Shown here: positions 1 through 55,713 of the stretch, piece after piece | Position numbering within the stretch: position 1 is the first letter of the stretch | Layout: the number at the start of each line of letters is the position of its first letter | Assembly: GCA_004322015.1 (NCBI GenBank) | Contig: SCQT01000202.1 | Coordinates: 1-55,713 of the forward strand | DNA: 55,713 nucleotides | Source: Chitinophagaceae bacterium | Lineage (GTDB): Bacteria; Bacteroidota; Bacteroidia; Chitinophagales; Chitinophagaceae | Direction of reading: 5' to 3' | Translations under genes and position numbers: made by a program | The notes under the pieces: model-generated | Told to the model about the DNA's origin: nothing | Seen by the model: the letters and a program-made list of their open reading frames with translations, nothing else | Databases searched by the model: none

Positions 1-453
1 TTAAAAGTATTTGGCATAGATCCCGACCGGGTAATATTCATTGATGCAGGAAGTGAAAAAGAAGCGCTATGGGTCATAGAAGAAGCCCTGAAGTGCAAAG
101 CCATAGGTGCGGTAGTTGGGGAAATAAAAGAGCTGGATTTTACTCAATCCAGGCGCCTGCAGCTTGCAGTAGAGAACAGCAGGGTAACCGGCTTTATCCA
201 CATCCACCGGCTTTATCCACGCAGCATACATCCGAACGCCTGTGTAGCACGTTGGCAGATAGAGCCTCTAAACAGCCTGACGAAAGACGGGCTGCCGGGT
301 ACTGGTTTTCCCCGTTGGCAGGTGGAATTATTAAAGATCCGCAGCGGCCTGCCGGGTTGCTGGCAATTAGAATGGTCAGGAAATACTTTTCATGTGACAG
401 GCAACGCTGTTCAAAAGACGGCATTACCCGCCCTTCAAACCGGCGCCGCATGA
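1..453 (+). CDS. imuA: ImuA-like SOS mutagenesis protein, C-terminal part (cut by the window edge)
   Basis: Frame 1 is open from the first base to a TGA at 451-453, giving 150 residues with no start inside the window. The segment reads like the C-terminal half of the RecA/SulA-like ImuA family. It has a beta-strand plus EALWVIEEAL helix, a VVGEI strand, a VTGFI strand, an ACVARW motif, and near the end GFPRWQVELLKIRSG, which is typical of the Bacteroidota form. In the family, ImuA works with ImuB to recruit DnaE2 for damage-induced translesion synthesis. Its stop overlaps the imuB start in an ATGA, so the two are translationally coupled. Identity rests on motifs and on the imuB-dnaE2 neighbours. 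Confidence 0.85.
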   Translation, partial: LKVFGIDPDRVIFIDAGSEKEALWVIEEALKCKAIGAVVGEIKELDFTQSRRLQLAVENSRVTGFIHIHRLYPRSIHPNACVARWQIEPLNSLTKDGLPGTGFPRWQVELLKIRSGLPGCWQLEWSGNTFHVTGNAVQKTALPALQTGAA

Positions 454-1943
454 ATCGTTATTTGTCCATCTGGTTCCGCCACCTGTTCACCGACGGGTAC
501 GCGATACAACAGGTTGCATTGCGCAACCAATCTTTTGTAATGGCTGCACCTGAACGGGGACGAATGGTGATCCGGGCTGTCAATGCCCTGGCGCAAGCGG
601 ATGGCATCCATTCCGGTATGGTGGTAGCAGATGCCAGGGCTATTCATCCTTCTCTGACCGTGGTGGATGCGAAAGAGGGCATGGAGCAGGAACTGCTTGA
701 TATGCTTTCCGAATGGTGCCTGCGCTTCACACCCGATGTAGCGTTGGACCCGCCGGATGGACTGCTCTTAGACATCACCGGCTGTCCTCATTTGTGGGGC
801 GGCGAACGGGCATACCTGAAAGACCTCGTACTGAAACTACGAGGTATGGGTTATGACGCCAGGGCTGCGATAGCGGATACGATCGGCGCTGCATGGGCTG
901 TTGCCCGTTATGGAACCATAACGCCGATAGTTGAGTCCGGCAAACAAAAAGAAGCATTAAGTAGTCTGCCGCCTGCAGCACTCCGGCTGGAACAATCTCT
1001 GATAGAGCGGCTTCATAAACTGGGTTTATACACTATCGGAAGCTTTATAGATATGCCCCGCCAGACATTACGCGGACGATTCGGACAGGATATCCTTACC
1101 CGCATAGATCAGGCGCTCGGAAATGTTCAGGAGCCTATACAAACAATCCGGCCTGTTCCTCCTTATGAAGAAAGATTGCCTTGTTTAGAACCTATACGCA
1201 CTGCCGGAGGAATTGAAATCGCCATTCGTGAACTCCTCAGTAACCTATGCCTGCGGCTTTATAAGGAGAGTAAAGGATTACGCACCGCCATACTCACCTG
1301 CTACCGGGTGGATAATGAGATACAACGGGTAAGTATCCGTACCGGGCGGGCATCCCGGAATGAAACTCACCTTTTTAAATTATTTGAGCTGAAGATTCGT
1401 ACCATACGCCCTGCATTGGGCATCGAACTGTTCCTGCTGGAAGCGACGGTTACGGAAAATCTGACGGCTACCCAGGAAAGCTTATGGCATACGGCCGGGG
1501 TAGATGAGGAAGCAGTGGCTGAACTCATGGACAAGATAGCCGGTAAAATAGGTTCCGACAAAATACATCGCTATTTACCGGAAGAGCATTACTGGCCGGA
1601 GCATTCCTATAAGGAGGCCACAGGCTTGCAGGAGAAGCCTTCGACGCAATGGCGGACAGACAAGTTACGGCCGGTCTATCTCCTGTCACGGCCGGAAAAA
1701 ATAACGGTATCCGTCCCCCTTCCGGATTACCCACCGCTATTATTCCGTCACAATGGGAAGCTATACAGAATAATAAAAGCAGACGGGCCGGAACGTATCG
1801 AACGGGAATGGTGGCTGGAGGACGGCTTACACAGGGACTATTACCGGGTGGAAGATGAAAGCGGGGCAAGATATTGGTTGTTTCGTTCCGGGTATTTTGA
1901 CGATAAACAGTCGGGTTGGTATTTACACGGATTTTTTGCGTGA
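450..1943 (+). CDS. imuB: ImuB, catalytically inactive Y-family polymerase homologue
   Basis: The start is ATG 450, overlapping the imuA stop; the frame is open further upstream, but that stretch is covered by imuA. The 497-residue product begins MNRYLSIWF, the beta-strand that carries the first catalytic Asp in true Y-family polymerases. Here that Asp is missing, and the usual S-x-D-E catalytic pair is replaced by LDPPDGLLLDITG near residues 99-111. This is the hallmark of ImuB, which acts as a non-catalytic hub binding the beta clamp, ImuA and DnaE2. A C-terminal region of about 100 residues follows the little-finger domain. dnaE2 begins 13 bases downstream, so the cassette is one operon, normally under LexA control; I did not find a LexA box because the promoter lies outside the window. 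Confidence 0.92.
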   Translation: MNRYLSIWFRHLFTDGYAIQQVALRNQSFVMAAPERGRMVIRAVNALAQADGIHSGMVVADARAIHPSLTVVDAKEGMEQELLDMLSEWCLRFTPDVALDPPDGLLLDITGCPHLWGGERAYLKDLVLKLRGMGYDARAAIADTIGAAWAVARYGTITPIVESGKQKEALSSLPPAALRLEQSLIERLHKLGLYTIGSFIDMPRQTLRGRFGQDILTRIDQALGNVQEPIQTIRPVPPYEERLPCLEPIRTAGGIEIAIRELLSNLCLRLYKESKGLRTAILTCYRVDNEIQRVSIRTGRASRNETHLFKLFELKIRTIRPALGIELFLLEATVTENLTATQESLWHTAGVDEEAVAELMDKIAGKIGSDKIHRYLPEEHYWPEHSYKEATGLQEKPSTQWRTDKLRPVYLLSRPEKITVSVPLPDYPPLLFRHNGKLYRIIKADGPERIEREWWLEDGLHRDYYRVEDESGARYWLFRSGYFDDKQSGWYLHGFFA

Positions 1944-1956
1944 AAAAGGAGGAGTA

Positions 1957-4900
1957 ATGGAATACGCTGAACTAAATATAACATCCAATTTTTCATTCCT
2001 TCGTGGCGGCTCTCACCCGGAAGAATTGGCCGAATATGCCGCAAAGCTGGGTTATAAAGCGATTGCCGTTACTGATCGTAATACATTGGCGGGCATCGTT
2101 CGGGCGCATGTAGCGGCAAAACAGAAAGGACTACAGTTTATCCCCGCCTGCCGCCTCGACTTACAGGACGGACCATCCTTATTGGCTTATCCCACCACTA
2201 AAGCGGCTTATTCCGGTCTTTCCGCATTACTGACGGAAGGCAATCTGCGCACGGGAAAAGGACAATGCCTTTTATATCTGGCAGATGTGCCCCGGTATAA
2301 AAAGGACATGCTGTTTATCCTTGTGCCACCGGCAACTTTAAATCAGGAGTTTGATTTTGAACCGGACTTTTATCTGTCTGTTCAAAAGTATAAAGAGTGT
2401 TTCGGCGACAGCCTGTATATTGCTGCAACGCGCTCCTATACCGGCTTAGATAGCAAAATATTATTCCGTATCCACCAACTGTCTGTAAAGTTCACTGCTC
2501 CGATGGTGGCCTGCAACGATGTGTATTATCACAGCCCGGAACGCAGGCAATTACAGGATGCACTGACCTGCATACGGGAAAAATGCACCATCTATACTGC
2601 AGGCTACCGCCTGGTGCAGAATGCCGAACGGTATATGAAACCCGTCGAAGAAATGCACCGGCTTTTCCGGCAATATCCTGAAGCCATCAGCAATGCGCTT
2701 CTTATAGCGAAAGCCTGTAAATTTTCGCTTGACGAATTGCAATATGTGTATCCGGAAGAACTGACTACAGGAGGCCGGACACCCCAGGAAGAACTTGAAC
2801 ATTTTGCCTGGCAGGGCGCCGAAGAAAAGTTTGGTGAGAAAATTCCGCAAAACATCCGGGACACGATTGGTTATGAATTGGATTTTATCCGGCGGAAGAA
2901 TTATGCCTCCTATTTTCTGACTGTTCATGATTATGTATGCTTTGCCCGGAGCAAGGGCATCCTTTGCCAGGGGCGCGGATCTGCGGCGAACTCCGTGGTA
3001 TGTTATTGCCTCGGCATTACTTCGGTAAATCCTTCCAAATTCAAATTACTCTTTGCCCGCTTCATGTCCGATGCAAGAGATGAACCTCCAGATATTGATG
3101 TGGACTTTGAGCATGAAAGGCGCGAAGAAGTGATGCAGTATATATACAATAAGTACGGGCGGGACCGGGCCGGTATCGTGGCTACCGTAACGCAAGTGCA
3201 TCACAAAGGCGCGATACGGGATATCGGAAAGGCCATGGGGTTATCGGTGGATGCCATTAACCGCCTATCCAAATCTCTATGGGAATTCACCGAAGGCTGG
3301 CATAAAGGGAAAAAACAGTCTTCACAAGGCTTTGATGCCAATGATCCGCACCTTAAAAAAGTGTTGGAGCTGACGGAACAATATGCAGGCTTCCCCCGTC
3401 AATTGGGGCAGCATACCGGTGGTTTTGTCATCACGCAGGGCAAGCTTTCTGATCTATGTCCTATCCTGAACGCCCGTATGGAAAACCGTACCAATATAGA
3501 ATGGAATAAAGACGATATCGAAGCGCTGGGCTTTATGAAAGTAGATGTGCTGGCACTGGGTATGCTGACCTGTATCCGTAAAGCGTTTGACCTGGCGAAA
3601 CAACATTACGGGCTGGAATGGACCCTATCCAATATTCCGCAGGATGATGACTCAAAGGTATATGAGATGGTTTCGCATGCCGATACTATCGGGGTATTCC
3701 AGATAGAGAGCAGGGCGCAGATGTCCATGCTTCCACGGCTTAAACCTACCTGTTTTTATGATCTGGTCATCGAAGTGGCCATTGTACGTCCCGGCCCGAT
3801 CCAGGGCGATATGGTACATCCGTACCTGAGGCGGCGCAACGGGCAGGAACCGGTCGTTTATCCCTCTAAAGAGCTGGAAGATATCCTGGGCAGGACTTTA
3901 GGAGTTCCGTTGTTCCAGGAACAGGCTATGGAGATAGCTATTGTGGCTGCAGGCTTCACTCCCAATGAAGCAGATGGATTGCGACGCAGCATGGCCACCT
4001 TTAAAGCCAAAGGTAAGGTCAGCGATTGGGAAAAGAAGTTGATTTCGGGTATGGTAAAAAAAGGATACCAGGAAGAATTTGCGAGACGGGTATTCCGGCA
4101 ACTGGAAGGCTTTGGCTCTTATGGCTTTCCTGAAAGCCATGCCGCCAGCTTTGCTTTGCTGGTTTACATTTCCTGCTGGATGAAATACTATTATCCCGAT
4201 GTTTTCGCGACAGCCTTGCTTAACAGCATGCCTATGGGCTTTTACCAACCGGCACAGATCATTATGGACGTCCGCAAACATGGTGTTGAAGTAAGACCGG
4301 TAGATATTAATTTCTCCGATTGGGACCATACACTGGAAGAAAAATCCGGAAGATATTGTGCAATCCGTTTAGGATTCAGGCAGGCTAAAGGGCTTTCCGA
4401 AGAAGATATCAAGTTACTGCTTGCCGCACGTAAAGAACAGTTTACTGCCATACAGGAGTTGAAAGAAGCCAGACTCTCCCAGGCGGCGATTGAAAAACTG
4501 GCAGACGCCGATGCTTTCCGTTCCATAGGGCTTGACCGCAGGCAGGCGCTTTGGGAAGCCGCAGCCTTAAATGACATCCCTATCGGGTTATTTAAAGGAA
4601 CCGTAACCACAAATAAAAATGAAGCCACCCTGCCTGAAATGTCGCTCGCTGAACATGTCTTGCAGGACTATAGTAGCCTGTCATTATCATTAAAAGCACA
4701 TCCCGTCAGTTTCGTACGGGATCAGTTATTTAAACGTAATATACTTACCACGAAAGAGTTGGCACTATGGCCTGACGGAACATTTGTCCAGGTGGCAGGG
4801 TTGGTGCTTGTCCGGCAAAGACCCGGGACAGCTAAGAATGTCTGCTTTATTACTTTAGAGGATGAAACCGGCACCAGCAATCTTGTTGTGTTTAAAAACA

Positions 4901-5139
4901 AGTTTGACTTTTACCGCAAGGAGATCCTCAGCGCCCGATTGTTGATGGTTGCCGGTAAACTGCAAAAAGAAGGAGAGGTAATACACATCATTGCAGAACA
5001 GCTTTTTGACCTCTCGGCGCTCTTAAATCAGTTGAATACAACAAAAGATTCCGGACAGAAAAATAAAAACATGCAAAAAGGAGTATCTGAAAAAATTATT
5101 CAGGGTGAAATATTTCCTGAAGGGCGTAATTTTAAATAA
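1957..5139 (+). CDS. dnaE2: Error-prone DNA polymerase III alpha subunit DnaE2
   Basis: The start is ATG 1957, chosen because a strong AAAGGAGGAG ribosome site lies at 1945-1954 and the product then begins MEYAELNITSNFSFLRGGSHPEEL, as in the family. The upstream extension to 1855 would overlap imuB. The protein has 1060 residues, normal for DnaE2 and shorter than replicative DnaE. It has an N-terminal PHP domain, the palm motif PPDIDVDF near residues 377-384 carrying the catalytic aspartates, a helix-hairpin-helix region, and a C-terminal OB fold (FVQVAGLVLVRQRPGTAKN). With ImuA and ImuB it forms the mutasome that performs translesion synthesis after DNA damage. A 4.7-kb stretch of imuB-dnaE2 with no frameshift also shows that the base calls here are reliable. 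Confidence 0.95.
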   Translation: MEYAELNITSNFSFLRGGSHPEELAEYAAKLGYKAIAVTDRNTLAGIVRAHVAAKQKGLQFIPACRLDLQDGPSLLAYPTTKAAYSGLSALLTEGNLRTGKGQCLLYLADVPRYKKDMLFILVPPATLNQEFDFEPDFYLSVQKYKECFGDSLYIAATRSYTGLDSKILFRIHQLSVKFTAPMVACNDVYYHSPERRQLQDALTCIREKCTIYTAGYRLVQNAERYMKPVEEMHRLFRQYPEAISNALLIAKACKFSLDELQYVYPEELTTGGRTPQEELEHFAWQGAEEKFGEKIPQNIRDTIGYELDFIRRKNYASYFLTVHDYVCFARSKGILCQGRGSAANSVVCYCLGITSVNPSKFKLLFARFMSDARDEPPDIDVDFEHERREEVMQYIYNKYGRDRAGIVATVTQVHHKGAIRDIGKAMGLSVDAINRLSKSLWEFTEGWHKGKKQSSQGFDANDPHLKKVLELTEQYAGFPRQLGQHTGGFVITQGKLSDLCPILNARMENRTNIEWNKDDIEALGFMKVDVLALGMLTCIRKAFDLAKQHYGLEWTLSNIPQDDDSKVYEMVSHADTIGVFQIESRAQMSMLPRLKPTCFYDLVIEVAIVRPGPIQGDMVHPYLRRRNGQEPVVYPSKELEDILGRTLGVPLFQEQAMEIAIVAAGFTPNEADGLRRSMATFKAKGKVSDWEKKLISGMVKKGYQEEFARRVFRQLEGFGSYGFPESHAASFALLVYISCWMKYYYPDVFATALLNSMPMGFYQPAQIIMDVRKHGVEVRPVDINFSDWDHTLEEKSGRYCAIRLGFRQAKGLSEEDIKLLLAARKEQFTAIQELKEARLSQAAIEKLADADAFRSIGLDRRQALWEAAALNDIPIGLFKGTVTTNKNEATLPEMSLAEHVLQDYSSLSLSLKAHPVSFVRDQLFKRNILTTKELALWPDGTFVQVAGLVLVRQRPGTAKNVCFITLEDETGTSNLVVFKNKFDFYRKEILSARLLMVAGKLQKEGEVIHIIAEQLFDLSALLNQLNTTKDSGQKNKNMQKGVSEKIIQGEIFPEGRNFK

Positions 5140-5145
5140 CGTAAA

Positions 5146-5265
5146 ATGGAGTTATTCGACAACATCACTGACAAAACAAAGTTTGCTAACTGCTATAGCC
5201 TACCGGAATGTTTTCTGGAAAAGATACACCCCGCCTTAGGTAGTATATGCAATCAACAGGCCTGA
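5146..5265 (+). CDS. Possible 39-residue hypothetical peptide downstream of dnaE2
   Basis: An ATG at 5146, six bases after the dnaE2 stop, opens a 39-codon frame beginning MELFDNITDKTKF and ending at TGA 5263-5265. In this phylum the position after dnaE2 is often held by a short repair gene such as alkB, whose products commonly begin MELF or MDLF. This could therefore be the leftover 5' end of such a gene, but the rest shows no family motif. It may not be expressed as a separate protein. Confidence 0.2.
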   Translation: MELFDNITDKTKFANCYSLPECFLEKIHPALGSICNQQA

Positions 5266-5286
5266 GTGTTGCTTTCAGTAAATCAG

Positions 5287-5314
5287 TAACCCCCACCGAA
5301 AACAGCAGGGGTTA
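5287..5314. terminator. Possible hairpin after the imuAB-dnaE2 cassette
   Basis: TAACCCC at 5287-5293 pairs with GGGGTTA at 5308-5314 around a 14-base loop. No T-run follows at once, so it would be a weak terminator. The surrounding 5266-5487 stretch is A/T-rich and otherwise contains nothing I recognise. Confidence 0.3.
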
Positions 5315-5487
5315 TTGTGTTAAACCCTTTGAAAGTTCAAATATAGAACATTTTCTCAGTAATAATAAAAAAATAACATTTAAAAAACTCCTTGTCGTAC
5401 TGACTTCAATCGCAATAGCGTAGGAATTCTTGTTTATGATGATGCTTTTGATTCAATCTCTTTTTTTAAAGGAGGCAATTTTGCCGT

Positions 5488-6184
5488 ATGATGCCCCAGT
5501 TTCCACTGATATCCGCCGGCCTGTTGCGTAATGCCTTTAGCACAGGAGATACGGTTATAGATTCGGGGTCAGGTGCAGGTAATGATTGTTTTATTGCCCG
5601 CAAGGAAACTGGAGAAACAGGTAAAGTGATCGGTATAGATTACACCCGCAATGGTAGATAAAGCAAGAGCCAACGTTGATAAGCTGAGCTATAATAATGT
5701 GGAATTTCGCCAAGGCGATATCCAGGAAATACCTGTTACGGCAAATGTTGCGGATGTAATTGTCAGCAATTGCGTTTTAAATCTCGTGCCGAATAAAGAC
5801 GGCGTGTTTAAAGAAATCTACCGGGTTTTAAAACCGGGTGGTCATTTTAGCATTTCCGATATTGTGTTGGAAGGAGAATTGCCACCTGCATTACAGCAAG
5901 CCGCCGAAATGTATGCCGGCTGCGTTGCGGGAGCCATCCAGAAACAGGACTATTTAGCCCTTATTTCCAAAAACGGGTTTAGCAATATTACCCTTCAAAA
6001 AGAGAAGCCGATTCAGATTCCGGAAGATATTCTGTCGAATTACCTGTCAACAGAAGAAATTAAACAATTCAAGAACGGGAACAGCAGCATCAAAAGCATC
6101 ACTCTATATGCAGAAAAGCCCAAAGAATCACAGCTTGTTGTGGCCCTGATTGTTGTAATTAATTCTTTATTCCTAATCCCCTAA
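5488..6184 (+). pseudogene. arsM: Arsenite methyltransferase arsM, frameshifted and 5'-truncated
   Basis: The region encodes most of a canonical bacterial ArsM, which methylates As(III) with SAM. The first frame, from ATG 5488, contains GDTVIDSGSGAGNDCFIARK, the SAM-binding motif I, and ends GKVIGIDYT followed by a stop near 5662. The second frame resumes with MVDKARANVDKLSYNNVEF at 5651, so the break lies at ACACCCGCAATG (about 5643-5652), where two bases appear to be missing. The later part is well conserved: DVIVSNCVLNLVPNK, the post-motif YRVLKPGGHFSISDI, and AEMYAGCVAGAIQK with its As-binding Cys. The usual 70 N-terminal residues, with the CCG and other Cys motifs, are absent. Codons beyond TLYAEK add about 20 hydrophobic residues to the C-terminus. 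acr3 starts 2 bases after the stop. The gene is probably non-functional. Confidence 0.85.
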
Positions 6185-6186
6185 GA

Positions 6187-7254
6187 ATGTCGTTTACTAA
6201 TTGTACTCCTGCACATGAAAGAAAAAAACTGAGTTTCCTCGACAGGTATCTAACGCTTTGGATATTTCTCGCCATGATTTGCGGTGTATCTATTGGTTAT
6301 TTTGTGCCTTCATCTTCTGAGTTCATCAATTCGTTTTCTTCGGGCACCACCAATCTTCCATTGGCAATTGGCCTGATTTTGATGATGTACCCGCCACTCG
6401 CCAAAGTACAGTATGAAAAGATTGGTAAAGTCTTTCAAAATACTAAGGTACTTGGCGCTTCTTTGTTGCTAAATTGGGTTATCGGTCCGGTTTTAATGTT
6501 TCGGCTGGCTATGATCTTTTTGCATGGCTACCCTCCCTATATGACCGGATTAATACTAATCGGTCTTGGTAGGTGTATTGCTATGGTGATTGTATGGAAC
6601 GAACTGGCAGAAGGCAACCGCGAATATGCTGCCGGACTTGTAGCGCTGAACAGCATCTTTCAGGTACTACTTTATAGTTTATATGCGTATATATTTATCA
6701 CAGTGCTTCCACCTTTGTTTGGCTTCAAAGGTTCGGATGTACCTATTACTATAGGGGCAATTGCACAAACCGTGGCCATTTATTTAGGCATCCCGTTCGC
6801 CGCTGGTATCATTAGCCGATATGCGCTGAAAAAGTCCAAAGGAGAACAATGGTATCTCGAAAAATTTGTACCATTTATTTCCCCTATCACCTTAATCGCA
6901 TTGCTTTTCACAATTGTAGTTATGTTCAGTTTGAAGGGTAAAATGATAGTACAGATTCCTTTTGATGTATTCCGCATAGCCATACCTCTCGTAATCTATT
7001 TTGCTATTATGTTTCTCGTCAGCTTCTTTACCGGCAAGAAATTAGGTGCTGACTATTCACAAAATGCTTCCATTGCTTTTACAGCGGCAGGCAACAATTT
7101 TGAGCTGGCAATTGCCGTAGCCATTGGCGTGTTTGGTATTAACTCAGGTGAAGCATTTGCCGGTGTCATAGGGCCCCTGGTGGAAGTACCCGCTTTAATC
7201 GCTTTAGTGAACCTGGCGTTCTGGCTGAAACGGAGATATTATAACCCAGGATAA
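6187..7254 (+). CDS. acr3: ACR3-family arsenite efflux permease
   Basis: A 355-residue polytopic membrane protein with about ten hydrophobic segments. It is recognisable as ACR3 from [20 protein letters not shown], with the conserved Cys near residue 130 that is needed for As(III) transport, and from [13 protein letters not shown] with the conserved Glu near residue 333. [17 protein letters not shown] is also typical. It extrudes arsenite using the proton gradient. It follows the broken arsM by 2 bases, which suggests they were one ars operon. The hairpin at 7261-7292 then closes the unit. Confidence 0.95.
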
Positions 7255-7260
7255 AATTTA

Positions 7261-7292
7261 ATTAAACTGTAAAATAGTCTTTTCAGTTTAAT
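7261..7292. terminator. Bidirectional terminator-like hairpin between acr3 and the efflux adaptor gene
   Basis: ATTAAACTG at 7261-7269 pairs perfectly with CAGTTTAAT at 7284-7292 around a 14-base A/T-rich loop. It lies between two convergent genes and overlaps the stop codon of the minus-strand adaptor gene. Position and symmetry fit a shared terminator. Confidence 0.55.
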
Positions 7293-8505
7293 CCTGTTCT
7301 ATGCTCTCCCCTTTATTTTTTTCCGAGACAATATAATATGTGCCTTTTGTTACTAATTTAGCATTCGGTGGAATACTATCCAGGAAACTGACAGCGGTAT
7401 ACCCTTCATCAGAAACGCCTGCCTTAACTTCCACCGGTAGAAAAATATAATTTTTACTGCCCCCTTCTATTTTAATCTGTGATAAGAGAAAAACGTTTTC
7501 TGTTTCTCCGTCTTTGTAAATTGCATCACTGGGAACTGCATTAGCCCGTTTGTTGCCCACTTCTATATATGCCTGAACATATATTCCGGGGAATAGGTCT
7601 GTCCGTCCGTTCCGCAGTACTTTTGCATGAACGGTAATTGCTTTGGTTGCATTATCAAACCCCCTATCAATCGCAAAGACCGTCGCTTCGCTTTGCGCTG
7701 AATTTTGATCCGGTAAGCTGAAATATACTTTTTGACCCGGCTTAACTTTCCCAATATCCTGCTGGTACACCTGCAGATCTATAAGAAGCTCGCTATTATT
7801 GATGATTTCAAACATCTGCAGCGCCGGGTCTACAAACTTTCCAACATTGATGTTTACCTTTTGCACATAACCATTAAGCGGAGAAAGAACAGGTATTGCG
7901 GAAACCATCTGTCCGTTTTCAAGGTCATTAATTGAAATACCTAAAAGTTTGAGTTTGTTTTGTAATGATAATACCGTTGCCTTTGTGGAGTTGTAATTAT
8001 CCGTTGTTTGCTGATACATTTTTTGGGAAGTGGCATTGGCGCTCAGCATTTCTTTTTGACGGGCATAGTCTTTTTCCAGAAACGACAAATTGCTTTTGGC
8101 TTTCAGGTAATCTTCCTGCAACTGTATATAGTCCGGCGATTCCAGCATGGCGAGCACCTGGCCTTTTTTTACCTGGTCGCCGGCAATAACATTTACTGAC
8201 TTTACGACTCCACCCATAAAGGTGGAAACATCTGCTTTTAGCTGTGGGGGAAGGATAATAAATCCGTTTGTTTTTACAATATCAGATAGGTTCCTTTGCT
8301 CCACGTTGCCTAATTGGATCCCCATAGCATCAAATTGCTTTTGCGAAAGATCCACTTCACCTGTCTTGATACCTGCATTTTGCTTTGCTGCTGTTTCATT
8401 AGCCTGCTCTTTGCCCCCTTTGTTCCCATTTTGTGACTGACAGGAATATATCCCCAACGCTATTAACATCAGTACCACTGATGATTTTATAATTGACTTT
8501 TTCAT
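7288..8505 (-). CDS. Periplasmic adaptor (membrane fusion) lipoprotein of a heavy-metal RND pump, CusB/CzcB type
   Basis: I chose the start at 8505 because the product then begins MKKSIIKSSVVLMLIALGIYSC, a lipoprotein signal with Cys as the first mature residue. A longer start at 8532 is possible. The 405-residue protein shows the adaptor architecture: a lipoyl/barrel-sandwich half (ADVSTFMGGVVKSVNVIAGDQVKKGQVLAML), a long coiled-coil hairpin (roughly residues 135-200), the second lipoyl half (LSPLNGYVQKVNINVGKFV), then beta-barrel and membrane-proximal domains. It would bridge the inner-membrane RND pump and the outer-membrane channel. It lies 31 bases after the pump gene and is surely co-transcribed with it. 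Confidence 0.9.
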   Translation of the reverse strand: MKKSIIKSSVVLMLIALGIYSCQSQNGNKGGKEQANETAAKQNAGIKTGEVDLSQKQFDAMGIQLGNVEQRNLSDIVKTNGFIILPPQLKADVSTFMGGVVKSVNVIAGDQVKKGQVLAMLESPDYIQLQEDYLKAKSNLSFLEKDYARQKEMLSANATSQKMYQQTTDNYNSTKATVLSLQNKLKLLGISINDLENGQMVSAIPVLSPLNGYVQKVNINVGKFVDPALQMFEIINNSELLIDLQVYQQDIGKVKPGQKVYFSLPDQNSAQSEATVFAIDRGFDNATKAITVHAKVLRNGRTDLFPGIYVQAYIEVGNKRANAVPSDAIYKDGETENVFLLSQIKIEGGSKNYIFLPVEVKAGVSDEGYTAVSFLDSIPPNAKLVTKGTYYIVSEKNKGESIEQD

Positions 8506-8536
8506 TGTTCTATTTTTATTTTTTATAAACATTGTA

Positions 8537-11500
8537 TTACCTGCCTAACAGGTAATTGATATTGATGATACTTTGATTATACTGATTCAGCGCATCTATA
8601 TACTGCAGGCGGATATTGAATGCCTGGCTAACGTCCTGGATATATTCTACATAGCTGATATTGCCGAATTTATAATTCTGTTCCGCGGTATGTAAGATCT
8701 CATCCGACTGGCGCAGCCCTGTGCTTTCATAATAATTGAGTTGTTCCAGCCATTTTTGATATTCCTCTACCTGCTGGCTATAAGTGGTGATAATATTCTC
8801 GCGGAAATTATCATAATCAGCTTCCGCTATTCTTACACCGATATTGGCGGCCTGGATCCTGCCTTGCTGCGGCCTGAACCAGAGTGGAATATTAACCCCC
8901 GCCTGGTAGCCGTAATAACCATTAACTCCATCTACTTTCTGCTTGTTATATCCTATCGTAAAATCAGGAAGCAGCCCGGTTCTCTCCAGGGACACCTGAG
9001 AACGTGCGACATTTATATTCTGATGATAGTATTTGAGCGCTGGGTTTTGAGTAATAATGGAAGAATCTGTATTCATTGAATACTTTAGCTTTTCCAAAGA
9101 AGCGGATATCTGAACAGGTTGTCGGGTATTCAGCCATCTCTGTAATTCCTGTTCATAGATCTCCATATCCGCTTGCGCCTGCTTTTTTAATAGCAGTACC
9201 TCTTGGTATTTGGCATCAGCCGCAACACTTTCCAGGTAATTGGTTTCCCCGCTTTTATACCTCACTCCGGCAGCTTTGGAAAAATCAGCATAAACGCTGT
9301 CCTCGTAAACTAACAAATGCAAACGGGCGATCCCGTATGCCATTTGATAATAGGCCGACCTTACATTCCTTACCAGGCCGGCACTGGAAACAGCTAAGGA
9401 TTGCCTGCTCAGCAGCGTCTCCTGGTTTTGCAGCTTAGTTTGCCGAGCGTACACGGTAGGAAAGCTGAACGTTTGTTGAATGCCTACATAACTGTTGCCA
9501 TGAGGCGTAGTATTATCGAACGTATAAACAAACCCGGTCTTATCTATATTAACCGCTGTTTTCTTTAACGCTTCCTGTTGCTGAACGGAATAACTTGCAC
9601 TTTTAATACCCGGATTGTTTTTTAGTGCAATTTCTACTGCTTCATTAACAGAAAGCTTTAACGGCTGTTGTCCGGATTTTCCCGTTATTGCATCCTGTCC
9701 TCGGCTCGAAACAGGTATAACCGAACATAATAGCAGTAATATTGAAATAGCAGCTCCCTTCATTTTGTTTATTTTCTTTACCTTAAATCCTCCTGTAAAA
9801 ATGCTGTAAAGTACTGGCAATACAATTAAGGTAAGGATTGTTGAGGTAATTAACCCGCCTATTACCACGGTAGCCAGGGGGCGTTGGACTTCTGCGCCAG
9901 CGGAAGTTGAAAGCGCCATTGGTAAAAAACCAACAGAAGCTACCGAGGCGGTAATGATAACAGGTCTTAACCGTAAATGGGTTCCTTTAAGAACGCGTTT
10001 AGTTACATTTTTTATACCTTCTTTATTTAATTGGTTGAAATAGCTGATTAAGACAACCCCATTTAAAACGGCGACCCCAAACAAGGCAATAAAACCTACG
10101 CCTGCCGATATGCTGAATGGCATTCCCCTGAGTAATAAAGCAAAGACACCACCTACCGCCGCAAAAGGAATAGCTGTAAAAATCAATAGTGCTTCTGTTA
10201 TCGAACCGAAGGTAAAAAACAGTAATACTAAAATAAGAGCCAGTGTTATAGGTACTACGATCATTAAATGATGTTTAGCATCTATTAGGTTCTGAAACTG
10301 GCCACCGTAAGTGATATAATATCCGGGGGGTAATTTCAATTTTGCGTCCAACTGTTTTTGTATATCATTTACAACACTTTGTACATCACGGTTACGAATA
10401 TTTAAGCCTATTGCAATCCTGCGTTTTGTATTGTCTCTTGAGATTTGCGAGGGGCCTTCCTTGTACTTTACGCTGGCTACTTCACTTAAAGGTACCTGGT
10501 TACCGTTGGGTAAAGAAATAAATAAATTTTGCACGTTACTTATATCTTCTCTATGCTCTTTATCTAAGCGGACCACCAGGTCAAAGCGCCGGTCACCTTC
10601 ATATACTACGCCTGCTTTAGCCCCTGCAAATGCACTTTCCAAAACGTTATTTACATCCGCGATTGTTAAGCCGAATTGTGCAATTTTACTGCGGTTATAG
10701 TCCACTGTGATTTCAGGAAGACCATTGGTTTTTTCCACTAATACATCTTGCGCACCTTTTACCGTAGAAATAATGTTAGCGGCCTGATTTCCCAATAGTG
10801 TTAGTTCATCCAAGTCCTCTCCATATATTTTTACCGCCACATCCTGCTTTATTCCGGACATCAATTCATTTTCTCTTAACTGAATAGGTTGTGAAAATTC
10901 GTAATTAACGCCCGGAATTACAGATAATGCCTCTTTCATTTTATCGGCCAGCTCCGTGCTATTATTTGCTGTAACCCATTTACTTTTGTCCTTTAGTATG
11001 ATAGTTATCATGGCTGTTTCCATAGGATCGGGGTCTGTAGGAATACTATTAACTCCTATTCTGCTGACTACTTTTGTTACCTCGGGAAAATTCTTTTTCA
11101 GAATTTCTTCTACTCTGTTAGTTGTTTTGATAGTTTGTGACAAGGAACTCCCGGGAGTAAGCCTCATTTCCACCGAAAAGCTTCCTTCCTGTAAAGTGGG
11201 AATAAATTCACCTCCCATCTTACTGAAGGCGAGAAAAGTAATAACTAACAAGAGAACGGATGAAATAATGATGATCGCTTTTTTCCTTAAGGCAAAATGA
11301 ATAATGGGTTTGTACAAACGATATAAAAAATCCATTATCTTATCTGCTATGGTCCTTTTGTCACCAGCGGTTCTTTTACTTAATAATAAAGCAGACATCA
11401 TCGGAACATAGGTTAAACAAAGCACTAATGCACCCATGATAGCAAAACCTACCGTTTCGGCCATTGGCCGGAACATCTTACCTTCCACACCTGTTAAAGT

Positions 11501-12898
11501 AAGAATAGGGATATATACCATCAGAATTATAATTTGCCCGAATGAAGCAGAATTCATCATCTGCTTAGCGCTCACAAGCACTTCATGGTCCATTTGAGAC
11601 TGATTCAACTTACTGAATCCTGGTAGTTTTATATTATGGTGGATATTATATACTGCACTTTCCACAATAATTACTGCACCATCCACTACTAAGCCAAAAT
11701 CAATAGCGCCCAGGCTCATTAGATTGCCTGATACACCAAACAACTTCATCATGCTGATTGCAAACAGCAGAGATAATGGAATTACCGATGCAACTACTAC
11801 TCCGGCTCTCCAATTCCCTAAAAAAAGGATTAATATAAATATCACAATCAATCCGCCTTCAATAAGATTATGGCTAATAGTGGATACTGCTCTGTCAATA
11901 AGATCACTCCGGTCGAGAAATGGCTTTATTTCTACGCCTTTAGGAAGAGATTTTTGAATGACGGCAATTTTTTCTTTCACATTTTTTATCACCTGCATGG
12001 AATTCTCTCCCCGGAGCATCATTACAATACCGCCAACCGCTTCTCCACGCCCACTTTGAGTAAGTGCGCCATATCTTACGGCATGTCCAAATCGTACATT
12101 CGCCACATCCCGGATGAGTATCGGGATACCATTATTGTTTTTAACGACAATGTTTCCTATATCTTCTAATGTTTTAACTAACCCGACTCCCCTTATAAAA
12201 TAGGCGTTCTCTTCTTTCTCAATATAAGCGCCGCCTGTATTTTGGTTATTCTGCTGCAAGGCATTAAAAATATCTTTTAGCGTTACATTCAGACTGCGGA
12301 GTTTTTCGGGGTTTATCGCTACTTCATACTGTTTAATATAGCCCCCAAAACTGTTAATCTCTGCTACGCCGGGAGTGCCCTCAAGATTGCGTGCAATGAT
12401 CCAGTCCTGCATCGTTCTCAAGTCAGTCAGTGAATATTTCTTTTCATATCCAGGTGCAAGCTGAAGGGTATATTGATAAATTTCTCCCAATCCGGTAGAT
12501 ATAGGAGCCATACCAATAGTGGCTATACCGGGAGGAATCTGATCCTGTGCTTCCTGGATTCTCTGAAATACCTGCTCCCTCGCGCGGTAAATATCAAGGT
12601 TGTCTTTAAAAACAAGTGTGATCACAGAAAGACCAAAACGTGAAATAGATCTTACTTCAATAAGGCCGGGAATATTTGCCATGGCAATTTCCAAAGGAGT
12701 AGTAATAATTTGTTCTACATCCTGTGCTGCCAGGGCGGGGGCAATTGCATGTATCTGAACCTGATTATTGGTGATATCCGGTAAGGCATCCATAGGCAAT
12801 GACTTTAGGGAGTATACACCCCAGCCTATTAAAGCAAGGATGAAAAGCCCAATTATAGCTTTATTTCTGATTGAGAAGCCTATTAACTTATTAATCAT
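8537..12898 (-). CDS. CusA/CzcA-type heavy-metal RND pump fused to a TolC-like outer-membrane factor
   Basis: A single uninterrupted frame of 1453 residues. Residues 1 to about 1040 are a heavy-metal RND transporter: MINKLIGFSIRNKAI start, first TM helix, DALPDITNNQVQI, large periplasmic loops, GAIDFGLVVDGAVIIVES in TM4 with the Asp and Glu of the proton relay, and HLRLRPVIITASVASVGFLPMA near the end. From Met1046 the protein restarts with what looks like a complete signal peptide, then an outer-membrane efflux domain (SVNEAVEIALKNNPGIKSA, NINYLLGR at the C-terminus). The usually separate CusC/TolC part is thus fused to the pump; such fusions are known in Bacteroidota. It would export monovalent or divalent cations; the exact metal cannot be read from sequence. 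The first gene of the cus-like operon on this strand. Confidence 0.93.
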   Translation of the reverse strand: MINKLIGFSIRNKAIIGLFILALIGWGVYSLKSLPMDALPDITNNQVQIHAIAPALAAQDVEQIITTPLEIAMANIPGLIEVRSISRFGLSVITLVFKDNLDIYRAREQVFQRIQEAQDQIPPGIATIGMAPISTGLGEIYQYTLQLAPGYEKKYSLTDLRTMQDWIIARNLEGTPGVAEINSFGGYIKQYEVAINPEKLRSLNVTLKDIFNALQQNNQNTGGAYIEKEENAYFIRGVGLVKTLEDIGNIVVKNNNGIPILIRDVANVRFGHAVRYGALTQSGRGEAVGGIVMMLRGENSMQVIKNVKEKIAVIQKSLPKGVEIKPFLDRSDLIDRAVSTISHNLIEGGLIVIFILILFLGNWRAGVVVASVIPLSLLFAISMMKLFGVSGNLMSLGAIDFGLVVDGAVIIVESAVYNIHHNIKLPGFSKLNQSQMDHEVLVSAKQMMNSASFGQIIILMVYIPILTLTGVEGKMFRPMAETVGFAIMGALVLCLTYVPMMSALLLSKRTAGDKRTIADKIMDFLYRLYKPIIHFALRKKAIIIISSVLLLVITFLAFSKMGGEFIPTLQEGSFSVEMRLTPGSSLSQTIKTTNRVEEILKKNFPEVTKVVSRIGVNSIPTDPDPMETAMITIILKDKSKWVTANNSTELADKMKEALSVIPGVNYEFSQPIQLRENELMSGIKQDVAVKIYGEDLDELTLLGNQAANIISTVKGAQDVLVEKTNGLPEITVDYNRSKIAQFGLTIADVNNVLESAFAGAKAGVVYEGDRRFDLVVRLDKEHREDISNVQNLFISLPNGNQVPLSEVASVKYKEGPSQISRDNTKRRIAIGLNIRNRDVQSVVNDIQKQLDAKLKLPPGYYITYGGQFQNLIDAKHHLMIVVPITLALILVLLFFTFGSITEALLIFTAIPFAAVGGVFALLLRGMPFSISAGVGFIALFGVAVLNGVVLISYFNQLNKEGIKNVTKRVLKGTHLRLRPVIITASVASVGFLPMALSTSAGAEVQRPLATVVIGGLITSTILTLIVLPVLYSIFTGGFKVKKINKMKGAAISILLLLCSVIPVSSRGQDAITGKSGQQPLKLSVNEAVEIALKNNPGIKSASYSVQQQEALKKTAVNIDKTGFVYTFDNTTPHGNSYVGIQQTFSFPTVYARQTKLQNQETLLSRQSLAVSSAGLVRNVRSAYYQMAYGIARLHLLVYEDSVYADFSKAAGVRYKSGETNYLESVAADAKYQEVLLLKKQAQADMEIYEQELQRWLNTRQPVQISASLEKLKYSMNTDSSIITQNPALKYYHQNINVARSQVSLERTGLLPDFTIGYNKQKVDGVNGYYGYQAGVNIPLWFRPQQGRIQAANIGVRIAEADYDNFRENIITTYSQQVEEYQKWLEQLNYYESTGLRQSDEILHTAEQNYKFGNISYVEYIQDVSQAFNIRLQYIDALNQYNQSIININYLLGR

Positions 12899-12946
12899 TT
12901 TTATAATAATTTTAGAAGAAAAATAACTTTATTAATCGCTTTTTTC

Positions 12947-13360
12947 TTATGAATTGATAGAAGATTTTTTATTGAACCAAAAAGTGTTTAATAAAAATAA
13001 TATGATGGCTATCCAGATAATGACGAAAATAACCGCCATCCACCACTTTTTCTTTAGTGAAATGGTCAGCTCAGCAGCCTTGATCCTACTTGATTTCATC
13101 ACTTCATCAGGAATCATTTTTATGGAAAGAGTAATTAATAAAGGAACTATTATCAAATCATCCAGATAACCTACTACCGGAATAAAATCAGGTATAAAGT
13201 CTATCGGGCTTAGCAAGTAGCATAACGTAATGATGATCATTGCCTTTGCCTGCCATGGCGTACGCGGATCTTTATATGCAAAGTGCAGGGCATAGCTTTC
13301 CTTTTTAAGGTGATTCGCCCGTTGCTTAAATGAAGAAATAATTCCTGAAAATGGTTTCAT
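12947..13360 (-). CDS. YkvA/DUF1232 family membrane protein
   Basis: A 137-residue protein with the DUF1232 signature YLLSPIDFIPDFIPVVGYLDD around residues 48-68 and a C-terminal hydrophobic helix (WWMAVIFVIIWIAIILFLL). The function of the family is unknown. It lies 48 bases upstream of the RND pump on the same strand and may be co-transcribed with it. Confidence 0.85.
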   Translation of the reverse strand: MKPFSGIISSFKQRANHLKKESYALHFAYKDPRTPWQAKAMIIITLCYLLSPIDFIPDFIPVVGYLDDLIIVPLLITLSIKMIPDEVMKSSRIKAAELTISLKKKWWMAVIFVIIWIAIILFLLNTFWFNKKSSINS

Positions 13361-13567
13361 TATTTACTCTTTATTAGATATCCTACTATTACACTTCACT
13401 TGGGAAACGTTTTATACATTCCCTTCACAACAGTTGTGTTAGCAAGAATATCGTTAATAATGGTTAGAATATAATAGAAGATAGGCAAGGCTTCCCATTT
13501 TTATCTCTTTAAGATATAAACAGAAGCGTATTTAAATACTTACCTGAGATATGGAGATAGACGAAAA

Positions 13568-13903
13568 TCAAATAAGCCAGACAGAATTCATGAGAAAAAT
13601 TTTGGTAGTATAGGTTTGGGCAGCATATTTCCCTGTGAAAGAATAATAAAATATTTCGTTGACCCATTGCTGAGAAACAGGACAATCAGTAAATAAAATA
13701 TGATATATACAGCCGGATTTGCTATTTTCCCTTTCTTTCTCAATCTTAGTATCAACCTGTAAATCAATATCATCACTTTGCACATAGGTATCGTACTGAT
13801 CAAAGAAAGTATTATGGAAGCCAAAGGCATTCAATTCTGATGCAGAAATTGAAAAGCAAATTCCCACAATATGCAGTACACCCCCGATTAAATATTTTCT
13901 CAT
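13568..13903 (-). CDS. Hypothetical secreted or membrane protein, 111 residues
   Basis: The frame starts MRKYLIGGVLHIVGICFSISA, a plausible signal peptide or TM anchor, followed by an acidic segment (QYDTYVQSDDIDLQ) and a segment with two Cys (SGCIYHILFTDC). I do not recognise a family. An overlapping frame at 13588-13830 is more hydrophobic but lacks a good start. The 200 bases on its downstream side hold nothing else I can support. Confidence 0.4.
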   Translation of the reverse strand: MRKYLIGGVLHIVGICFSISASELNAFGFHNTFFDQYDTYVQSDDIDLQVDTKIEKERENSKSGCIYHILFTDCPVSQQWVNEIFYYSFTGKYAAQTYTTKIFLMNSVWLI

Positions 13904-14036
13904 GTCTTAAAAAAGTATGACAAAAGTACTAAATTCAAAAGAAAAAAACTTTTTTATTCGTGAAATCTAAAACACTGATACTGAAACCATGTAGCAATGC
14001 GAGGAGAAAGCTCAGTGGCAGAGATCAGGATATCAT

Positions 14037-14411
14037 TTAAGATAGCAGCGTTTCAGCAGCTACGCCAAATTCTTTGTGAAATCGCTTTGCCAGCTCCAGC
14101 GTTATGGGTTTCTTTTTATTCAGAATGGCGGAAACATACCCCTTACTGCCTATCTTGCCAACCAAGTCTTTGTTTCTCTGCCCTTTCTCCTTCATTTTTA
14201 ACTTTAAGTTCTCAATCTGGTCGGGAGAAGGGATAGGATAATGCGGATTCTCGTAATCCCTGATCAGCAATAAAGCAATTTGCCATGCTTCCCCTTAGGG
14301 GCTGCCCGGTTTTACTTTTTTATCAAATTGGGCATCCACCCAGTTAAGATATGCAGTATAATTAAGATATGCAGTATAATCTTTTTCTGATTTTATAGGC
14401 CTTAGCTTCAT
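14037..14411 (-). pseudogene. higA: HigA-type antitoxin gene with a premature stop codon
   Basis: The gene starts with ATG at 14411-14409, overlapping the higB stop in an ATGA. It encodes MKLRPIKSEKDYTAYL, the normal start of Bacteroidota HigA antitoxins. Codon 39 (14297-14295) is TAA, where relatives have a sense codon before G-E-A. Beyond it the frame stays open and encodes the rest, including ENPHYPIPSPDQIENLKLKM and a HTH_3-type domain (NKDLVGKIGSKGYVSAILNKKKPITLELAKRFH). A TTG at 14270 could restart translation and make the DNA-binding half alone. The N-terminal part also carries an in-frame 18-base tandem duplication (YTAYLN twice). Confidence 0.85.
14344..14380 (-). repeat. 18-base tandem duplication inside higA
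   Basis: TAAGATATGCAGTATAAT occurs twice head to tail at 14345-14362 and 14363-14380 on the plus strand, with one further matching base at 14344. It adds six codons in frame to the antitoxin N-terminus. Exact identity of the copies points to a recent slippage event. Confidence 0.9.
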
Positions 14412-14725
14412 GATCTTCTCTTTTTAAACTTTATAAAGGCAGCATTTATTTTATCGTATTCGGAATGAGGTCCAAGCCATTTGATCTGAACGGTTTTGAA
14501 TTCAAAAACAAACCTCACAACTAACCGGTATTTATTTCCCATAATATTTAATACCACCCTGTCATCGCCTACTATACTGGCACTGCCATGTACCCTCTTT
14601 AGTTCATTAAAGTATTTAAACTCCGCTTCCAATATTTCGTAATACCACTCTTGCAACACAATAGCGGCTTCAGGGTATATCCTGATATAGTCCAGCAATG
14701 TTTTGCGGACAATAATGTTAAACAT
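14408..14725 (-). CDS. higB: HigB-type mRNA interferase toxin
   Basis: I chose the start at 14725 (MFNIIVRKTLLDYIRIYPEA), which gives the usual HigB length of 105 residues. The longer frame to 14812 adds a non-conserved leader. Family motifs are LQEWYYEILEAEFKYFNELK, SASIVGDDRVVLNIMGNKYRLVV and IKWLGPHSEYDKI. HigB toxins cleave mRNA on the ribosome and are neutralised by HigA, encoded just downstream with a 4-base overlap. The toxin is intact whereas the antitoxin is interrupted. Confidence 0.9.
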   Translation of the reverse strand: MFNIIVRKTLLDYIRIYPEAAIVLQEWYYEILEAEFKYFNELKRVHGSASIVGDDRVVLNIMGNKYRLVVRFVFEFKTVQIKWLGPHSEYDKINAAFIKFKKRRS

Positions 14726-14843
14726 CAGGCAACGATAACAAAAGTTTTCTATTAGGAAACTCCAGCGAGATTTAAAGGAAATTCTCAAATATCCTGCTAA
14801 CTTGAAATCCATTCTGCAAAAAAATAATTAACTTTACTCCGAA

Positions 14844-15191
14844 ATGCGTTTTTTCACTTACATATTAGCAGTATTTGTTCTCTTTTTGTCTGTAGAGCCT
14901 GGTATAGCAAGCGTTTTTATGCCTCAACAGGATATATGTTCCTGTGACAACCATTGTACTCCTGTTTCAGGAAAGAAGGATAAAAGAGAGAAAGGCAAAA
15001 AAAATCCTGACCAGGGCTGTGCTAATTGCAATCCCTTTCAGTCTTGCGGAAATTGTATAGGATATAATATTCCGCAGAATCTTCTTAATACAGGTTTAAT
15101 TTACTATATATCCTCCAGACAATTTCTCTTCAATGTGCATGCGGATTCCCCATTTGCTTTTGACTTCTGGCATCCGCCCAAAATTAGTTAA
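14844..15191 (+). CDS. Small secreted Cys-rich protein of metal-resistance islands
   Basis: A 115-residue protein with a signal peptide (MRFFTYILAVFVLFLSVEPGIA). The mature part is Cys-rich, with ICSCDNHC, a lysine-rich linker, then GCANCNPFQSCGNC, and a C-terminus FDFWHPPKIS. It resembles the small uncharacterised DUF6660-like proteins found beside metal efflux and TonB genes in Bacteroidota; this match is from memory of the pattern. The Cys/His content suggests metal binding in the periplasm. It precedes the HMA-like and TonB genes on the same strand. Confidence 0.6.
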   Translation: MRFFTYILAVFVLFLSVEPGIASVFMPQQDICSCDNHCTPVSGKKDKREKGKKNPDQGCANCNPFQSCGNCIGYNIPQNLLNTGLIYYISSRQFLFNVHADSPFAFDFWHPPKIS

Positions 15192-15274
15192 TACTGTTTG
15201 CCCAAGGCAAATTTTTGAAGGTAGTCATCATAAGGGAAGCTACCGTTTATTATTAACTAATTAAAATTCTAAAG

Positions 15275-15622
15275 ATGAAATCGTATTTCAAGATGACGGC
15301 ATTGATATGCCTGTTTAGCGCTGCTTTTGGAAATGTTTCAATTGCTCAGTCACAAAACAATCCCAGAAAGGATACTATTATTACCGTAAAAGTTTCAGGG
15401 ATTACATGCAGTGGTGATTTACCAATTATTGCAAAAAGAGTAAAGCAGGAGAAAGGCATCATTAATTGTAACGCTGCTTCAAAAGCGGCTGCTACAACAG
15501 CCTTTCAGGTAAAATATAATCCTGTGGAAATTACCTATGGACAAATAGTAACCGCCATACAGGACGCTCCAAGCTGCGATTATCCGGACGAAAGGCCTTT
15601 TAAGGTAAGAAAGAAAAAGTAA
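15275..15622 (+). CDS. Secreted HMA-like heavy-metal-binding protein
   Basis: A 115-residue product with a signal peptide (MKSYFKMTALICLFSAAFGNVSIAQ) and a ferredoxin-like HMA fold: ITVKVSGITCSGDLPIIAKRV, then FQVKYNPVEITYGQIVTAIQDA. The canonical C-x-x-C loop is altered to T-C-S-G-D, so only one of the two metal-binding Cys is present; another Cys pair (NCNAA, PSCDYP) lies elsewhere. It probably hands metal to, or senses it for, the TonB receptor encoded 82 bases downstream. Confidence 0.75.
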   Translation: MKSYFKMTALICLFSAAFGNVSIAQSQNNPRKDTIITVKVSGITCSGDLPIIAKRVKQEKGIINCNAASKAAATTAFQVKYNPVEITYGQIVTAIQDAPSCDYPDERPFKVRKKK

Positions 15623-15704
15623 CTTCTTAAACTTCATGCAACACATTTCCCCACAGCACAGATGCTGTGGGGTTGGCTGTGTTGTGGTAAAATAATAACT
15701 TCAA

Positions 15705-17930
15705 ATGAAATTATATCTTATAATAGCTATCATATTTTTAGCTCCCTTTTCCCTATCAGCTCAAGTATTGAAAGGAAAAGTGGTAAACGAAACAAATCAG
15801 CCATTGGCAGATGCGCTGCTACATTGGCTGAATACAGATATCCATGCAACCACAGATAAACAGGGGGAATTTGAAATAAATATACCTGCTGAAGGCAAAA
15901 AAAAGCTGGTTGTCTCCTTCATTAGTTATCAATCAGATACAATCACTTTAACTACTGATACATACGTTCACATTAAAATGGTTCCCGTAAACCAATTAGG
16001 CGAAGTGGTGGTAAAAGGCGTTGTACCAGGTCAATATATTTCATTTCTCAATCCTATTAAAACTGAAGTGATTACTTCCGCGGAATTAAAGAAGGGAGCT
16101 TGTTGTGACCTGGCAGGATGTTTTAATACCAATGCATCCGTGCAGACGGCAACAACCAATGTGGTTACCAACGCACAGGAGTTGCGTATTTTGGGGTTAA
16201 GCGGTGTTTATAACCAGGTGTTGTTAGACGGGTTTCCCATGATACAGGGATTAAGTTATACCTATGGCATCAGCGATATCCCTGGTCCTCTAATAGATAA
16301 TATTTATATTTCTAAAGGGGCAAATTCTCTTGTGCAGGGCTATGAAAGTATCAGTGGACAAATTGATGTGGAAACAAAGGAACCAGATAAAGCCAATAAA
16401 CTATTCCTGAACGGATACATGAATACATTTTTGGAAAAACAGTTTAATGGCTATTATTCTTATAAAAAAAATCGTTGGGGCGACCTAATAGCTGCCAATA
16501 TGGTGCAACCTGCAAGCAGATTCGATAAGAATAACGATGGATTTTTAGATTTACCTCTGCTTACCCGGTATGAAGTAATGAATAAATTAAAGTTTGGAAA
16601 TGAACAGGACTTTGGATTTTCTTTCGAGTCCGGGATTCGTCTTATAAACGAACAAAGAATAGGTGGACAAATCAATTATGACGTCAATACAGATAAGGGT
16701 AAAAGCACTGCATACGGCGAATACATAAGCTATACCCAGCCCGAAATATGGGCAAAGACAGCTTATCGTTGGGATGAAAGTAAGCGTATGGTACTTTATG
16801 CCTCTGCCTTTCACCAAAATCAAAATTCATGGTTTGGCTTAACCAACTATAAAGCCCTGCAAACTACTATAGACACCAGATTGCAATATGAATGGAATTA
16901 TAAAGAAAAAAGTAACCTGAAAACCGGCATCAGTTTTCATTATTTTAACCTGGACGAAAATATTTCATTTACTCAAAATCCGCTGAACCATACTTATGCA
17001 GGTAACTATGAAAAATTGGAATATGTGCCTGGTATATTCGCTGAAAATACACTTTACTTTGGTCAGGATAAATTCACCTGGATAGCAGGGGCAAGGCTCG
17101 ATCATCATAATCAGTTTGGGTTTATCTTTACACCCCGAACACTCTTAAGATATTCACCTGTAAAAGAAACCTCCATCCGTGGCTCAATCGGCTATGGATG
17201 GCGCACAGCTAATGTTTTCAGTGAGAATCCAAGCCTGCTGGCAAGCCAAAGGGATATTGTGTTTATGGAACCATTAAAACCAGAAAGAGCAGTAAATTTT
17301 GGTATTAATTTTACTCAAGGATTTTCACTGACTAATATTGACGGTACGTTCTCAGCAGATTTTTATAGAACGCGATTTTATAACCAAATTTTTCCGGACT
17401 ATAATACTAATCCAACTAAAGTCTATATTTCTAATTTTACCGGCAAATCCATCAGTAACGCATTTCAGGCTGAAATCAGTTTGAATTTCTATAAAAGGTT
17501 TGAGCTAAATTCATCCTACAATTATCTTAATGTATATCGAATGCAAGGAAAGCAAAAACAGTTGTTGCCATTTATCCCCGCAGATATGATATTAAATGCT
17601 CTTTCTTACGAGCCGCTTACCAATAAGTGGCATATTGATGCAAATATACACTGGTACGGCAAACAGCATTTGCCAAATACCAGCAGTAATCCACCGGAAT
17701 ACCAAAGACCTGCTGTTTCAAAACCATACACAACGGTAAATGCACAATTTACTTATAACTTTAAAAAGTTTGAAATATATGCAGGCTGTGAAAATATTCT
17801 TGACTTCAGGCAGAAGCAACCTATTATAAGCTGGCAAAATCCCTTTGACCCATACTTTGATGTTTCATCCGTTTGGGGGCCTACAATGGGCAGGGAAGGT
17901 TATATAGGAATACGGTTTAAGCTGGATTAA
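15705..17930 (+). CDS. TonB-dependent outer-membrane receptor, metal-island type
   Basis: A 741-residue protein with a signal peptide, an N-terminal carboxypeptidase-regulatory-like domain (VLKGKVVNETNQPLADALL), a plug domain and a beta-barrel ending in YIGIRFKLD with an aromatic/hydrophobic C-terminal strand. The plug contains a Cys cluster, KGACCDLAGCF, followed by ELRILGLSGVYNQVLLDGFP. That cluster suggests a metal ligand rather than a sugar or siderophore. Its neighbours are small Cys-rich and HMA-like secreted proteins, which supports a metal uptake or sensing role. It is intact, unlike the receptor remnant just downstream. Confidence 0.9.
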   Translation: MKLYLIIAIIFLAPFSLSAQVLKGKVVNETNQPLADALLHWLNTDIHATTDKQGEFEINIPAEGKKKLVVSFISYQSDTITLTTDTYVHIKMVPVNQLGEVVVKGVVPGQYISFLNPIKTEVITSAELKKGACCDLAGCFNTNASVQTATTNVVTNAQELRILGLSGVYNQVLLDGFPMIQGLSYTYGISDIPGPLIDNIYISKGANSLVQGYESISGQIDVETKEPDKANKLFLNGYMNTFLEKQFNGYYSYKKNRWGDLIAANMVQPASRFDKNNDGFLDLPLLTRYEVMNKLKFGNEQDFGFSFESGIRLINEQRIGGQINYDVNTDKGKSTAYGEYISYTQPEIWAKTAYRWDESKRMVLYASAFHQNQNSWFGLTNYKALQTTIDTRLQYEWNYKEKSNLKTGISFHYFNLDENISFTQNPLNHTYAGNYEKLEYVPGIFAENTLYFGQDKFTWIAGARLDHHNQFGFIFTPRTLLRYSPVKETSIRGSIGYGWRTANVFSENPSLLASQRDIVFMEPLKPERAVNFGINFTQGFSLTNIDGTFSADFYRTRFYNQIFPDYNTNPTKVYISNFTGKSISNAFQAEISLNFYKRFELNSSYNYLNVYRMQGKQKQLLPFIPADMILNALSYEPLTNKWHIDANIHWYGKQHLPNTSSNPPEYQRPAVSKPYTTVNAQFTYNFKKFEIYAGCENILDFRQKQPIISWQNPFDPYFDVSSVWGPTMGREGYIGIRFKLD

Positions 17931-18200
17931 AATTATTGATCATAAAGTGAGCGAACCAACAGGATAGCCAACATGAGAAACCGGCGCCCGAAAACGATTT
18001 TGTACATTTCATGAGTCCTTGTTTGAATGTGTTTATAGAATAGTTTAACGCCCCTACCTTAACACAGAATCTTTTGGGAAAATCTTTCTTTAACGGCTGA
18101 ATGCTATTGACTGCTACTTAATTCTACGGAACATATACATACGAGATCAAAATATGATTTGGCCCGCCACAAATTGAAATCACCTCTCTATACTAAATTT
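17931..18200. other. Intergenic stretch, nothing recognised
   Basis: These 270 bases lie between convergent units: the intact TonB receptor and the receptor remnant on the other strand. I see no gene, no clear hairpin and no terminal repeat. Confidence 0.5.
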
Positions 18201-19033
18201 TCATAAATTTATCCTTACCGCTACATTAAAAACTCTACCATCGAGTGGCGCATATATCTGTCTGAATATTGGATTACTGATGGGTGGTATCACAATATTC
18301 TCAAATCTCGTTTGTCGCGTATCCAAAATATTCTCACAGTTAGCAATGATAGTAAAATGTTTGAAATGCTTTTGTGCCATTAATCCAATAATGAAATAGG
18401 GCTTTGTTTTTGTATCACCGTCCCGAAACATTGTTGAATAATAGAACCCTTCAAAGCCAACCATCCAATTTTCTTCTTTTTCATAAACCGTGGTAAGTAC
18501 AATTTTATTTTTAGGCGTTAATGGCAAAAAAGGTTGAGCAGGGAAGTATTTCCGTTTTGCATCTACAAAAGTATAACCTAAAAATACTTTTAGGTCATTC
18601 CATTTGTAGTGGAAGCTGCTTTCAAAACCTTTGGTAAGCAGAGGCTTTGCAGCATTCATGTATTTTGTAGTATCTAAAATAAGTGGATGATTGATCTGAG
18701 TAATAAAAAATGCCTGATCAAATGATAGGTAACTTTCATCATTTATCTGCAGGCTATAATTAAAATCGAGATTGGCATTTACCGATTTTTCAGCAATTAT
18801 GCTCGACGAAAGTGGCAATACTTTGTTAATGCCCTCCTGCTCAGCAGCCGTTGAAAAAAAGTGGGCGTTTTATATCCTAAGCCTGCGCCAGCCCTTATAT
18901 AAAATTGCTGCGAGAACTTGTACATTCCATTGAGCCTGGGTAAAATAAAAGCTCCATATTTATTCTGATAATCTAATCTTAATCCACCTTCTAAAATATC
19001 CTCCCTCAGTTCGGGCGAATTTGTAGGCATGGT
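18201..19033 (-). pseudogene. TonB-dependent receptor remnant, 3' third only, frameshifted
   Basis: The minus strand encodes about 280 residues of a receptor C-terminal barrel. The upstream frame reads EGGLRLDYQNKYGAFILPRL and GAGLGYKTPTFF. At the A7 run 18854-18860 one base is missing; adding it restores the frame to STAAEQEGINKVLPLSSSI and then the long frame ending GRVFNVAVRINL at 18201. The signal peptide, plug and first half of the barrel are absent. Recognisable receptor sequence stops near 19030-19060 and unrelated DNA follows. It is not a duplicate of the intact receptor upstream: the sequences differ clearly. Confidence 0.85.
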
Positions 19034-19280
19034 AGCCGATGATCCAGATTGTAAAATAGAGCTGAAGATTTTTCACAGTGAAATTATAAACGACCATGAA
19101 GCATTAAAGAAGGAACAAAATAACTATCAGGATATCCCGGTAATTCGTAAGATTGACATCTCTGTCATTCAACGGAATTATTTGCAGATTAAGCAGGATG
19201 TTCAAAATATTATACATTCGGAAATGGAAAGGTTGCTGAATGATCCAGGGCTGAGTCATTTGGTGGTGAGGAAGGGGTGA
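19029..19280 (+). CDS. Unrecognised short frame, probably a gene fragment
   Basis: An 83-codon frame rich in charged and helical residues (IINDHEALKKEQNNYQDIP, LQIKQDVQNIIHSEMERLL) with no signal peptide or known motif. It begins exactly where the receptor remnant on the other strand breaks off, so it looks like the 3' end of a gene joined there by recombination. Expression is doubtful. Confidence 0.3.
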   Translation: MVADDPDCKIELKIFHSEIINDHEALKKEQNNYQDIPVIRKIDISVIQRNYLQIKQDVQNIIHSEMERLLNDPGLSHLVVRKG

Positions 19281-19831
19281 TAAAAGATTCTTATGGATAA
19301 TGATGCCAAGTTGTTACTTGCAAATAATGTATTCCATTCCCCTTTCTTATTGTCCGTCGATATATTCTTACAAATTAATCTGAGAAGAAAAGAGACAAAG
19401 TACTTCTTCAAAAAGTCAAGATTAGGAAATAAAGTTGTTCATAAAGACGTCCGTTTAATCGGACACATTTGGCTTGTTATCAGGAATACCATTGTTACTT
19501 TTATGCAATTATTTCAGAGAATTTTTACAGGCAGATTGCCGTTTTGATAACCTGATTTCTTTTTAATTGTAACTATTTTGAATGGTATTCTGCATATCCT
19601 GGCTCCTCCATGGCGAAACGGAACTATTGAAATCATGGACAACCAAATTCAAATCGAATTGAAAAAGAAAAGAGATTTGCCACAGATACTTGAAATGATG
19701 AAAGGACATCAGGACATAAATTACAAATGGCTGGGTAACAGAAAGATGGTTTTCTTTCCTTCTTCAACCTCCTAATTTATGGGTGGATATTCTACATGAA
19801 AATCTGTGTTCACTTTAAAAATTAAAAGACA
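19281..19831. other. Long stretch without a convincing gene
   Basis: Two weak plus-strand frames lie here (19293-19547 and 19578-19775). The first has the composition of chance A/T-rich DNA. The second ends MDNQIQIELKKKRDLPQILEMMKGHQDINYKWLGNRKMVFF, which could be a small gene or a fragment, but I do not recognise it. With the two remnants to the left, 18201-19831 looks like a debris field. Confidence 0.4.
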
Positions 19832-20233
19832 ATGAAAAAGCTACTGATTGCATCCGTTTTACTTCTGGGAATTGGCATTAGCGGATTTGCACAAACCAGT
19901 CAGGTACGGGTGATCGCGCTGTTGAACAAAGCTTCCTGGTGCCCTGTATGCCAGGTTAATGGAGCCCGTTTTACGAAAGATATTATGCCAATGGTCATGA
20001 CAAACAAACAAATAAAGATAGTCAAAAACGACCTGTTAGATGATAAGACCAAAGGAGTGCCCATGAAGATGCTCGAAAAGGCACGGATCGCTGATTTTGC
20101 AAAAGACAATACGGCTACCGGGATGCTCTATTTCCTGGATGACAAAACAAAAAAACTCATATCCAAGGTAAGTATTGCAGCGCCGGATGGGAAAATCAGG
20201 CAGGTCTTTAAAGAAGTGCTGATGAAGGGATAG
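19832..20233 (+). CDS. Secreted thioredoxin-like protein with a C-P-V-C active site
   Basis: A 133-residue product with a signal peptide (MKKLLIASVLLLGIGISGFA). A thioredoxin-like fold begins at VRVIALLNKASWCPVCQ with the redox pair Cys37 and Cys40. The rest is helical and charged, with a beta-strand TGMLYFLDD. It would act as a periplasmic thiol oxidoreductase or metal(loid)-stress protein. It is convergent with the arsenosugar glycosyltransferase downstream; the exact partner is unknown. Confidence 0.75.
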   Translation: MKKLLIASVLLLGIGISGFAQTSQVRVIALLNKASWCPVCQVNGARFTKDIMPMVMTNKQIKIVKNDLLDDKTKGVPMKMLEKARIADFAKDNTATGMLYFLDDKTKKLISKVSIAAPDGKIRQVFKEVLMKG

Positions 20234-20275
20234 CGCTGCCTATAAAACATGAAAGAAGTAAAACACAGATAAAAT

Positions 20276-20311
20276 GATTGACTACTGCAGGCTGTTTACC
20301 GGTAGTTGATC
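20276..20311. terminator. Imperfect hairpin between convergent genes
   Basis: GATTGACTAC at 20276-20285 pairs with GTAGTTGATC at 20302-20311 at 8 of 10 positions around a 16-base loop. It lies between the thioredoxin-like gene and the 3' end of the minus-strand glycosyltransferase, overlapping the latter's stop. No clear T-run. Confidence 0.3.
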
Positions 20312-20988
20312 ATTTGTTTATATTTCGCTACCATATCTTCCTGTGAAGCGCCCTGTTTCCACATGCGCATAATGGTATAATTGGCATGTTGCACCCGAAG
20401 GTAGGAATTGGTCTGGTACTTTCGGGCAGAAACCACGACGTTTTTAGGAATGATCGCAAAGCGATAATCCTTTTGTGCCCGTTCAATGAAATCATAATCT
20501 TCCATGATCTGGTAATCTGCGCGAAAGCCGCTCAGTGCATTAAAAACTTCTTTCTTTACAAACAAAGTCTGATCCCCGCCGCGGCACCAAAGAAAAGGGA
20601 GGCGGGTAAACCACGAATTGATTTTTAAAAGCAGTTTTTTGCTGTCAAATACGAATCGGTAACATCCCAGGTCATAGCCGCGGGAAACAGCATACTTAAT
20701 ATCCTGTGCAAAATCAGGATGTATACGTACATCAGCATGTACAAAATACAGCATGTCGCCGGTTGCCTTTAAAGCGCCATAATTCATTTGCGCCGCCCTT
20801 CCTTTTTGTGGTGAAATAAGCACTTGTGCTCCCGCTTTCCTGGCAACCTGCAGGCTGCCGTCGTTGCTGTGACCATCTACTACCATCACCTGATCCACCC
20901 CATTCCCGCTTTGCCGGAGAAGCATCTGAACAAGATCAGTGATATTCTTTTCTTCATTATAGGCCGGTATGATCACGCTGATCCGCAT
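20296..20988 (-). CDS. GT2 glycosyltransferase of the TIGR04283 arsenosugar type
   Basis: A 230-residue GT-A fold enzyme: MRISVIIPAYNEEKNITDLV at the N-terminus, VVDGHSNDGS, the metal-binding DxD region as YFVHADVRIH, then WCRGGDQTLFVKKEVFNALSGF and EDYDFIERAQK, with the ED that often holds the catalytic base. This length and GGDQ..F motif match the TIGR04283 family, which co-occurs with ArsM and ArsS in arsenosugar loci. It probably glycosylates the arsenic-ribose intermediate. It stands 25 kb from arsS here, divergent from the SDR gene to its right. Confidence 0.85.
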   Translation of the reverse strand: MRISVIIPAYNEEKNITDLVQMLLRQSGNGVDQVMVVDGHSNDGSLQVARKAGAQVLISPQKGRAAQMNYGALKATGDMLYFVHADVRIHPDFAQDIKYAVSRGYDLGCYRFVFDSKKLLLKINSWFTRLPFLWCRGGDQTLFVKKEVFNALSGFRADYQIMEDYDFIERAQKDYRFAIIPKNVVVSARKYQTNSYLRVQHANYTIMRMWKQGASQEDMVAKYKQMINYR

Positions 20989-21146
20989 AGATAAAGTGTC
21001 AAATGATTGCCTGGTATAACAAATGCAGGCAAGCTTTTTGGTTTCAAATGTAAGGTTTTTTACCGTATGCCGTCTAATAAACTAAACCTGTAGCGTGCCC
21101 GCCATTTCAGGCTATAGCCTTTCTTCAAACGGTAGGAACTAAATTT

Positions 21147-22019
21147 ATGATAAAGGATTACCGCAGTAATGATCAGAAAACACCCGGGGATATTGAGCCA
21201 TTTACAAAAATAGCTTCCACCCGCCGGGTAGAACCGCCCCGCACGCTGATCACCGGCGCCAGTCGGGGTATTGGCCTTTGTTTTTGTCATGAATTTGCAA
21301 AGCGGGGTCACCCTCTACTTCTGGTTGCTCTCCCCGAAGAGCGATTGGAGCAGGCAGCACTGGCCATCAGTAAGAAATATGACATCCCTGTAGATTATAT
21401 TGGCATTGACTTGACAGCAGATCATGCTCCGCAAAAGGTATGGGAATATTGTCAGGACAGAGGTTATATTGTAGATATTCTTATAAATAACGCGGGTATT
21501 GGATTTGCTAAGCGATTTGATAAGATGAGTATGGATAAAAACCTATCCATGATAAAATTAAATTCACAGGCCATGGTGGGGTTAGCACATTATTTTCTTC
21601 CCATGCTGTTAAAACAAACTCATGCACATATCTTTTTTATGAGCAGTATGGAAGCCACGTTGGCGCTACCATACAAAAGTGTCTATACCAGCACCAAAAA
21701 CTTTACTTATTCATTTGCTTTGGCATTGAGAGAGGAATTAAAAAAGACTAAAGTGAATGTTCATGTTGGATGCCCCGGCCCTGTGCTGACTAATGCAGAT
21801 GGCTTAAAGCGTATTGAAGCGCAGGGGAGGAAAGGCCGCCTTCTGATGAAAACGCCTGAGGAAGTCGCTGCCTATACTGTCCAAAAAATGGAAAAGAATA
21901 CCGTGAGAATCGTTCCAGGAAGACTGAACCGTTTTCTTCTGTGGGTTGCCCGTCACTTGCCTATCTCATTCAAAATGAGTATTTTAGAACGAATGTTCCG
22001 TTGTTTCAAAGATCATTAG
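21147..22019 (+). CDS. Short-chain dehydrogenase/reductase (SDR)
   Basis: A 290-residue classical SDR: cofactor motif TLITGASRGIG, LINNAGIGF, catalytic Ser in FFMSSMEA and the Y-x3-K pair in VYTSTKNF. The LVALPEERLEQAA stretch and C-terminal helical tail resemble the DltE/YqjQ-like group. The start at 21147 leaves a non-conserved leader of about 30 residues before the fold, but I see no better start. The substrate is unknown. Only 4 bases separate it from the convergent second SDR. Confidence 0.85.
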   Translation: MIKDYRSNDQKTPGDIEPFTKIASTRRVEPPRTLITGASRGIGLCFCHEFAKRGHPLLLVALPEERLEQAALAISKKYDIPVDYIGIDLTADHAPQKVWEYCQDRGYIVDILINNAGIGFAKRFDKMSMDKNLSMIKLNSQAMVGLAHYFLPMLLKQTHAHIFFMSSMEATLALPYKSVYTSTKNFTYSFALALREELKKTKVNVHVGCPGPVLTNADGLKRIEAQGRKGRLLMKTPEEVAAYTVQKMEKNTVRIVPGRLNRFLLWVARHLPISFKMSILERMFRCFKDH

Positions 22020-22023
22020 TTTA

Positions 22024-22878
22024 TTAAGAAAAATAGTTTTCTATGCCACATAATTTTTCACAGATATTCCAAAGGCGGATAGCATCTTCTATGCTATAAG
22101 AAGCGGTTGAACTGTCCTTCGCTTTACATCGATCCCAATATTTACCCGTGAATCCTTCTATCTCCGGGCTTAAAGCAAGATAGACGGAAGTGGCTGCACC
22201 CTGTTCTGGTGATACACCTCCTGTCCTGCGCAAGCGCCACGCAAGCGCATGAAATAGATTTGTATGCTTGATCCCAATATTAGTTTTTACCAATCCCGGC
22301 TGAACGGCATTTATCGTAATAGGATAACCGGGATTTTTTCTGGCAAATCCATAAGTAAACAATACATTGGCCAACTTAGACTGTCCGTATGCTCTTAAGC
22401 CATGGTAATGTCTGGTTAGATTCAAATCATCCCAATGTATTTTCCCTTTAAAATGGGAGTCGGAAGATACATTAATTATGCGGGCAGAAGAAGAACGTTT
22501 TAATCCCTTAATCAGACAATGAGTAAGCAAAAAGTAAGAAAGATGATTTACCGCAAACATCTCTTCAATACCATCCCCCGTCAACATAAAATCCGAATTC
22601 CAGATACCGACATTGTTGACCAGTATGTCTATGACGGGATGAAGGTTGATTATTTTTTCAGCCGCCTGCCTGATCTGCTGCTGAGACGACAGATCAGCCA
22701 CCACAAAGTCAATATTTTTATTTTTAGCATGTTCTCGGAGTTCCGATACAATATACCTTCCTTTGTTCGAATCCCGGGATATAAGAGTCACAGATGCTCC
22801 GGTTTCTCCTACCATGCGGGCTGTTGCTAATCCAATGCCGCCGGTGCCCCCTGTAATAATAATATGCTTTAGTTGCAT
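22024..22878 (-). CDS. SDR family oxidoreductase, retinol-dehydrogenase-like
   Basis: A 284-residue SDR: HIIITGGTGGIGLATA, VVADLSSQQQI, LVNNVGIW, INVSSDSHF and AYGQSKLANVLF with the Tyr-x3-Lys catalytic pair. The N-G-F-A and PGLVKTNI regions resemble the WW-oxidoreductase/retinol dehydrogenase branch. It faces the preceding SDR tail to tail and its start is near the rhodanese gene on the other strand. Confidence 0.87.
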   Translation of the reverse strand: MQLKHIIITGGTGGIGLATARMVGETGASVTLISRDSNKGRYIVSELREHAKNKNIDFVVADLSSQQQIRQAAEKIINLHPVIDILVNNVGIWNSDFMLTGDGIEEMFAVNHLSYFLLTHCLIKGLKRSSSARIINVSSDSHFKGKIHWDDLNLTRHYHGLRAYGQSKLANVLFTYGFARKNPGYPITINAVQPGLVKTNIGIKHTNLFHALAWRLRRTGGVSPEQGAATSVYLALSPEIEGFTGKYWDRCKAKDSSTASYSIEDAIRLWNICEKLCGIENYFS

Positions 22879-22929
22879 AAATATAAACTATTTTTATTTT
22901 TAAATGTACAACTAAAAAGCCAGTGTGCA

Positions 22930-23439
22930 ATGAGAAAAAATATAATCTTTTTTCTTTTTATAATAAATTTTGCTACACTTCCCTGTGTTTCTCATGCACA
23001 GCAGGTTCAAAATAAAGCATATAACCTGATGCTAAAAGCATTGCTAAAGCATGATGTTCCTGAAATTGGTGTTTCACAAATCCCCAAAAATGATACTGCT
23101 ATTTTATTTCTGGATGCCCGCACCTTACAAGAATATAAGGTAAGCCATATCCGAAATGCGGTATGGGTGGGAGATGAAGGCTTTAAGATCTTCCGTGTAC
23201 CGTCCGATTTTCGGAAAAGAAAAATGATCGTCTATTGTTCAGTGGGCTATAGAAGCGAAAAAGTTGCCGAAAAGCTGGAAAAGGCAGGATGCAATCAGGT
23301 AAAAAACCTGTATGGAGGAATCTTTGAATGGGTGAATGAAGGGCGGCCTGTGTATGACAGTATTGGGGTTACCAAGCGGATACATGCTTATAATCACCTC
23401 TGGGGTATCTGGCTAAAAAAGGGTACAAAGGTCTATTAA
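22930..23439 (+). CDS. Secreted rhodanese-domain protein
   Basis: I chose ATG 22930 because the product then begins MRKNIIFFLFIINFATLPCVSHAQ, a signal peptide; the frame is open upstream to 22873 but overlaps the SDR start. Of 169 residues, positions 50-150 are a rhodanese fold: ILFLDARTLQEYKVSHIRNAVWVG, then MIVYCSVGYRSEKVA with the catalytic Cys103, and VKNLYGGIFEWVNEG. It would transfer sulfane sulfur in the periplasm. Thio-arsenic chemistry is an inference from context only. Confidence 0.87.
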   Translation: MRKNIIFFLFIINFATLPCVSHAQQVQNKAYNLMLKALLKHDVPEIGVSQIPKNDTAILFLDARTLQEYKVSHIRNAVWVGDEGFKIFRVPSDFRKRKMIVYCSVGYRSEKVAEKLEKAGCNQVKNLYGGIFEWVNEGRPVYDSIGVTKRIHAYNHLWGIWLKKGTKVY

Positions 23440-23593
23440 ACCTTTGGGATTAGGAATGTTTATTTTTCCAGGCTCAAGTCTTTCCATAACTTTATATGGA
23501 TGTTACCTATAGAATATGAGATACGAATTAAATATTAGCCCAAAAAATTTGGAAACACCGAGCATAAATTCAATCCGCCATAAACATTTCATC

Positions 23594-24259
23594 ATGAAAA
23601 ACACACCATTCTTTATTCTTTTCGTTTGCATAGGTGGCTTAATAGGCACGGGGCTACATTCCTGTGAGCAAGCCGCTTCGTCTAAGTTAAATGAAAAAGT
23701 AGCCAACGCTTATGGCTTTTCAAATTTTAGTAAAATAAAGTCTATCGCTTTTACTTTTAACATCAAAAAGGATTCCTTCCATCTTTCCAGAAGCTGGAAA
23801 TGGTTCCCAAAATCGCATGAGGTTTACTTTAAGGATGAAAACGATTCTTTGCATTACCGACGCGATACGATTACCTCTGCTGCCATGAAAGCGGTAGATC
23901 AAAAGTTCGTGAATGATAAATACTGGCTGCTGTTTCCCTTTCAACTGGTATGGGATAGGGGAGATAGTATTACGACAAAATATGGACAGCGGGAGCCCAT
24001 CAGTGGAGACACGGCTACCTGCCTTACCGTAACTTATAATGACAGCGTAGGCTATACACCGCATGACTCTTTTGATCTGTTCTTAGATTCCCTTCACCAA
24101 ATCAAAGAATGGAACTACCGGCATAACAGCGTAGATACGCCCACCATATCCACCACTTGGGGAGATGTAAAAGATTTCAACGGGATTAAAATTGCTACTA
24201 CACATTATAACAAAGATAGCACCTTTAAGCTTTGGTTCAGCGGAATACAGGTGGAATAA
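23594..24259 (+). CDS. Putative lipoprotein, DUF6503-like
   Basis: I chose ATG 23594, giving MKNTPFFILFVCIGGLIGTGLHSCEQ, a lipoprotein signal with the lipidated Cys at residue 24; the upstream extension has no signal logic. The mature part is beta-rich with repeated short strands (IKSIAFTFNIKKDSFHLSRSW, DSLHQIKEWNYRH, FNGIKIATTHYN), as in LolA/DUF6503-like outer-membrane lipoproteins. The function is unknown. Confidence 0.75.
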   Translation: MKNTPFFILFVCIGGLIGTGLHSCEQAASSKLNEKVANAYGFSNFSKIKSIAFTFNIKKDSFHLSRSWKWFPKSHEVYFKDENDSLHYRRDTITSAAMKAVDQKFVNDKYWLLFPFQLVWDRGDSITTKYGQREPISGDTATCLTVTYNDSVGYTPHDSFDLFLDSLHQIKEWNYRHNSVDTPTISTTWGDVKDFNGIKIATTHYNKDSTFKLWFSGIQVE

Positions 24260-24314
24260 TAAGGATGGAATTAATCAATGCTCGAATTCTTCCTTACTTC
24301 AAGGAGAATCCTTT

Positions 24315-25700
24315 CTACTTTTTAATTTTTAATTTGGACGGCATCCTAATCTCCCACACTATCGCTGCAATCACCATCCCATATTCCAGTATTATCAGGG
24401 CCATGCTTTCATGATACGGCATTTGCCGGTAGGTGAAATAACTCAGGATAATGGCTCCCGACCAGACAATGGGAAACCGGTAACCGGAAAAAACAGCAAA
24501 TGCAACAAGTGGTGTAACATACCAGGGATGTACAATCGTAGAGCAGGCCAGATAGAAGAGCCATATCCACATCCACGCAGTAAACACATTTTGAATGCGC
24601 GGCATTTTTTCTTTCCAGGTATAAACCACAATGCTAAATACGCCAAGCAAGGTAAGGTACTTGGTTGCGGTATATATAATATCATATCCTTTGACCTGAA
24701 ACCCCAACCAGCGAATCACGTAAAAAAGGCTGGCGTTAAATTCAAATTTTTTGAAATAAAGCCCGATGCTGGAGCTGATGTGTTTGATAAATACAGCATC
24801 CATGAAGGGAAGAAATAGCAGAGCTGTAATGCCTAATGAAATAATGCCATACCCAATCGTCTTCTTCCAACCTATTCTACGGATCAATGCAGGCAATAAC
24901 ATAAACGGTAATAATTTTACTGATACCGCCAATCCAAAAGCCAGAGCCGACCAGCCCACCTCTTTCTTAACCCATAAATAAACGGCCAGCAGTAAAAAAA
25001 AGAGCATGATCGCTTCGAAATGCAAATTGCCGGTAAGTTCAGCAATCACTAAAGGATTCCAGGCATAAAGTAAAATCAGATTTTTATTTTTTCCGAATAA
25101 AATAAGCAAGCGGTGTATTAAGAAAATAGAACCTGCTTCCGCCAGGAAAATAAAAAGACGCATGATCACAATACCGCCCAAAATATTGTGAGGGAATATC
25201 TTCGCCGCGAGCCAGAAAATGCCCTGCATTACCGGTGGGTAAATGGTATAATAATTTTTGGAATTTAAGCTGGCATAAACCGAACCACTTACCCCGGCAT
25301 CCAGCGCCTGCTGACTTTGGGCAAAATGACCGGGCAATACATTGAAAGGGTTTATACCATGTGCCGATAAACGGCCGTCCCATATAAAGCGAAAATAATC
25401 ATCCGATAAATGCGGTGTGGAAAGAAGAAAAACGGCACGGAAGCAGAGTGCGGTCAACAACAACAAATACAATTGGTTCTTCGAAAGATCAAATTCCATG
25501 AGCCACGCATAGATAAAGAACAGAACCGCGAACGTCATATACAATGCAATCGTTTGAGTCCTCAAAATATGATAGGCTAACAAATAATAGCCTATCAAAG
25601 AAATGAACGACAAGGCGATCATTCCTTTAAAAGACAACTGCTTTGTTGTCTTATCTCCTTCATTTTGAACTATCGGGGCAGCATTAGGGAATCTCTCCAT
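24315..25700 (-). CDS. Polytopic mannosyltransferase-like membrane protein (GT87/GT-C type)
   Basis: A 461-residue protein with about 11-12 hydrophobic helices. The first lumenal loop contains LSDDYFRFIWDGRLSAHGINPF, the acidic, DD-containing motif expected of GT-C enzymes that use polyprenyl-phosphate sugars. NLHFEAIMLFFLLLAVYLW and AVSVKLLPFMLLPAL are typical of the GT87/DUF2029 group. A soluble polyprenyl-phosphate-sugar synthase-like GT2 lies 11 bases upstream in the same operon and could make its donor. The acceptor is unknown. Confidence 0.8.
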   Translation of the reverse strand: MERFPNAAPIVQNEGDKTTKQLSFKGMIALSFISLIGYYLLAYHILRTQTIALYMTFAVLFFIYAWLMEFDLSKNQLYLLLLTALCFRAVFLLSTPHLSDDYFRFIWDGRLSAHGINPFNVLPGHFAQSQQALDAGVSGSVYASLNSKNYYTIYPPVMQGIFWLAAKIFPHNILGGIVIMRLFIFLAEAGSIFLIHRLLILFGKNKNLILLYAWNPLVIAELTGNLHFEAIMLFFLLLAVYLWVKKEVGWSALAFGLAVSVKLLPFMLLPALIRRIGWKKTIGYGIISLGITALLFLPFMDAVFIKHISSSIGLYFKKFEFNASLFYVIRWLGFQVKGYDIIYTATKYLTLLGVFSIVVYTWKEKMPRIQNVFTAWMWIWLFYLACSTIVHPWYVTPLVAFAVFSGYRFPIVWSGAIILSYFTYRQMPYHESMALIILEYGMVIAAIVWEIRMPSKLKIKK

Positions 25701-25711
25701 GGAAGGTCATT

Positions 25712-26410
25712 TTACAGGTATTTAAAAATAGTAATAATAATTTTGTAACCTGCCATTACGGTACCCTTTAAAGTACCGCTTATTTTGGAAAATCCAATCC
25801 TCCTGCGATAAGTAACGGGCACTTCGGTTATTTTAAAACGATTTTTGGCCGCTTTAAGTTGCATCTCTACTGTCCAGCCATACGTTTTATCTTGCATATC
25901 TAATTTCATCAGCTTATCAAATTTAATAGCGCGAAAAGGGCCAAGATCGGTATAATGAACACCATAAAATAGTTTTATTAAAAAGGTAGCCAGCCCATTG
26001 CCAAATATTTGCTGAAAGGTCATAGCTCCACGCTCACGATGGCCCAATGCTCGCGAACCTATCACCATATCATAATCTTCTTCTATGATAGGATGAACTA
26101 TCTTGGGCAACTCTTCCGGATGATCGGAATAATCGGCGTCCAAAAAAACAATAATGTCCGGAGATGGGATCAACGAAGCGGCATACGCAATCCCTTTCAA
26201 ACAAGCATTGCCATAACCCTGGATGGGCTCATCCGCCACCATTGCCCCGGCCTCGCGTGCAATGGTTTTTGTATTATCATTGGAATTATTATTGACGACT
26301 ATGATCTTGTTGACCCAATCTTTAGGAATATCATGGATTACATTGCCGATGGCATTTTCTTCATTGAAAGCGGGGATGATGACTACAATGTTCGGAGGCC
26401 CTTTTTGCAT
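25712..26410 (-). CDS. GT2 glycosyltransferase, polyprenyl-phosphate-mannose synthase-like
   Basis: I took the ATG at 26410 (MQKGPPNIVVIIPAFNEENA); a TTG start at 26461 with a GGAGG nearby is the alternative. The 232-residue protein has IIPAFNEE, NNNSNDNT, FLDADYSDHPEE with the DxD metal site, VIGSRALGHRERGAM and a C-terminal hydrophobic tail. It most resembles dolichol/polyprenyl-phosphate mannosyltransferases. It is the first gene of a two-gene operon with the GT-C-like protein. Confidence 0.83.
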   Translation of the reverse strand: MQKGPPNIVVIIPAFNEENAIGNVIHDIPKDWVNKIIVVNNNSNDNTKTIAREAGAMVADEPIQGYGNACLKGIAYAASLIPSPDIIVFLDADYSDHPEELPKIVHPIIEEDYDMVIGSRALGHRERGAMTFQQIFGNGLATFLIKLFYGVHYTDLGPFRAIKFDKLMKLDMQDKTYGWTVEMQLKAAKNRFKITEVPVTYRRRIGFSKISGTLKGTVMAGYKIIITIFKYL

Positions 26411-26691
26411 AAAGCTATAAATTAATGTCTTTTTAATGCTGACTTTATATATTTCCTCCAAATGTTAAACATACCTTTAATAGACGTATAAATAGTATAA
26501 TCCTTACCTGGGGCTGTCTCTGGGGCTTATTAAAAATACCCTGGCCACTATTGGCATTTGAAGATTGCTAATAGGTATAGGAATAACCTTTCAACACATT
26601 TTCTTTTAACTGCTTCATGTTCCTAATTATATAAAATTATTGAATTACCCATTTAAAGCTCGTAATAATGATTTTAATGCAGCACAATAGA

Positions 26692-26788
26692 TACATAGCT
26701 CACGGAGAACACCACATAAGTTAATTTTATCTTATGATTATAAAGACTATATGAAATACTTATGTGCCCTATGTGGTGATTTTTTTTC
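26692..26788. repeat. Degenerate inverted-repeat unit, probable empty relic of the GxxExxY element
   Basis: CACCACATA at 26710-26718 pairs with TATGTGGTG at 26770-26778 around a 51-base A/T-rich loop, followed by a T8 run. The left arm, containing AGCTCACGGAGAACAC, resembles the outer arm beside the GxxExxY gene (AGCACACGGAGCAACAC on the minus strand near 40780). The right arm TATGTGCCCTATGTGGTG resembles AGTGTGCTTTGTGGTT. No coding sequence lies between. The relation is by eye. Confidence 0.5.
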
Positions 26789-26902
26789 TACAATCTTGGT
26801 CAGAGGCAAAGATAGCCTATTTAGTGAGCTCGGTCTCCAATCTTGATAGAGCAAAAGTGGATAGTTTGATAAGTTAATAAAAATTTTATAAAAATTATTT
26901 AT

Positions 26903-26918
26903 TTAAGTATTTGCTTAA
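26903..26918. promoter_or_regulatory. Candidate ArsR-type operator of the mercury operon
   Basis: TTAAG at 26903-26907 and CTTAA at 26914-26918 form an inverted repeat with a 6-base spacer in an A/T-rich leader, 45 bases before the regulator start. Dyads of this kind are bound by ArsR/SmtB dimers. It is the most symmetric element in the leader. Confidence 0.4.
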
Positions 26919-26962
26919 TTAATAATTTTAGTATTATCTTTATAATCTAATAAATTAAAATT

Positions 26963-27334
26963 ATGAACACTTGTATTCGTTTATATGCCGACCCGGTTCA
27001 GATAAAATCCTGTAAGGATAAATTAGAAAATGCCTCTAAAGCTTTTGGCACTATGTCTTCCGTATTGTCTTTGGCTGGAAATGAAGTAAGGCTCAAAATC
27101 CTTTACCTGCTTGAAGAAGAAAAAGAATTATGTCCCTGCGATTTGAGTGATATACTCAGTATGAGTATCCCCGCAATTTCGCAGCATTTACGCAAAATGA
27201 AAGATGGTGGCATCATACAGTTCCGCAAAGAAGGACAGACTATTTATTATTCACTGAAACCGGAACATTTAAAAATGCTTCGCTCTTTGTTTAAATATGT
27301 AAATGAGTTGAATGCAAAAATGGAGTTGGCATGA
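26963..27334 (+). CDS. ArsR/SmtB-family metal-responsive repressor of the mer operon
   Basis: A 123-residue winged-helix protein. KILYLLEEEKELCPCDLSDIL carries the C-x-C metal(loid) site (Cys57, Cys59) at the start of the recognition region, then SIPAISQHLRKMKDGGIIQFRKEGQTIYYSL. Extra Cys at positions 4 and 17 may also bind metal, as in some Hg- or Cd/Pb-sensing members. As first gene of the operon it probably represses its own transcription until Hg(II) binds. In many Bacteroidota an ArsR-type protein takes the place of MerR; that role is inferred from position. Confidence 0.9.
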   Translation: MNTCIRLYADPVQIKSCKDKLENASKAFGTMSSVLSLAGNEVRLKILYLLEEEKELCPCDLSDILSMSIPAISQHLRKMKDGGIIQFRKEGQTIYYSLKPEHLKMLRSLFKYVNELNAKMELA

Positions 27335-27419
27335 GACAAACTAACCGCATTTCAAGATGATTAGATAAGATATTGGTCAATCGTAAATAGCAAACATTAA
27401 TTATTAAAAACAGACCATC

Positions 27420-27673
27420 ATGAATACCACAAAGAAACCATCAAAAAAGGCCTCTATGCGGCCATTGCAGGTACGGTGCTGGCGGCATTGTGTTGTGCCA
27501 CTCCAATCCTTGTTATTACATTGGGTGCAATTGGCTTAGGCGCTTTTACGCCTTATCTTGATTGCATATTAATGCCGGCACTGATTATTTTAATCATTGT
27601 TGCTCTGGTGTCTTACAAACGATACAAAAAGGATTGCGTTCAATGTGAAATTGGTAAAAGGCAAATTCAATAA
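27420..27673 (+). pseudogene. merF: MerF-like mercury transporter gene with a one-base frameshift
   Basis: ATG 27420 starts MNTTKKPSKK. After the A-run at 27443-27448 the frame is lost unless one A is added. With seven A's instead of six the product is continuous: KKGLYAAIAGTVLAALCCATP, a second TM helix LMPALIILIIVALVSYK and a Cys-containing tail DCVQCEIGK. The vicinal CC pair in the first helix is the Hg(II)-binding site of MerF/MerT. Either the gene is inactivated, or the run was miscounted. It lies between the regulator and merTP in the operon. Confidence 0.8.
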
Positions 27674-27697
27674 TCTTTAATCAAAAAACAGAATATT

Positions 27698-28354
27698 ATG
27701 AATCATCAAAAACCTTCGGCAAAAGCCAAAAAATCGTCTAAAGGAATTGTAGGAGCCGGACTGCTAACCGCTTTGGCCGCGTCCTTATGTTGCATTACAC
27801 CGGTACTGGCTTTGTTCAGCGGCGCCACCGGCATTGCTTCCACTTTCTCGTGGATGGAACCTTACCGCCCATACTTAATCGGGCTTACTATTGCAGTATT
27901 GGCGTTTGCATGGTATCAAAAACTAATCCCGAATGCTTTCGGGGCAAAGAAAGCGGAAATAGATTGTGGCTGCGAAGTGGATGATAAACCTTCTTTCTGG
28001 CAAAGTAAAAAATTTCTTGGTATCGTTACCATACTGGCATTTTTGCTAATGGCCTTTCCCTCTTATTCAAAAATATTTTTTCCGAAAACGCCCGCAACGC
28101 AAGTGGCGGTAGTGGATAAAAATAACGTGCGGCAGGTAAAACTTAATATTAGGGGAATGGATTGCCGGGCTTGTTCACAAACCATCAACCTTGCCCTTTC
28201 AAAAGTGCCCGGAGTTTTGGAATATAATACAGATTACAAACAGAGCAGCAGCATCGTAAAATTTGACCCATCGAAAACTACCCGACAGGCTATCGTACAA
28301 GCAGTAAACAAAACAGGATATACGGTAGCCCGTATCACCAACAAAAATCAATAA
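27698..28354 (+). CDS. merTP: MerTP fusion: mercuric ion transporter with C-terminal periplasmic-type HMA domain
   Basis: A 218-residue protein. The N-terminal part is MerT-like: first helix with LCCITPVLAL (Cys31, Cys32), FSWMEPYRPYLIG, second helix, cytoplasmic DCGCE, then a third helix FLGIVTILAFLLMAFPSY. The C-terminal part is an HMA domain with RGMDCRACS (Cys156, Cys159) that would capture Hg(II) outside and pass it to the transmembrane Cys pair. This fusion is typical of Bacteroidota mer operons. It probably delivers Hg(II) to MerA in the cytoplasm. Confidence 0.93.
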   Translation: MNHQKPSAKAKKSSKGIVGAGLLTALAASLCCITPVLALFSGATGIASTFSWMEPYRPYLIGLTIAVLAFAWYQKLIPNAFGAKKAEIDCGCEVDDKPSFWQSKKFLGIVTILAFLLMAFPSYSKIFFPKTPATQVAVVDKNNVRQVKLNIRGMDCRACSQTINLALSKVPGVLEYNTDYKQSSSIVKFDPSKTTRQAIVQAVNKTGYTVARITNKNQ

Positions 28355-28395
28355 ACATTTAATCAATAAGCGCTTAACCAATAAACATTTAATCA
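28349..28395 (+). repeat. Duplicated 17-base intercistronic sequence around a palindrome
   Basis: CAATAAACATTTAATCA occurs at 28349-28365, overlapping the merTP stop, and again at 28379-28395, ending on the first base of the merP-like start codon. The perfect palindrome TAAGCGCTTA lies between them at 28367-28376. It may come from slippage, or duplicate a translation-initiation region. Confidence 0.7.
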
Positions 28396-28799
28396 TGAGA
28401 AAAGTCTTCATTTTTTTAGGCCTCGTGGCAATAGTTGCCATAGTTACCGTCGCAGCAGGCACAGTAGGAAACTGCAGTAGCGGATTTTGCACCGCACCAA
28501 ATGCAACGGTAAAAAATAATATTACCGCTTCGAACCACTATGTATCCATTTTTACGGATCATCCTAAAACGGTACATCTAAAAATAACAGGAATGGATTG
28601 TGCCATGTGCACCAACGTCCTTCATAAGAGGTTGTCCCAAACTAACGGGATTATTAAAGGTGGCATTTCTTATTCTAATGGATCTGCAATCATCACCTAC
28701 GACCCTGCAAAAATTACCATAGAAAAAATTATTAAGGTAATCAAAGACTCCGGATATAAAACAACCATAGTAAAAGAAAGCAATACTAAAAAAGCCTGA
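28395..28799 (+). CDS. MerP-like membrane-anchored HMA protein
   Basis: A 134-residue protein with an N-terminal signal or anchor (KVFIFLGLVAIVAIVTVAAG), a short segment with two Cys (GNCSSGFC), then an HMA domain with KITGMDCAMC (C-x-x-C) and ITYDPAKITIEKIIKVIKDSGY. It would bind Hg(II) in the periplasm and pass it to MerTP. It is the third HMA module of the operon, after MerTP and before the MerA N-terminus. Confidence 0.85.
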   Translation: MRKVFIFLGLVAIVAIVTVAAGTVGNCSSGFCTAPNATVKNNITASNHYVSIFTDHPKTVHLKITGMDCAMCTNVLHKRLSQTNGIIKGGISYSNGSAIITYDPAKITIEKIIKVIKDSGYKTTIVKESNTKKA

Positions 28800-28838
28800 G
28801 AATTGATTCAAAAATTTCATTAAAGTATAAATAAGAAA

Positions 28839-30527
28839 ATGATGCCGGAAATTAAAGATCAAATAAAAGAAGGTTCAGCTAAAGTTGCTTTAACCATCAG
28901 CGGGATGACCTGTGACCATTGCGCAGTAACCATAGAAAAAATAGTAAAAAGAAATAAGGGTGTTAAAAGTGCCGATATCAATTTTAAAAACGGGACAGGC
29001 GAAATAGAATTTGACCCCGCAGCTATTAGCAAAGATGAGATCATCCAATCTATCAACAGGTCTAAATCTTACCGTGCTAAACAAAACGATATGGATGTCA
29101 ACGGAAATGGTTCCAGCCACCATTTTGACCTGATCATTGTTGGTGGTGGTTCGGGAGCCTTTTCTGCAGCCATCACAGCAGAAAACCTGGGGCTTACCAC
29201 GCTAATGGTAAATGCAGGATTACCTTTCGGCGGCACCTGCGTAAATGTAGGCTGTGTGCCTTCCAAAACGCTTATTCGTGCTGCGGAAACAGCCTACCAT
29301 GCCACCCATTCCAACTTTGCGAGTATCAAACCAAAAGGCGTTGATATTGATTTTGCACAGGTGATAAAAGATAAAAAACAATTGGTGAAAACGCTTCAGC
29401 AAAAAAAATACATGGATGTGGTAAGCGATTTCCAATATCTTCAAATGGTTGAAGGCCGGGCCGAATTTGTGGATGATAAAACTATTATGGTAAATGGTAA
29501 AAATAAATACACTGCCATAAAATTTATCATAGCCACCAGCGCCACTACGAATATCCCGGATATTGAAGGACTAAAAGATGTTGGTTACCTCACCCATGCT
29601 TCCTTATTTGATTTGGAGGAACAGCCGGGAAGTATCACCATTATGGGAGCAGGCTATATTGGCTGTGAACTAGCGATGGCTTATAATCGCCTCAGCACAA
29701 AGGTGCGCATCATTGAATTTACCGACCGTGTATTGCGTACTCAAACACCCGATATCAGCGAAGAACTGGAAAAAAATATGAGAGATGAAGGCATCGGGAT
29801 ATTACCCAATTTCCGGACTGTCAAATGTGAAAAGTCAGGAAATAACACCCTTATCCATTGCAAATGTCCGGATGGTTCTTTTACTCAATTAGTTGAACCG
29901 GGCAAAGTAGTAGTGGCAACCGGTACCAAAGCCAACACACAAAAACTGGGATTAGATAAAATTGGTTTACATTTAACTGCAAGTGGGCATATACAGGTGA
30001 ATGAATTAATGGGAACCAACCTGCAAAATATATATGCCGTTGGGGATGTCGCTAATACTCCCGCGTATGTTTATACGGCAGCTTATGAGGGAAAGATTGC
30101 TGTTGAAAATGCCTTTACAGGAAGTGAAAATAAAACCGATTATGCTGCATTGCCCTGGGTAGTATATACAGATCCACAAATAGCAGGCGTGGGTTTGGAT
30201 GAAGCACAAGCCGCTGCACTGAATATTCCTTTTGAGGTATCCAAACTTACATTGGATAATGTTCCCCGTTCTTTGGCTGCCGATGATACAAGAGGTTTCA
30301 TAAAACTTATTCGTAATGCAGAAAAAGACACATTAATAGGTGCGAGGGTGGTAGCGCCCGAAGGTGGGGAACTAATTGAATTGTTGAGTATGGCGATTCA
30401 ACACAAAACCACTATTAAAGAACTGGCAGAAAATTTGTACCCTTATCTTACCTTAGGTGAAGGAATAAAATTAGCTGCAATTACTTTCGGTAAAGCAGTG
30501 GATAAATTGAGTTGCTGCGCGAGTTAA
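28839..30527 (+). CDS. merA: Mercuric reductase MerA with N-terminal HMA domain
   Basis: A 562-residue protein. Residues 10-75 form an HMA domain (ISGMTCDHCAVTIEKIVK). The flavoprotein part has FAD motif IIVGGGSGAFSAA, redox-active disulfide GGTCVNVGCVPSKT (Cys134, Cys139), NAD(P) motif MGAGYIGCELAMAY, and the diagnostic C-terminal vicinal pair KLSCCAS (Cys559, Cys560) that takes Hg(II) from the carriers. It reduces Hg(II) to volatile Hg(0) with NADPH in the cytoplasm. All catalytic residues are present. A second, similar merA occurs at the right edge. Confidence 0.97.
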   Translation: MMPEIKDQIKEGSAKVALTISGMTCDHCAVTIEKIVKRNKGVKSADINFKNGTGEIEFDPAAISKDEIIQSINRSKSYRAKQNDMDVNGNGSSHHFDLIIVGGGSGAFSAAITAENLGLTTLMVNAGLPFGGTCVNVGCVPSKTLIRAAETAYHATHSNFASIKPKGVDIDFAQVIKDKKQLVKTLQQKKYMDVVSDFQYLQMVEGRAEFVDDKTIMVNGKNKYTAIKFIIATSATTNIPDIEGLKDVGYLTHASLFDLEEQPGSITIMGAGYIGCELAMAYNRLSTKVRIIEFTDRVLRTQTPDISEELEKNMRDEGIGILPNFRTVKCEKSGNNTLIHCKCPDGSFTQLVEPGKVVVATGTKANTQKLGLDKIGLHLTASGHIQVNELMGTNLQNIYAVGDVANTPAYVYTAAYEGKIAVENAFTGSENKTDYAALPWVVYTDPQIAGVGLDEAQAAALNIPFEVSKLTLDNVPRSLAADDTRGFIKLIRNAEKDTLIGARVVAPEGGELIELLSMAIQHKTTIKELAENLYPYLTLGEGIKLAAITFGKAVDKLSCCAS

Positions 30528-30579
30528 TGGAATTGAAAATAGTTTTAGCGATTATTTTAAAATCTTCAAACAACTTAAA

Positions 30580-31920
30580 ATGGAAAAATTCGATGTAACA
30601 GTAATCGGTTCCGGTTCCGGAAGTAGTGTAGCAAAGCGTTGCACCGCAGCAGGAAAAAAAACAGCAATCATAGATAATCAACCTTATAGCGGCACTTGCG
30701 CTTTAAGAGGCTGCGATCCCAAAAAAGTACTCGTGGGTATTGCTCATGCTTTATCGCTTAATCAACAATTACAAGGAAAAGGTATTGCAACTATTGCTTC
30801 ACCTTCGTGGAAAGGCCTGATGCAATTTAAAACAACCTTTACAGCACCTAAAATACCCAAAACCGAAGCGGAGTTAAAAGAGGCCGGCGTGGTAACCTTT
30901 CACGGCAGGGCAAAATTTATTGATGAAAACACCATCCGAGTCAATGACCATATTTTATATGCTGAAAAGTTTGTTATTGCCAATGGCGCCACGCCCGCAA
31001 AACTTTCTATACCAGGCGAAGATTTGCTGATTGACAGCACCGTTTTTTTAGCATTGGAAGAATTACCCAAAGATATTTTATTGGTAGGCGGCGGTTATAT
31101 TGCCTTTGAATTTGCACATATTGTTTCACGGTTTGGCGTAAAAGCAACCATTGTTCATCGCGGGGGAAGACCTTTAAAAAACTTTGATGCCGACCTGGTT
31201 AGACTTTTAGTGAAAGCCAGTGAAGAGTTGGGTATTCAGATTGTTTTAAATGCAGAGGTAAAAGGTATTACCAAAGAAAATAATCGTTTTATAGTTCATA
31301 CAACACAGAATGGGAAAGAACTTAATTTTTCTACTTCTCTTGCGGTACATGCTGCGGGCAGAACTGCTGATATATTGGATATGGGTCTGGAAAAGATGAA
31401 TGTTTCTTTTGATAAAAAAGGAGTAGCAGTGAATGAATATATGCAAAGTGTATCGAATGAAAATGTATATTCTTGTGGCGATGCCAATGATAAAGGAATG
31501 CCGTTAACGCCTGTTGGAGGAAAGGAGGCGATTGTGCTGGCGAGTAATTTATTAAAAGGGAATCATAAAAAAATCGAGTATGGCCATATCCCTTCCAATG
31601 TCTTTACCATCCCGGCTCTTGGGGCTGTTGGATTAACGGAGCAGGAAGCAAAAAATAAAAACTTAAATTATACCGTACATTTTAAAGAGACTACAGATTG
31701 GTATTCTTCCCGGAGGCTTAATGAACCGGTTTCTGGTTTTAAAGTATTGGTTGATAAAGAAACAGACCAGATTATCGGCGCGCATCTTTTAGGAACTAAT
31801 GCCGAAGAAACCATCAACCTGTTTACATTGGCAATGAATGCAGGAATAACAGCAAGTGTTTTGAGAAAAACAATTTTTTCTTATCCTACTAATGCTTCTG
31901 ATATTGTTTATATGTTATAA
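30580..31920 (+). CDS. FAD/NAD(P) disulfide reductase-like flavoprotein of the mercury operon
   Basis: A 446-residue pyridine-nucleotide disulfide oxidoreductase: VTVIGSGSGSSVAKRC, active-site GTCALRGCDPKK with the C-x4-C pair, LLVGGGYIAFEFA, VYSCGDAND, and a C-terminal SYPTNASDIVYML. It is not MerA: the terminal CC pair is absent. It resembles the glutathione-reductase-like group found beside VKOR-type genes in this family. It follows merA by 52 bases. A second copy of its 3' end survives at 35863-35940. Confidence 0.87.
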   Translation: MEKFDVTVIGSGSGSSVAKRCTAAGKKTAIIDNQPYSGTCALRGCDPKKVLVGIAHALSLNQQLQGKGIATIASPSWKGLMQFKTTFTAPKIPKTEAELKEAGVVTFHGRAKFIDENTIRVNDHILYAEKFVIANGATPAKLSIPGEDLLIDSTVFLALEELPKDILLVGGGYIAFEFAHIVSRFGVKATIVHRGGRPLKNFDADLVRLLVKASEELGIQIVLNAEVKGITKENNRFIVHTTQNGKELNFSTSLAVHAAGRTADILDMGLEKMNVSFDKKGVAVNEYMQSVSNENVYSCGDANDKGMPLTPVGGKEAIVLASNLLKGNHKKIEYGHIPSNVFTIPALGAVGLTEQEAKNKNLNYTVHFKETTDWYSSRRLNEPVSGFKVLVDKETDQIIGAHLLGTNAEETINLFTLAMNAGITASVLRKTIFSYPTNASDIVYML

Positions 31921-32104
31921 CTAACAACGTAAAGAGCCTAACAATGACCTATAATTGCTTCCCGGACGGAAATTGAGATTCAAAAAATCATCAATACTTG
32001 CAAGCATCATTTAAGTTCGTCTAACTATTGACTCTTAATTCACAGGGCCGGGCCCCAAAATGCTTCTGCTGTCAGGTTTTTATTAACTTACCGTCTATAA
32101 TAAA

Positions 32105-33541
32105 ATGGAAGACAAAAAATATGACATCATAGTAATTGGCTGTGGTTCAGGGGGGCTTAGTGTAGGGCTTTTTATGGGTATGGCCGGCTTTAAGGTACTG
32201 ATGGTTTCAAAAACGGACCATTCGATTGGAGGTGATTGTCTCAATGATGGTTGTGTACCGAGCAAAGCGCTTATTCATGTGGCAAAAATTGCGCACCAGG
32301 CAAAGGAAGCAACAAATTTTGGGTTGCAATTATCCGGAAGCATTGACATAAAAAAAGCAATCGAGTATGTGTACCGAAGGCAGGAAGTGATAAGGGAACA
32401 TGAAAATGCTGCGTGGCTTAGAAAGCAGGGAGTAGATGTCGCATTAGGTGAGGCGCATTTTACCGGCAGGAATGAAATAGAAGTGAATGACAAAAAATAT
32501 AAAGCAAGGAAAATTGTTATAGCCACCGGCTCCAGGCCGACCACGCTTAAAATCCCCGGTGTTGAGAAAGTGCGGTATTACGATAACGAAAGTATTTTTC
32601 ACATTGAAGCATTTCCCAAAAAATTATTAGTTATCGGTGGTGGCCCCATTGGGATAGAGATATCCCAGGCTATGAGCCGCTTAGGAAGCAAGGTTACCAT
32701 CGTGCAGCGAGGGCTGGTGATATTGAAAAATGACGATGGCGCAGTCACATCCATTTTACACAATCAATTACAACAAGAAGGGATAGAATTCTACTTAAAT
32801 GCAAAAGCCGATCATTTTTCTTCTGCCAATGAAGCGACAATCATTTTAAAAGACAGTAGCAAAAAAAGTATTCAGTTTGATGCAGTATTTGTAGGTATTG
32901 GAAGGGAATTGAGCCTCGAAGCGTTACAATTGCAAAATGCAGGTGTTGAAGTGAAAGAAGGCGAAATAGTAAAAAACAAATATCTGCAAACCACCAATAA
33001 GAATATTTTAGTTTGTGGTGATGTAGCCGGCGATCTTCAATTTTCGCATGCCGCCGAATTTCATGCACGCCTTCTATTAACTAATTTCTTTTCACCTTTT
33101 AAAAAGAATTTGAATAATGACCACATGTCATGGGTAACCTTCACTGATCCGGAAATTGCTACTTTTGGCTTGAGTGAAAAGCAACTCAAAGAAAGAAATA
33201 TCAGTTACGAAAGATTGGAAAGGGGTTTTGATGAGGATGACCGGGCCGTAACAGATAATTATCAATATGGCAAATCAGTTCTGTTTATCAGCAGCAAGGG
33301 TCTTCTAAAAAAGCAAAAGATATTGGGCGGCACTATGATAGCGCCGGGTGCGGGAGAGTTAATACAAGAACTTATTTTAGCCAATGCCAGCAAGCTTTCG
33401 ATCAATGCTGTTTTTAACAAAATATATCCTTATCCGACTGCTTCAAGAATTAATCAGCAACTGATTGTTCATTATAAATCGAAAGATTTAACCGGTACAA
33501 TTAAATCTCTTCTAAATTCACTTTATAAATTATTCAGTTAA
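32105..33541 (+). CDS. Dihydrolipoamide dehydrogenase/mercuric-reductase-like flavoprotein
   Basis: A 478-residue flavoprotein with IIVIGCGSGGLSVGL, active site GGDCLNDGCVPSKA, second Rossmann LLVIGGGPIGIEISQA and VCGDVAGD. The C-terminal interface has the motif YPYPTASRINQ instead of the His-x4-Glu of lipoamide dehydrogenase, and no CC tail, so its disulfide substrate is unknown. The C-terminal 30 residues are hydrophobic/amphipathic and may attach to the membrane. The start codon of the following membrane-protein remnant overlaps its stop. Confidence 0.85.
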   Translation: MEDKKYDIIVIGCGSGGLSVGLFMGMAGFKVLMVSKTDHSIGGDCLNDGCVPSKALIHVAKIAHQAKEATNFGLQLSGSIDIKKAIEYVYRRQEVIREHENAAWLRKQGVDVALGEAHFTGRNEIEVNDKKYKARKIVIATGSRPTTLKIPGVEKVRYYDNESIFHIEAFPKKLLVIGGGPIGIEISQAMSRLGSKVTIVQRGLVILKNDDGAVTSILHNQLQQEGIEFYLNAKADHFSSANEATIILKDSSKKSIQFDAVFVGIGRELSLEALQLQNAGVEVKEGEIVKNKYLQTTNKNILVCGDVAGDLQFSHAAEFHARLLLTNFFSPFKKNLNNDHMSWVTFTDPEIATFGLSEKQLKERNISYERLERGFDEDDRAVTDNYQYGKSVLFISSKGLLKKQKILGGTMIAPGAGELIQELILANASKLSINAVFNKIYPYPTASRINQQLIVHYKSKDLTGTIKSLLNSLYKLFS

Positions 33542-33658
33542 TGGAATACTGGGAGATATTTAAGACGTGGTTTTTAAGCCTTGGCCAAAAAATACAATGT
33601 CAATCCATATATTTTCGGCAGCATGTATGTTGGCGCTATTCCTTTTTTCTGTTCCTAA
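33541..33658 (+). pseudogene. Small membrane-protein gene remnant, frameshifted at an A-run
   Basis: An ATG overlaps the upstream stop (TAATG). The frame starts MEYWEIFKTWFLSLG and is lost at the A6 run 33587-33592. Removing one A restores KYNVNPYIFGSMYVGAIPFF, then a stop at 33656-33658. This looks like the N-terminal quarter of the small polytopic protein that often follows this type of flavoprotein in Bacteroidota. The remaining helices are gone. The family identification is from memory of the pattern. Confidence 0.6.
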
Positions 33659-33776
33659 TTTAATCGGTTAAGAAGGTGAAGCTATTTAAATTAATTTGAA
33701 GTAAGATTAATGAGATAATACAGTTTGATGCTGCTCAATAATCGCTTCTGCTTTTCTTTGGGTTGACATCGTTTGA

Positions 33777-34766
33777 TTATTTAAAGTGAGAAATCTTTAT
33801 TTTTTCCCATACTGAATCTACAAACCAATGTCTGGAATCATAAAAGTTTGCAATGGGCGTGAATCCGCAATGAAGTGCCAGTTTATTGATTTCTTGTTCT
33901 GAGTATTTTTGTGAAAGTTCTGTCCAGATGGGTTCGTTTCTGTAAAAGTTAAAACATTGCTCGCCAACATGCACCTTCTGGTCTTCACAGCTAATTAAAA
34001 AACTTTTGCAAGTGCCGCTTACAGGATCATAAGTTGGATAATGATCGAACTTTGTTATATCAAAATCGCCGTCTAATTCTCTGTTGATGCGCCTTAGTAA
34101 ATTCAAATTAAAAGCCTTTGTAACACCCAAACGGTCATTGTAAGCAGCCAGTATTTGTCTGGGACTCTTCTTTAAATCAAAACCAATCAAAGCAATATCC
34201 CCAAAAGCCAGTTGCTGATTGAGCATCAGCAGAAACCGATCTGCTTCCTCTATGCTGAAGTTGCCAATATTTGAACCTAAAAATAATACAATCTTTCTGC
34301 GTTTTGATACCTGGTAGCATTCCTGAATCATATCAAAATACTCTCCATTTAACCCGCTCATCTGTAACCCAGGTATTCGCTGAGGTATCTCTGCTTCTAA
34401 CAACCGCACTATATTTTCAGAGATGTCAACCGGATAATAAGTAATTCTTTCCCTTCTTTCGGATAAATAACGGAGTAGATGAGTGCTTTTGGTAGCATCT
34501 CCTGCACCCAGTTCCAAGATATCAAACTCAGCAAGCCTTTTTAAAAAGAGAGATGCGATAGCTTTTGTTTGGTTTACAAATATCTCTTCCTCGCAACCGG
34601 TAAGATAATATTCCGGAGATTGCATGATCTCCTGAAACAACTCATCTCCTGCCGGATCATAAAAATATTTCGATTGCAGGTATTTGTGCGGAGAGGACAA
34701 TCCGGTCATTACATCTTTATAAAAACTATTAACTCCTGCTTTTGCTACTATGTCAGTTACTATCAT
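33777..34766 (-). CDS. egtD: L-histidine N-alpha-methyltransferase EgtD
   Basis: A 329-residue SAM-dependent methyltransferase with the EgtD signatures KYFYDPAGDELFQEIMQSPEYYLTG (split here across two sub-motifs), ILELGAGDATKSTHLL for SAM, FLGSNIGNFS, IGFDLKKSP and the C-terminal His/Tyr region. EgtD trimethylates histidine to hercynine, the first step to ergothioneine. No EgtB sulfoxide synthase or EgtE is present in the window. It is downstream of DUF427 on the same strand. Confidence 0.93.
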   Translation of the reverse strand: MIVTDIVAKAGVNSFYKDVMTGLSSPHKYLQSKYFYDPAGDELFQEIMQSPEYYLTGCEEEIFVNQTKAIASLFLKRLAEFDILELGAGDATKSTHLLRYLSERRERITYYPVDISENIVRLLEAEIPQRIPGLQMSGLNGEYFDMIQECYQVSKRRKIVLFLGSNIGNFSIEEADRFLLMLNQQLAFGDIALIGFDLKKSPRQILAAYNDRLGVTKAFNLNLLRRINRELDGDFDITKFDHYPTYDPVSGTCKSFLISCEDQKVHVGEQCFNFYRNEPIWTELSQKYSEQEINKLALHCGFTPIANFYDSRHWFVDSVWEKIKISHFK

Positions 34767-34838
34767 AATAAAATATATACCGGATGAAAAAAGCTACACC
34801 TTTTGTTCCGCATCAAATTGTTTGATTGTTCATTGTTA

Positions 34839-35117
34839 TTACTTTACATCCACGCCTTTCCAGAACGCTATACGATTTTTTATTTCTGTAGCCGCCTCCT
34901 TTGGATCGGGATAATACCATGCCGCATCTTCATTTGTTTTACCATCTACCTGCAGTGTATAATAACTGGCCAACCCTTTCCAGGGGCAGGTGGTGTGTGT
35001 ATCAGAAGGGTTTAAAAATTCTTTCTTTACTGCATCAGCAGGAAAATAATGATTACCCTCCACGGTAATTGTATCATTACTTTCTGCAATTACCTGATTG
35101 TTCCATATTGCTTTCAT
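34839..35117 (-). CDS. DUF427 domain protein
   Basis: A 92-residue protein matching DUF427: MKAIWNNQVIAESNDT, GNHYFPADAVKKEFL, TTCPWKGLASYYTL and AAWYYPDPKEAA. The family is small, cytosolic and of unknown function; in several bacteria it is found near redox genes. It precedes egtD by about 70 bases and may form an operon with it. Confidence 0.88.
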   Translation of the reverse strand: MKAIWNNQVIAESNDTITVEGNHYFPADAVKKEFLNPSDTHTTCPWKGLASYYTLQVDGKTNEDAAWYYPDPKEAATEIKNRIAFWKGVDVK

Positions 35118-35392
35118 ATATTTTGTTTTACCGGTGATTTAGATTTCAACTTTCGCATAATCGTTTCATTACGTCCAAAATAGTCATTGCTTATTACCTG
35201 GAAGCCAGGAGCTTCGTGTGTCATAAATCATTCCAATGCTTCAGTAAAATTAAAATAATATACTCACTCAGACCTTAGTCGTCTTAATTTTATAATCCTG
35301 ACATTTTTGTTTAATCTTTTTAGATTTTTCTTCCTTTCTCCCCCTCGTCTTTGGAATAATTGATGTGGCTCCATTCCAAAAGCATTTCATCC

Positions 35393-35940
35393 ATGAAAAC
35401 TATTGCAATAAGAAACGCTTTAAGAAATAAACCTTCAGAGGACTTGGAAAGAAGAAGATAAGTAATTTTCTCTCTGCTTTGGGCCTCGTTGATTTTAGTA
35501 TGATCTCACTTCATCAAACTGGTGTTATCAAAAGTCTTCCTGATCTCAATTCTTCTATTTTTAACGGGGATAGAGCTAATGCTTCGAAAGATGCTTATCA
35601 ATCTGGCGTACCTGATGGGCCAATAAGTACAGTAATATATGGATTATCAATCGAGCTTACTTCTGCAGGCGGGAAGTGAGAAAGCCGAAAGAACGTCGGC
35701 ATTAGATGTAGCATTGGGAACAACCGTTGCAAGGAATGCTACATGCGCTCTCTATTATTCATTTAACATGATATTAAACAAAAGGAAATTTGCATTTATT
35801 GTGTTACAGGTGTAGTAATAAACATTTCATCAGCTATCATTACCGCTCCAAGTGTTTTGAAAGGAATCACAGCCAGTGTTTTGAGAAAAGCTATTCTTTC
35901 TTATCCTACAAATTCTTCTGATGTTGTACACATGGTTTGA
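35393..35940 (+). pseudogene. VKOR-family gene with three frameshifts, joined to the 3' end of a flavoprotein gene
   Basis: Read over three frame changes (near 35455, 35670 and 35787), the plus strand encodes a vitamin-K-epoxide-reductase-like membrane protein: MKTIAIRNALRNKPSEDLERR, then FLSALGLVDFSMISLHQTG, ASKDAYQSGVPDGPIS, then SEKAERTSALDVALGTTVA, and finally the redox C-x-x-C segment ICIYCVTGVVINISSAIITAP. Directly after SVLK the frame continues GITASVLRKAILSYPTNSSD, which matches the last 25 residues of the flavoprotein at 30580-31920. So the 3' part is a chimera made by recombination. The gene cannot make a functional product. The 270 bases to the left (35118-35392) hold nothing else. 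Confidence 0.8.
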
Positions 35941-36052
35941 TAAAAGAATACTGATGGCAAAAAAGGGAAACTATCAGGAGGAATAGTTTTGTACCTTTGA
36001 TAGTAATCATAGCTCAACAATGAGCGGGAAGATCAGAACCCACAGTCAATGA

Positions 36053-37087
36053 ATGGCTATGAGAAATAAAATGTCAAGAGGTGCTTTAATTTTATTTATT
36101 CTCGTCTATTGTACCGGATGCGGGCAAGCTCCCGCTACATATTATAAAGATGGCGTTGTCAACGGTATTAGTCTGGTAGCTCCTGCTCATGCGATCGACA
36201 GCAGTGATTTTCTTCAGCTCAAAAAATTACATACCAATTGGGTCGCACTCATTCCTTATGCATTTGGTAAGCAGGACAGTGCTGTTTTGTATTATAATTC
36301 AAAATGGCAATGGTGGGGCGAACAGGCAAAAGGTATTGCCGCCTGCACCCGGATGGCACATGCGCTGAATATGCATATCTTGCTAAAGCCACAAGTATGG
36401 TATCATCATGGATTCAGTGGTTCTTTTCATTTAACCAATGAAAAGGACTGGGAAAAATGGGAGAATAATTATCGCCGGTTTATCCTCTATTTTGCAAAAA
36501 TGGCAGACAGCCTGCATATTGAAATGCTTTGTATGGGAACAGAGTGGGATCGCGCTACCCGGGAACGTCCTGATTTTTGGCGCTCCATGGTAGATACTAT
36601 CCGGAAAGTATATCATGGAAAGCTGACTTATGCAGCCAATTGGGATGCTTATCTCGATTTTCCTGCCTGGGATAAATTGGATTTCATTGGCATCAATGCT
36701 TATTTCCCTATATCAAATGCAAAAACACCACAGATTAAAGATTTGAAAAAAGCATGGAAACCTATTGTTAAAAAGATTAGTCGTCTGGCACAAAAATTTC
36801 AAAAGCCCATTCTGTTTACGGAATACGGATATCGCAGCATAGATTACACCGCCCAGGCTCCCTGGGAAAGTGAGACACGCCATGCGATTAACAATCAGGC
36901 TCAAGCCATTGCGCTGGAAGCATTTTATCAGATTTTTTATAGGGAACCCTGGTTTGCCGGCGGCTTTCTCTGGAAATGGTACAGTTCTTCATCGCATTTT
37001 CATCGTCATGATGCCACAAGCTACACCCTGCAGAACAAACCGGCAGAGAAGGTGATATTAAAATGGTTTGGGGAAACTAACCATTAA
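36053..37087 (+). CDS. GH113-like endo-mannanase lipoprotein
   Basis: A 344-residue protein with an N-terminal lipoprotein signal (ALILFILVYCTGC, Cys at about residue 23). The catalytic domain is a TIM-barrel of the GH113/GH5-like kind: LLKPQVWYHHGFSG, LCMGTEWDRA with the likely acid/base Glu164, DFIGINAYFP, and ILFTEYGYRS with the likely nucleophile Glu257. GH113 enzymes are beta-1,4-mannanases. It is convergent with a processive GT2, and the pair suggests synthesis and trimming of a beta-mannan-like polymer. Confidence 0.8.
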   Translation: MAMRNKMSRGALILFILVYCTGCGQAPATYYKDGVVNGISLVAPAHAIDSSDFLQLKKLHTNWVALIPYAFGKQDSAVLYYNSKWQWWGEQAKGIAACTRMAHALNMHILLKPQVWYHHGFSGSFHLTNEKDWEKWENNYRRFILYFAKMADSLHIEMLCMGTEWDRATRERPDFWRSMVDTIRKVYHGKLTYAANWDAYLDFPAWDKLDFIGINAYFPISNAKTPQIKDLKKAWKPIVKKISRLAQKFQKPILFTEYGYRSIDYTAQAPWESETRHAINNQAQAIALEAFYQIFYREPWFAGGFLWKWYSSSSHFHRHDATSYTLQNKPAEKVILKWFGETNH

Positions 37088-37128
37088 GAAATTAAGGATA
37101 GCTAATATTTTTTCTCCGTTCAAGTTCT

Positions 37129-37165
37129 TAACTTCGTAATGATTGAAATATAAAATATGAAGTTA
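37129..37165. terminator. Weak hairpin between the GH113 gene and the GT2 gene
   Basis: TAACTTC at 37129-37135 pairs with GAAGTTA at 37159-37165 around a 23-base loop, between convergent genes. There is no strong T-run on either side. Confidence 0.3.
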
Positions 37166-37180
37166 TCTTCTTCCCTTTAA

Positions 37181-38722
37181 TTAATTGACTACTACACTTG
37201 ATTTTACTTTTGAGTCTTTAATTATAGCTCTTTTCTGCAGAGGATACCTTCTGATTGAATAATAAAATACCAGACCAAAGCCCAGTACCAGCATCAAATG
37301 AAAAATTAAAAGTGTAAAGTTATTTAAATAAAAAGCGAGGACGATGGCGGAAAAGAAGTACAACGCCAGTATGCCTTCCATCCACGTAGAAACAGGAATA
37401 TTATTTTTCAAATAGCTGTTGTTTATCAGAAGTCTTTTTCCATGCTTTTTCTCCAGTATATCAAATTTCGGTGTTCGTATAAAAGGAGTTTGCTTACCCC
37501 ACCATCCCGACAAGACCGCCAAGCTATTGTGTAGAGATAGCCCCATATAAACAGATAGGAATAAAGGAAAGATACGAACAAAATAACCCAGCCGGTTATC
37601 CTCTGTTTGTGTTGCGGTCACATAATAGATTAATCCAAAAATAAGGAAGCTCAGGAAGAAGATACTCGCCCAGATAATGTAGTGCGATAAAACAGGTAGT
37701 TCTCTGGGCATCAGCAACAAAGGGACACTGCATACAGCGGAACAAATAATAGCAGGAAAAACCAGCGTATTCAATAAATGAAAAGTAGCCTGCCATTTTA
37801 CTTTCAAGGATTGTTTTGATCGAAGGACCTGCCATAAAAGTTTACGGGCTGTTTGTGCTCCACCTTTCGTCCAGCGATATTGTTGTGTCTTGACGGCGCT
37901 CATTACAGGAGGCAGTTCGGCAGGAGAAATGACGTCTTCCAGATAAATGAACTTCCAGCCTTTTAACTGGGCCCGGTAGCTCAGATCCATGTCTTCAGAC
38001 AGGGTATCGGATTGCCAGTTACCAGCATCCAGAATACAGCTTTTCCGCCATACCCCCGCTGTACCATTAAAGTTCATGAAACATCCGCTTGCATTCCTGC
38101 CTTTTTGTTCTATCCCAAAATGAGCGTCCAGTGCAAATGCCTGCATGCGTGTAAGTAATGAATAGGAACGGTTCAAATGCCCCCAGCGTGTTTGTACCAT
38201 CCCTGTTTTTTCATGATGAAAATAAGGGATTGTTTGTTTCAAAAAATCAGGTTGCGGAATAAAATCAGCATCAAAAATGGCAATATATTCGCCCTCCGCC
38301 CTGTTTAAACCCACTTTCAGGGCGCCGGCTTTATAGCCTTCCCGATTTTTACGGTGAATGTGTTTAATATTGAACCCCTGCAAAAAATATTCTTCTACTT
38401 TTTGAGCAATGATATCAACCGTTTCATCCTTAGAATCATCCAGTATCTGTATCTCCAACCTTTCTTTGGGATAACCCATTTTTACAACGGCATCTATCAA
38501 CCGGACAACCACATATTTTTCATTGTAAACCGGGAGCTGAATAGTAACATCAGGCCATGAATCTACAGAACAATCAGGTATCTTTTGTACAGGCTGCTTT
38601 TTTCTTTTTGTAAGATAAGACCAGGCCAGATATCCTTGTGCCAGGCTATACAGCAAGATAAACAACATGGAAAGCAGGTACAATACCACGCAAATAAGTA
38701 TGATCGTTTTCAATGCATTCAT
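37181..38722 (-). CDS. Processive GT2 glycosyltransferase, CslA/BcsA-like
   Basis: A 513-residue membrane glycosyltransferase. After one N-terminal TM helix comes the GT-A domain: PDVTIQLPVYNEKYVVVRLI, ILDDSKDET, IFDADFIPQ with the DxD, SEDMDLSYRAQLKGW with the catalytic ED, and QQYRWTKGGAQ, the Q-x-x-R-W motif of processive synthases. Four or five C-terminal helices would form a polymer channel. It resembles bacterial and plant (gluco)mannan synthases more than cellulose synthase, since no PilZ domain follows. It is the last gene of the arsenosugar-type run, 9 bases from the 4Fe-4S protein gene. Confidence 0.85.
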   Translation of the reverse strand: MNALKTIILICVVLYLLSMLFILLYSLAQGYLAWSYLTKRKKQPVQKIPDCSVDSWPDVTIQLPVYNEKYVVVRLIDAVVKMGYPKERLEIQILDDSKDETVDIIAQKVEEYFLQGFNIKHIHRKNREGYKAGALKVGLNRAEGEYIAIFDADFIPQPDFLKQTIPYFHHEKTGMVQTRWGHLNRSYSLLTRMQAFALDAHFGIEQKGRNASGCFMNFNGTAGVWRKSCILDAGNWQSDTLSEDMDLSYRAQLKGWKFIYLEDVISPAELPPVMSAVKTQQYRWTKGGAQTARKLLWQVLRSKQSLKVKWQATFHLLNTLVFPAIICSAVCSVPLLLMPRELPVLSHYIIWASIFFLSFLIFGLIYYVTATQTEDNRLGYFVRIFPLFLSVYMGLSLHNSLAVLSGWWGKQTPFIRTPKFDILEKKHGKRLLINNSYLKNNIPVSTWMEGILALYFFSAIVLAFYLNNFTLLIFHLMLVLGFGLVFYYSIRRYPLQKRAIIKDSKVKSSVVVN

Positions 38723-38731
38723 TATTATTCT

Positions 38732-40300
38732 TTAATCTTCTTTCTTTAATACAACAGTTATATCCATTTCCAGGTTGTTGCCAATTAAAATTGGTTTCGT
38801 TTTAAGTCTTCCTTTTTCTGATAAATTTTCCAGATTGAGTACTCCTCGTGGACACACGGCAGAACAAATACCACAACCTACACAAGAGGAGCGTACAATA
38901 TCTTGTCCACGCTGTGCATACCATTTTACATCAATACCCATTTCACAATAAGTAGAGCAATTGCCACAAGAAATGCATTGGCCACCATTCGTTGTAATAC
39001 GGAATTTTGATTTAAAACGTTGTACCATACCTAAGTATGCTGCCAGCGGGCAGCCAAACCTGCACCACATTCGGTTGCCCATCAGAGGATAAAATCCAAC
39101 GCCGATGACACCGGCAAAAAGGGAGCCAATGAAAAATCCATACCATTTATGCAAATTATTAGTGGAACTACCTAACAAAGCATTATGCGAAAAGTAATTG
39201 ATTAACGTAACTGCCGTCATCACTACGGCAAATACCAACACACCATGAATGATCCAGCGCTCTATTTTCCAGGCTTTTAGTTTTTTGCTCGAGAGCTGCC
39301 GGTAAGGATCACCCAGCGTTTCTGCCAGGCCGCCGCAACCGCACACCCAGGAACAATACCAGCGTTTTCCAAAAAAATAAGTAATCACCGGCACAGCGAT
39401 AACGATCAGTGTAATGCCCCAGATCAACATAAACCAGCCCAGCGTGCCACTGCTGATTAACTCGTTCAGGTGGTAGTCATAAAAAAAAGAATAATCTAAC
39501 GGCCAGATATTTTTAAAATCAAAATACGGCTTATTGAGTGCAACAAGAATTTCAGGAATAATAAATGCAAATGCTGTCTGAAAAAACATGACTGAATAAG
39601 TTCTGATCCTTTGGTATTTATTGTGGCGGTATTTCAATAACATTCTTATGCCCATTACCAATATGGCCATGGTGTAAAAAAATCCATACAGAAACCACTG
39701 TGAAGCCGGTCCTCCGCTTAACTTTTCACTCAACGGGTCCATCAATACCACCCAATTCGTAATATACTCCGGATACCAGTAAAGCAGGATGTAAAAAAAG
39801 ATCAATAGTACGCCTAGGATAATACCAATCCATCCGCGGGCAGTCATGGCCTGATGAAAAATATGATTATTACGGATGCCGGGAGGTCCTTTGGTATATT
39901 CAGGAATGATATACAAAAAAGCGCCTGTGATGGCTGTCAGCAGTATGATCAAAAAGAAGGTGAATGGATGTTGTGTTAATGGCCCTTTGGAGGCATTCTT
40001 TGTTACAGGAAATATATAACTGGTATAGATCACTTTGTCCCATGCATTTGCTGTTTTTAATGAGTCATTGACATGGTTAACGGCATAATTGAAATCATGA
40101 ATGAAAGTAAATTTTGAATTGTATGTGTTATTTATCATTCCTTGTAATGCCGGTTGTAACAAGGCGTAATGTGAAGAATCAGGAATACTTTTCCTGATAA
40201 CATTATCCGTAAGCCGGTAACTTCCGACACCCAACATAGAAAGCCATAACAGAAAGGCCAATACAAATAATCCCATGCCGGTGTTTTGCAAATATTTCAT
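38732..40300 (-). CDS. Membrane-bound 4Fe-4S protein, NosR/CcoG-like
   Basis: A 522-residue protein with about eight TM helices and a large N-terminal extracytoplasmic loop. Cytoplasmic motifs are RWYCSWVCGCGG, NRMWCRFGCPLAA, then two clusters, CISCGNCSTYC and CVGCGICSAVCP, enough for two 4Fe-4S centres plus C-x3-C pairs, as in the NapH/NosR/RdxA family. It would move electrons across the membrane. It sits within the arsenosugar operon, so it may feed reductive steps of arsenic chemistry; this is inference. Confidence 0.87.
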   Translation of the reverse strand: MKYLQNTGMGLFVLAFLLWLSMLGVGSYRLTDNVIRKSIPDSSHYALLQPALQGMINNTYNSKFTFIHDFNYAVNHVNDSLKTANAWDKVIYTSYIFPVTKNASKGPLTQHPFTFFLIILLTAITGAFLYIIPEYTKGPPGIRNNHIFHQAMTARGWIGIILGVLLIFFYILLYWYPEYITNWVVLMDPLSEKLSGGPASQWFLYGFFYTMAILVMGIRMLLKYRHNKYQRIRTYSVMFFQTAFAFIIPEILVALNKPYFDFKNIWPLDYSFFYDYHLNELISSGTLGWFMLIWGITLIVIAVPVITYFFGKRWYCSWVCGCGGLAETLGDPYRQLSSKKLKAWKIERWIIHGVLVFAVVMTAVTLINYFSHNALLGSSTNNLHKWYGFFIGSLFAGVIGVGFYPLMGNRMWCRFGCPLAAYLGMVQRFKSKFRITTNGGQCISCGNCSTYCEMGIDVKWYAQRGQDIVRSSCVGCGICSAVCPRGVLNLENLSEKGRLKTKPILIGNNLEMDITVVLKKED

Positions 40301-40314
40301 GAGTTCATTTTATT

Positions 40315-40800
40315 AACCACAAAGCACACTAAGAACCACCAAGTGGTTTTATTATAAATCAATCCAATTTACCATTAATTACTCTTTTTATACCGTGTTT
40401 TATCAATTTGACATTAAAGTTGATCAGAAAACCAAGTTTACATCCTGATAGTTTCAAATAAGTAAGTATTTGAGCCATGTGAACATCATTCAATGCCTCT
40501 ACAGATTTAATTTCAATAACTACTTTGTTGTTTACGAGAATATCCATTCGATATCCACATTCTAACTTTACATTGTGGTAAATAACAGGCAATGCTTTTT
40601 GGACTTCAAACGCCAGATCCATTTGGCTTAATTCATAACTTAAACATGCTTCATACGTACTCTCCAGTAAACCGGGGCCAAGTTCACTATGAACATTATA
40701 AGCTGCATTTACAATACGTGACGCTATCTCATTTTCAGTCATAAATTATTTTTTTAATGATTAAATTTCTTCTTTGTGTTGCTCCGTGTGCTTTGTGGTT
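40315..40800. mobile_element. GxxExxY gene cassette bounded by 15-base inverted repeats
   Basis: AACCACAAAGCACAC at 40315-40329 is exactly inverted at 40786-40800 (GTGTGCTTTGTGGTT). A small hairpin AACCAC-CAA-GTGGTT at 40334-40348 with a T-run lies just inside the left repeat. The only gene inside is the GxxExxY gene. The cassette fills the gap between the 4Fe-4S gene and the FAD oxidoreductase gene of an otherwise tightly packed operon, so it looks inserted. No transposase is present and I see no target duplication. Confidence 0.6.
40359..40742 (-). CDS. GxxExxY protein, PD-(D/E)XK nuclease-like
   Basis: A 127-residue protein. The family motif GPGLLESTYEACLSYEL (G-x-x-E-x-x-Y) is at residues 22-38. 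A PD-(D/E)XK-like core follows: CGYRMDILVNNKVVIEIKSVE, with D and E-x-K in position to bind metal. The C-terminus is GCKLGFLINFNVKLIKHGIKR. The biological role is unknown; genes of this family are repeatedly found between short inverted repeats in Bacteroidota. The leader and trailer here belong to that repeat. Confidence 0.92.
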   Translation of the reverse strand: MTENEIASRIVNAAYNVHSELGPGLLESTYEACLSYELSQMDLAFEVQKALPVIYHNVKLECGYRMDILVNNKVVIEIKSVEALNDVHMAQILTYLKLSGCKLGFLINFNVKLIKHGIKRVINGKLD

Positions 40801-40806
40801 TGTTTT

Positions 40807-42138
40807 TTAACCACGGATCAACTCCTTAATTCTGCTCCTCCTTTTTAGTTTGATTTTATTCCCTGTTTTTTCGTTAAAACTATTCACAATAGAGCGTTCA
40901 TGTTTCTGAAAAAATTCAGGATCAAAATTAGCTGCGGCCAAATGTTCCATCATAAACTCTACTGTTCGTTTTTCCTGCAACCATTTATCAAATAGCTTAT
41001 GTCGTAACCGAAATCCAAATGAATTGATACCGATTAACGTGTGATCCATTTTTTCATATACCACACGGAAATCAATCTTCCCGTTTTCATGTTCCCAATA
41101 AAAAGTTTCTTCATTTTCTGACTGCTGTGGCGTTACCGTACCGTACGTCTGATATTCAATATCAAAAAACTTGGCAGAATTAAACCAGGGACCGGGATTG
41201 TAAGCTGTTCGTTGACCACAGATTGTCTGCGCCAGCGTCTCACCATGCATGCGTCCAGTGTACCATACCTGTTCAATGGGTTTTCTGCCGGGTAACGATT
41301 TCCGGTATTGCGCGCAATCACCAATAGCATATACCTGTGGAATATTTGTTTCAAAATATTCATTGACCAAGACGCCACGATCGGTTTCAATATTACTATT
41401 CTCCAAAAAAGAAATATTAGGATGTACTCCAACCCCTAACCCTACGAACTGACAGGGAATTCTCTTTTCATCTTTAGTTATTATTGATTTTACATGCCCC
41501 CTCTCATCTCCTTCAATATTTTTTAGTTCAGTCTCCAGACGAAGATCCACATGGTGCTCCCGGATATGCCGGTTGATCATTTGTGCCTCTTCCAAAGGTA
41601 ATACGGTGTCCCAAAAATTTGTTTCCCGTACTAAAAGCGTGACCGGAATATTTCTCGATAACAACATTTCAGTCATTTCTATGCCAATCAATCCTCCGCC
41701 TACCACAACAGCTTTTTTTATACCATTGGTATTTTCTTCCATCAGTTGCAGATCGGGGTAGCTGTATAATCCCTGTACGCCTTTCAGATCTTGTCCCGGC
41801 CAGCCAAATTTATTGGAAGCAGAACCGCTGGCAATGATTAAAATATCATAAGAAATATTTTTTTCGCTTTTTAATACCAGATCTTTTTGTTGAATATTTA
41901 CTTTTTCTACATGATCATACAACAAGGTCAATCTGTTCCTTTCCCAAAACCAGTCTTCATAAGGCTTGATGTTATCATACTTCATGTGCCCCATATAAAC
42001 ATACATAAGCGCCGTACGGGAAAAAAAATGTTCCGTTTCTGCAGAAATGATTGTGATCGCATCATCCGATTTTTTACGGATATGCCGTGCACAGGTAATG
42101 CCCGAAATACCATTCCCAATGATTACAATATTCCGCAT
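40807..42138 (-). CDS. FAD/NAD(P)-dependent oxidoreductase, NirB/rubredoxin-reductase-like
   Basis: A 443-residue protein with FAD motif IVIIGNGISGITCARHI, a second Rossmann motif KAVVVGGGLIGIEMTEML, YAIGDCAQY for FAD, and a C-terminal domain FWEHENGKIDFRVVYEKM. There is no C-x-x-C redox pair, so it works by direct hydride transfer to a partner such as a ferredoxin, not on disulfides. It begins 7 bases after the DUF547 gene and is part of the same run. In the arsenosugar context it may reduce the 4Fe-4S protein or an arsenic substrate; this is inferred. Confidence 0.87.
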   Translation of the reverse strand: MRNIVIIGNGISGITCARHIRKKSDDAITIISAETEHFFSRTALMYVYMGHMKYDNIKPYEDWFWERNRLTLLYDHVEKVNIQQKDLVLKSEKNISYDILIIASGSASNKFGWPGQDLKGVQGLYSYPDLQLMEENTNGIKKAVVVGGGLIGIEMTEMLLSRNIPVTLLVRETNFWDTVLPLEEAQMINRHIREHHVDLRLETELKNIEGDERGHVKSIITKDEKRIPCQFVGLGVGVHPNISFLENSNIETDRGVLVNEYFETNIPQVYAIGDCAQYRKSLPGRKPIEQVWYTGRMHGETLAQTICGQRTAYNPGPWFNSAKFFDIEYQTYGTVTPQQSENEETFYWEHENGKIDFRVVYEKMDHTLIGINSFGFRLRHKLFDKWLQEKRTVEFMMEHLAAANFDPEFFQKHERSIVNSFNEKTGNKIKLKRRSRIKELIRG

Positions 42139-42145
42139 GTTCCGA

Positions 42146-42913
42146 TTATTGTTTGTTTAAATCCCAATTATATTTAACATAGTTAATGGATGCATTGCTA
42201 TTGATTTTTACAGGCGCATATTTATTTAAAAATGCAATCAACGATTGATGTTTGGTAAAATCCCCTTTATACCATTTAAAGATACTGGAGATATCAATTT
42301 TATCTGAACTGATTAGATTCTTGTCCTTTTCATCCAGGAATTTTTTCGCCTGCGCATTTAATTGTGTGTCCAGCTTGTCCGGCATATAAGCTTCGTTTCT
42401 CAATGGCGGGCAGGAAAGTGCAGCACATACTAATGCAAAATGAATGCGCGGATCATCAAATTTTTTCCGAAGAATACCATCTTCGATATCATCCAGATTC
42501 ATTTTTTGACCTCCCATGGAGAAGAATTTTATTTGCCAGGGTGTATTTACCTTGTAAACCTGAATTTTGGGGCCGATATCTTTAATGCTTTTTACCGGAT
42601 AGTGCATCGTGATCAGCTTGACCGTGAAGGCATTATAAGCATTGATCCAAAAAGCCATGCGTTCATCTTTAGTCCATTTTTGGGGGTTGGGGGCATGTGT
42701 GCTCAGATCATGCAGAAACTCATCCAGCTTAGCGCTCTCGTTGATCATCCCTTTATAATTTACAAGGCCTTTGTCATTGACATATTCATGCAGCAGGCTA
42801 TTCCACGTTTTATAAGAAGGCTGTGTGCTGCTGCTTTTCCATGATTGTGCCCCGCACGAATTCATCATCCCCGCTATCAGGAACAGGCACAAAAATAATC
42901 TGATCTTTTTCAT
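42146..42913 (-). CDS. DUF547 domain lipoprotein
   Basis: A 255-residue protein with a lipoprotein signal (KIRLFLCLFLIAGMMNSCG). The DUF547 core is clear: MAFWINAYNAFTVKLITMHYP, MNLDDIEDGILRK, IHFALVCAALSCPPLRNEAY and SIFKWYKGDFT. The family is glutaredoxin-associated in some eukaryotes, but its activity is unknown. A second DUF547 gene, without a signal peptide, lies at 53564-54325, so the pathway may have a surface and a cytoplasmic version. Confidence 0.9.
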   Translation of the reverse strand: MKKIRLFLCLFLIAGMMNSCGAQSWKSSSTQPSYKTWNSLLHEYVNDKGLVNYKGMINESAKLDEFLHDLSTHAPNPQKWTKDERMAFWINAYNAFTVKLITMHYPVKSIKDIGPKIQVYKVNTPWQIKFFSMGGQKMNLDDIEDGILRKKFDDPRIHFALVCAALSCPPLRNEAYMPDKLDTQLNAQAKKFLDEKDKNLISSDKIDISSIFKWYKGDFTKHQSLIAFLNKYAPVKINSNASINYVKYNWDLNKQ

Positions 42914-42975
42914 AATGCTGGTTTTTATTTTTTAGACGGAATATATTTTGTCCCTATCATATTTTAATTTTATTG

Positions 42976-42997
42976 GAGACGGAATATATTCCGTCTC
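42976..42997. repeat. Perfect 22-base palindrome with a nearby degraded copy
   Basis: The sequence runs GAGACGGAATA at 42976-42986 and its exact complement TATTCCGTCTC at 42987-42997, with no loop. A related, partly decayed half (AGACGGAATATATTTTGTCC) lies at 42934-42953. It sits between arsM and the DUF547 gene, both on the minus strand. It resembles the dispersed palindromes starting GTAGAGACG found in many genomes. As RNA it would fold into a hairpin that could attenuate or protect the operon transcript. Confidence 0.85.
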
Positions 42998-43012
42998 TAC
43001 ACATTTTATTTT

Positions 43013-43987
43013 TCAACAACACCCCCCTCCGTCGTAAAACCAGGTAGAACCTGAAATAAAAATATCTTTTCTTCCTAATGATTTCAATGCTTTTGCTGTT
43101 TTATCACAAACTGATAATGGCTGATTGGGAAATAATACGTGTCCTTTCCCATCATCAAAAAATGCTTCATCGCCAAAATAAATGGCAGTTTGGCCGGTAA
43201 AAATACAAGGACCGTCTGCCGGCATAGGATCTTTGATCGCGCATACCTCCACGCTTTCAATCACAACTATTTCATCCGTTTTATAATGTACGGGGTCCAA
43301 AATCCGGTATGGCCTTTTAGCTCTTATTTCAACGGTACCAAATCCAACGTCCGTAATCATTTTGATATACCCTTTTAGAGGCAGAGCCCCACTCAGGCAC
43401 AAGGCTCTCAAACGCTCATCGTGTCGAAGTTCTTCGGGTATTTCATTTTCGCAAACGGGATCGGATAACACAAGCCGACCGTAGGGCTTTAATACGCGAT
43501 ACATTTCATGCAGGGCATGCTCCAGATCATTATGTTTAAAAATATTGAAGAGACAATTTTGCGCGGCCACGTTAATACTTTCATCTTCAACAGGCAGTTG
43601 CAAAGCATTTCCCCTTTTTAACTCCACAAACTGGTTCTGAAACCAGGGATTTAGTTTTTCAGCCTCTGCAAAATTTTTCCTTGATGCTTCCAGCATTTCA
43701 TCTACGGCGTCTACACCGGTAACAGCACCTTTCCTTCGGCTGAAGTAAGCAAATTGCAATAACTCCATACCTCCGCCCACGCCAACATATAAAATTGACG
43801 GATCATTTACCAGGTCACGCGGATGCACGGTGCTGCCACAGCCATAATTCATTTCTAACATGCGCTGCGGTATCCTCAAACCCGGCAACTGCCATACCGG
43901 AGTTGTCGTACAGCACAGCCCTTTTTGTGGCTTTTCTGCCGCTTCCTTATAAATCTTTTCAGTTGTTTCCAAATAAGTATCTATCAT
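43013..43987 (-). CDS. arsM: Arsenosugar-type arsenite methyltransferase ArsM
   Basis: A 324-residue SAM methyltransferase of the arsenosugar-locus type, distinct from the broken arsM at 5488. Cys-rich N-terminus KGLCCTTTPVW (Cys25, Cys26) and MNYGCGS, SAM motif LYVGVGGGMELLQFA, VTGVDAVDEML, AQNCLFNIFKHND, and YRVLKPYGRLVLSDPVCENE; C-terminus ends YDGGGCC. Cys in these places bind As(III). It probably makes the dimethylated arsenic that ArsS uses. Only 2 bases separate it from the PiT stop upstream in the operon. It is intact. Confidence 0.93.
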   Translation of the reverse strand: MIDTYLETTEKIYKEAAEKPQKGLCCTTTPVWQLPGLRIPQRMLEMNYGCGSTVHPRDLVNDPSILYVGVGGGMELLQFAYFSRRKGAVTGVDAVDEMLEASRKNFAEAEKLNPWFQNQFVELKRGNALQLPVEDESINVAAQNCLFNIFKHNDLEHALHEMYRVLKPYGRLVLSDPVCENEIPEELRHDERLRALCLSGALPLKGYIKMITDVGFGTVEIRAKRPYRILDPVHYKTDEIVVIESVEVCAIKDPMPADGPCIFTGQTAIYFGDEAFFDDGKGHVLFPNQPLSVCDKTAKALKSLGRKDIFISGSTWFYDGGGCC

Positions 43988-43989
43988 AT

Positions 43990-45105
43990 TTATACGGTTT
44001 TAAATAATAAATAAAATCCCGCGCCCAGTACAGCGGCAACAGGTAAAGTCATTATCCAGGAAGCTGTTATCCCTTTCATTTGTTTTTTATCGGCCGATCC
44101 ATTTACCATGCCAATTCCAAAAATGCTCCCTACGGAAACATGCGTTGTGGATACCGGCAATCCAAAACGGCTTGCAACGATGACCAGAAAACTGGTAACT
44201 AAATTTGCCGTTAAACCCTGGCCTGCATTCAGCTTCGTTATTTTTAGACTCATGGTAGTAGCTACTTTCCTTGCATGTAATAAACCTCCGATAGCCATAA
44301 CAACAGCCAGTAAGAAAAAATTCACTTTCATTGTGAAAAATTGACAAAGTATTAATAGCGCAATGAACTTTGGCGTATCATTCAGACTTCGTGCAAAACA
44401 TACAGCGCCTGCACTTAAATAATGCAACTTATCAACTAAAGGTTGAAAACGCATCCCCAGGAACCTTCCCTGATATTGTATAGTGCATTGTTCAATATCC
44501 GCTATAGCTACTTTTAAAGGAGATGAAGATACACTCATGGTAAAATCTTCAGGCATTACCAGTTCTACCGGTTGCGGTTTTCCGATGCAGGCACAACTCA
44601 TTGCCGTAATACCTGCTTTTTTCCGAAAGTGGGTCAATAAACGGTATAAAACAGTGGACAATCCGATGGCCATCAGAGGGCTGGCAAGTAGTGGCAAAAA
44701 GAAAGTATTCCCCAGCCTGCTAAAGTTCACCTCATGCGAAGCCCCCATCAAACCGGCGCCCACTAAGGCTCCTACCAAACCATGGGTAGTAGAAATAGGA
44801 ACTCCCAGTTTTGTAGCCAGTAATACGGTGCTGCCGGCGGCCAAAGCAACAGACAAGATAAAAGGGACGGAATGTACCAGCGCATCAGGAACCAGGCCGG
44901 CCCCCGAAAAATTTCTCACCAATGCTTTTGCAAAAAAATAAGAACATAAAGAACCGGCAAAGGTAAATGCCGTAGCCAGCAAAAGAGACTGACGGTACGT
45001 AAGCGTATTGCTTCCCCATAAGGTAGCGGTCCCTTTAAAATTATCATTGGCGCCGTTGGCATAACTCAATAATAATACTGCAATAAAAAGGATTATCAAA
45101 AACAT
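43990..45105 (-). CDS. PiT-family inorganic phosphate (or arsenate) transporter
   Basis: A 371-residue protein with about ten TM helices and both PiT repeats: SYANGANDNFKGTATLWGSN at the N-terminus with VPISTTHGLVGAL, and SRFGLPVSTTHVSVGSIFGI near the C-terminus. The usual G-A-N-D-x-A-N is altered to G-A-N-D-N-F-K-G, as in a sub-branch. Its start overlaps the 3' end of the upstream glycosyltransferase by 10 bases, and arsM follows after 2 bases, so it is tightly coupled to arsenic genes. Phosphate transporters also carry arsenate; which ion it prefers is unknown. Confidence 0.87.
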   Translation of the reverse strand: MFLIILFIAVLLLSYANGANDNFKGTATLWGSNTLTYRQSLLLATAFTFAGSLCSYFFAKALVRNFSGAGLVPDALVHSVPFILSVALAAGSTVLLATKLGVPISTTHGLVGALVGAGLMGASHEVNFSRLGNTFFLPLLASPLMAIGLSTVLYRLLTHFRKKAGITAMSCACIGKPQPVELVMPEDFTMSVSSSPLKVAIADIEQCTIQYQGRFLGMRFQPLVDKLHYLSAGAVCFARSLNDTPKFIALLILCQFFTMKVNFFLLAVVMAIGGLLHARKVATTMSLKITKLNAGQGLTANLVTSFLVIVASRFGLPVSTTHVSVGSIFGIGMVNGSADKKQMKGITASWIMTLPVAAVLGAGFYLLFKTV

Positions 45106-45761
45106 AAATTTGGCAATGAAGTATTAAGTAATCCAACTTTTTTTATTATCTCATCGGGCAGATCAGAAGCCGTATCAATATCTGTTAGTTCGGGCAATAG
45201 CGCATAGGATTTATTCAATTCTCCCAGCTTGTGTAAGGTATCTTTTAATACCTCTGGGGCACTCCATTGAATTCCACCAAATATTTCAGACAATATTTGC
45301 AGCAGCCCCAGCAGATAATAGCCGCCATCATTGGCCGGGCCTATTACAACCGAAGTCCCCTTTTCTGAAGTAGTCCTTTCGGACAACAATTCAAAAGCTA
45401 TCTTTATATCTGCCGGTTCTAACTCATAACAATCGCTTCCTATGATAACGACTTTTTTATATCCAAGGCCAAAGATGGTTTCAAAAGCCTGTTCCATACG
45501 TTCGCCCAGATCATCCCCCTGTTGAACATACTTGCAATAACCAGGAACATCCCAAATATCCCTTTTAGGGACAAAGCGATCATAAAAAACAAATTTGTCG
45601 CACTCCAATTCACCGGTAATCTTCCGGGTTTGCTTCAGTAACAATTGATACACCTCCAGGGCTTTGTCGTCCCCAATAGTTTTTGCCAAACGTGTCTTTA
45701 CTTTTCCCTTTATCGGATTTTTTACAAAAATGATTAGCGCGTTTTTGGTTTTATGATGCAT
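45096..45761 (-). CDS. TIGR04282-type arsenosugar-locus glycosyltransferase
   Basis: A 221-residue protein: ALIIFVKNPIKGKVKTRLAK (nucleotide-binding loop with G-K-x-K-T-R-L), KFVFYDRFVPKRD, QGDDLGERMEQAFETIF, VVIIGSDCYEL with the D-x-D/DC metal site, and VIGPANDGGYYLLGL. These match the TIGR04282 (formerly DUF2064) family, related to sugar nucleotidyltransferases, which co-occurs with ArsS. It probably takes part in adding the sugar or glycerol-like group of the arsenosugar. Overlaps the PiT gene start. Confidence 0.9.
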   Translation of the reverse strand: MHHKTKNALIIFVKNPIKGKVKTRLAKTIGDDKALEVYQLLLKQTRKITGELECDKFVFYDRFVPKRDIWDVPGYCKYVQQGDDLGERMEQAFETIFGLGYKKVVIIGSDCYELEPADIKIAFELLSERTTSEKGTSVVIGPANDGGYYLLGLLQILSEIFGGIQWSAPEVLKDTLHKLGELNKSYALLPELTDIDTASDLPDEIIKKVGLLNTSLPNLCF

Positions 45762-45776
45762 AATCTTGACTTATAA

Positions 45777-46136
45777 TTATAGTGTTATTACCTGATAACC
45801 ATCTATGATCAATCCCCTCACACTTGGATGCCCCTTAAAATCATCCAGCAATGCGACGCCACTATTCTCAACCGCTTCTGCCACTTTAAATGCTCTTGAG
45901 CAATAAGCACACGCTCCAGTCACATGAGGCTTTATCATTTCGTACAATTTGTGTAGTGGATGTTCCTCTTTAGCCAGTTTGGGAGGCCAGGTGACACCGG
46001 CTCCATCAAATAGCAACCTTGCCTCATCTCCCGCATCAGCAAATTCTCTTATAATTTGCATTGCATTAGCTATTCTCGCCATATCTGCGTGAGTTTCTGA
46101 ATCGGAAAATACGATCACCGCAATCTTATTTCTCAT
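45777..46136 (-). CDS. DsrE-like sulfur-carrier protein
   Basis: A 119-residue protein of the DsrE/DsrF-like fold: IAVIVFSDSETHADMARIAN, ARLLFDGAGV, and CAYCSRAFKVAEAV with two Cys near residues 76-79, then GHPSVRGLIIDGYQVITL. DsrE-type proteins carry persulfide sulfur on such a Cys. It lies 72 bases after arsS and 16 bases before the glycosyltransferase gene, in the same operon. Delivery of sulfur to arsenic (thio-arsenicals) is an inference. Confidence 0.83.
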   Translation of the reverse strand: MRNKIAVIVFSDSETHADMARIANAMQIIREFADAGDEARLLFDGAGVTWPPKLAKEEHPLHKLYEMIKPHVTGACAYCSRAFKVAEAVENSGVALLDDFKGHPSVRGLIIDGYQVITL

Positions 46137-46207
46137 ATTATTATAGTGTTAATTGTAATTTTTTTTATCATTCGAAATACATGAATGATGTTTTACATAG
46201 ATTAATA

Positions 46208-47272
46208 TCAGACAACCTGTCCTCCACAGCTCGATCCTGCTCCTGCCGTACAACCATAACAATGCTGTCCTGTAATGATTTTTCTGTTATTCAATGCCTC
46301 CTCATCAAACTGTAAAATATGCCGGCTGTTTTTAGTCTCTACTTTTAAATCCAGCATCTGGTTAAAATCACAATCGTATAAGTAGCCATCCCACCCAATG
46401 GAAAGTGTATTGCGACACATCACACCTTTAGCCGCGGCGGGGTTAAAGGCATTCACCAGTTTTTGCATATAATCGTCATAGTTACTGCTAACAATTAAAT
46501 AATCGAGATAACGATTGATGGGCATGTTGGTGATCACAAACAACTGATTAAAGGAAATGCCAAAATGTTCCATCAGTTGTTCCTTAAATTCTTTCTCCAG
46601 CGCTTCCTGTGGGGGTGGAAGAAAAGCTCCGGCAGGATTATATACCAGGTCAAGCTCTAACCCTGTACCTTCTTTTCCATAACCCACATTATTTAACATT
46701 TTAAGCGCTTTTATTGAAATGTCAAATACGCCATCGCCCCGCTGGCGATCTGTACGTTCCTTATTATAAAAAGGCATGGACGAAATGACCTCCACATTAT
46801 TTTTTTTATAAAATTCCGGCAGGTCATAATATTTTTTATTGGCAAGTATGATAGTGAGATTGCAACGCACCATCACATGACGGTTGAGCTTTTTTACTTC
46901 TTCTACAAACCAACGAAAATTAGGATTCATTTCCGGCGCGCCGCCTGTCAGGTCCACGGTGGGGATATCCGTTTTGGCCAGTGCGTCCAGGCATAGCTGC
47001 ATGGTTTCTTTTGTCATGATCTCTTTACGATCGGGGCCGGCGTCCACATGGCAATGCTTACAGGTCTGGTTACACATTTTACCCAAATTCATCTGAAAGA
47101 TTTCTATACCCGTGGGTTTCAGCGGATATAATCCAATGGTTTGCAACTTATCTTTAAATAAGGGAAAATGTTGTCCGTGGTCTTCTTCCAGCACCTCCAC
47201 CTGATGTTGAGGGTCAGATAAGAAATGATGTTGGGCCTTTAATGATTTCATTTGATTGATTTGAGTAACCAT
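46208..47272 (-). CDS. arsS: ArsS, radical SAM enzyme of arsenosugar biosynthesis
   Basis: A 354-residue radical SAM protein. NLGKMCNQTCKHCHVDAGPD carries the C-x3-C-x2-C 4Fe-4S site (Cys67, Cys71, Cys74). VDLTGGAPEMNPNFRWFVEE is the GGE-like motif. The C-terminal CYGCTAGAGSSCGGQVV adds a second Cys cluster. This matches the TIGR04167 ArsS family, which attaches the 5'-deoxyadenosyl group of SAM to dimethylated arsenic, the key step to arsenosugars. It follows arsC by 62 bases in the operon. Confidence 0.94.
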   Translation of the reverse strand: MVTQINQMKSLKAQHHFLSDPQHQVEVLEEDHGQHFPLFKDKLQTIGLYPLKPTGIEIFQMNLGKMCNQTCKHCHVDAGPDRKEIMTKETMQLCLDALAKTDIPTVDLTGGAPEMNPNFRWFVEEVKKLNRHVMVRCNLTIILANKKYYDLPEFYKKNNVEVISSMPFYNKERTDRQRGDGVFDISIKALKMLNNVGYGKEGTGLELDLVYNPAGAFLPPPQEALEKEFKEQLMEHFGISFNQLFVITNMPINRYLDYLIVSSNYDDYMQKLVNAFNPAAAKGVMCRNTLSIGWDGYLYDCDFNQMLDLKVETKNSRHILQFDEEALNNRKIITGQHCYGCTAGAGSSCGGQVV

Positions 47273-47334
47273 AGCTGATTAGACGCAGATGAAAGATATT
47301 CCTTACAGATCTATATACGTTTTTTTCATCTGAA

Positions 47335-47748
47335 TCAGATGCATTGCCCGATAAAATCCCTGCAGTAAACTTTAATTTGGTCGCGTACCTTCCTGAAGGC
47401 GTTCATGATTTCTTCTTCTGTACCTGTAGCTTTGGCCGGATCCGGGAAATTGTGATGGAGGCGCTGCACCGTGGCAGGGAAAAACGGACATTGTTCCCTG
47501 GCATGATCACAAACGGTAATGACATAGTCAAAATCTGTTCCTGTGTAGGCAGAAACAAGATCGGAGGTCTGTCCTGAAATATCCATTCCGTCTTCTTTCA
47601 TCACGGCAACCGCGCGTGGGTTTAAGCCATGTGTTTCAATGCCTGCACTATAAACTTCCAATCTGCCTGCCGAAAAATTTCGTAAATAGCCTTCGGCCAT
47701 CTGGCTGCGGCAACTGTTTCCGGTACATAATATCAATATTTTTTTCAT
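47335..47748 (-). CDS. arsC: Thioredoxin-coupled arsenate reductase ArsC
   Basis: A 137-residue protein of low-molecular-weight phosphatase fold: KILILCTGNSCRSQMAEG with C-x5-R (Cys8, Arg14), then TVCDHAREQCPFFP with the redox pair (Cys80, Cys87), and FPDPAKATG. It reduces arsenate to arsenite using thioredoxin. It is the first gene of the minus-strand arsenosugar run; trxB at 52623 could regenerate its partner. It is divergent from the dsbD remnant and its promoter must lie in 47749-47805. Confidence 0.95.
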   Translation of the reverse strand: MKKILILCTGNSCRSQMAEGYLRNFSAGRLEVYSAGIETHGLNPRAVAVMKEDGMDISGQTSDLVSAYTGTDFDYVITVCDHAREQCPFFPATVQRLHHNFPDPAKATGTEEEIMNAFRKVRDQIKVYCRDFIGQCI

Positions 47749-47805
47749 AGCCGAAATTAAACTAATTTGTCAGGTTTCATTAGGATTATCGTCTAATAAT
47801 TATAA

Positions 47806-48106
47806 ATGAGCTCTATTTCAGTTTATTTATTTTCACTTATGTCCATTTTCTTTTTATCCAGTTGCTCCAGTCAAACCAGGGGTAAACAGACAGAAAATAA
47901 GCAAGATAACGCCCCAGCGACCGAGCTTTAAATTTGATAAAAATTTTAATTCTGTATTGAAGTTTTATGAAAATAAAGTGGAGTTTGTACAATATGTAAA
48001 AGTGAGGCCGGGTACGAAATTCGTAAAAGGATCTTTGGAATATGTGGTTTGTGATAATCATCAATGCCTGCCACCCAAGGATATTGACTTTGATATTAAT
48101 TTGTAA
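47806..48106 (+). pseudogene. Degenerate lipoprotein with a DsbD-alpha-like fragment
   Basis: ATG 47806 opens a frame with a lipoprotein signal (MSIFFLSSCSSQ at residues 12-23) that stops at TAA 47929-47931. A different frame then encodes FDKNFNSVLKFYENKVEFVQ, FVKGSLEYVVCDNHQCLPPK and a stop at 48104-48106. The latter closely resembles the DsbD N-terminal domain just downstream (FYENGVDFVQ, LEYMVCNDVNCLPPKD). So it appears to be a partial, frameshifted paralogue of the neighbouring gene's N-terminal domain. Confidence 0.7.
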
Positions 48107-48184
48107 TTAACTGTTGTGAAAATAAGAGAGCAGGCTAACAACAGTTAGCCTTTCCTTTTTTTAGATGAAACCTTTTTACCCTGT

Positions 48185-50239
48185 ATGAATAGTAGATTAA
48201 AAATATTAGTGTTGCTTTTGCTTAGTATGCCTGTGCTGTCGCAAGCGCAGATACTAAATCCTGTAAAATGGGATTATACAGCGCAGAAGATCAATGACAG
48301 CACTTATGCTTTGAACATGAGGGCAAGCATAGACCATGGATGGCATGTGTATTCTCAAAATGCGGGCGAAGGGCCTATTCCCACTTCTTTCACTTTCGAT
48401 AAAGATCCACAGATAGCATTGATAGGAAATGTGGCGGAAAAAGGCAAAGAAATAAAGACTTTTGACAAGGTATTTAATTCAGAGCTTCGTTTTTATGAAA
48501 ATGGGGTGGATTTTGTACAAAAGGTTACCGTAAAAGGAAATACCACGCTGAAAGGAACTCTGGAATATATGGTTTGCAATGATGTGAACTGCCTGCCGCC
48601 TAAGGATGTACCCTTTAGCTTTCAGCTTACAGGACCGGCGGGAGAAGTGGCAGCATCAGTACAACAACCTTCATCTGGGAGCACAGTTTCGGGTGAAGCA
48701 AACATTTCTTCTGCATCCACCACAGTAAGTGAATCAGCAATAAAAACTGTTGCAGGTGATAATGCAAGCAATAAATCTTTAGGATGGATATTCTGGGCAT
48801 GCTTTGCCGGCGGTTTCCTGGCGCTGATCACACCCTGTGTGTTTTCCATGATACCCATTACCGTAAGCTTTTTTACTAAACAAAGCAAAACCCGTGCTGC
48901 AGGCATTAAAAATGCGATCATGTATTCCCTGTCTATCATGATCATTTATACTTTCTTAGGTTTTCTGGTAACCGTTATTTTTGGCGCAAGCGCACTGAAC
49001 CAGTTAGCCAGTAACATTTGGGCGAACCTGATCTTCTTCATCATCTTTGTATTATTCGGTATTTCGTTCCTCGGTGCATTTGAGATCACTTTGCCAAGTT
49101 CCTGGTCCACCAAAGCAGATACTAAGGCAGGATTAGGAAATTTCTTTGGCATTTTCTTTATGGCATTAACCCTGAGCATCGTTTCTTTTTCGTGTACAGG
49201 ACCCATCATAGGCAACTTATTAGTGCTGGCAGCAGGGGGGGGTAAAAGCGGTCCGTTAGTAGGTATGTTTGGCTTCTCGCTGGCATTGGCAATTCCCTTC
49301 GCCTTATTTGCTATTTTTCCAAGCTGGCTGAATAAGATAGGCAAAGCAGGCGGATGGCTCAATTCCGTAAAAGTGGTATTAGGTTTATTGGAATTGGCAT
49401 TAGCATTAAAATTTTTATCCAATGTGGATATGGCTTATCATTGGAATATTCTTAGCAGGGAAGTATTCTTAGCAATATGGATCGTAATTTTCGCCATCAT
49501 AGGTTTTTATCTTTTAGGAAAAATAAAATTCCATCATGACGGCGAGGTGAAGCATGTTTCAGTTACACGTCTATTCTCTGCCATAGTTTCTTTTGCCTTC
49601 ATGGTGTATTTAATTCCCGGGTTATTCGGCGCGGAATTGAAAGGGATCGTTGCCGGATTTCTGCCTAATTATTCCAGCTTTTCCCAACCCGCCGCCTTTG
49701 CTGGCGGGGGGGAAGACCCTGCTCCCGCCAATGTGTATGATGGCATAACCCCGGTTAAATATGTGAATCTTTTTGCAAAATCCACTCCGCCGGGCTACAC
49801 CGCATTTTATGATTATGATGAAGCGATAGCAGCAGCACGAAAACTAAAAAGGCCGGTAATGATTGATTTCACGGGATGGTCTTGTGTAAACTGCCGTAAA
49901 ATGGAAAGTGAAGTATGGACCAATCCTGCAGTGAAAAATGAGATCAATAAAGATTTTGTTCTCCTTCAATTATATGTGGATGAAAAGCATAAGCTCCCAG
50001 ACAGCCTGCAGTATTATTCTAAAATTTTAGATACTAAAATAACTACTTTAGGACTAAAGAATACGGATTTTGAAGCCACGCATTTTAACCGTAATTCACA
50101 GCCCTACTACGTTCTCTTAGATCAGAACGGAAACATGCTTACCGACAAAGGGTATTCTGCTCAGGATGGCTATGATCCGCAAAAATTTCTGAACTTCCTT
50201 GAAAAAGCGGATGCGGAATATCATAAAAGAAATTCGTGA
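48185..50239 (+). CDS. dsbD: DsbD-family thiol:disulfide transporter
   Basis: A 684-residue protein with a signal peptide, an N-terminal DsbD-alpha domain (EYMVCNDVNCLPPKDVPF with its C-x5-C), a central eight-helix membrane domain (GGFLALITPCVFSMIPITVSFF, SIVSFSCTGPIIGNLL with membrane Cys) and a C-terminal thioredoxin domain (IDFTGWSCVNCRKME, Cys567/Cys570). It carries electrons from cytoplasmic thioredoxin to periplasmic proteins. It would reduce the secreted thioredoxin-like and Cys-rich proteins of this island. A broken paralogue of its N-terminal domain precedes it. Confidence 0.92.
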   Translation: MNSRLKILVLLLLSMPVLSQAQILNPVKWDYTAQKINDSTYALNMRASIDHGWHVYSQNAGEGPIPTSFTFDKDPQIALIGNVAEKGKEIKTFDKVFNSELRFYENGVDFVQKVTVKGNTTLKGTLEYMVCNDVNCLPPKDVPFSFQLTGPAGEVAASVQQPSSGSTVSGEANISSASTTVSESAIKTVAGDNASNKSLGWIFWACFAGGFLALITPCVFSMIPITVSFFTKQSKTRAAGIKNAIMYSLSIMIIYTFLGFLVTVIFGASALNQLASNIWANLIFFIIFVLFGISFLGAFEITLPSSWSTKADTKAGLGNFFGIFFMALTLSIVSFSCTGPIIGNLLVLAAGGGKSGPLVGMFGFSLALAIPFALFAIFPSWLNKIGKAGGWLNSVKVVLGLLELALALKFLSNVDMAYHWNILSREVFLAIWIVIFAIIGFYLLGKIKFHHDGEVKHVSVTRLFSAIVSFAFMVYLIPGLFGAELKGIVAGFLPNYSSFSQPAAFAGGGEDPAPANVYDGITPVKYVNLFAKSTPPGYTAFYDYDEAIAAARKLKRPVMIDFTGWSCVNCRKMESEVWTNPAVKNEINKDFVLLQLYVDEKHKLPDSLQYYSKILDTKITTLGLKNTDFEATHFNRNSQPYYVLLDQNGNMLTDKGYSAQDGYDPQKFLNFLEKADAEYHKRNS

Positions 50240-50409
50240 GGTTTTACTCTAATCATAAAAAAATAAAGATCATTTTTTGCGTATTGAAAAATATTGAGTA
50301 GCCGATTGAAAAATAACCTTTTAATTAAATTCTTTGTAAGGTTCATGAATATTTCTTGTAAATTTATTGTTCACTTTCTTCGATGATGATCATTAATTAT
50401 AATTAAGCA

Positions 50410-51237
50410 TTACGGCGTTAACTTTGCTATAGTTCCCGCAAAGATCAGGCTAAGCTTCTTATCAGCTTCCTTAGCTGTTGCAATAATATCATTAATGTCC
50501 ACTGGTTGAAGGTTTTCAGGGTCACATTCATCCGTGATGACTGATATGGCAGCGGAGGGTAATCCAATCTGATTGGCTACAATCACCTCAGGAACCGTGC
50601 TCATGCCTACCATATCGGCGCCGATCATTCTAAGGAAACGATACTCTGCCCGCGTTTCCAGGTTGGGTCCACTAACGGCCGCATATACACCTTCTTTTAA
50701 TACAGTATGCTTCACGTCGCTTTCCGTTTTCAACATCCGTTTTAACATTTCATTGTATGGGCGACTCATATCAGGAAAGCGCGGGCCGGCATTGGGATCA
50801 TTTACTCCCCGCAAAGGGTTTTCTGGCTGCAGGTTGATATGATCTGAGATCAGGACGAGATCACCTTTCCTAAATTCAGGATGTAGGCCGCCTGCGGCGT
50901 TGCTCAAAAACAAATATTTTGCTCCCATTGCTTTCATTACGCGAATAGGAAAAGTAATTTGTTGCATGGTATATCCTTCATAATAATGAAACCTGCCTTG
51001 CATTATCATTACAGTTGTTTGTCCGATTTTTCCATATAATAAATTTCCTTTGTGAAATTCCACCGTAGCAACGGGAAAATGCGGAATGTCGCTGTAAGCA
51101 ACCGATTGTTTTATCGTTGTATGGCTGATCAGTTCACCAAGCCCTGTGCCAAGTACAATGGCTGCAACCGGGGCATCCCATTCCTTTTTTTTAAGAAAAG
51201 TTACTGTTTCGCCGACGGCTTCTATCAAATTATTCAT
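50410..51237 (-). CDS. Purine-nucleoside phosphorylase
   Basis: I chose the start at 51237 (MNNLIEAVGETVTFL), giving 275 residues, normal for trimeric PNP I; the longer frame to 51282 overlaps the sigma-factor leader. Motifs: IVLGTGLGELI for phosphate, MQGRFHYYEGYTM, LFLSNAAGGLH, SGPNLETRAEYR and MVGMSTVPEVIVAN. It cleaves purine nucleosides by phosphorolysis. In arsenosugar loci such an enzyme is expected to remove adenine from the deoxyadenosyl-arsenic intermediate made by ArsS; here that is inferred from neighbours. It is divergent from the sigma-factor gene. Confidence 0.92.
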   Translation of the reverse strand: MNNLIEAVGETVTFLKKKEWDAPVAAIVLGTGLGELISHTTIKQSVAYSDIPHFPVATVEFHKGNLLYGKIGQTTVMIMQGRFHYYEGYTMQQITFPIRVMKAMGAKYLFLSNAAGGLHPEFRKGDLVLISDHINLQPENPLRGVNDPNAGPRFPDMSRPYNEMLKRMLKTESDVKHTVLKEGVYAAVSGPNLETRAEYRFLRMIGADMVGMSTVPEVIVANQIGLPSAAISVITDECDPENLQPVDINDIIATAKEADKKLSLIFAGTIAKLTP

Positions 51238-51298
51238 AACGGAAATTTTTTTATGAAGATAAATGTTATTAGGTTTATTCAAAATTATTTGCTTTAGA

Positions 51299-51877
51299 AT
51301 GAATGAAAATATTTATAAAATTCCCGATCGCGCTGAATGGGTAGATCTTTATGCGAACAAGCTTTATGCGTATGCCTTCTCCCGGCTGAGAGATCATGCT
51401 GCTGCGGAAGATATGGTGCAGGATACCTTTCTGGTGGCATTGGAAAAAACCGGTACATTCAGAGGAGAAAGTACTTTTGAGACATGGCTCATCGCTATAC
51501 TTCGCCGAAAGATCGTGGATCATTTTCGCAAAATTGCGAAAGAATGCAGCACGTCATTGAATGAATTGAACGAAATGACTGAATCCTCTTTTTTCACTGA
51601 AAAGGGAAAATGGCTATCGGAAGAACGTCCTGCGCATTGGAGTTCATCGCCTATGAATGAGCTGGAACAAAAGGAGCTTCGACGCATTATTTCCGACTGC
51701 CAAAGCAAGCTGAAGACATTGCAACAGACAATATTTACCCTGAAATACACGGAAGATATTTCCTCGGAAGATATTTGTAAGGAATTGGAAATATCTGCGT
51801 CAAACTACTGGGTGATTTTACACCGGGTTCGTTTGCAAATGAGAAAATGTATTGAAAAAAACTGGTTTGTAAAATGA
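51299..51877 (+). CDS. ECF-type RNA polymerase sigma factor
   Basis: I chose ATG 51299 (MNENIYKIPDRAEWVDLYA), which gives 192 residues. Region 2: LYAYAFSRLRDHAAAEDMVQDTFLVAL, WLIAILRRKIVDHFRK. Region 4: LKTLQQTIFTLKYTEDISSEDICKELEISASNYWVILHRVRLQMRKC, the helix-turn-helix for the -35 box. Its stop overlaps the start of the small zinc-binding anti-sigma gene by 4 bases. It probably controls a stress regulon including its own operon. Confidence 0.93.
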   Translation: MNENIYKIPDRAEWVDLYANKLYAYAFSRLRDHAAAEDMVQDTFLVALEKTGTFRGESTFETWLIAILRRKIVDHFRKIAKECSTSLNELNEMTESSFFTEKGKWLSEERPAHWSSSPMNELEQKELRRIISDCQSKLKTLQQTIFTLKYTEDISSEDICKELEISASNYWVILHRVRLQMRKCIEKNWFVK

Positions 51878-52122
51878 TGAAAAAACTGATGTTATCCTGC
51901 GAGCAGGCAACTTACCTGAGCGCATTACAGGAAGAAAGAAAATTATCCATCTCTGAGCAGATGCGGTTAAGGATCCATTTGTGGATGTGTGTCTTCTGCC
52001 GGAGGTTTGTGCGTCAGATGAATGAGGTGACTTCCCATACCCATGAAATGGTGGATGTTGGTCAGCGTGCTCTGCTTTCTGCTGAAAGTAAAGAGCGTAT
52101 GAAGAAAAAATTGTATATTTAA
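51874..52122 (+). CDS. Small zinc-binding anti-sigma factor
   Basis: An 82-residue protein. SCEQATYLSALQEERKLS and then RIHLWMCVFCRRFVRQM carry the C...H-x3-C-x2-C pattern of a ZAS/zf-HC2 anti-sigma domain. There is no TM helix, so it is a soluble sensor; thiol oxidation or metal binding would release the sigma factor. The start overlaps the sigma stop (ATGA). Confidence 0.85.
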   Translation: MMKKLMLSCEQATYLSALQEERKLSISEQMRLRIHLWMCVFCRRFVRQMNEVTSHTHEMVDVGQRALLSAESKERMKKKLYI

Positions 52123-52123
52123 T

Positions 52124-52417
52124 TGTTCAGCAATTATTGGCGTAATACTCGTTTTAGGTTGCTCTTCCTGTAAAAAAATTATGTATATTCAATTGCATGA
52201 GGAGGGTGAAGAATTAGTGGCGGATGAAAGCATCGTGAATAGGAAGCTTCCAACCGTTGCATTGACATAGAGTCTGGACTTTTTCTCAGCTATAGCCAAG
52301 GATATTCTCAAAACATTGTTTGTGCATGGGGCGAAGGTAAGCGTAACCAGTAAGGGAAATAATGCAACCCTGACTGAACATAAGGTGGATAAACCGAATG
52401 GCAACAACTATTATTAG
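52124..52417 (+). pseudogene. Lipoprotein-like gene lacking a start and interrupted by TAG
   Basis: One frame reads CSAIIGVILVLGCSSCKK from 52124, which looks like a lipoprotein signal, but no ATG, GTG or TTG precedes it in frame. The first ATG is at 52181 (MYIQLHEEGEELVADESIVN). TAG at 52268-52270 interrupts the frame, which then continues SLDFFSAIAKDILKTLFVHG to TAG 52415-52417. I do not recognise the family. Loss of the start plus one nonsense codon suggests decay. The last base of the final stop is already part of the inverted repeat that follows. Confidence 0.55.
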
Positions 52418-52529
52418 GGAACCTCTAAAAACTCCTTTCGCTTAGTGCCCGCCTGAATCGGAACGGGGAGGCGCTCTCTGTGGCCTCTGTAAGAAAAAAA
52501 ACATCAAAAGCAAGTTTTTAGAGGTTTCC
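52417..52529. repeat. 113-base MITE-like element with 17-base inverted ends
   Basis: GGGAACCTCTAAAAACT at 52417-52433 is inverted at 52513-52529 (AGTTTTTAGAGGTTTCC) with one mismatch. The interior (79 bases) is non-coding and more G/C-rich than its surroundings. The ends look like those of small non-autonomous elements related to IS5-type transposons. No clean target duplication is seen. The remaining 93 bases before trxB would hold the trxB promoter. Confidence 0.65.
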
Positions 52530-52622
52530 ATTATACAATTGATCCTTCTGATGCAGATTTGATGAAAGGCAGCGTAGGGTAACCTTACACCCTGATCTCA
52601 AAATAATATAAAGAGGATATTT

Positions 52623-53567
52623 ATGGAAAATAATCACTCAGAGAAAGTACAATTATTAATTATCGGTTCGGGTCCTGCCGGATACACGGCTGCTATTTAT
52701 GCTGCTCGCGCCAACCTTAAACCTGTTTTATACCAGGGCATACAGCCCGGAGGTCAACTGACTATCACCACGGAAGTGGAAAATTATCCCGGTTATGCTG
52801 ATGGCATTCAGGGTCCTGAAATGATGGTGGATTTTGAAAAGCAGGCAAAACGCATGGGTGCAGATATAAGATTCGGAATGGCTACCGCCGCTGATCTTTC
52901 CGCTTCTCCTTTTAAGATTACTATTGATGATGAAAAGATAATTGAAGCAGAAGCCTTGATCATTTCAACCGGGGCTTCAGCCAAATGGCTCCATTTAGAA
53001 AGTGAGCAACGTCTGAATGGATACGGCGTTTCAGCCTGCGCCGTTTGCGATGGATTTTTCTTCAAAGGCCAGGAAGTGGCTATTGTTGGGGGGGGCGATA
53101 CCGCCTGTGAAGAAGCCCTTTATCTTTCGAAAATATGTTCCACCGTCCACATGCTGGTGAGGCGTGATGAAATGCGCGCTTCCAAGATCATGCAGCAGCG
53201 GGTGGATAAAGCGTCTAATATCACAGTTTATTGGAATACGGAAGTGGTGGAGATTTTAGGAAAAGAAAAAGTAGAGGGAGTGAAAATCAGAAATAGGAAA
53301 TCCCATGAAGAATCCCTGATTCCTGTGAAAGCATTTTTTGTTGCCATTGGACATACGCCGAATTCAGATATATTTAAAGGCCAAATAACTATGGATGAAC
53401 AGGGTTATATCAAAACCATCAACGGCAGCACCAGGACCAATATTGAAGGTGTCTTTGCAGCAGGAGATGTACAGGATAAAACCTATCGTCAGGCGGTGAC
53501 AGCAGCAGGATCAGGAAGTATGGCAGCGCTGGATTCGGAAAGGTATCTGAGCGCAAAAGAGGCATGA
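52623..53567 (+). CDS. trxB: Thioredoxin reductase
   Basis: A 314-residue protein with FAD motif LLIIGSGPAGYTAAIYAARANL, redox site ACAVCDGFFF (Cys139, Cys142), NADPH motif VAIVGGGDTACEEALYL and FAAGDVQDKTYRQAVTAAG near the C-terminus. It reduces thioredoxin with NADPH, which supplies ArsC and DsbD in this island. The downstream DUF547 gene starts within its stop codon. Confidence 0.96.
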   Translation: MENNHSEKVQLLIIGSGPAGYTAAIYAARANLKPVLYQGIQPGGQLTITTEVENYPGYADGIQGPEMMVDFEKQAKRMGADIRFGMATAADLSASPFKITIDDEKIIEAEALIISTGASAKWLHLESEQRLNGYGVSACAVCDGFFFKGQEVAIVGGGDTACEEALYLSKICSTVHMLVRRDEMRASKIMQQRVDKASNITVYWNTEVVEILGKEKVEGVKIRNRKSHEESLIPVKAFFVAIGHTPNSDIFKGQITMDEQGYIKTINGSTRTNIEGVFAAGDVQDKTYRQAVTAAGSGSMAALDSERYLSAKEA

Positions 53568-54325
53568 TATATTGTTTCATGAGTCATTCACATTCTAAAA
53601 TAATGCCGGAGGAAATAAGAAGTAAACCTGCTGATTTTTTAAGCTTGTCACAGAAGCTATGGTATGCCGTCCGTACCGGAGATGGAGATGTTGTAATATT
53701 TCAGGAGTTTTTAGAAAAAGGGAATACGGTATTATTGGAGCGACAACTGATAAACGATGCTGTAAAGAAGGCATTCTGGATCAACTTGTACAATGCTTTT
53801 ATGCAATGGATATTGTTAAAGCATCCTGAAATGAATAAATACCGTAATCGTCTCTTTAATGCGAAGTTTATCAATCTTTGTGACCACCTGCTCAGCCTGG
53901 ATGATATAGAGCACGGCATGCTGAGACGCTCAAAAATCAAATGGAGCGGAGGGTATCTGAGCAAATGCTTCCCCGGTAATTTTGAAAAGACGTTTCGTGT
54001 TGACAAGCCCGATTACCGGATTCATTTTACCTTAAATTGCGGTGCAAAAAGTTGTCCGTCCATTAGATTTTATACCCCTGGAAATATCGATGATGAATTA
54101 AATATTGCCACAAAAAATTATCTTGAAAACGAAGTTATCTATGAAGAAGAAAAAAACGTTTTGCAGCTTCCGGCTATTATGAGCTGGTACCGTGGCGATT
54201 TCGGAGGGAAAAACGGGATGTTGCAATTATGCAGACGATTGGAATTGATGCCGGAAAATGTTCATCCGGTCATCAGATTAAATAAATATGACTGGACTTT
54301 ATTACCTCGTAACTATAAAAATTAA
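53564..54325 (+). CDS. DUF547 domain protein, cytoplasmic type
   Basis: A 253-residue protein without a signal peptide. ATG 53564 overlaps the trxB stop (ATGA); ATG 53579 (MSHSHSK) is an alternative. DUF547 motifs: AFWINLYNAFMQWILLKHPE, LSLDDIEHGMLRR, IHFTLNCGAKSCPSIRFY and IMSWYRGDFGG. Cys in NCGAKSCPS are shared with the lipoprotein DUF547 at 42146. Its position between trxB and the AhpD-like gene suggests a redox role. Confidence 0.88.
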   Translation: MIYCFMSHSHSKIMPEEIRSKPADFLSLSQKLWYAVRTGDGDVVIFQEFLEKGNTVLLERQLINDAVKKAFWINLYNAFMQWILLKHPEMNKYRNRLFNAKFINLCDHLLSLDDIEHGMLRRSKIKWSGGYLSKCFPGNFEKTFRVDKPDYRIHFTLNCGAKSCPSIRFYTPGNIDDELNIATKNYLENEVIYEEEKNVLQLPAIMSWYRGDFGGKNGMLQLCRRLELMPENVHPVIRLNKYDWTLLPRNYKN

Positions 54326-54330
54326 TATAC

Positions 54331-54666
54331 ATGGAAAATCATTATTATAATGAGTCAGATCTGGCTAAATTCGGTAATATCACTGAGTTTCAGAAAGAAT
54401 TAGGAGATAAGTTCTTTGCCTGGTATGGAGAAGTATTTAAAGACAGTTCATTGACAGCCAAAGAAAAATCGTTGATAGCGCTGGCGGTTGCCCATGCTGT
54501 GCAATGTCCCTATTGTATTGATGCCTACAGCAACGATGCTTATGAAAAAGGATGGAGTGAGGCTCAGATGATGGAGGCTGTACATGTGGCTGCTGCCATA
54601 CGTGGCGGGGCTTCATTGGTTCATGGAGTGCAAATGATGAATAAGGTGAAAAAGATAGCGATGTAA
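54331..54666 (+). CDS. AhpD-like, arsenosugar-associated peroxidase-like protein
   Basis: A 111-residue carboxymuconolactone-decarboxylase-fold protein: FGNITEFQKELGDKFFAWYG, then LAVAHAVQCPYCIDAYSNDA with the C-P-Y-C redox pair (Cys59, Cys62) and His for proton relay. This matches the TIGR04169 group named for its link to arsenosugar loci. It starts 5 bases after the DUF547 stop and completes the trxB operon. Confidence 0.9.
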   Translation: MENHYYNESDLAKFGNITEFQKELGDKFFAWYGEVFKDSSLTAKEKSLIALAVAHAVQCPYCIDAYSNDAYEKGWSEAQMMEAVHVAAAIRGGASLVHGVQMMNKVKKIAM

Positions 54667-54678
54667 CAGAAGTTTATA

Positions 54679-55713
54679 TTAGCTTGCACAACAACTTAAC
54701 TTTTCCACATCTTTTCCAAAAGCAATAGCCGCTAATTTTATTCCTTCACCTAAGGTAAGATAAGGATGGAAGCTTTGCGCTAGTTCTTTAACTTTAATTC
54801 CATATTTGATGGCAAGACTTAACTCCATTGTTAACTCGCCCCCCTCCGGTGCAATAATTCTTGCCCCCAGTAGCTCATCTGTTTCAGGATTGCGAATAAG
54901 TTTGATAAACCCTCTTGTATCATTGGCTGCAAGCGAACGAGGTATTTCCCTCAACTCCAGCTTTGAAACTTCAAAAGGAATATTTTGTGCTGCTGCCTGT
55001 GATTCATCCAAACCGACTCCGGCAACCTGAGGGTCGGTAAATACTACCCAGGGCAGGGAAGAATAATCTGTTTTATTTTCTGTACCGGAGAATGCATTTT
55101 CCACAGCAATCTTCCCTTCATAGGCCGCCGTGTACACATAAGCAGGAGTGCTGGCAACATCCCCAGCCGCATATATATCAGGCAGGTTGGTTTCCATGAG
55201 TTCGTTTACCTGCACATGCCCGTTTTTGGTGAGCTGCAGGCCTATGTTATGTAATCCCAGTTTTTGTGTGTTCGGTTTTATGCCGGATGCTATTACTATT
55301 TTCCCCGGTTCAATGATTTGCATGACAGAACCATCCGGACATTTGCAATGAATGATAGTATCATTGCCCCGCTTTTCAAATCTTATAGCCCTGAAGTTCG
55401 GAAGTATTTCAATGCCTTCCCTTCGCATGTGCATCTCCAATTCTTCGCTAATATCAGGAGTCTGGCTTCTCAATACACGGTCGGTAAATTCAATAATGCG
55501 CACCTTGGTACCGAGCCGGTTATAAGCCATGGCAATTTCACAGCCAATATAACCCGCTCCCATAATGGTAATGCTTTGGGGTTGCTCCTCCAGATCAAAT
55601 AGTGATACATGAGTGAGATAACCGGTTTCTTTTAATCCTTCAATATTCGGGACGTTGGTGGAAGCGCCTGTTGCAATAATGAATTTAGTGGCAGTATATT
55701 CCCCTTTTCCATT
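54679..55713 (-). CDS. merA: Second mercuric reductase MerA, C-terminal part (cut by the window edge)
   Basis: The minus-strand frame is open from the stop at 54679 to the last base of the window, giving 344 residues. It starts inside NGKGEYTATKFIIATGAS and has IMGAGYIGCEIAMAYNRLGT, YAAGDVASTPAYVYTAAYEG and the diagnostic C-terminal pair KLSCCAS. It is very similar to, but not identical with, the complete MerA at 28839-30527 (for example PQVAGVGLDESQAAAQN against PQIAGVGLDEAQAAALN). The N-terminal part and any HMA domain lie outside the window. It is convergent with the trxB operon, 12 bases away. Confidence 0.95.
   Translation of the reverse strand, partial: NGKGEYTATKFIIATGASTNVPNIEGLKETGYLTHVSLFDLEEQPQSITIMGAGYIGCEIAMAYNRLGTKVRIIEFTDRVLRSQTPDISEELEMHMRREGIEILPNFRAIRFEKRGNDTIIHCKCPDGSVMQIIEPGKIVIASGIKPNTQKLGLHNIGLQLTKNGHVQVNELMETNLPDIYAAGDVASTPAYVYTAAYEGKIAVENAFSGTENKTDYSSLPWVVFTDPQVAGVGLDESQAAAQNIPFEVSKLELREIPRSLAANDTRGFIKLIRNPETDELLGARIIAPEGGELTMELSLAIKYGIKVKELAQSFHPYLTLGEGIKLAAIAFGKDVEKLSCCAS

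Follow-up and report, generated by a model that had tools for sequence, protein, structure and literature searches.

Chimeric pseudogenes made by deletion are a general known kind. Canonical enzymes of the vitamin K epoxide reductase (VKOR) family possess a second (loop) cysteine pair. For mercury resistance in Bacteroidota, the closest described system is GbsMerA (PDB 8k40 and 8k41), a mercuric reductase from the mer operon of Gelidibacter salicanalis for which Hg(II) reduction activity was reported (PMC10587081). According to that paper, GbsMerA lacks both an NmerA domain and a C-terminal Cys-Cys motif, its Tyr437 is the essential si-face tyrosine and the Y437F variant loses activity (PMC10587081).

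Here we describe a locus at which a broken gene of the VKOR family runs into the last codons of a GbsMerA-type reductase gene. It lies in a window of 55,713 nucleotides, the entire contig 193 of a Chitinophagaceae assembly (4.5 Mb, 300 contigs, 97% complete), on which genes of 1453, 1094, 741 and 684 aa are open. The features concerned are listed in Table 1.

Table 1. Features around the VKOR-reductase chimera, in window coordinates
Feature	Coordinates	Strand	Basis
MerA with N-terminal HMA domain	28839..30527	+	TIGR02053 466.9 bits (cut-off 454.45); HMA PF00403
Copy A: intact homologue of the GbsMerA-type mercuric reductase, of the same family as the tail	30580..31920	+	PDB 8k40 E 7.4e-132
FAD-dependent oxidoreductase	32105..33541	+	65% identity to L098 6631-8064
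Remnant of a small membrane-protein gene	33541..33671	+	Translation comparison
Small ORF immediately upstream of the pseudogene	34839..35117	-	DNA comparison
VKOR-family pseudogene with three frame changes	35393..35862	+	PF07884 on read-through protein; profile match
Junction zone	35849..35868	+	Sequence comparison
Copy of the last 25 codons and stop of a GbsMerA-type reductase gene	35863..35940	+	62/75 bases to 31843-31917

The gene that the first-pass annotation called a flavoprotein, here copy A, can now be tied to GbsMerA, a characterised reductase of Bacteroidota, which is its best solved relative and aligns with it over the full length (residues 1-446). Counted on that alignment, copy A has C40, C45 and D46, a CALRGCD motif, and Y435 and S440 as the equivalents of Tyr437 and Ser442. 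No HMA/NmerA domain was found in it by Pfam search, a C-terminal Cys-Cys is missing, and among its best 25 NCBIfam matches none passed a cut-off. A mosaic was sought along the gene and no clear switch appeared; one high value, 94% to a copy in the relative clean1869, reflects a short overlap at the edge of that contig. Relatives of the reductase occur in 162 plasmid records at E 1e-60, all of them less than 60% identical. As copy A follows an NmerA-type MerA, two different mercuric reductases, that one and a GbsMerA-type enzyme, are probably encoded in the operon, and the genes upstream, labelled as an ArsR-like regulator and transport genes, are presumably just that.

Several neighbours have counterparts in two relatives, clean1869 and REEB328. 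The FAD-dependent oxidoreductase gene has one that follows the second reductase copy of clean1869, and the decayed small membrane-protein gene after it is intact at the same place, behind the oxidoreductase gene, in both genomes. The small ORF next to the pseudogene is 83% identical in DNA to a gene that lies downstream of a reductase copy of clean1869 (L015). Between the mer genes and the pseudogene stands an EgtD-like methyltransferase gene (33777-34766, minus strand; TIGR03438 279.4 bits, slightly below the cut-off of 290.9). A second merA-like gene (54679-55713, minus strand) is cut by the contig end and shares 75.9% DNA identity over 1025 bases with the merA of REEB328; given this gene, the island may once have held two mer operons. 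The stretches 42983-47245 and 50419-51877 recur in clean1869 and REEB328, differently ordered and oriented, and the island has thus been reshuffled between relatives.

The broken gene starts with an ATG at 35393, and the chimera ends at a TGA at 35938-35940. Translation in three frames and alignment with two intact relatives place frame changes near 35448, 35671 and 35771, and stops occur in all three frames across the pseudogene. When the frames were joined by hand, the read-through protein matched PF07884 with an E-value of 1e-7 and 32.6 bits (cut-off 27.5), and a profile of the VKOR group matches 35437-35871 with E 4.3e-56, internal stops included. The broken VKOR-like gene of the first-pass annotation is thereby upheld in its coordinates, family and number of frame changes. 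A search of NCBIfam with the read-through protein was negative at E 0.1, neither of the two longest single-frame pieces had a Pfam match by itself, and against the PDB the VKOR profile returned VKORC1 and thioredoxin chains only, at E 0.59-0.64, too weak for use. A start codon and the CxxC (CIYC) have been retained. Differences between the pseudogene and the clean1869 VKOR gene, by codon position, number 49, 37 and 86 (of 154, 152 and 152), which is near the 41, 28 and 99 that separate the two intact genes, so most of the VKOR divergence arose during the coding life of the gene. Since the frame is lost three times, a full protein cannot be obtained from the pseudogene by ordinary translation, and the pseudogene itself most likely does nothing. 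No further VKOR of the group was found in the own genome (97% complete), where the next place scored E 0.485 and contains stops.

Intact VKOR relatives from G064, clean1869 and Hymenobacter are 52%, 49% and 32% identical to the read-through protein. All three score above the PF07884 cut-off (51.4-58.9 bits), are read without any frame change and place their CxxC near the domain end (C134/C137, C134/C137 and C136/C139). The loop cysteine pair is missing from all three as well as from two more distant relatives (L102, L103), and for this reason even the intact gene may encode something other than a canonical VKOR.

Genes of this group are rare. Counting the own genome each time, VKOR relatives were found in two of 196 genomes of relatives and in one of 395 genomes of the phylum, and by profile search in five of 394 genomes of the family, of which two have weak matches (G685 and G837, E 2.4e-8 and 1e-7) and a third, G689, carries a gene that is itself broken. 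The latter (L109, G689 C1:5509204-5509661) is another VKOR-like gene of the group with internal stops. Three of eight reductase-bearing genomes gave a VKOR match: clean1869, Hymenobacter roseosalivarius, where it apparently shares a contig with a reductase copy at a distance of about 50 kb, and Spirosoma sordidisoli, where it is weak and broken (E 0.002). Among plasmids, four records (Skermanella, Deinococcus) hold a VKOR relative at 28-30% identity; viral contigs scanned with the G064 VKOR yielded seven pattern matches and no relative.

The tail that follows the VKOR part had been described as a 26-codon copy of the flavoprotein's 3' end. It is such a copy, consisting of 25 sense codons plus the stop, with 19 of 25 residues identical to those encoded by copy A. 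A search of the own genome recovered this match at E 1.1e-16, the next other place scoring E 0.33, and the best other ungapped match on the plus strand of the window, copy A left aside, reaches 37 of 75 bases; the match is not due to chance. The tail continues the reading frame of the last VKOR segment, has no stop until its end and retains the reductase motif SYPTxxS, including the equivalents of Tyr437 and Ser442. Alignment of the two 3' ends, which had been proposed as a means to find the junction, shows continuous reductase homology from 35862/35863. Just before it, 12 bases at the VKOR end (35849-35860) are identical to 31853-31864 of the reductase gene: CAAGTGTTTTGA.

If the tail were an ordinary VKOR C-terminus, the chimera proposed in the first-pass annotation would vanish. 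The intact VKORs of clean1869, G064 and Hymenobacter end 12-18 residues past their shared last proline, with unrelated ends, and none of the three has the tail. It is therefore not an ordinary VKOR end, and the gene is a chimeric pseudogene whose tail is foreign to VKOR.

REEB328 (84% and 77%) and clean1869 (78% and 68%), the nearest genomes that the scan brought up, have two reductase copies each. In clean1869 the second copy lies on contig C66 downstream of an intact VKOR gene, 1776 bases away and on the same strand, in the order VKOR, ECF sigma gene, small ORFs, small CxxC protein, reductase copy. This VKOR gene stands between a PNP gene and the ECF sigma gene. The PNP and sigma genes of the window (50410-51282 and 51263-51877) are adjacent, with no VKOR between them, so the position of the clean1869 VKOR is not syntenic, and the window counterparts of the C66 sigma gene and CxxC protein are found elsewhere, at 51.3 and 19.8 kb. 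C66 is thus a precedent for the gene order and not the ancestral locus. The CxxC proteins (L098 4826-5227 and window 19832-20233) were considered as thioredoxin-like and rejected as such, their best Pfam E-values of 0.089 and 0.098 falling below the cut-offs; an export signal on them is a guess.

Starting from a gene order like that of C66, a deletion reaching from the end of the VKOR gene into the final codons of the reductase gene would produce the chimera. We consider the loss of a second reductase copy by such a deletion to be the best reading, and a reasonably probable one. An accessory VKOR-family gene would once have stood upstream of a second GbsMerA-type copy on one strand. The deletion would have taken the last few VKOR codons, the intervening DNA and the whole of that reductase copy except its final 25 codons, and the join would have fallen in frame. 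The VKOR part has, in addition, gone out of frame three times. That a second copy existed in this lineage, that a deletion took place and in what order things happened is what we infer. Further decay nearby, at 33541-33671, supports the reading. Against it stand the lack of synteny of the clean1869 VKOR, REEB328, which has two reductase copies and no VKOR match, and the flanks of other reductase genes. In the flanks (up to 10 kb) of 80 reductase loci, part of 234 confirmed reductase stretches and exclusive of the clean1869 C66 copy, no VKOR was detected by the VKOR-group profile at E 0.1; at least 3 kb of flank was present upstream in 68 of the loci and downstream in 71, and some VKORs possibly lie past contig ends. 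A tblastn search of the same 80 loci (E up to 1) gave one match of 30 residues, in L014 with E 0.57, which we took as chance. To locate the site as it was before the event, 119 genomes were searched for the gene downstream of the chimera (36053-37087); it matched in 14 including the own, the other 13 being outside the own family.

A further point against the deletion comes from the first 27 bases of the tail, which are closest to copy A (25/27, as opposed to 18/27 for each of the four copies of REEB328 and clean1869) and suggest that the donor was copy A itself or a close sister of it. This favours a second explanation, in which no second full copy ever stood beside the VKOR gene and illegitimate recombination, perhaps aided by the exact match of 12 bases, copied or inserted a short 3' piece of copy A into the VKOR end; the distance to copy A, which is in direct orientation, is 4.0 kb. 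The last 48 bases, though, are no closer to copy A (37/48) than to the other copies (36-38 of 48), and the two parts do not differ significantly in their match to copy A (P 0.12). Over the full 75 bases copy A matches the four other copies at 59-65 positions and the tail at 62, a similar distance, so that the tail probably does not stem from a recent duplicate of A. By codon position the tail differs from copy A at 6, 0 and 7 sites, as might be expected of a donor that was coding, yet copy A and the other functional copies differ at 3-4 second positions, so the count is no clean sign of one (the Spirosoma tail was left out of these donor comparisons and counts). Relatives do have two reductase copies, moreover, and we regard an insertion from copy A as a tentative and rather unlikely alternative to the deletion.

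It is highly improbable that the fusion was or is a working VKOR-reductase-tail protein, made by frameshift read-through or before the frames broke. The in-frame join and the retained start codon, CxxC and SYPTxxS would suit such a protein, but three frame changes and stops in all three frames do not, and the intact relatives keep a single frame throughout. An assembly or sequencing artefact is the least credible explanation, for all that the assembly is in 300 contigs and one frame change falls at a short run of G, since 13 of the 75 bases of the tail are not those of copy A, which makes a chimera from misplaced copy A reads unlikely, and since long genes such as those of 1453 and 1094 aa are open on the contig, which makes sequencing error unlikely for three frame changes in 0.5 kb.

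The chimera is a record of what was probably the disappearance, from a metal-resistance island, of a second mercuric-reductase copy together with an accessory VKOR. Not all of what had been proposed for the locus survives. The former tandem arrangement has a parallel in the VKOR-then-reductase order of clean1869 C66 and cannot be called general, given the VKOR-free flanks of the 80 loci. Nor is there support for a deletion between related copies, since the junction joins two unrelated genes and offers at most a 12-base exact match nearby. The proposal that the VKOR served the flavoprotein's partner is unsupported: a loop cysteine pair is missing from the intact relatives, and the partnership draws on one gene neighbourhood, that of clean1869. 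Because of the gene order there, one might imagine that a GbsMerA-type reductase once worked with a VKOR and a small, exported CxxC protein as a thiol-redox module in Bacteroidota metal islands, with the pseudogene as a relic, an idea we find very doubtful. A literature search retrieved nothing linking vitamin K epoxide reductase with mercury resistance, and one on VKOR, pseudogene and Bacteroidetes nothing related, as judged by titles.

Apart from this the chimera is ordinary decay: gene loss has left a genuine scar here, though not a remarkable one. Compared with other chimeric pseudogenes made by deletion, 35393-35940 shows nothing unusual: as in these, two truncated unrelated genes stand head to tail with decay near by. 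GbsMerA represents the family of the tail's source gene, with which it shares the lack of NmerA, the lack of a C-terminal Cys-Cys, the CALRGCD motif and the Tyr and Ser equivalents. Its operon has an ArsR-like regulator and transport genes upstream, as the window presumably does; they differ in that the GbsMerA-type gene of the window comes after a second, NmerA-type MerA. Unlike GbsMerA, finally, 35863-35940 comprises the last 25 codons only, joined to an unrelated gene.
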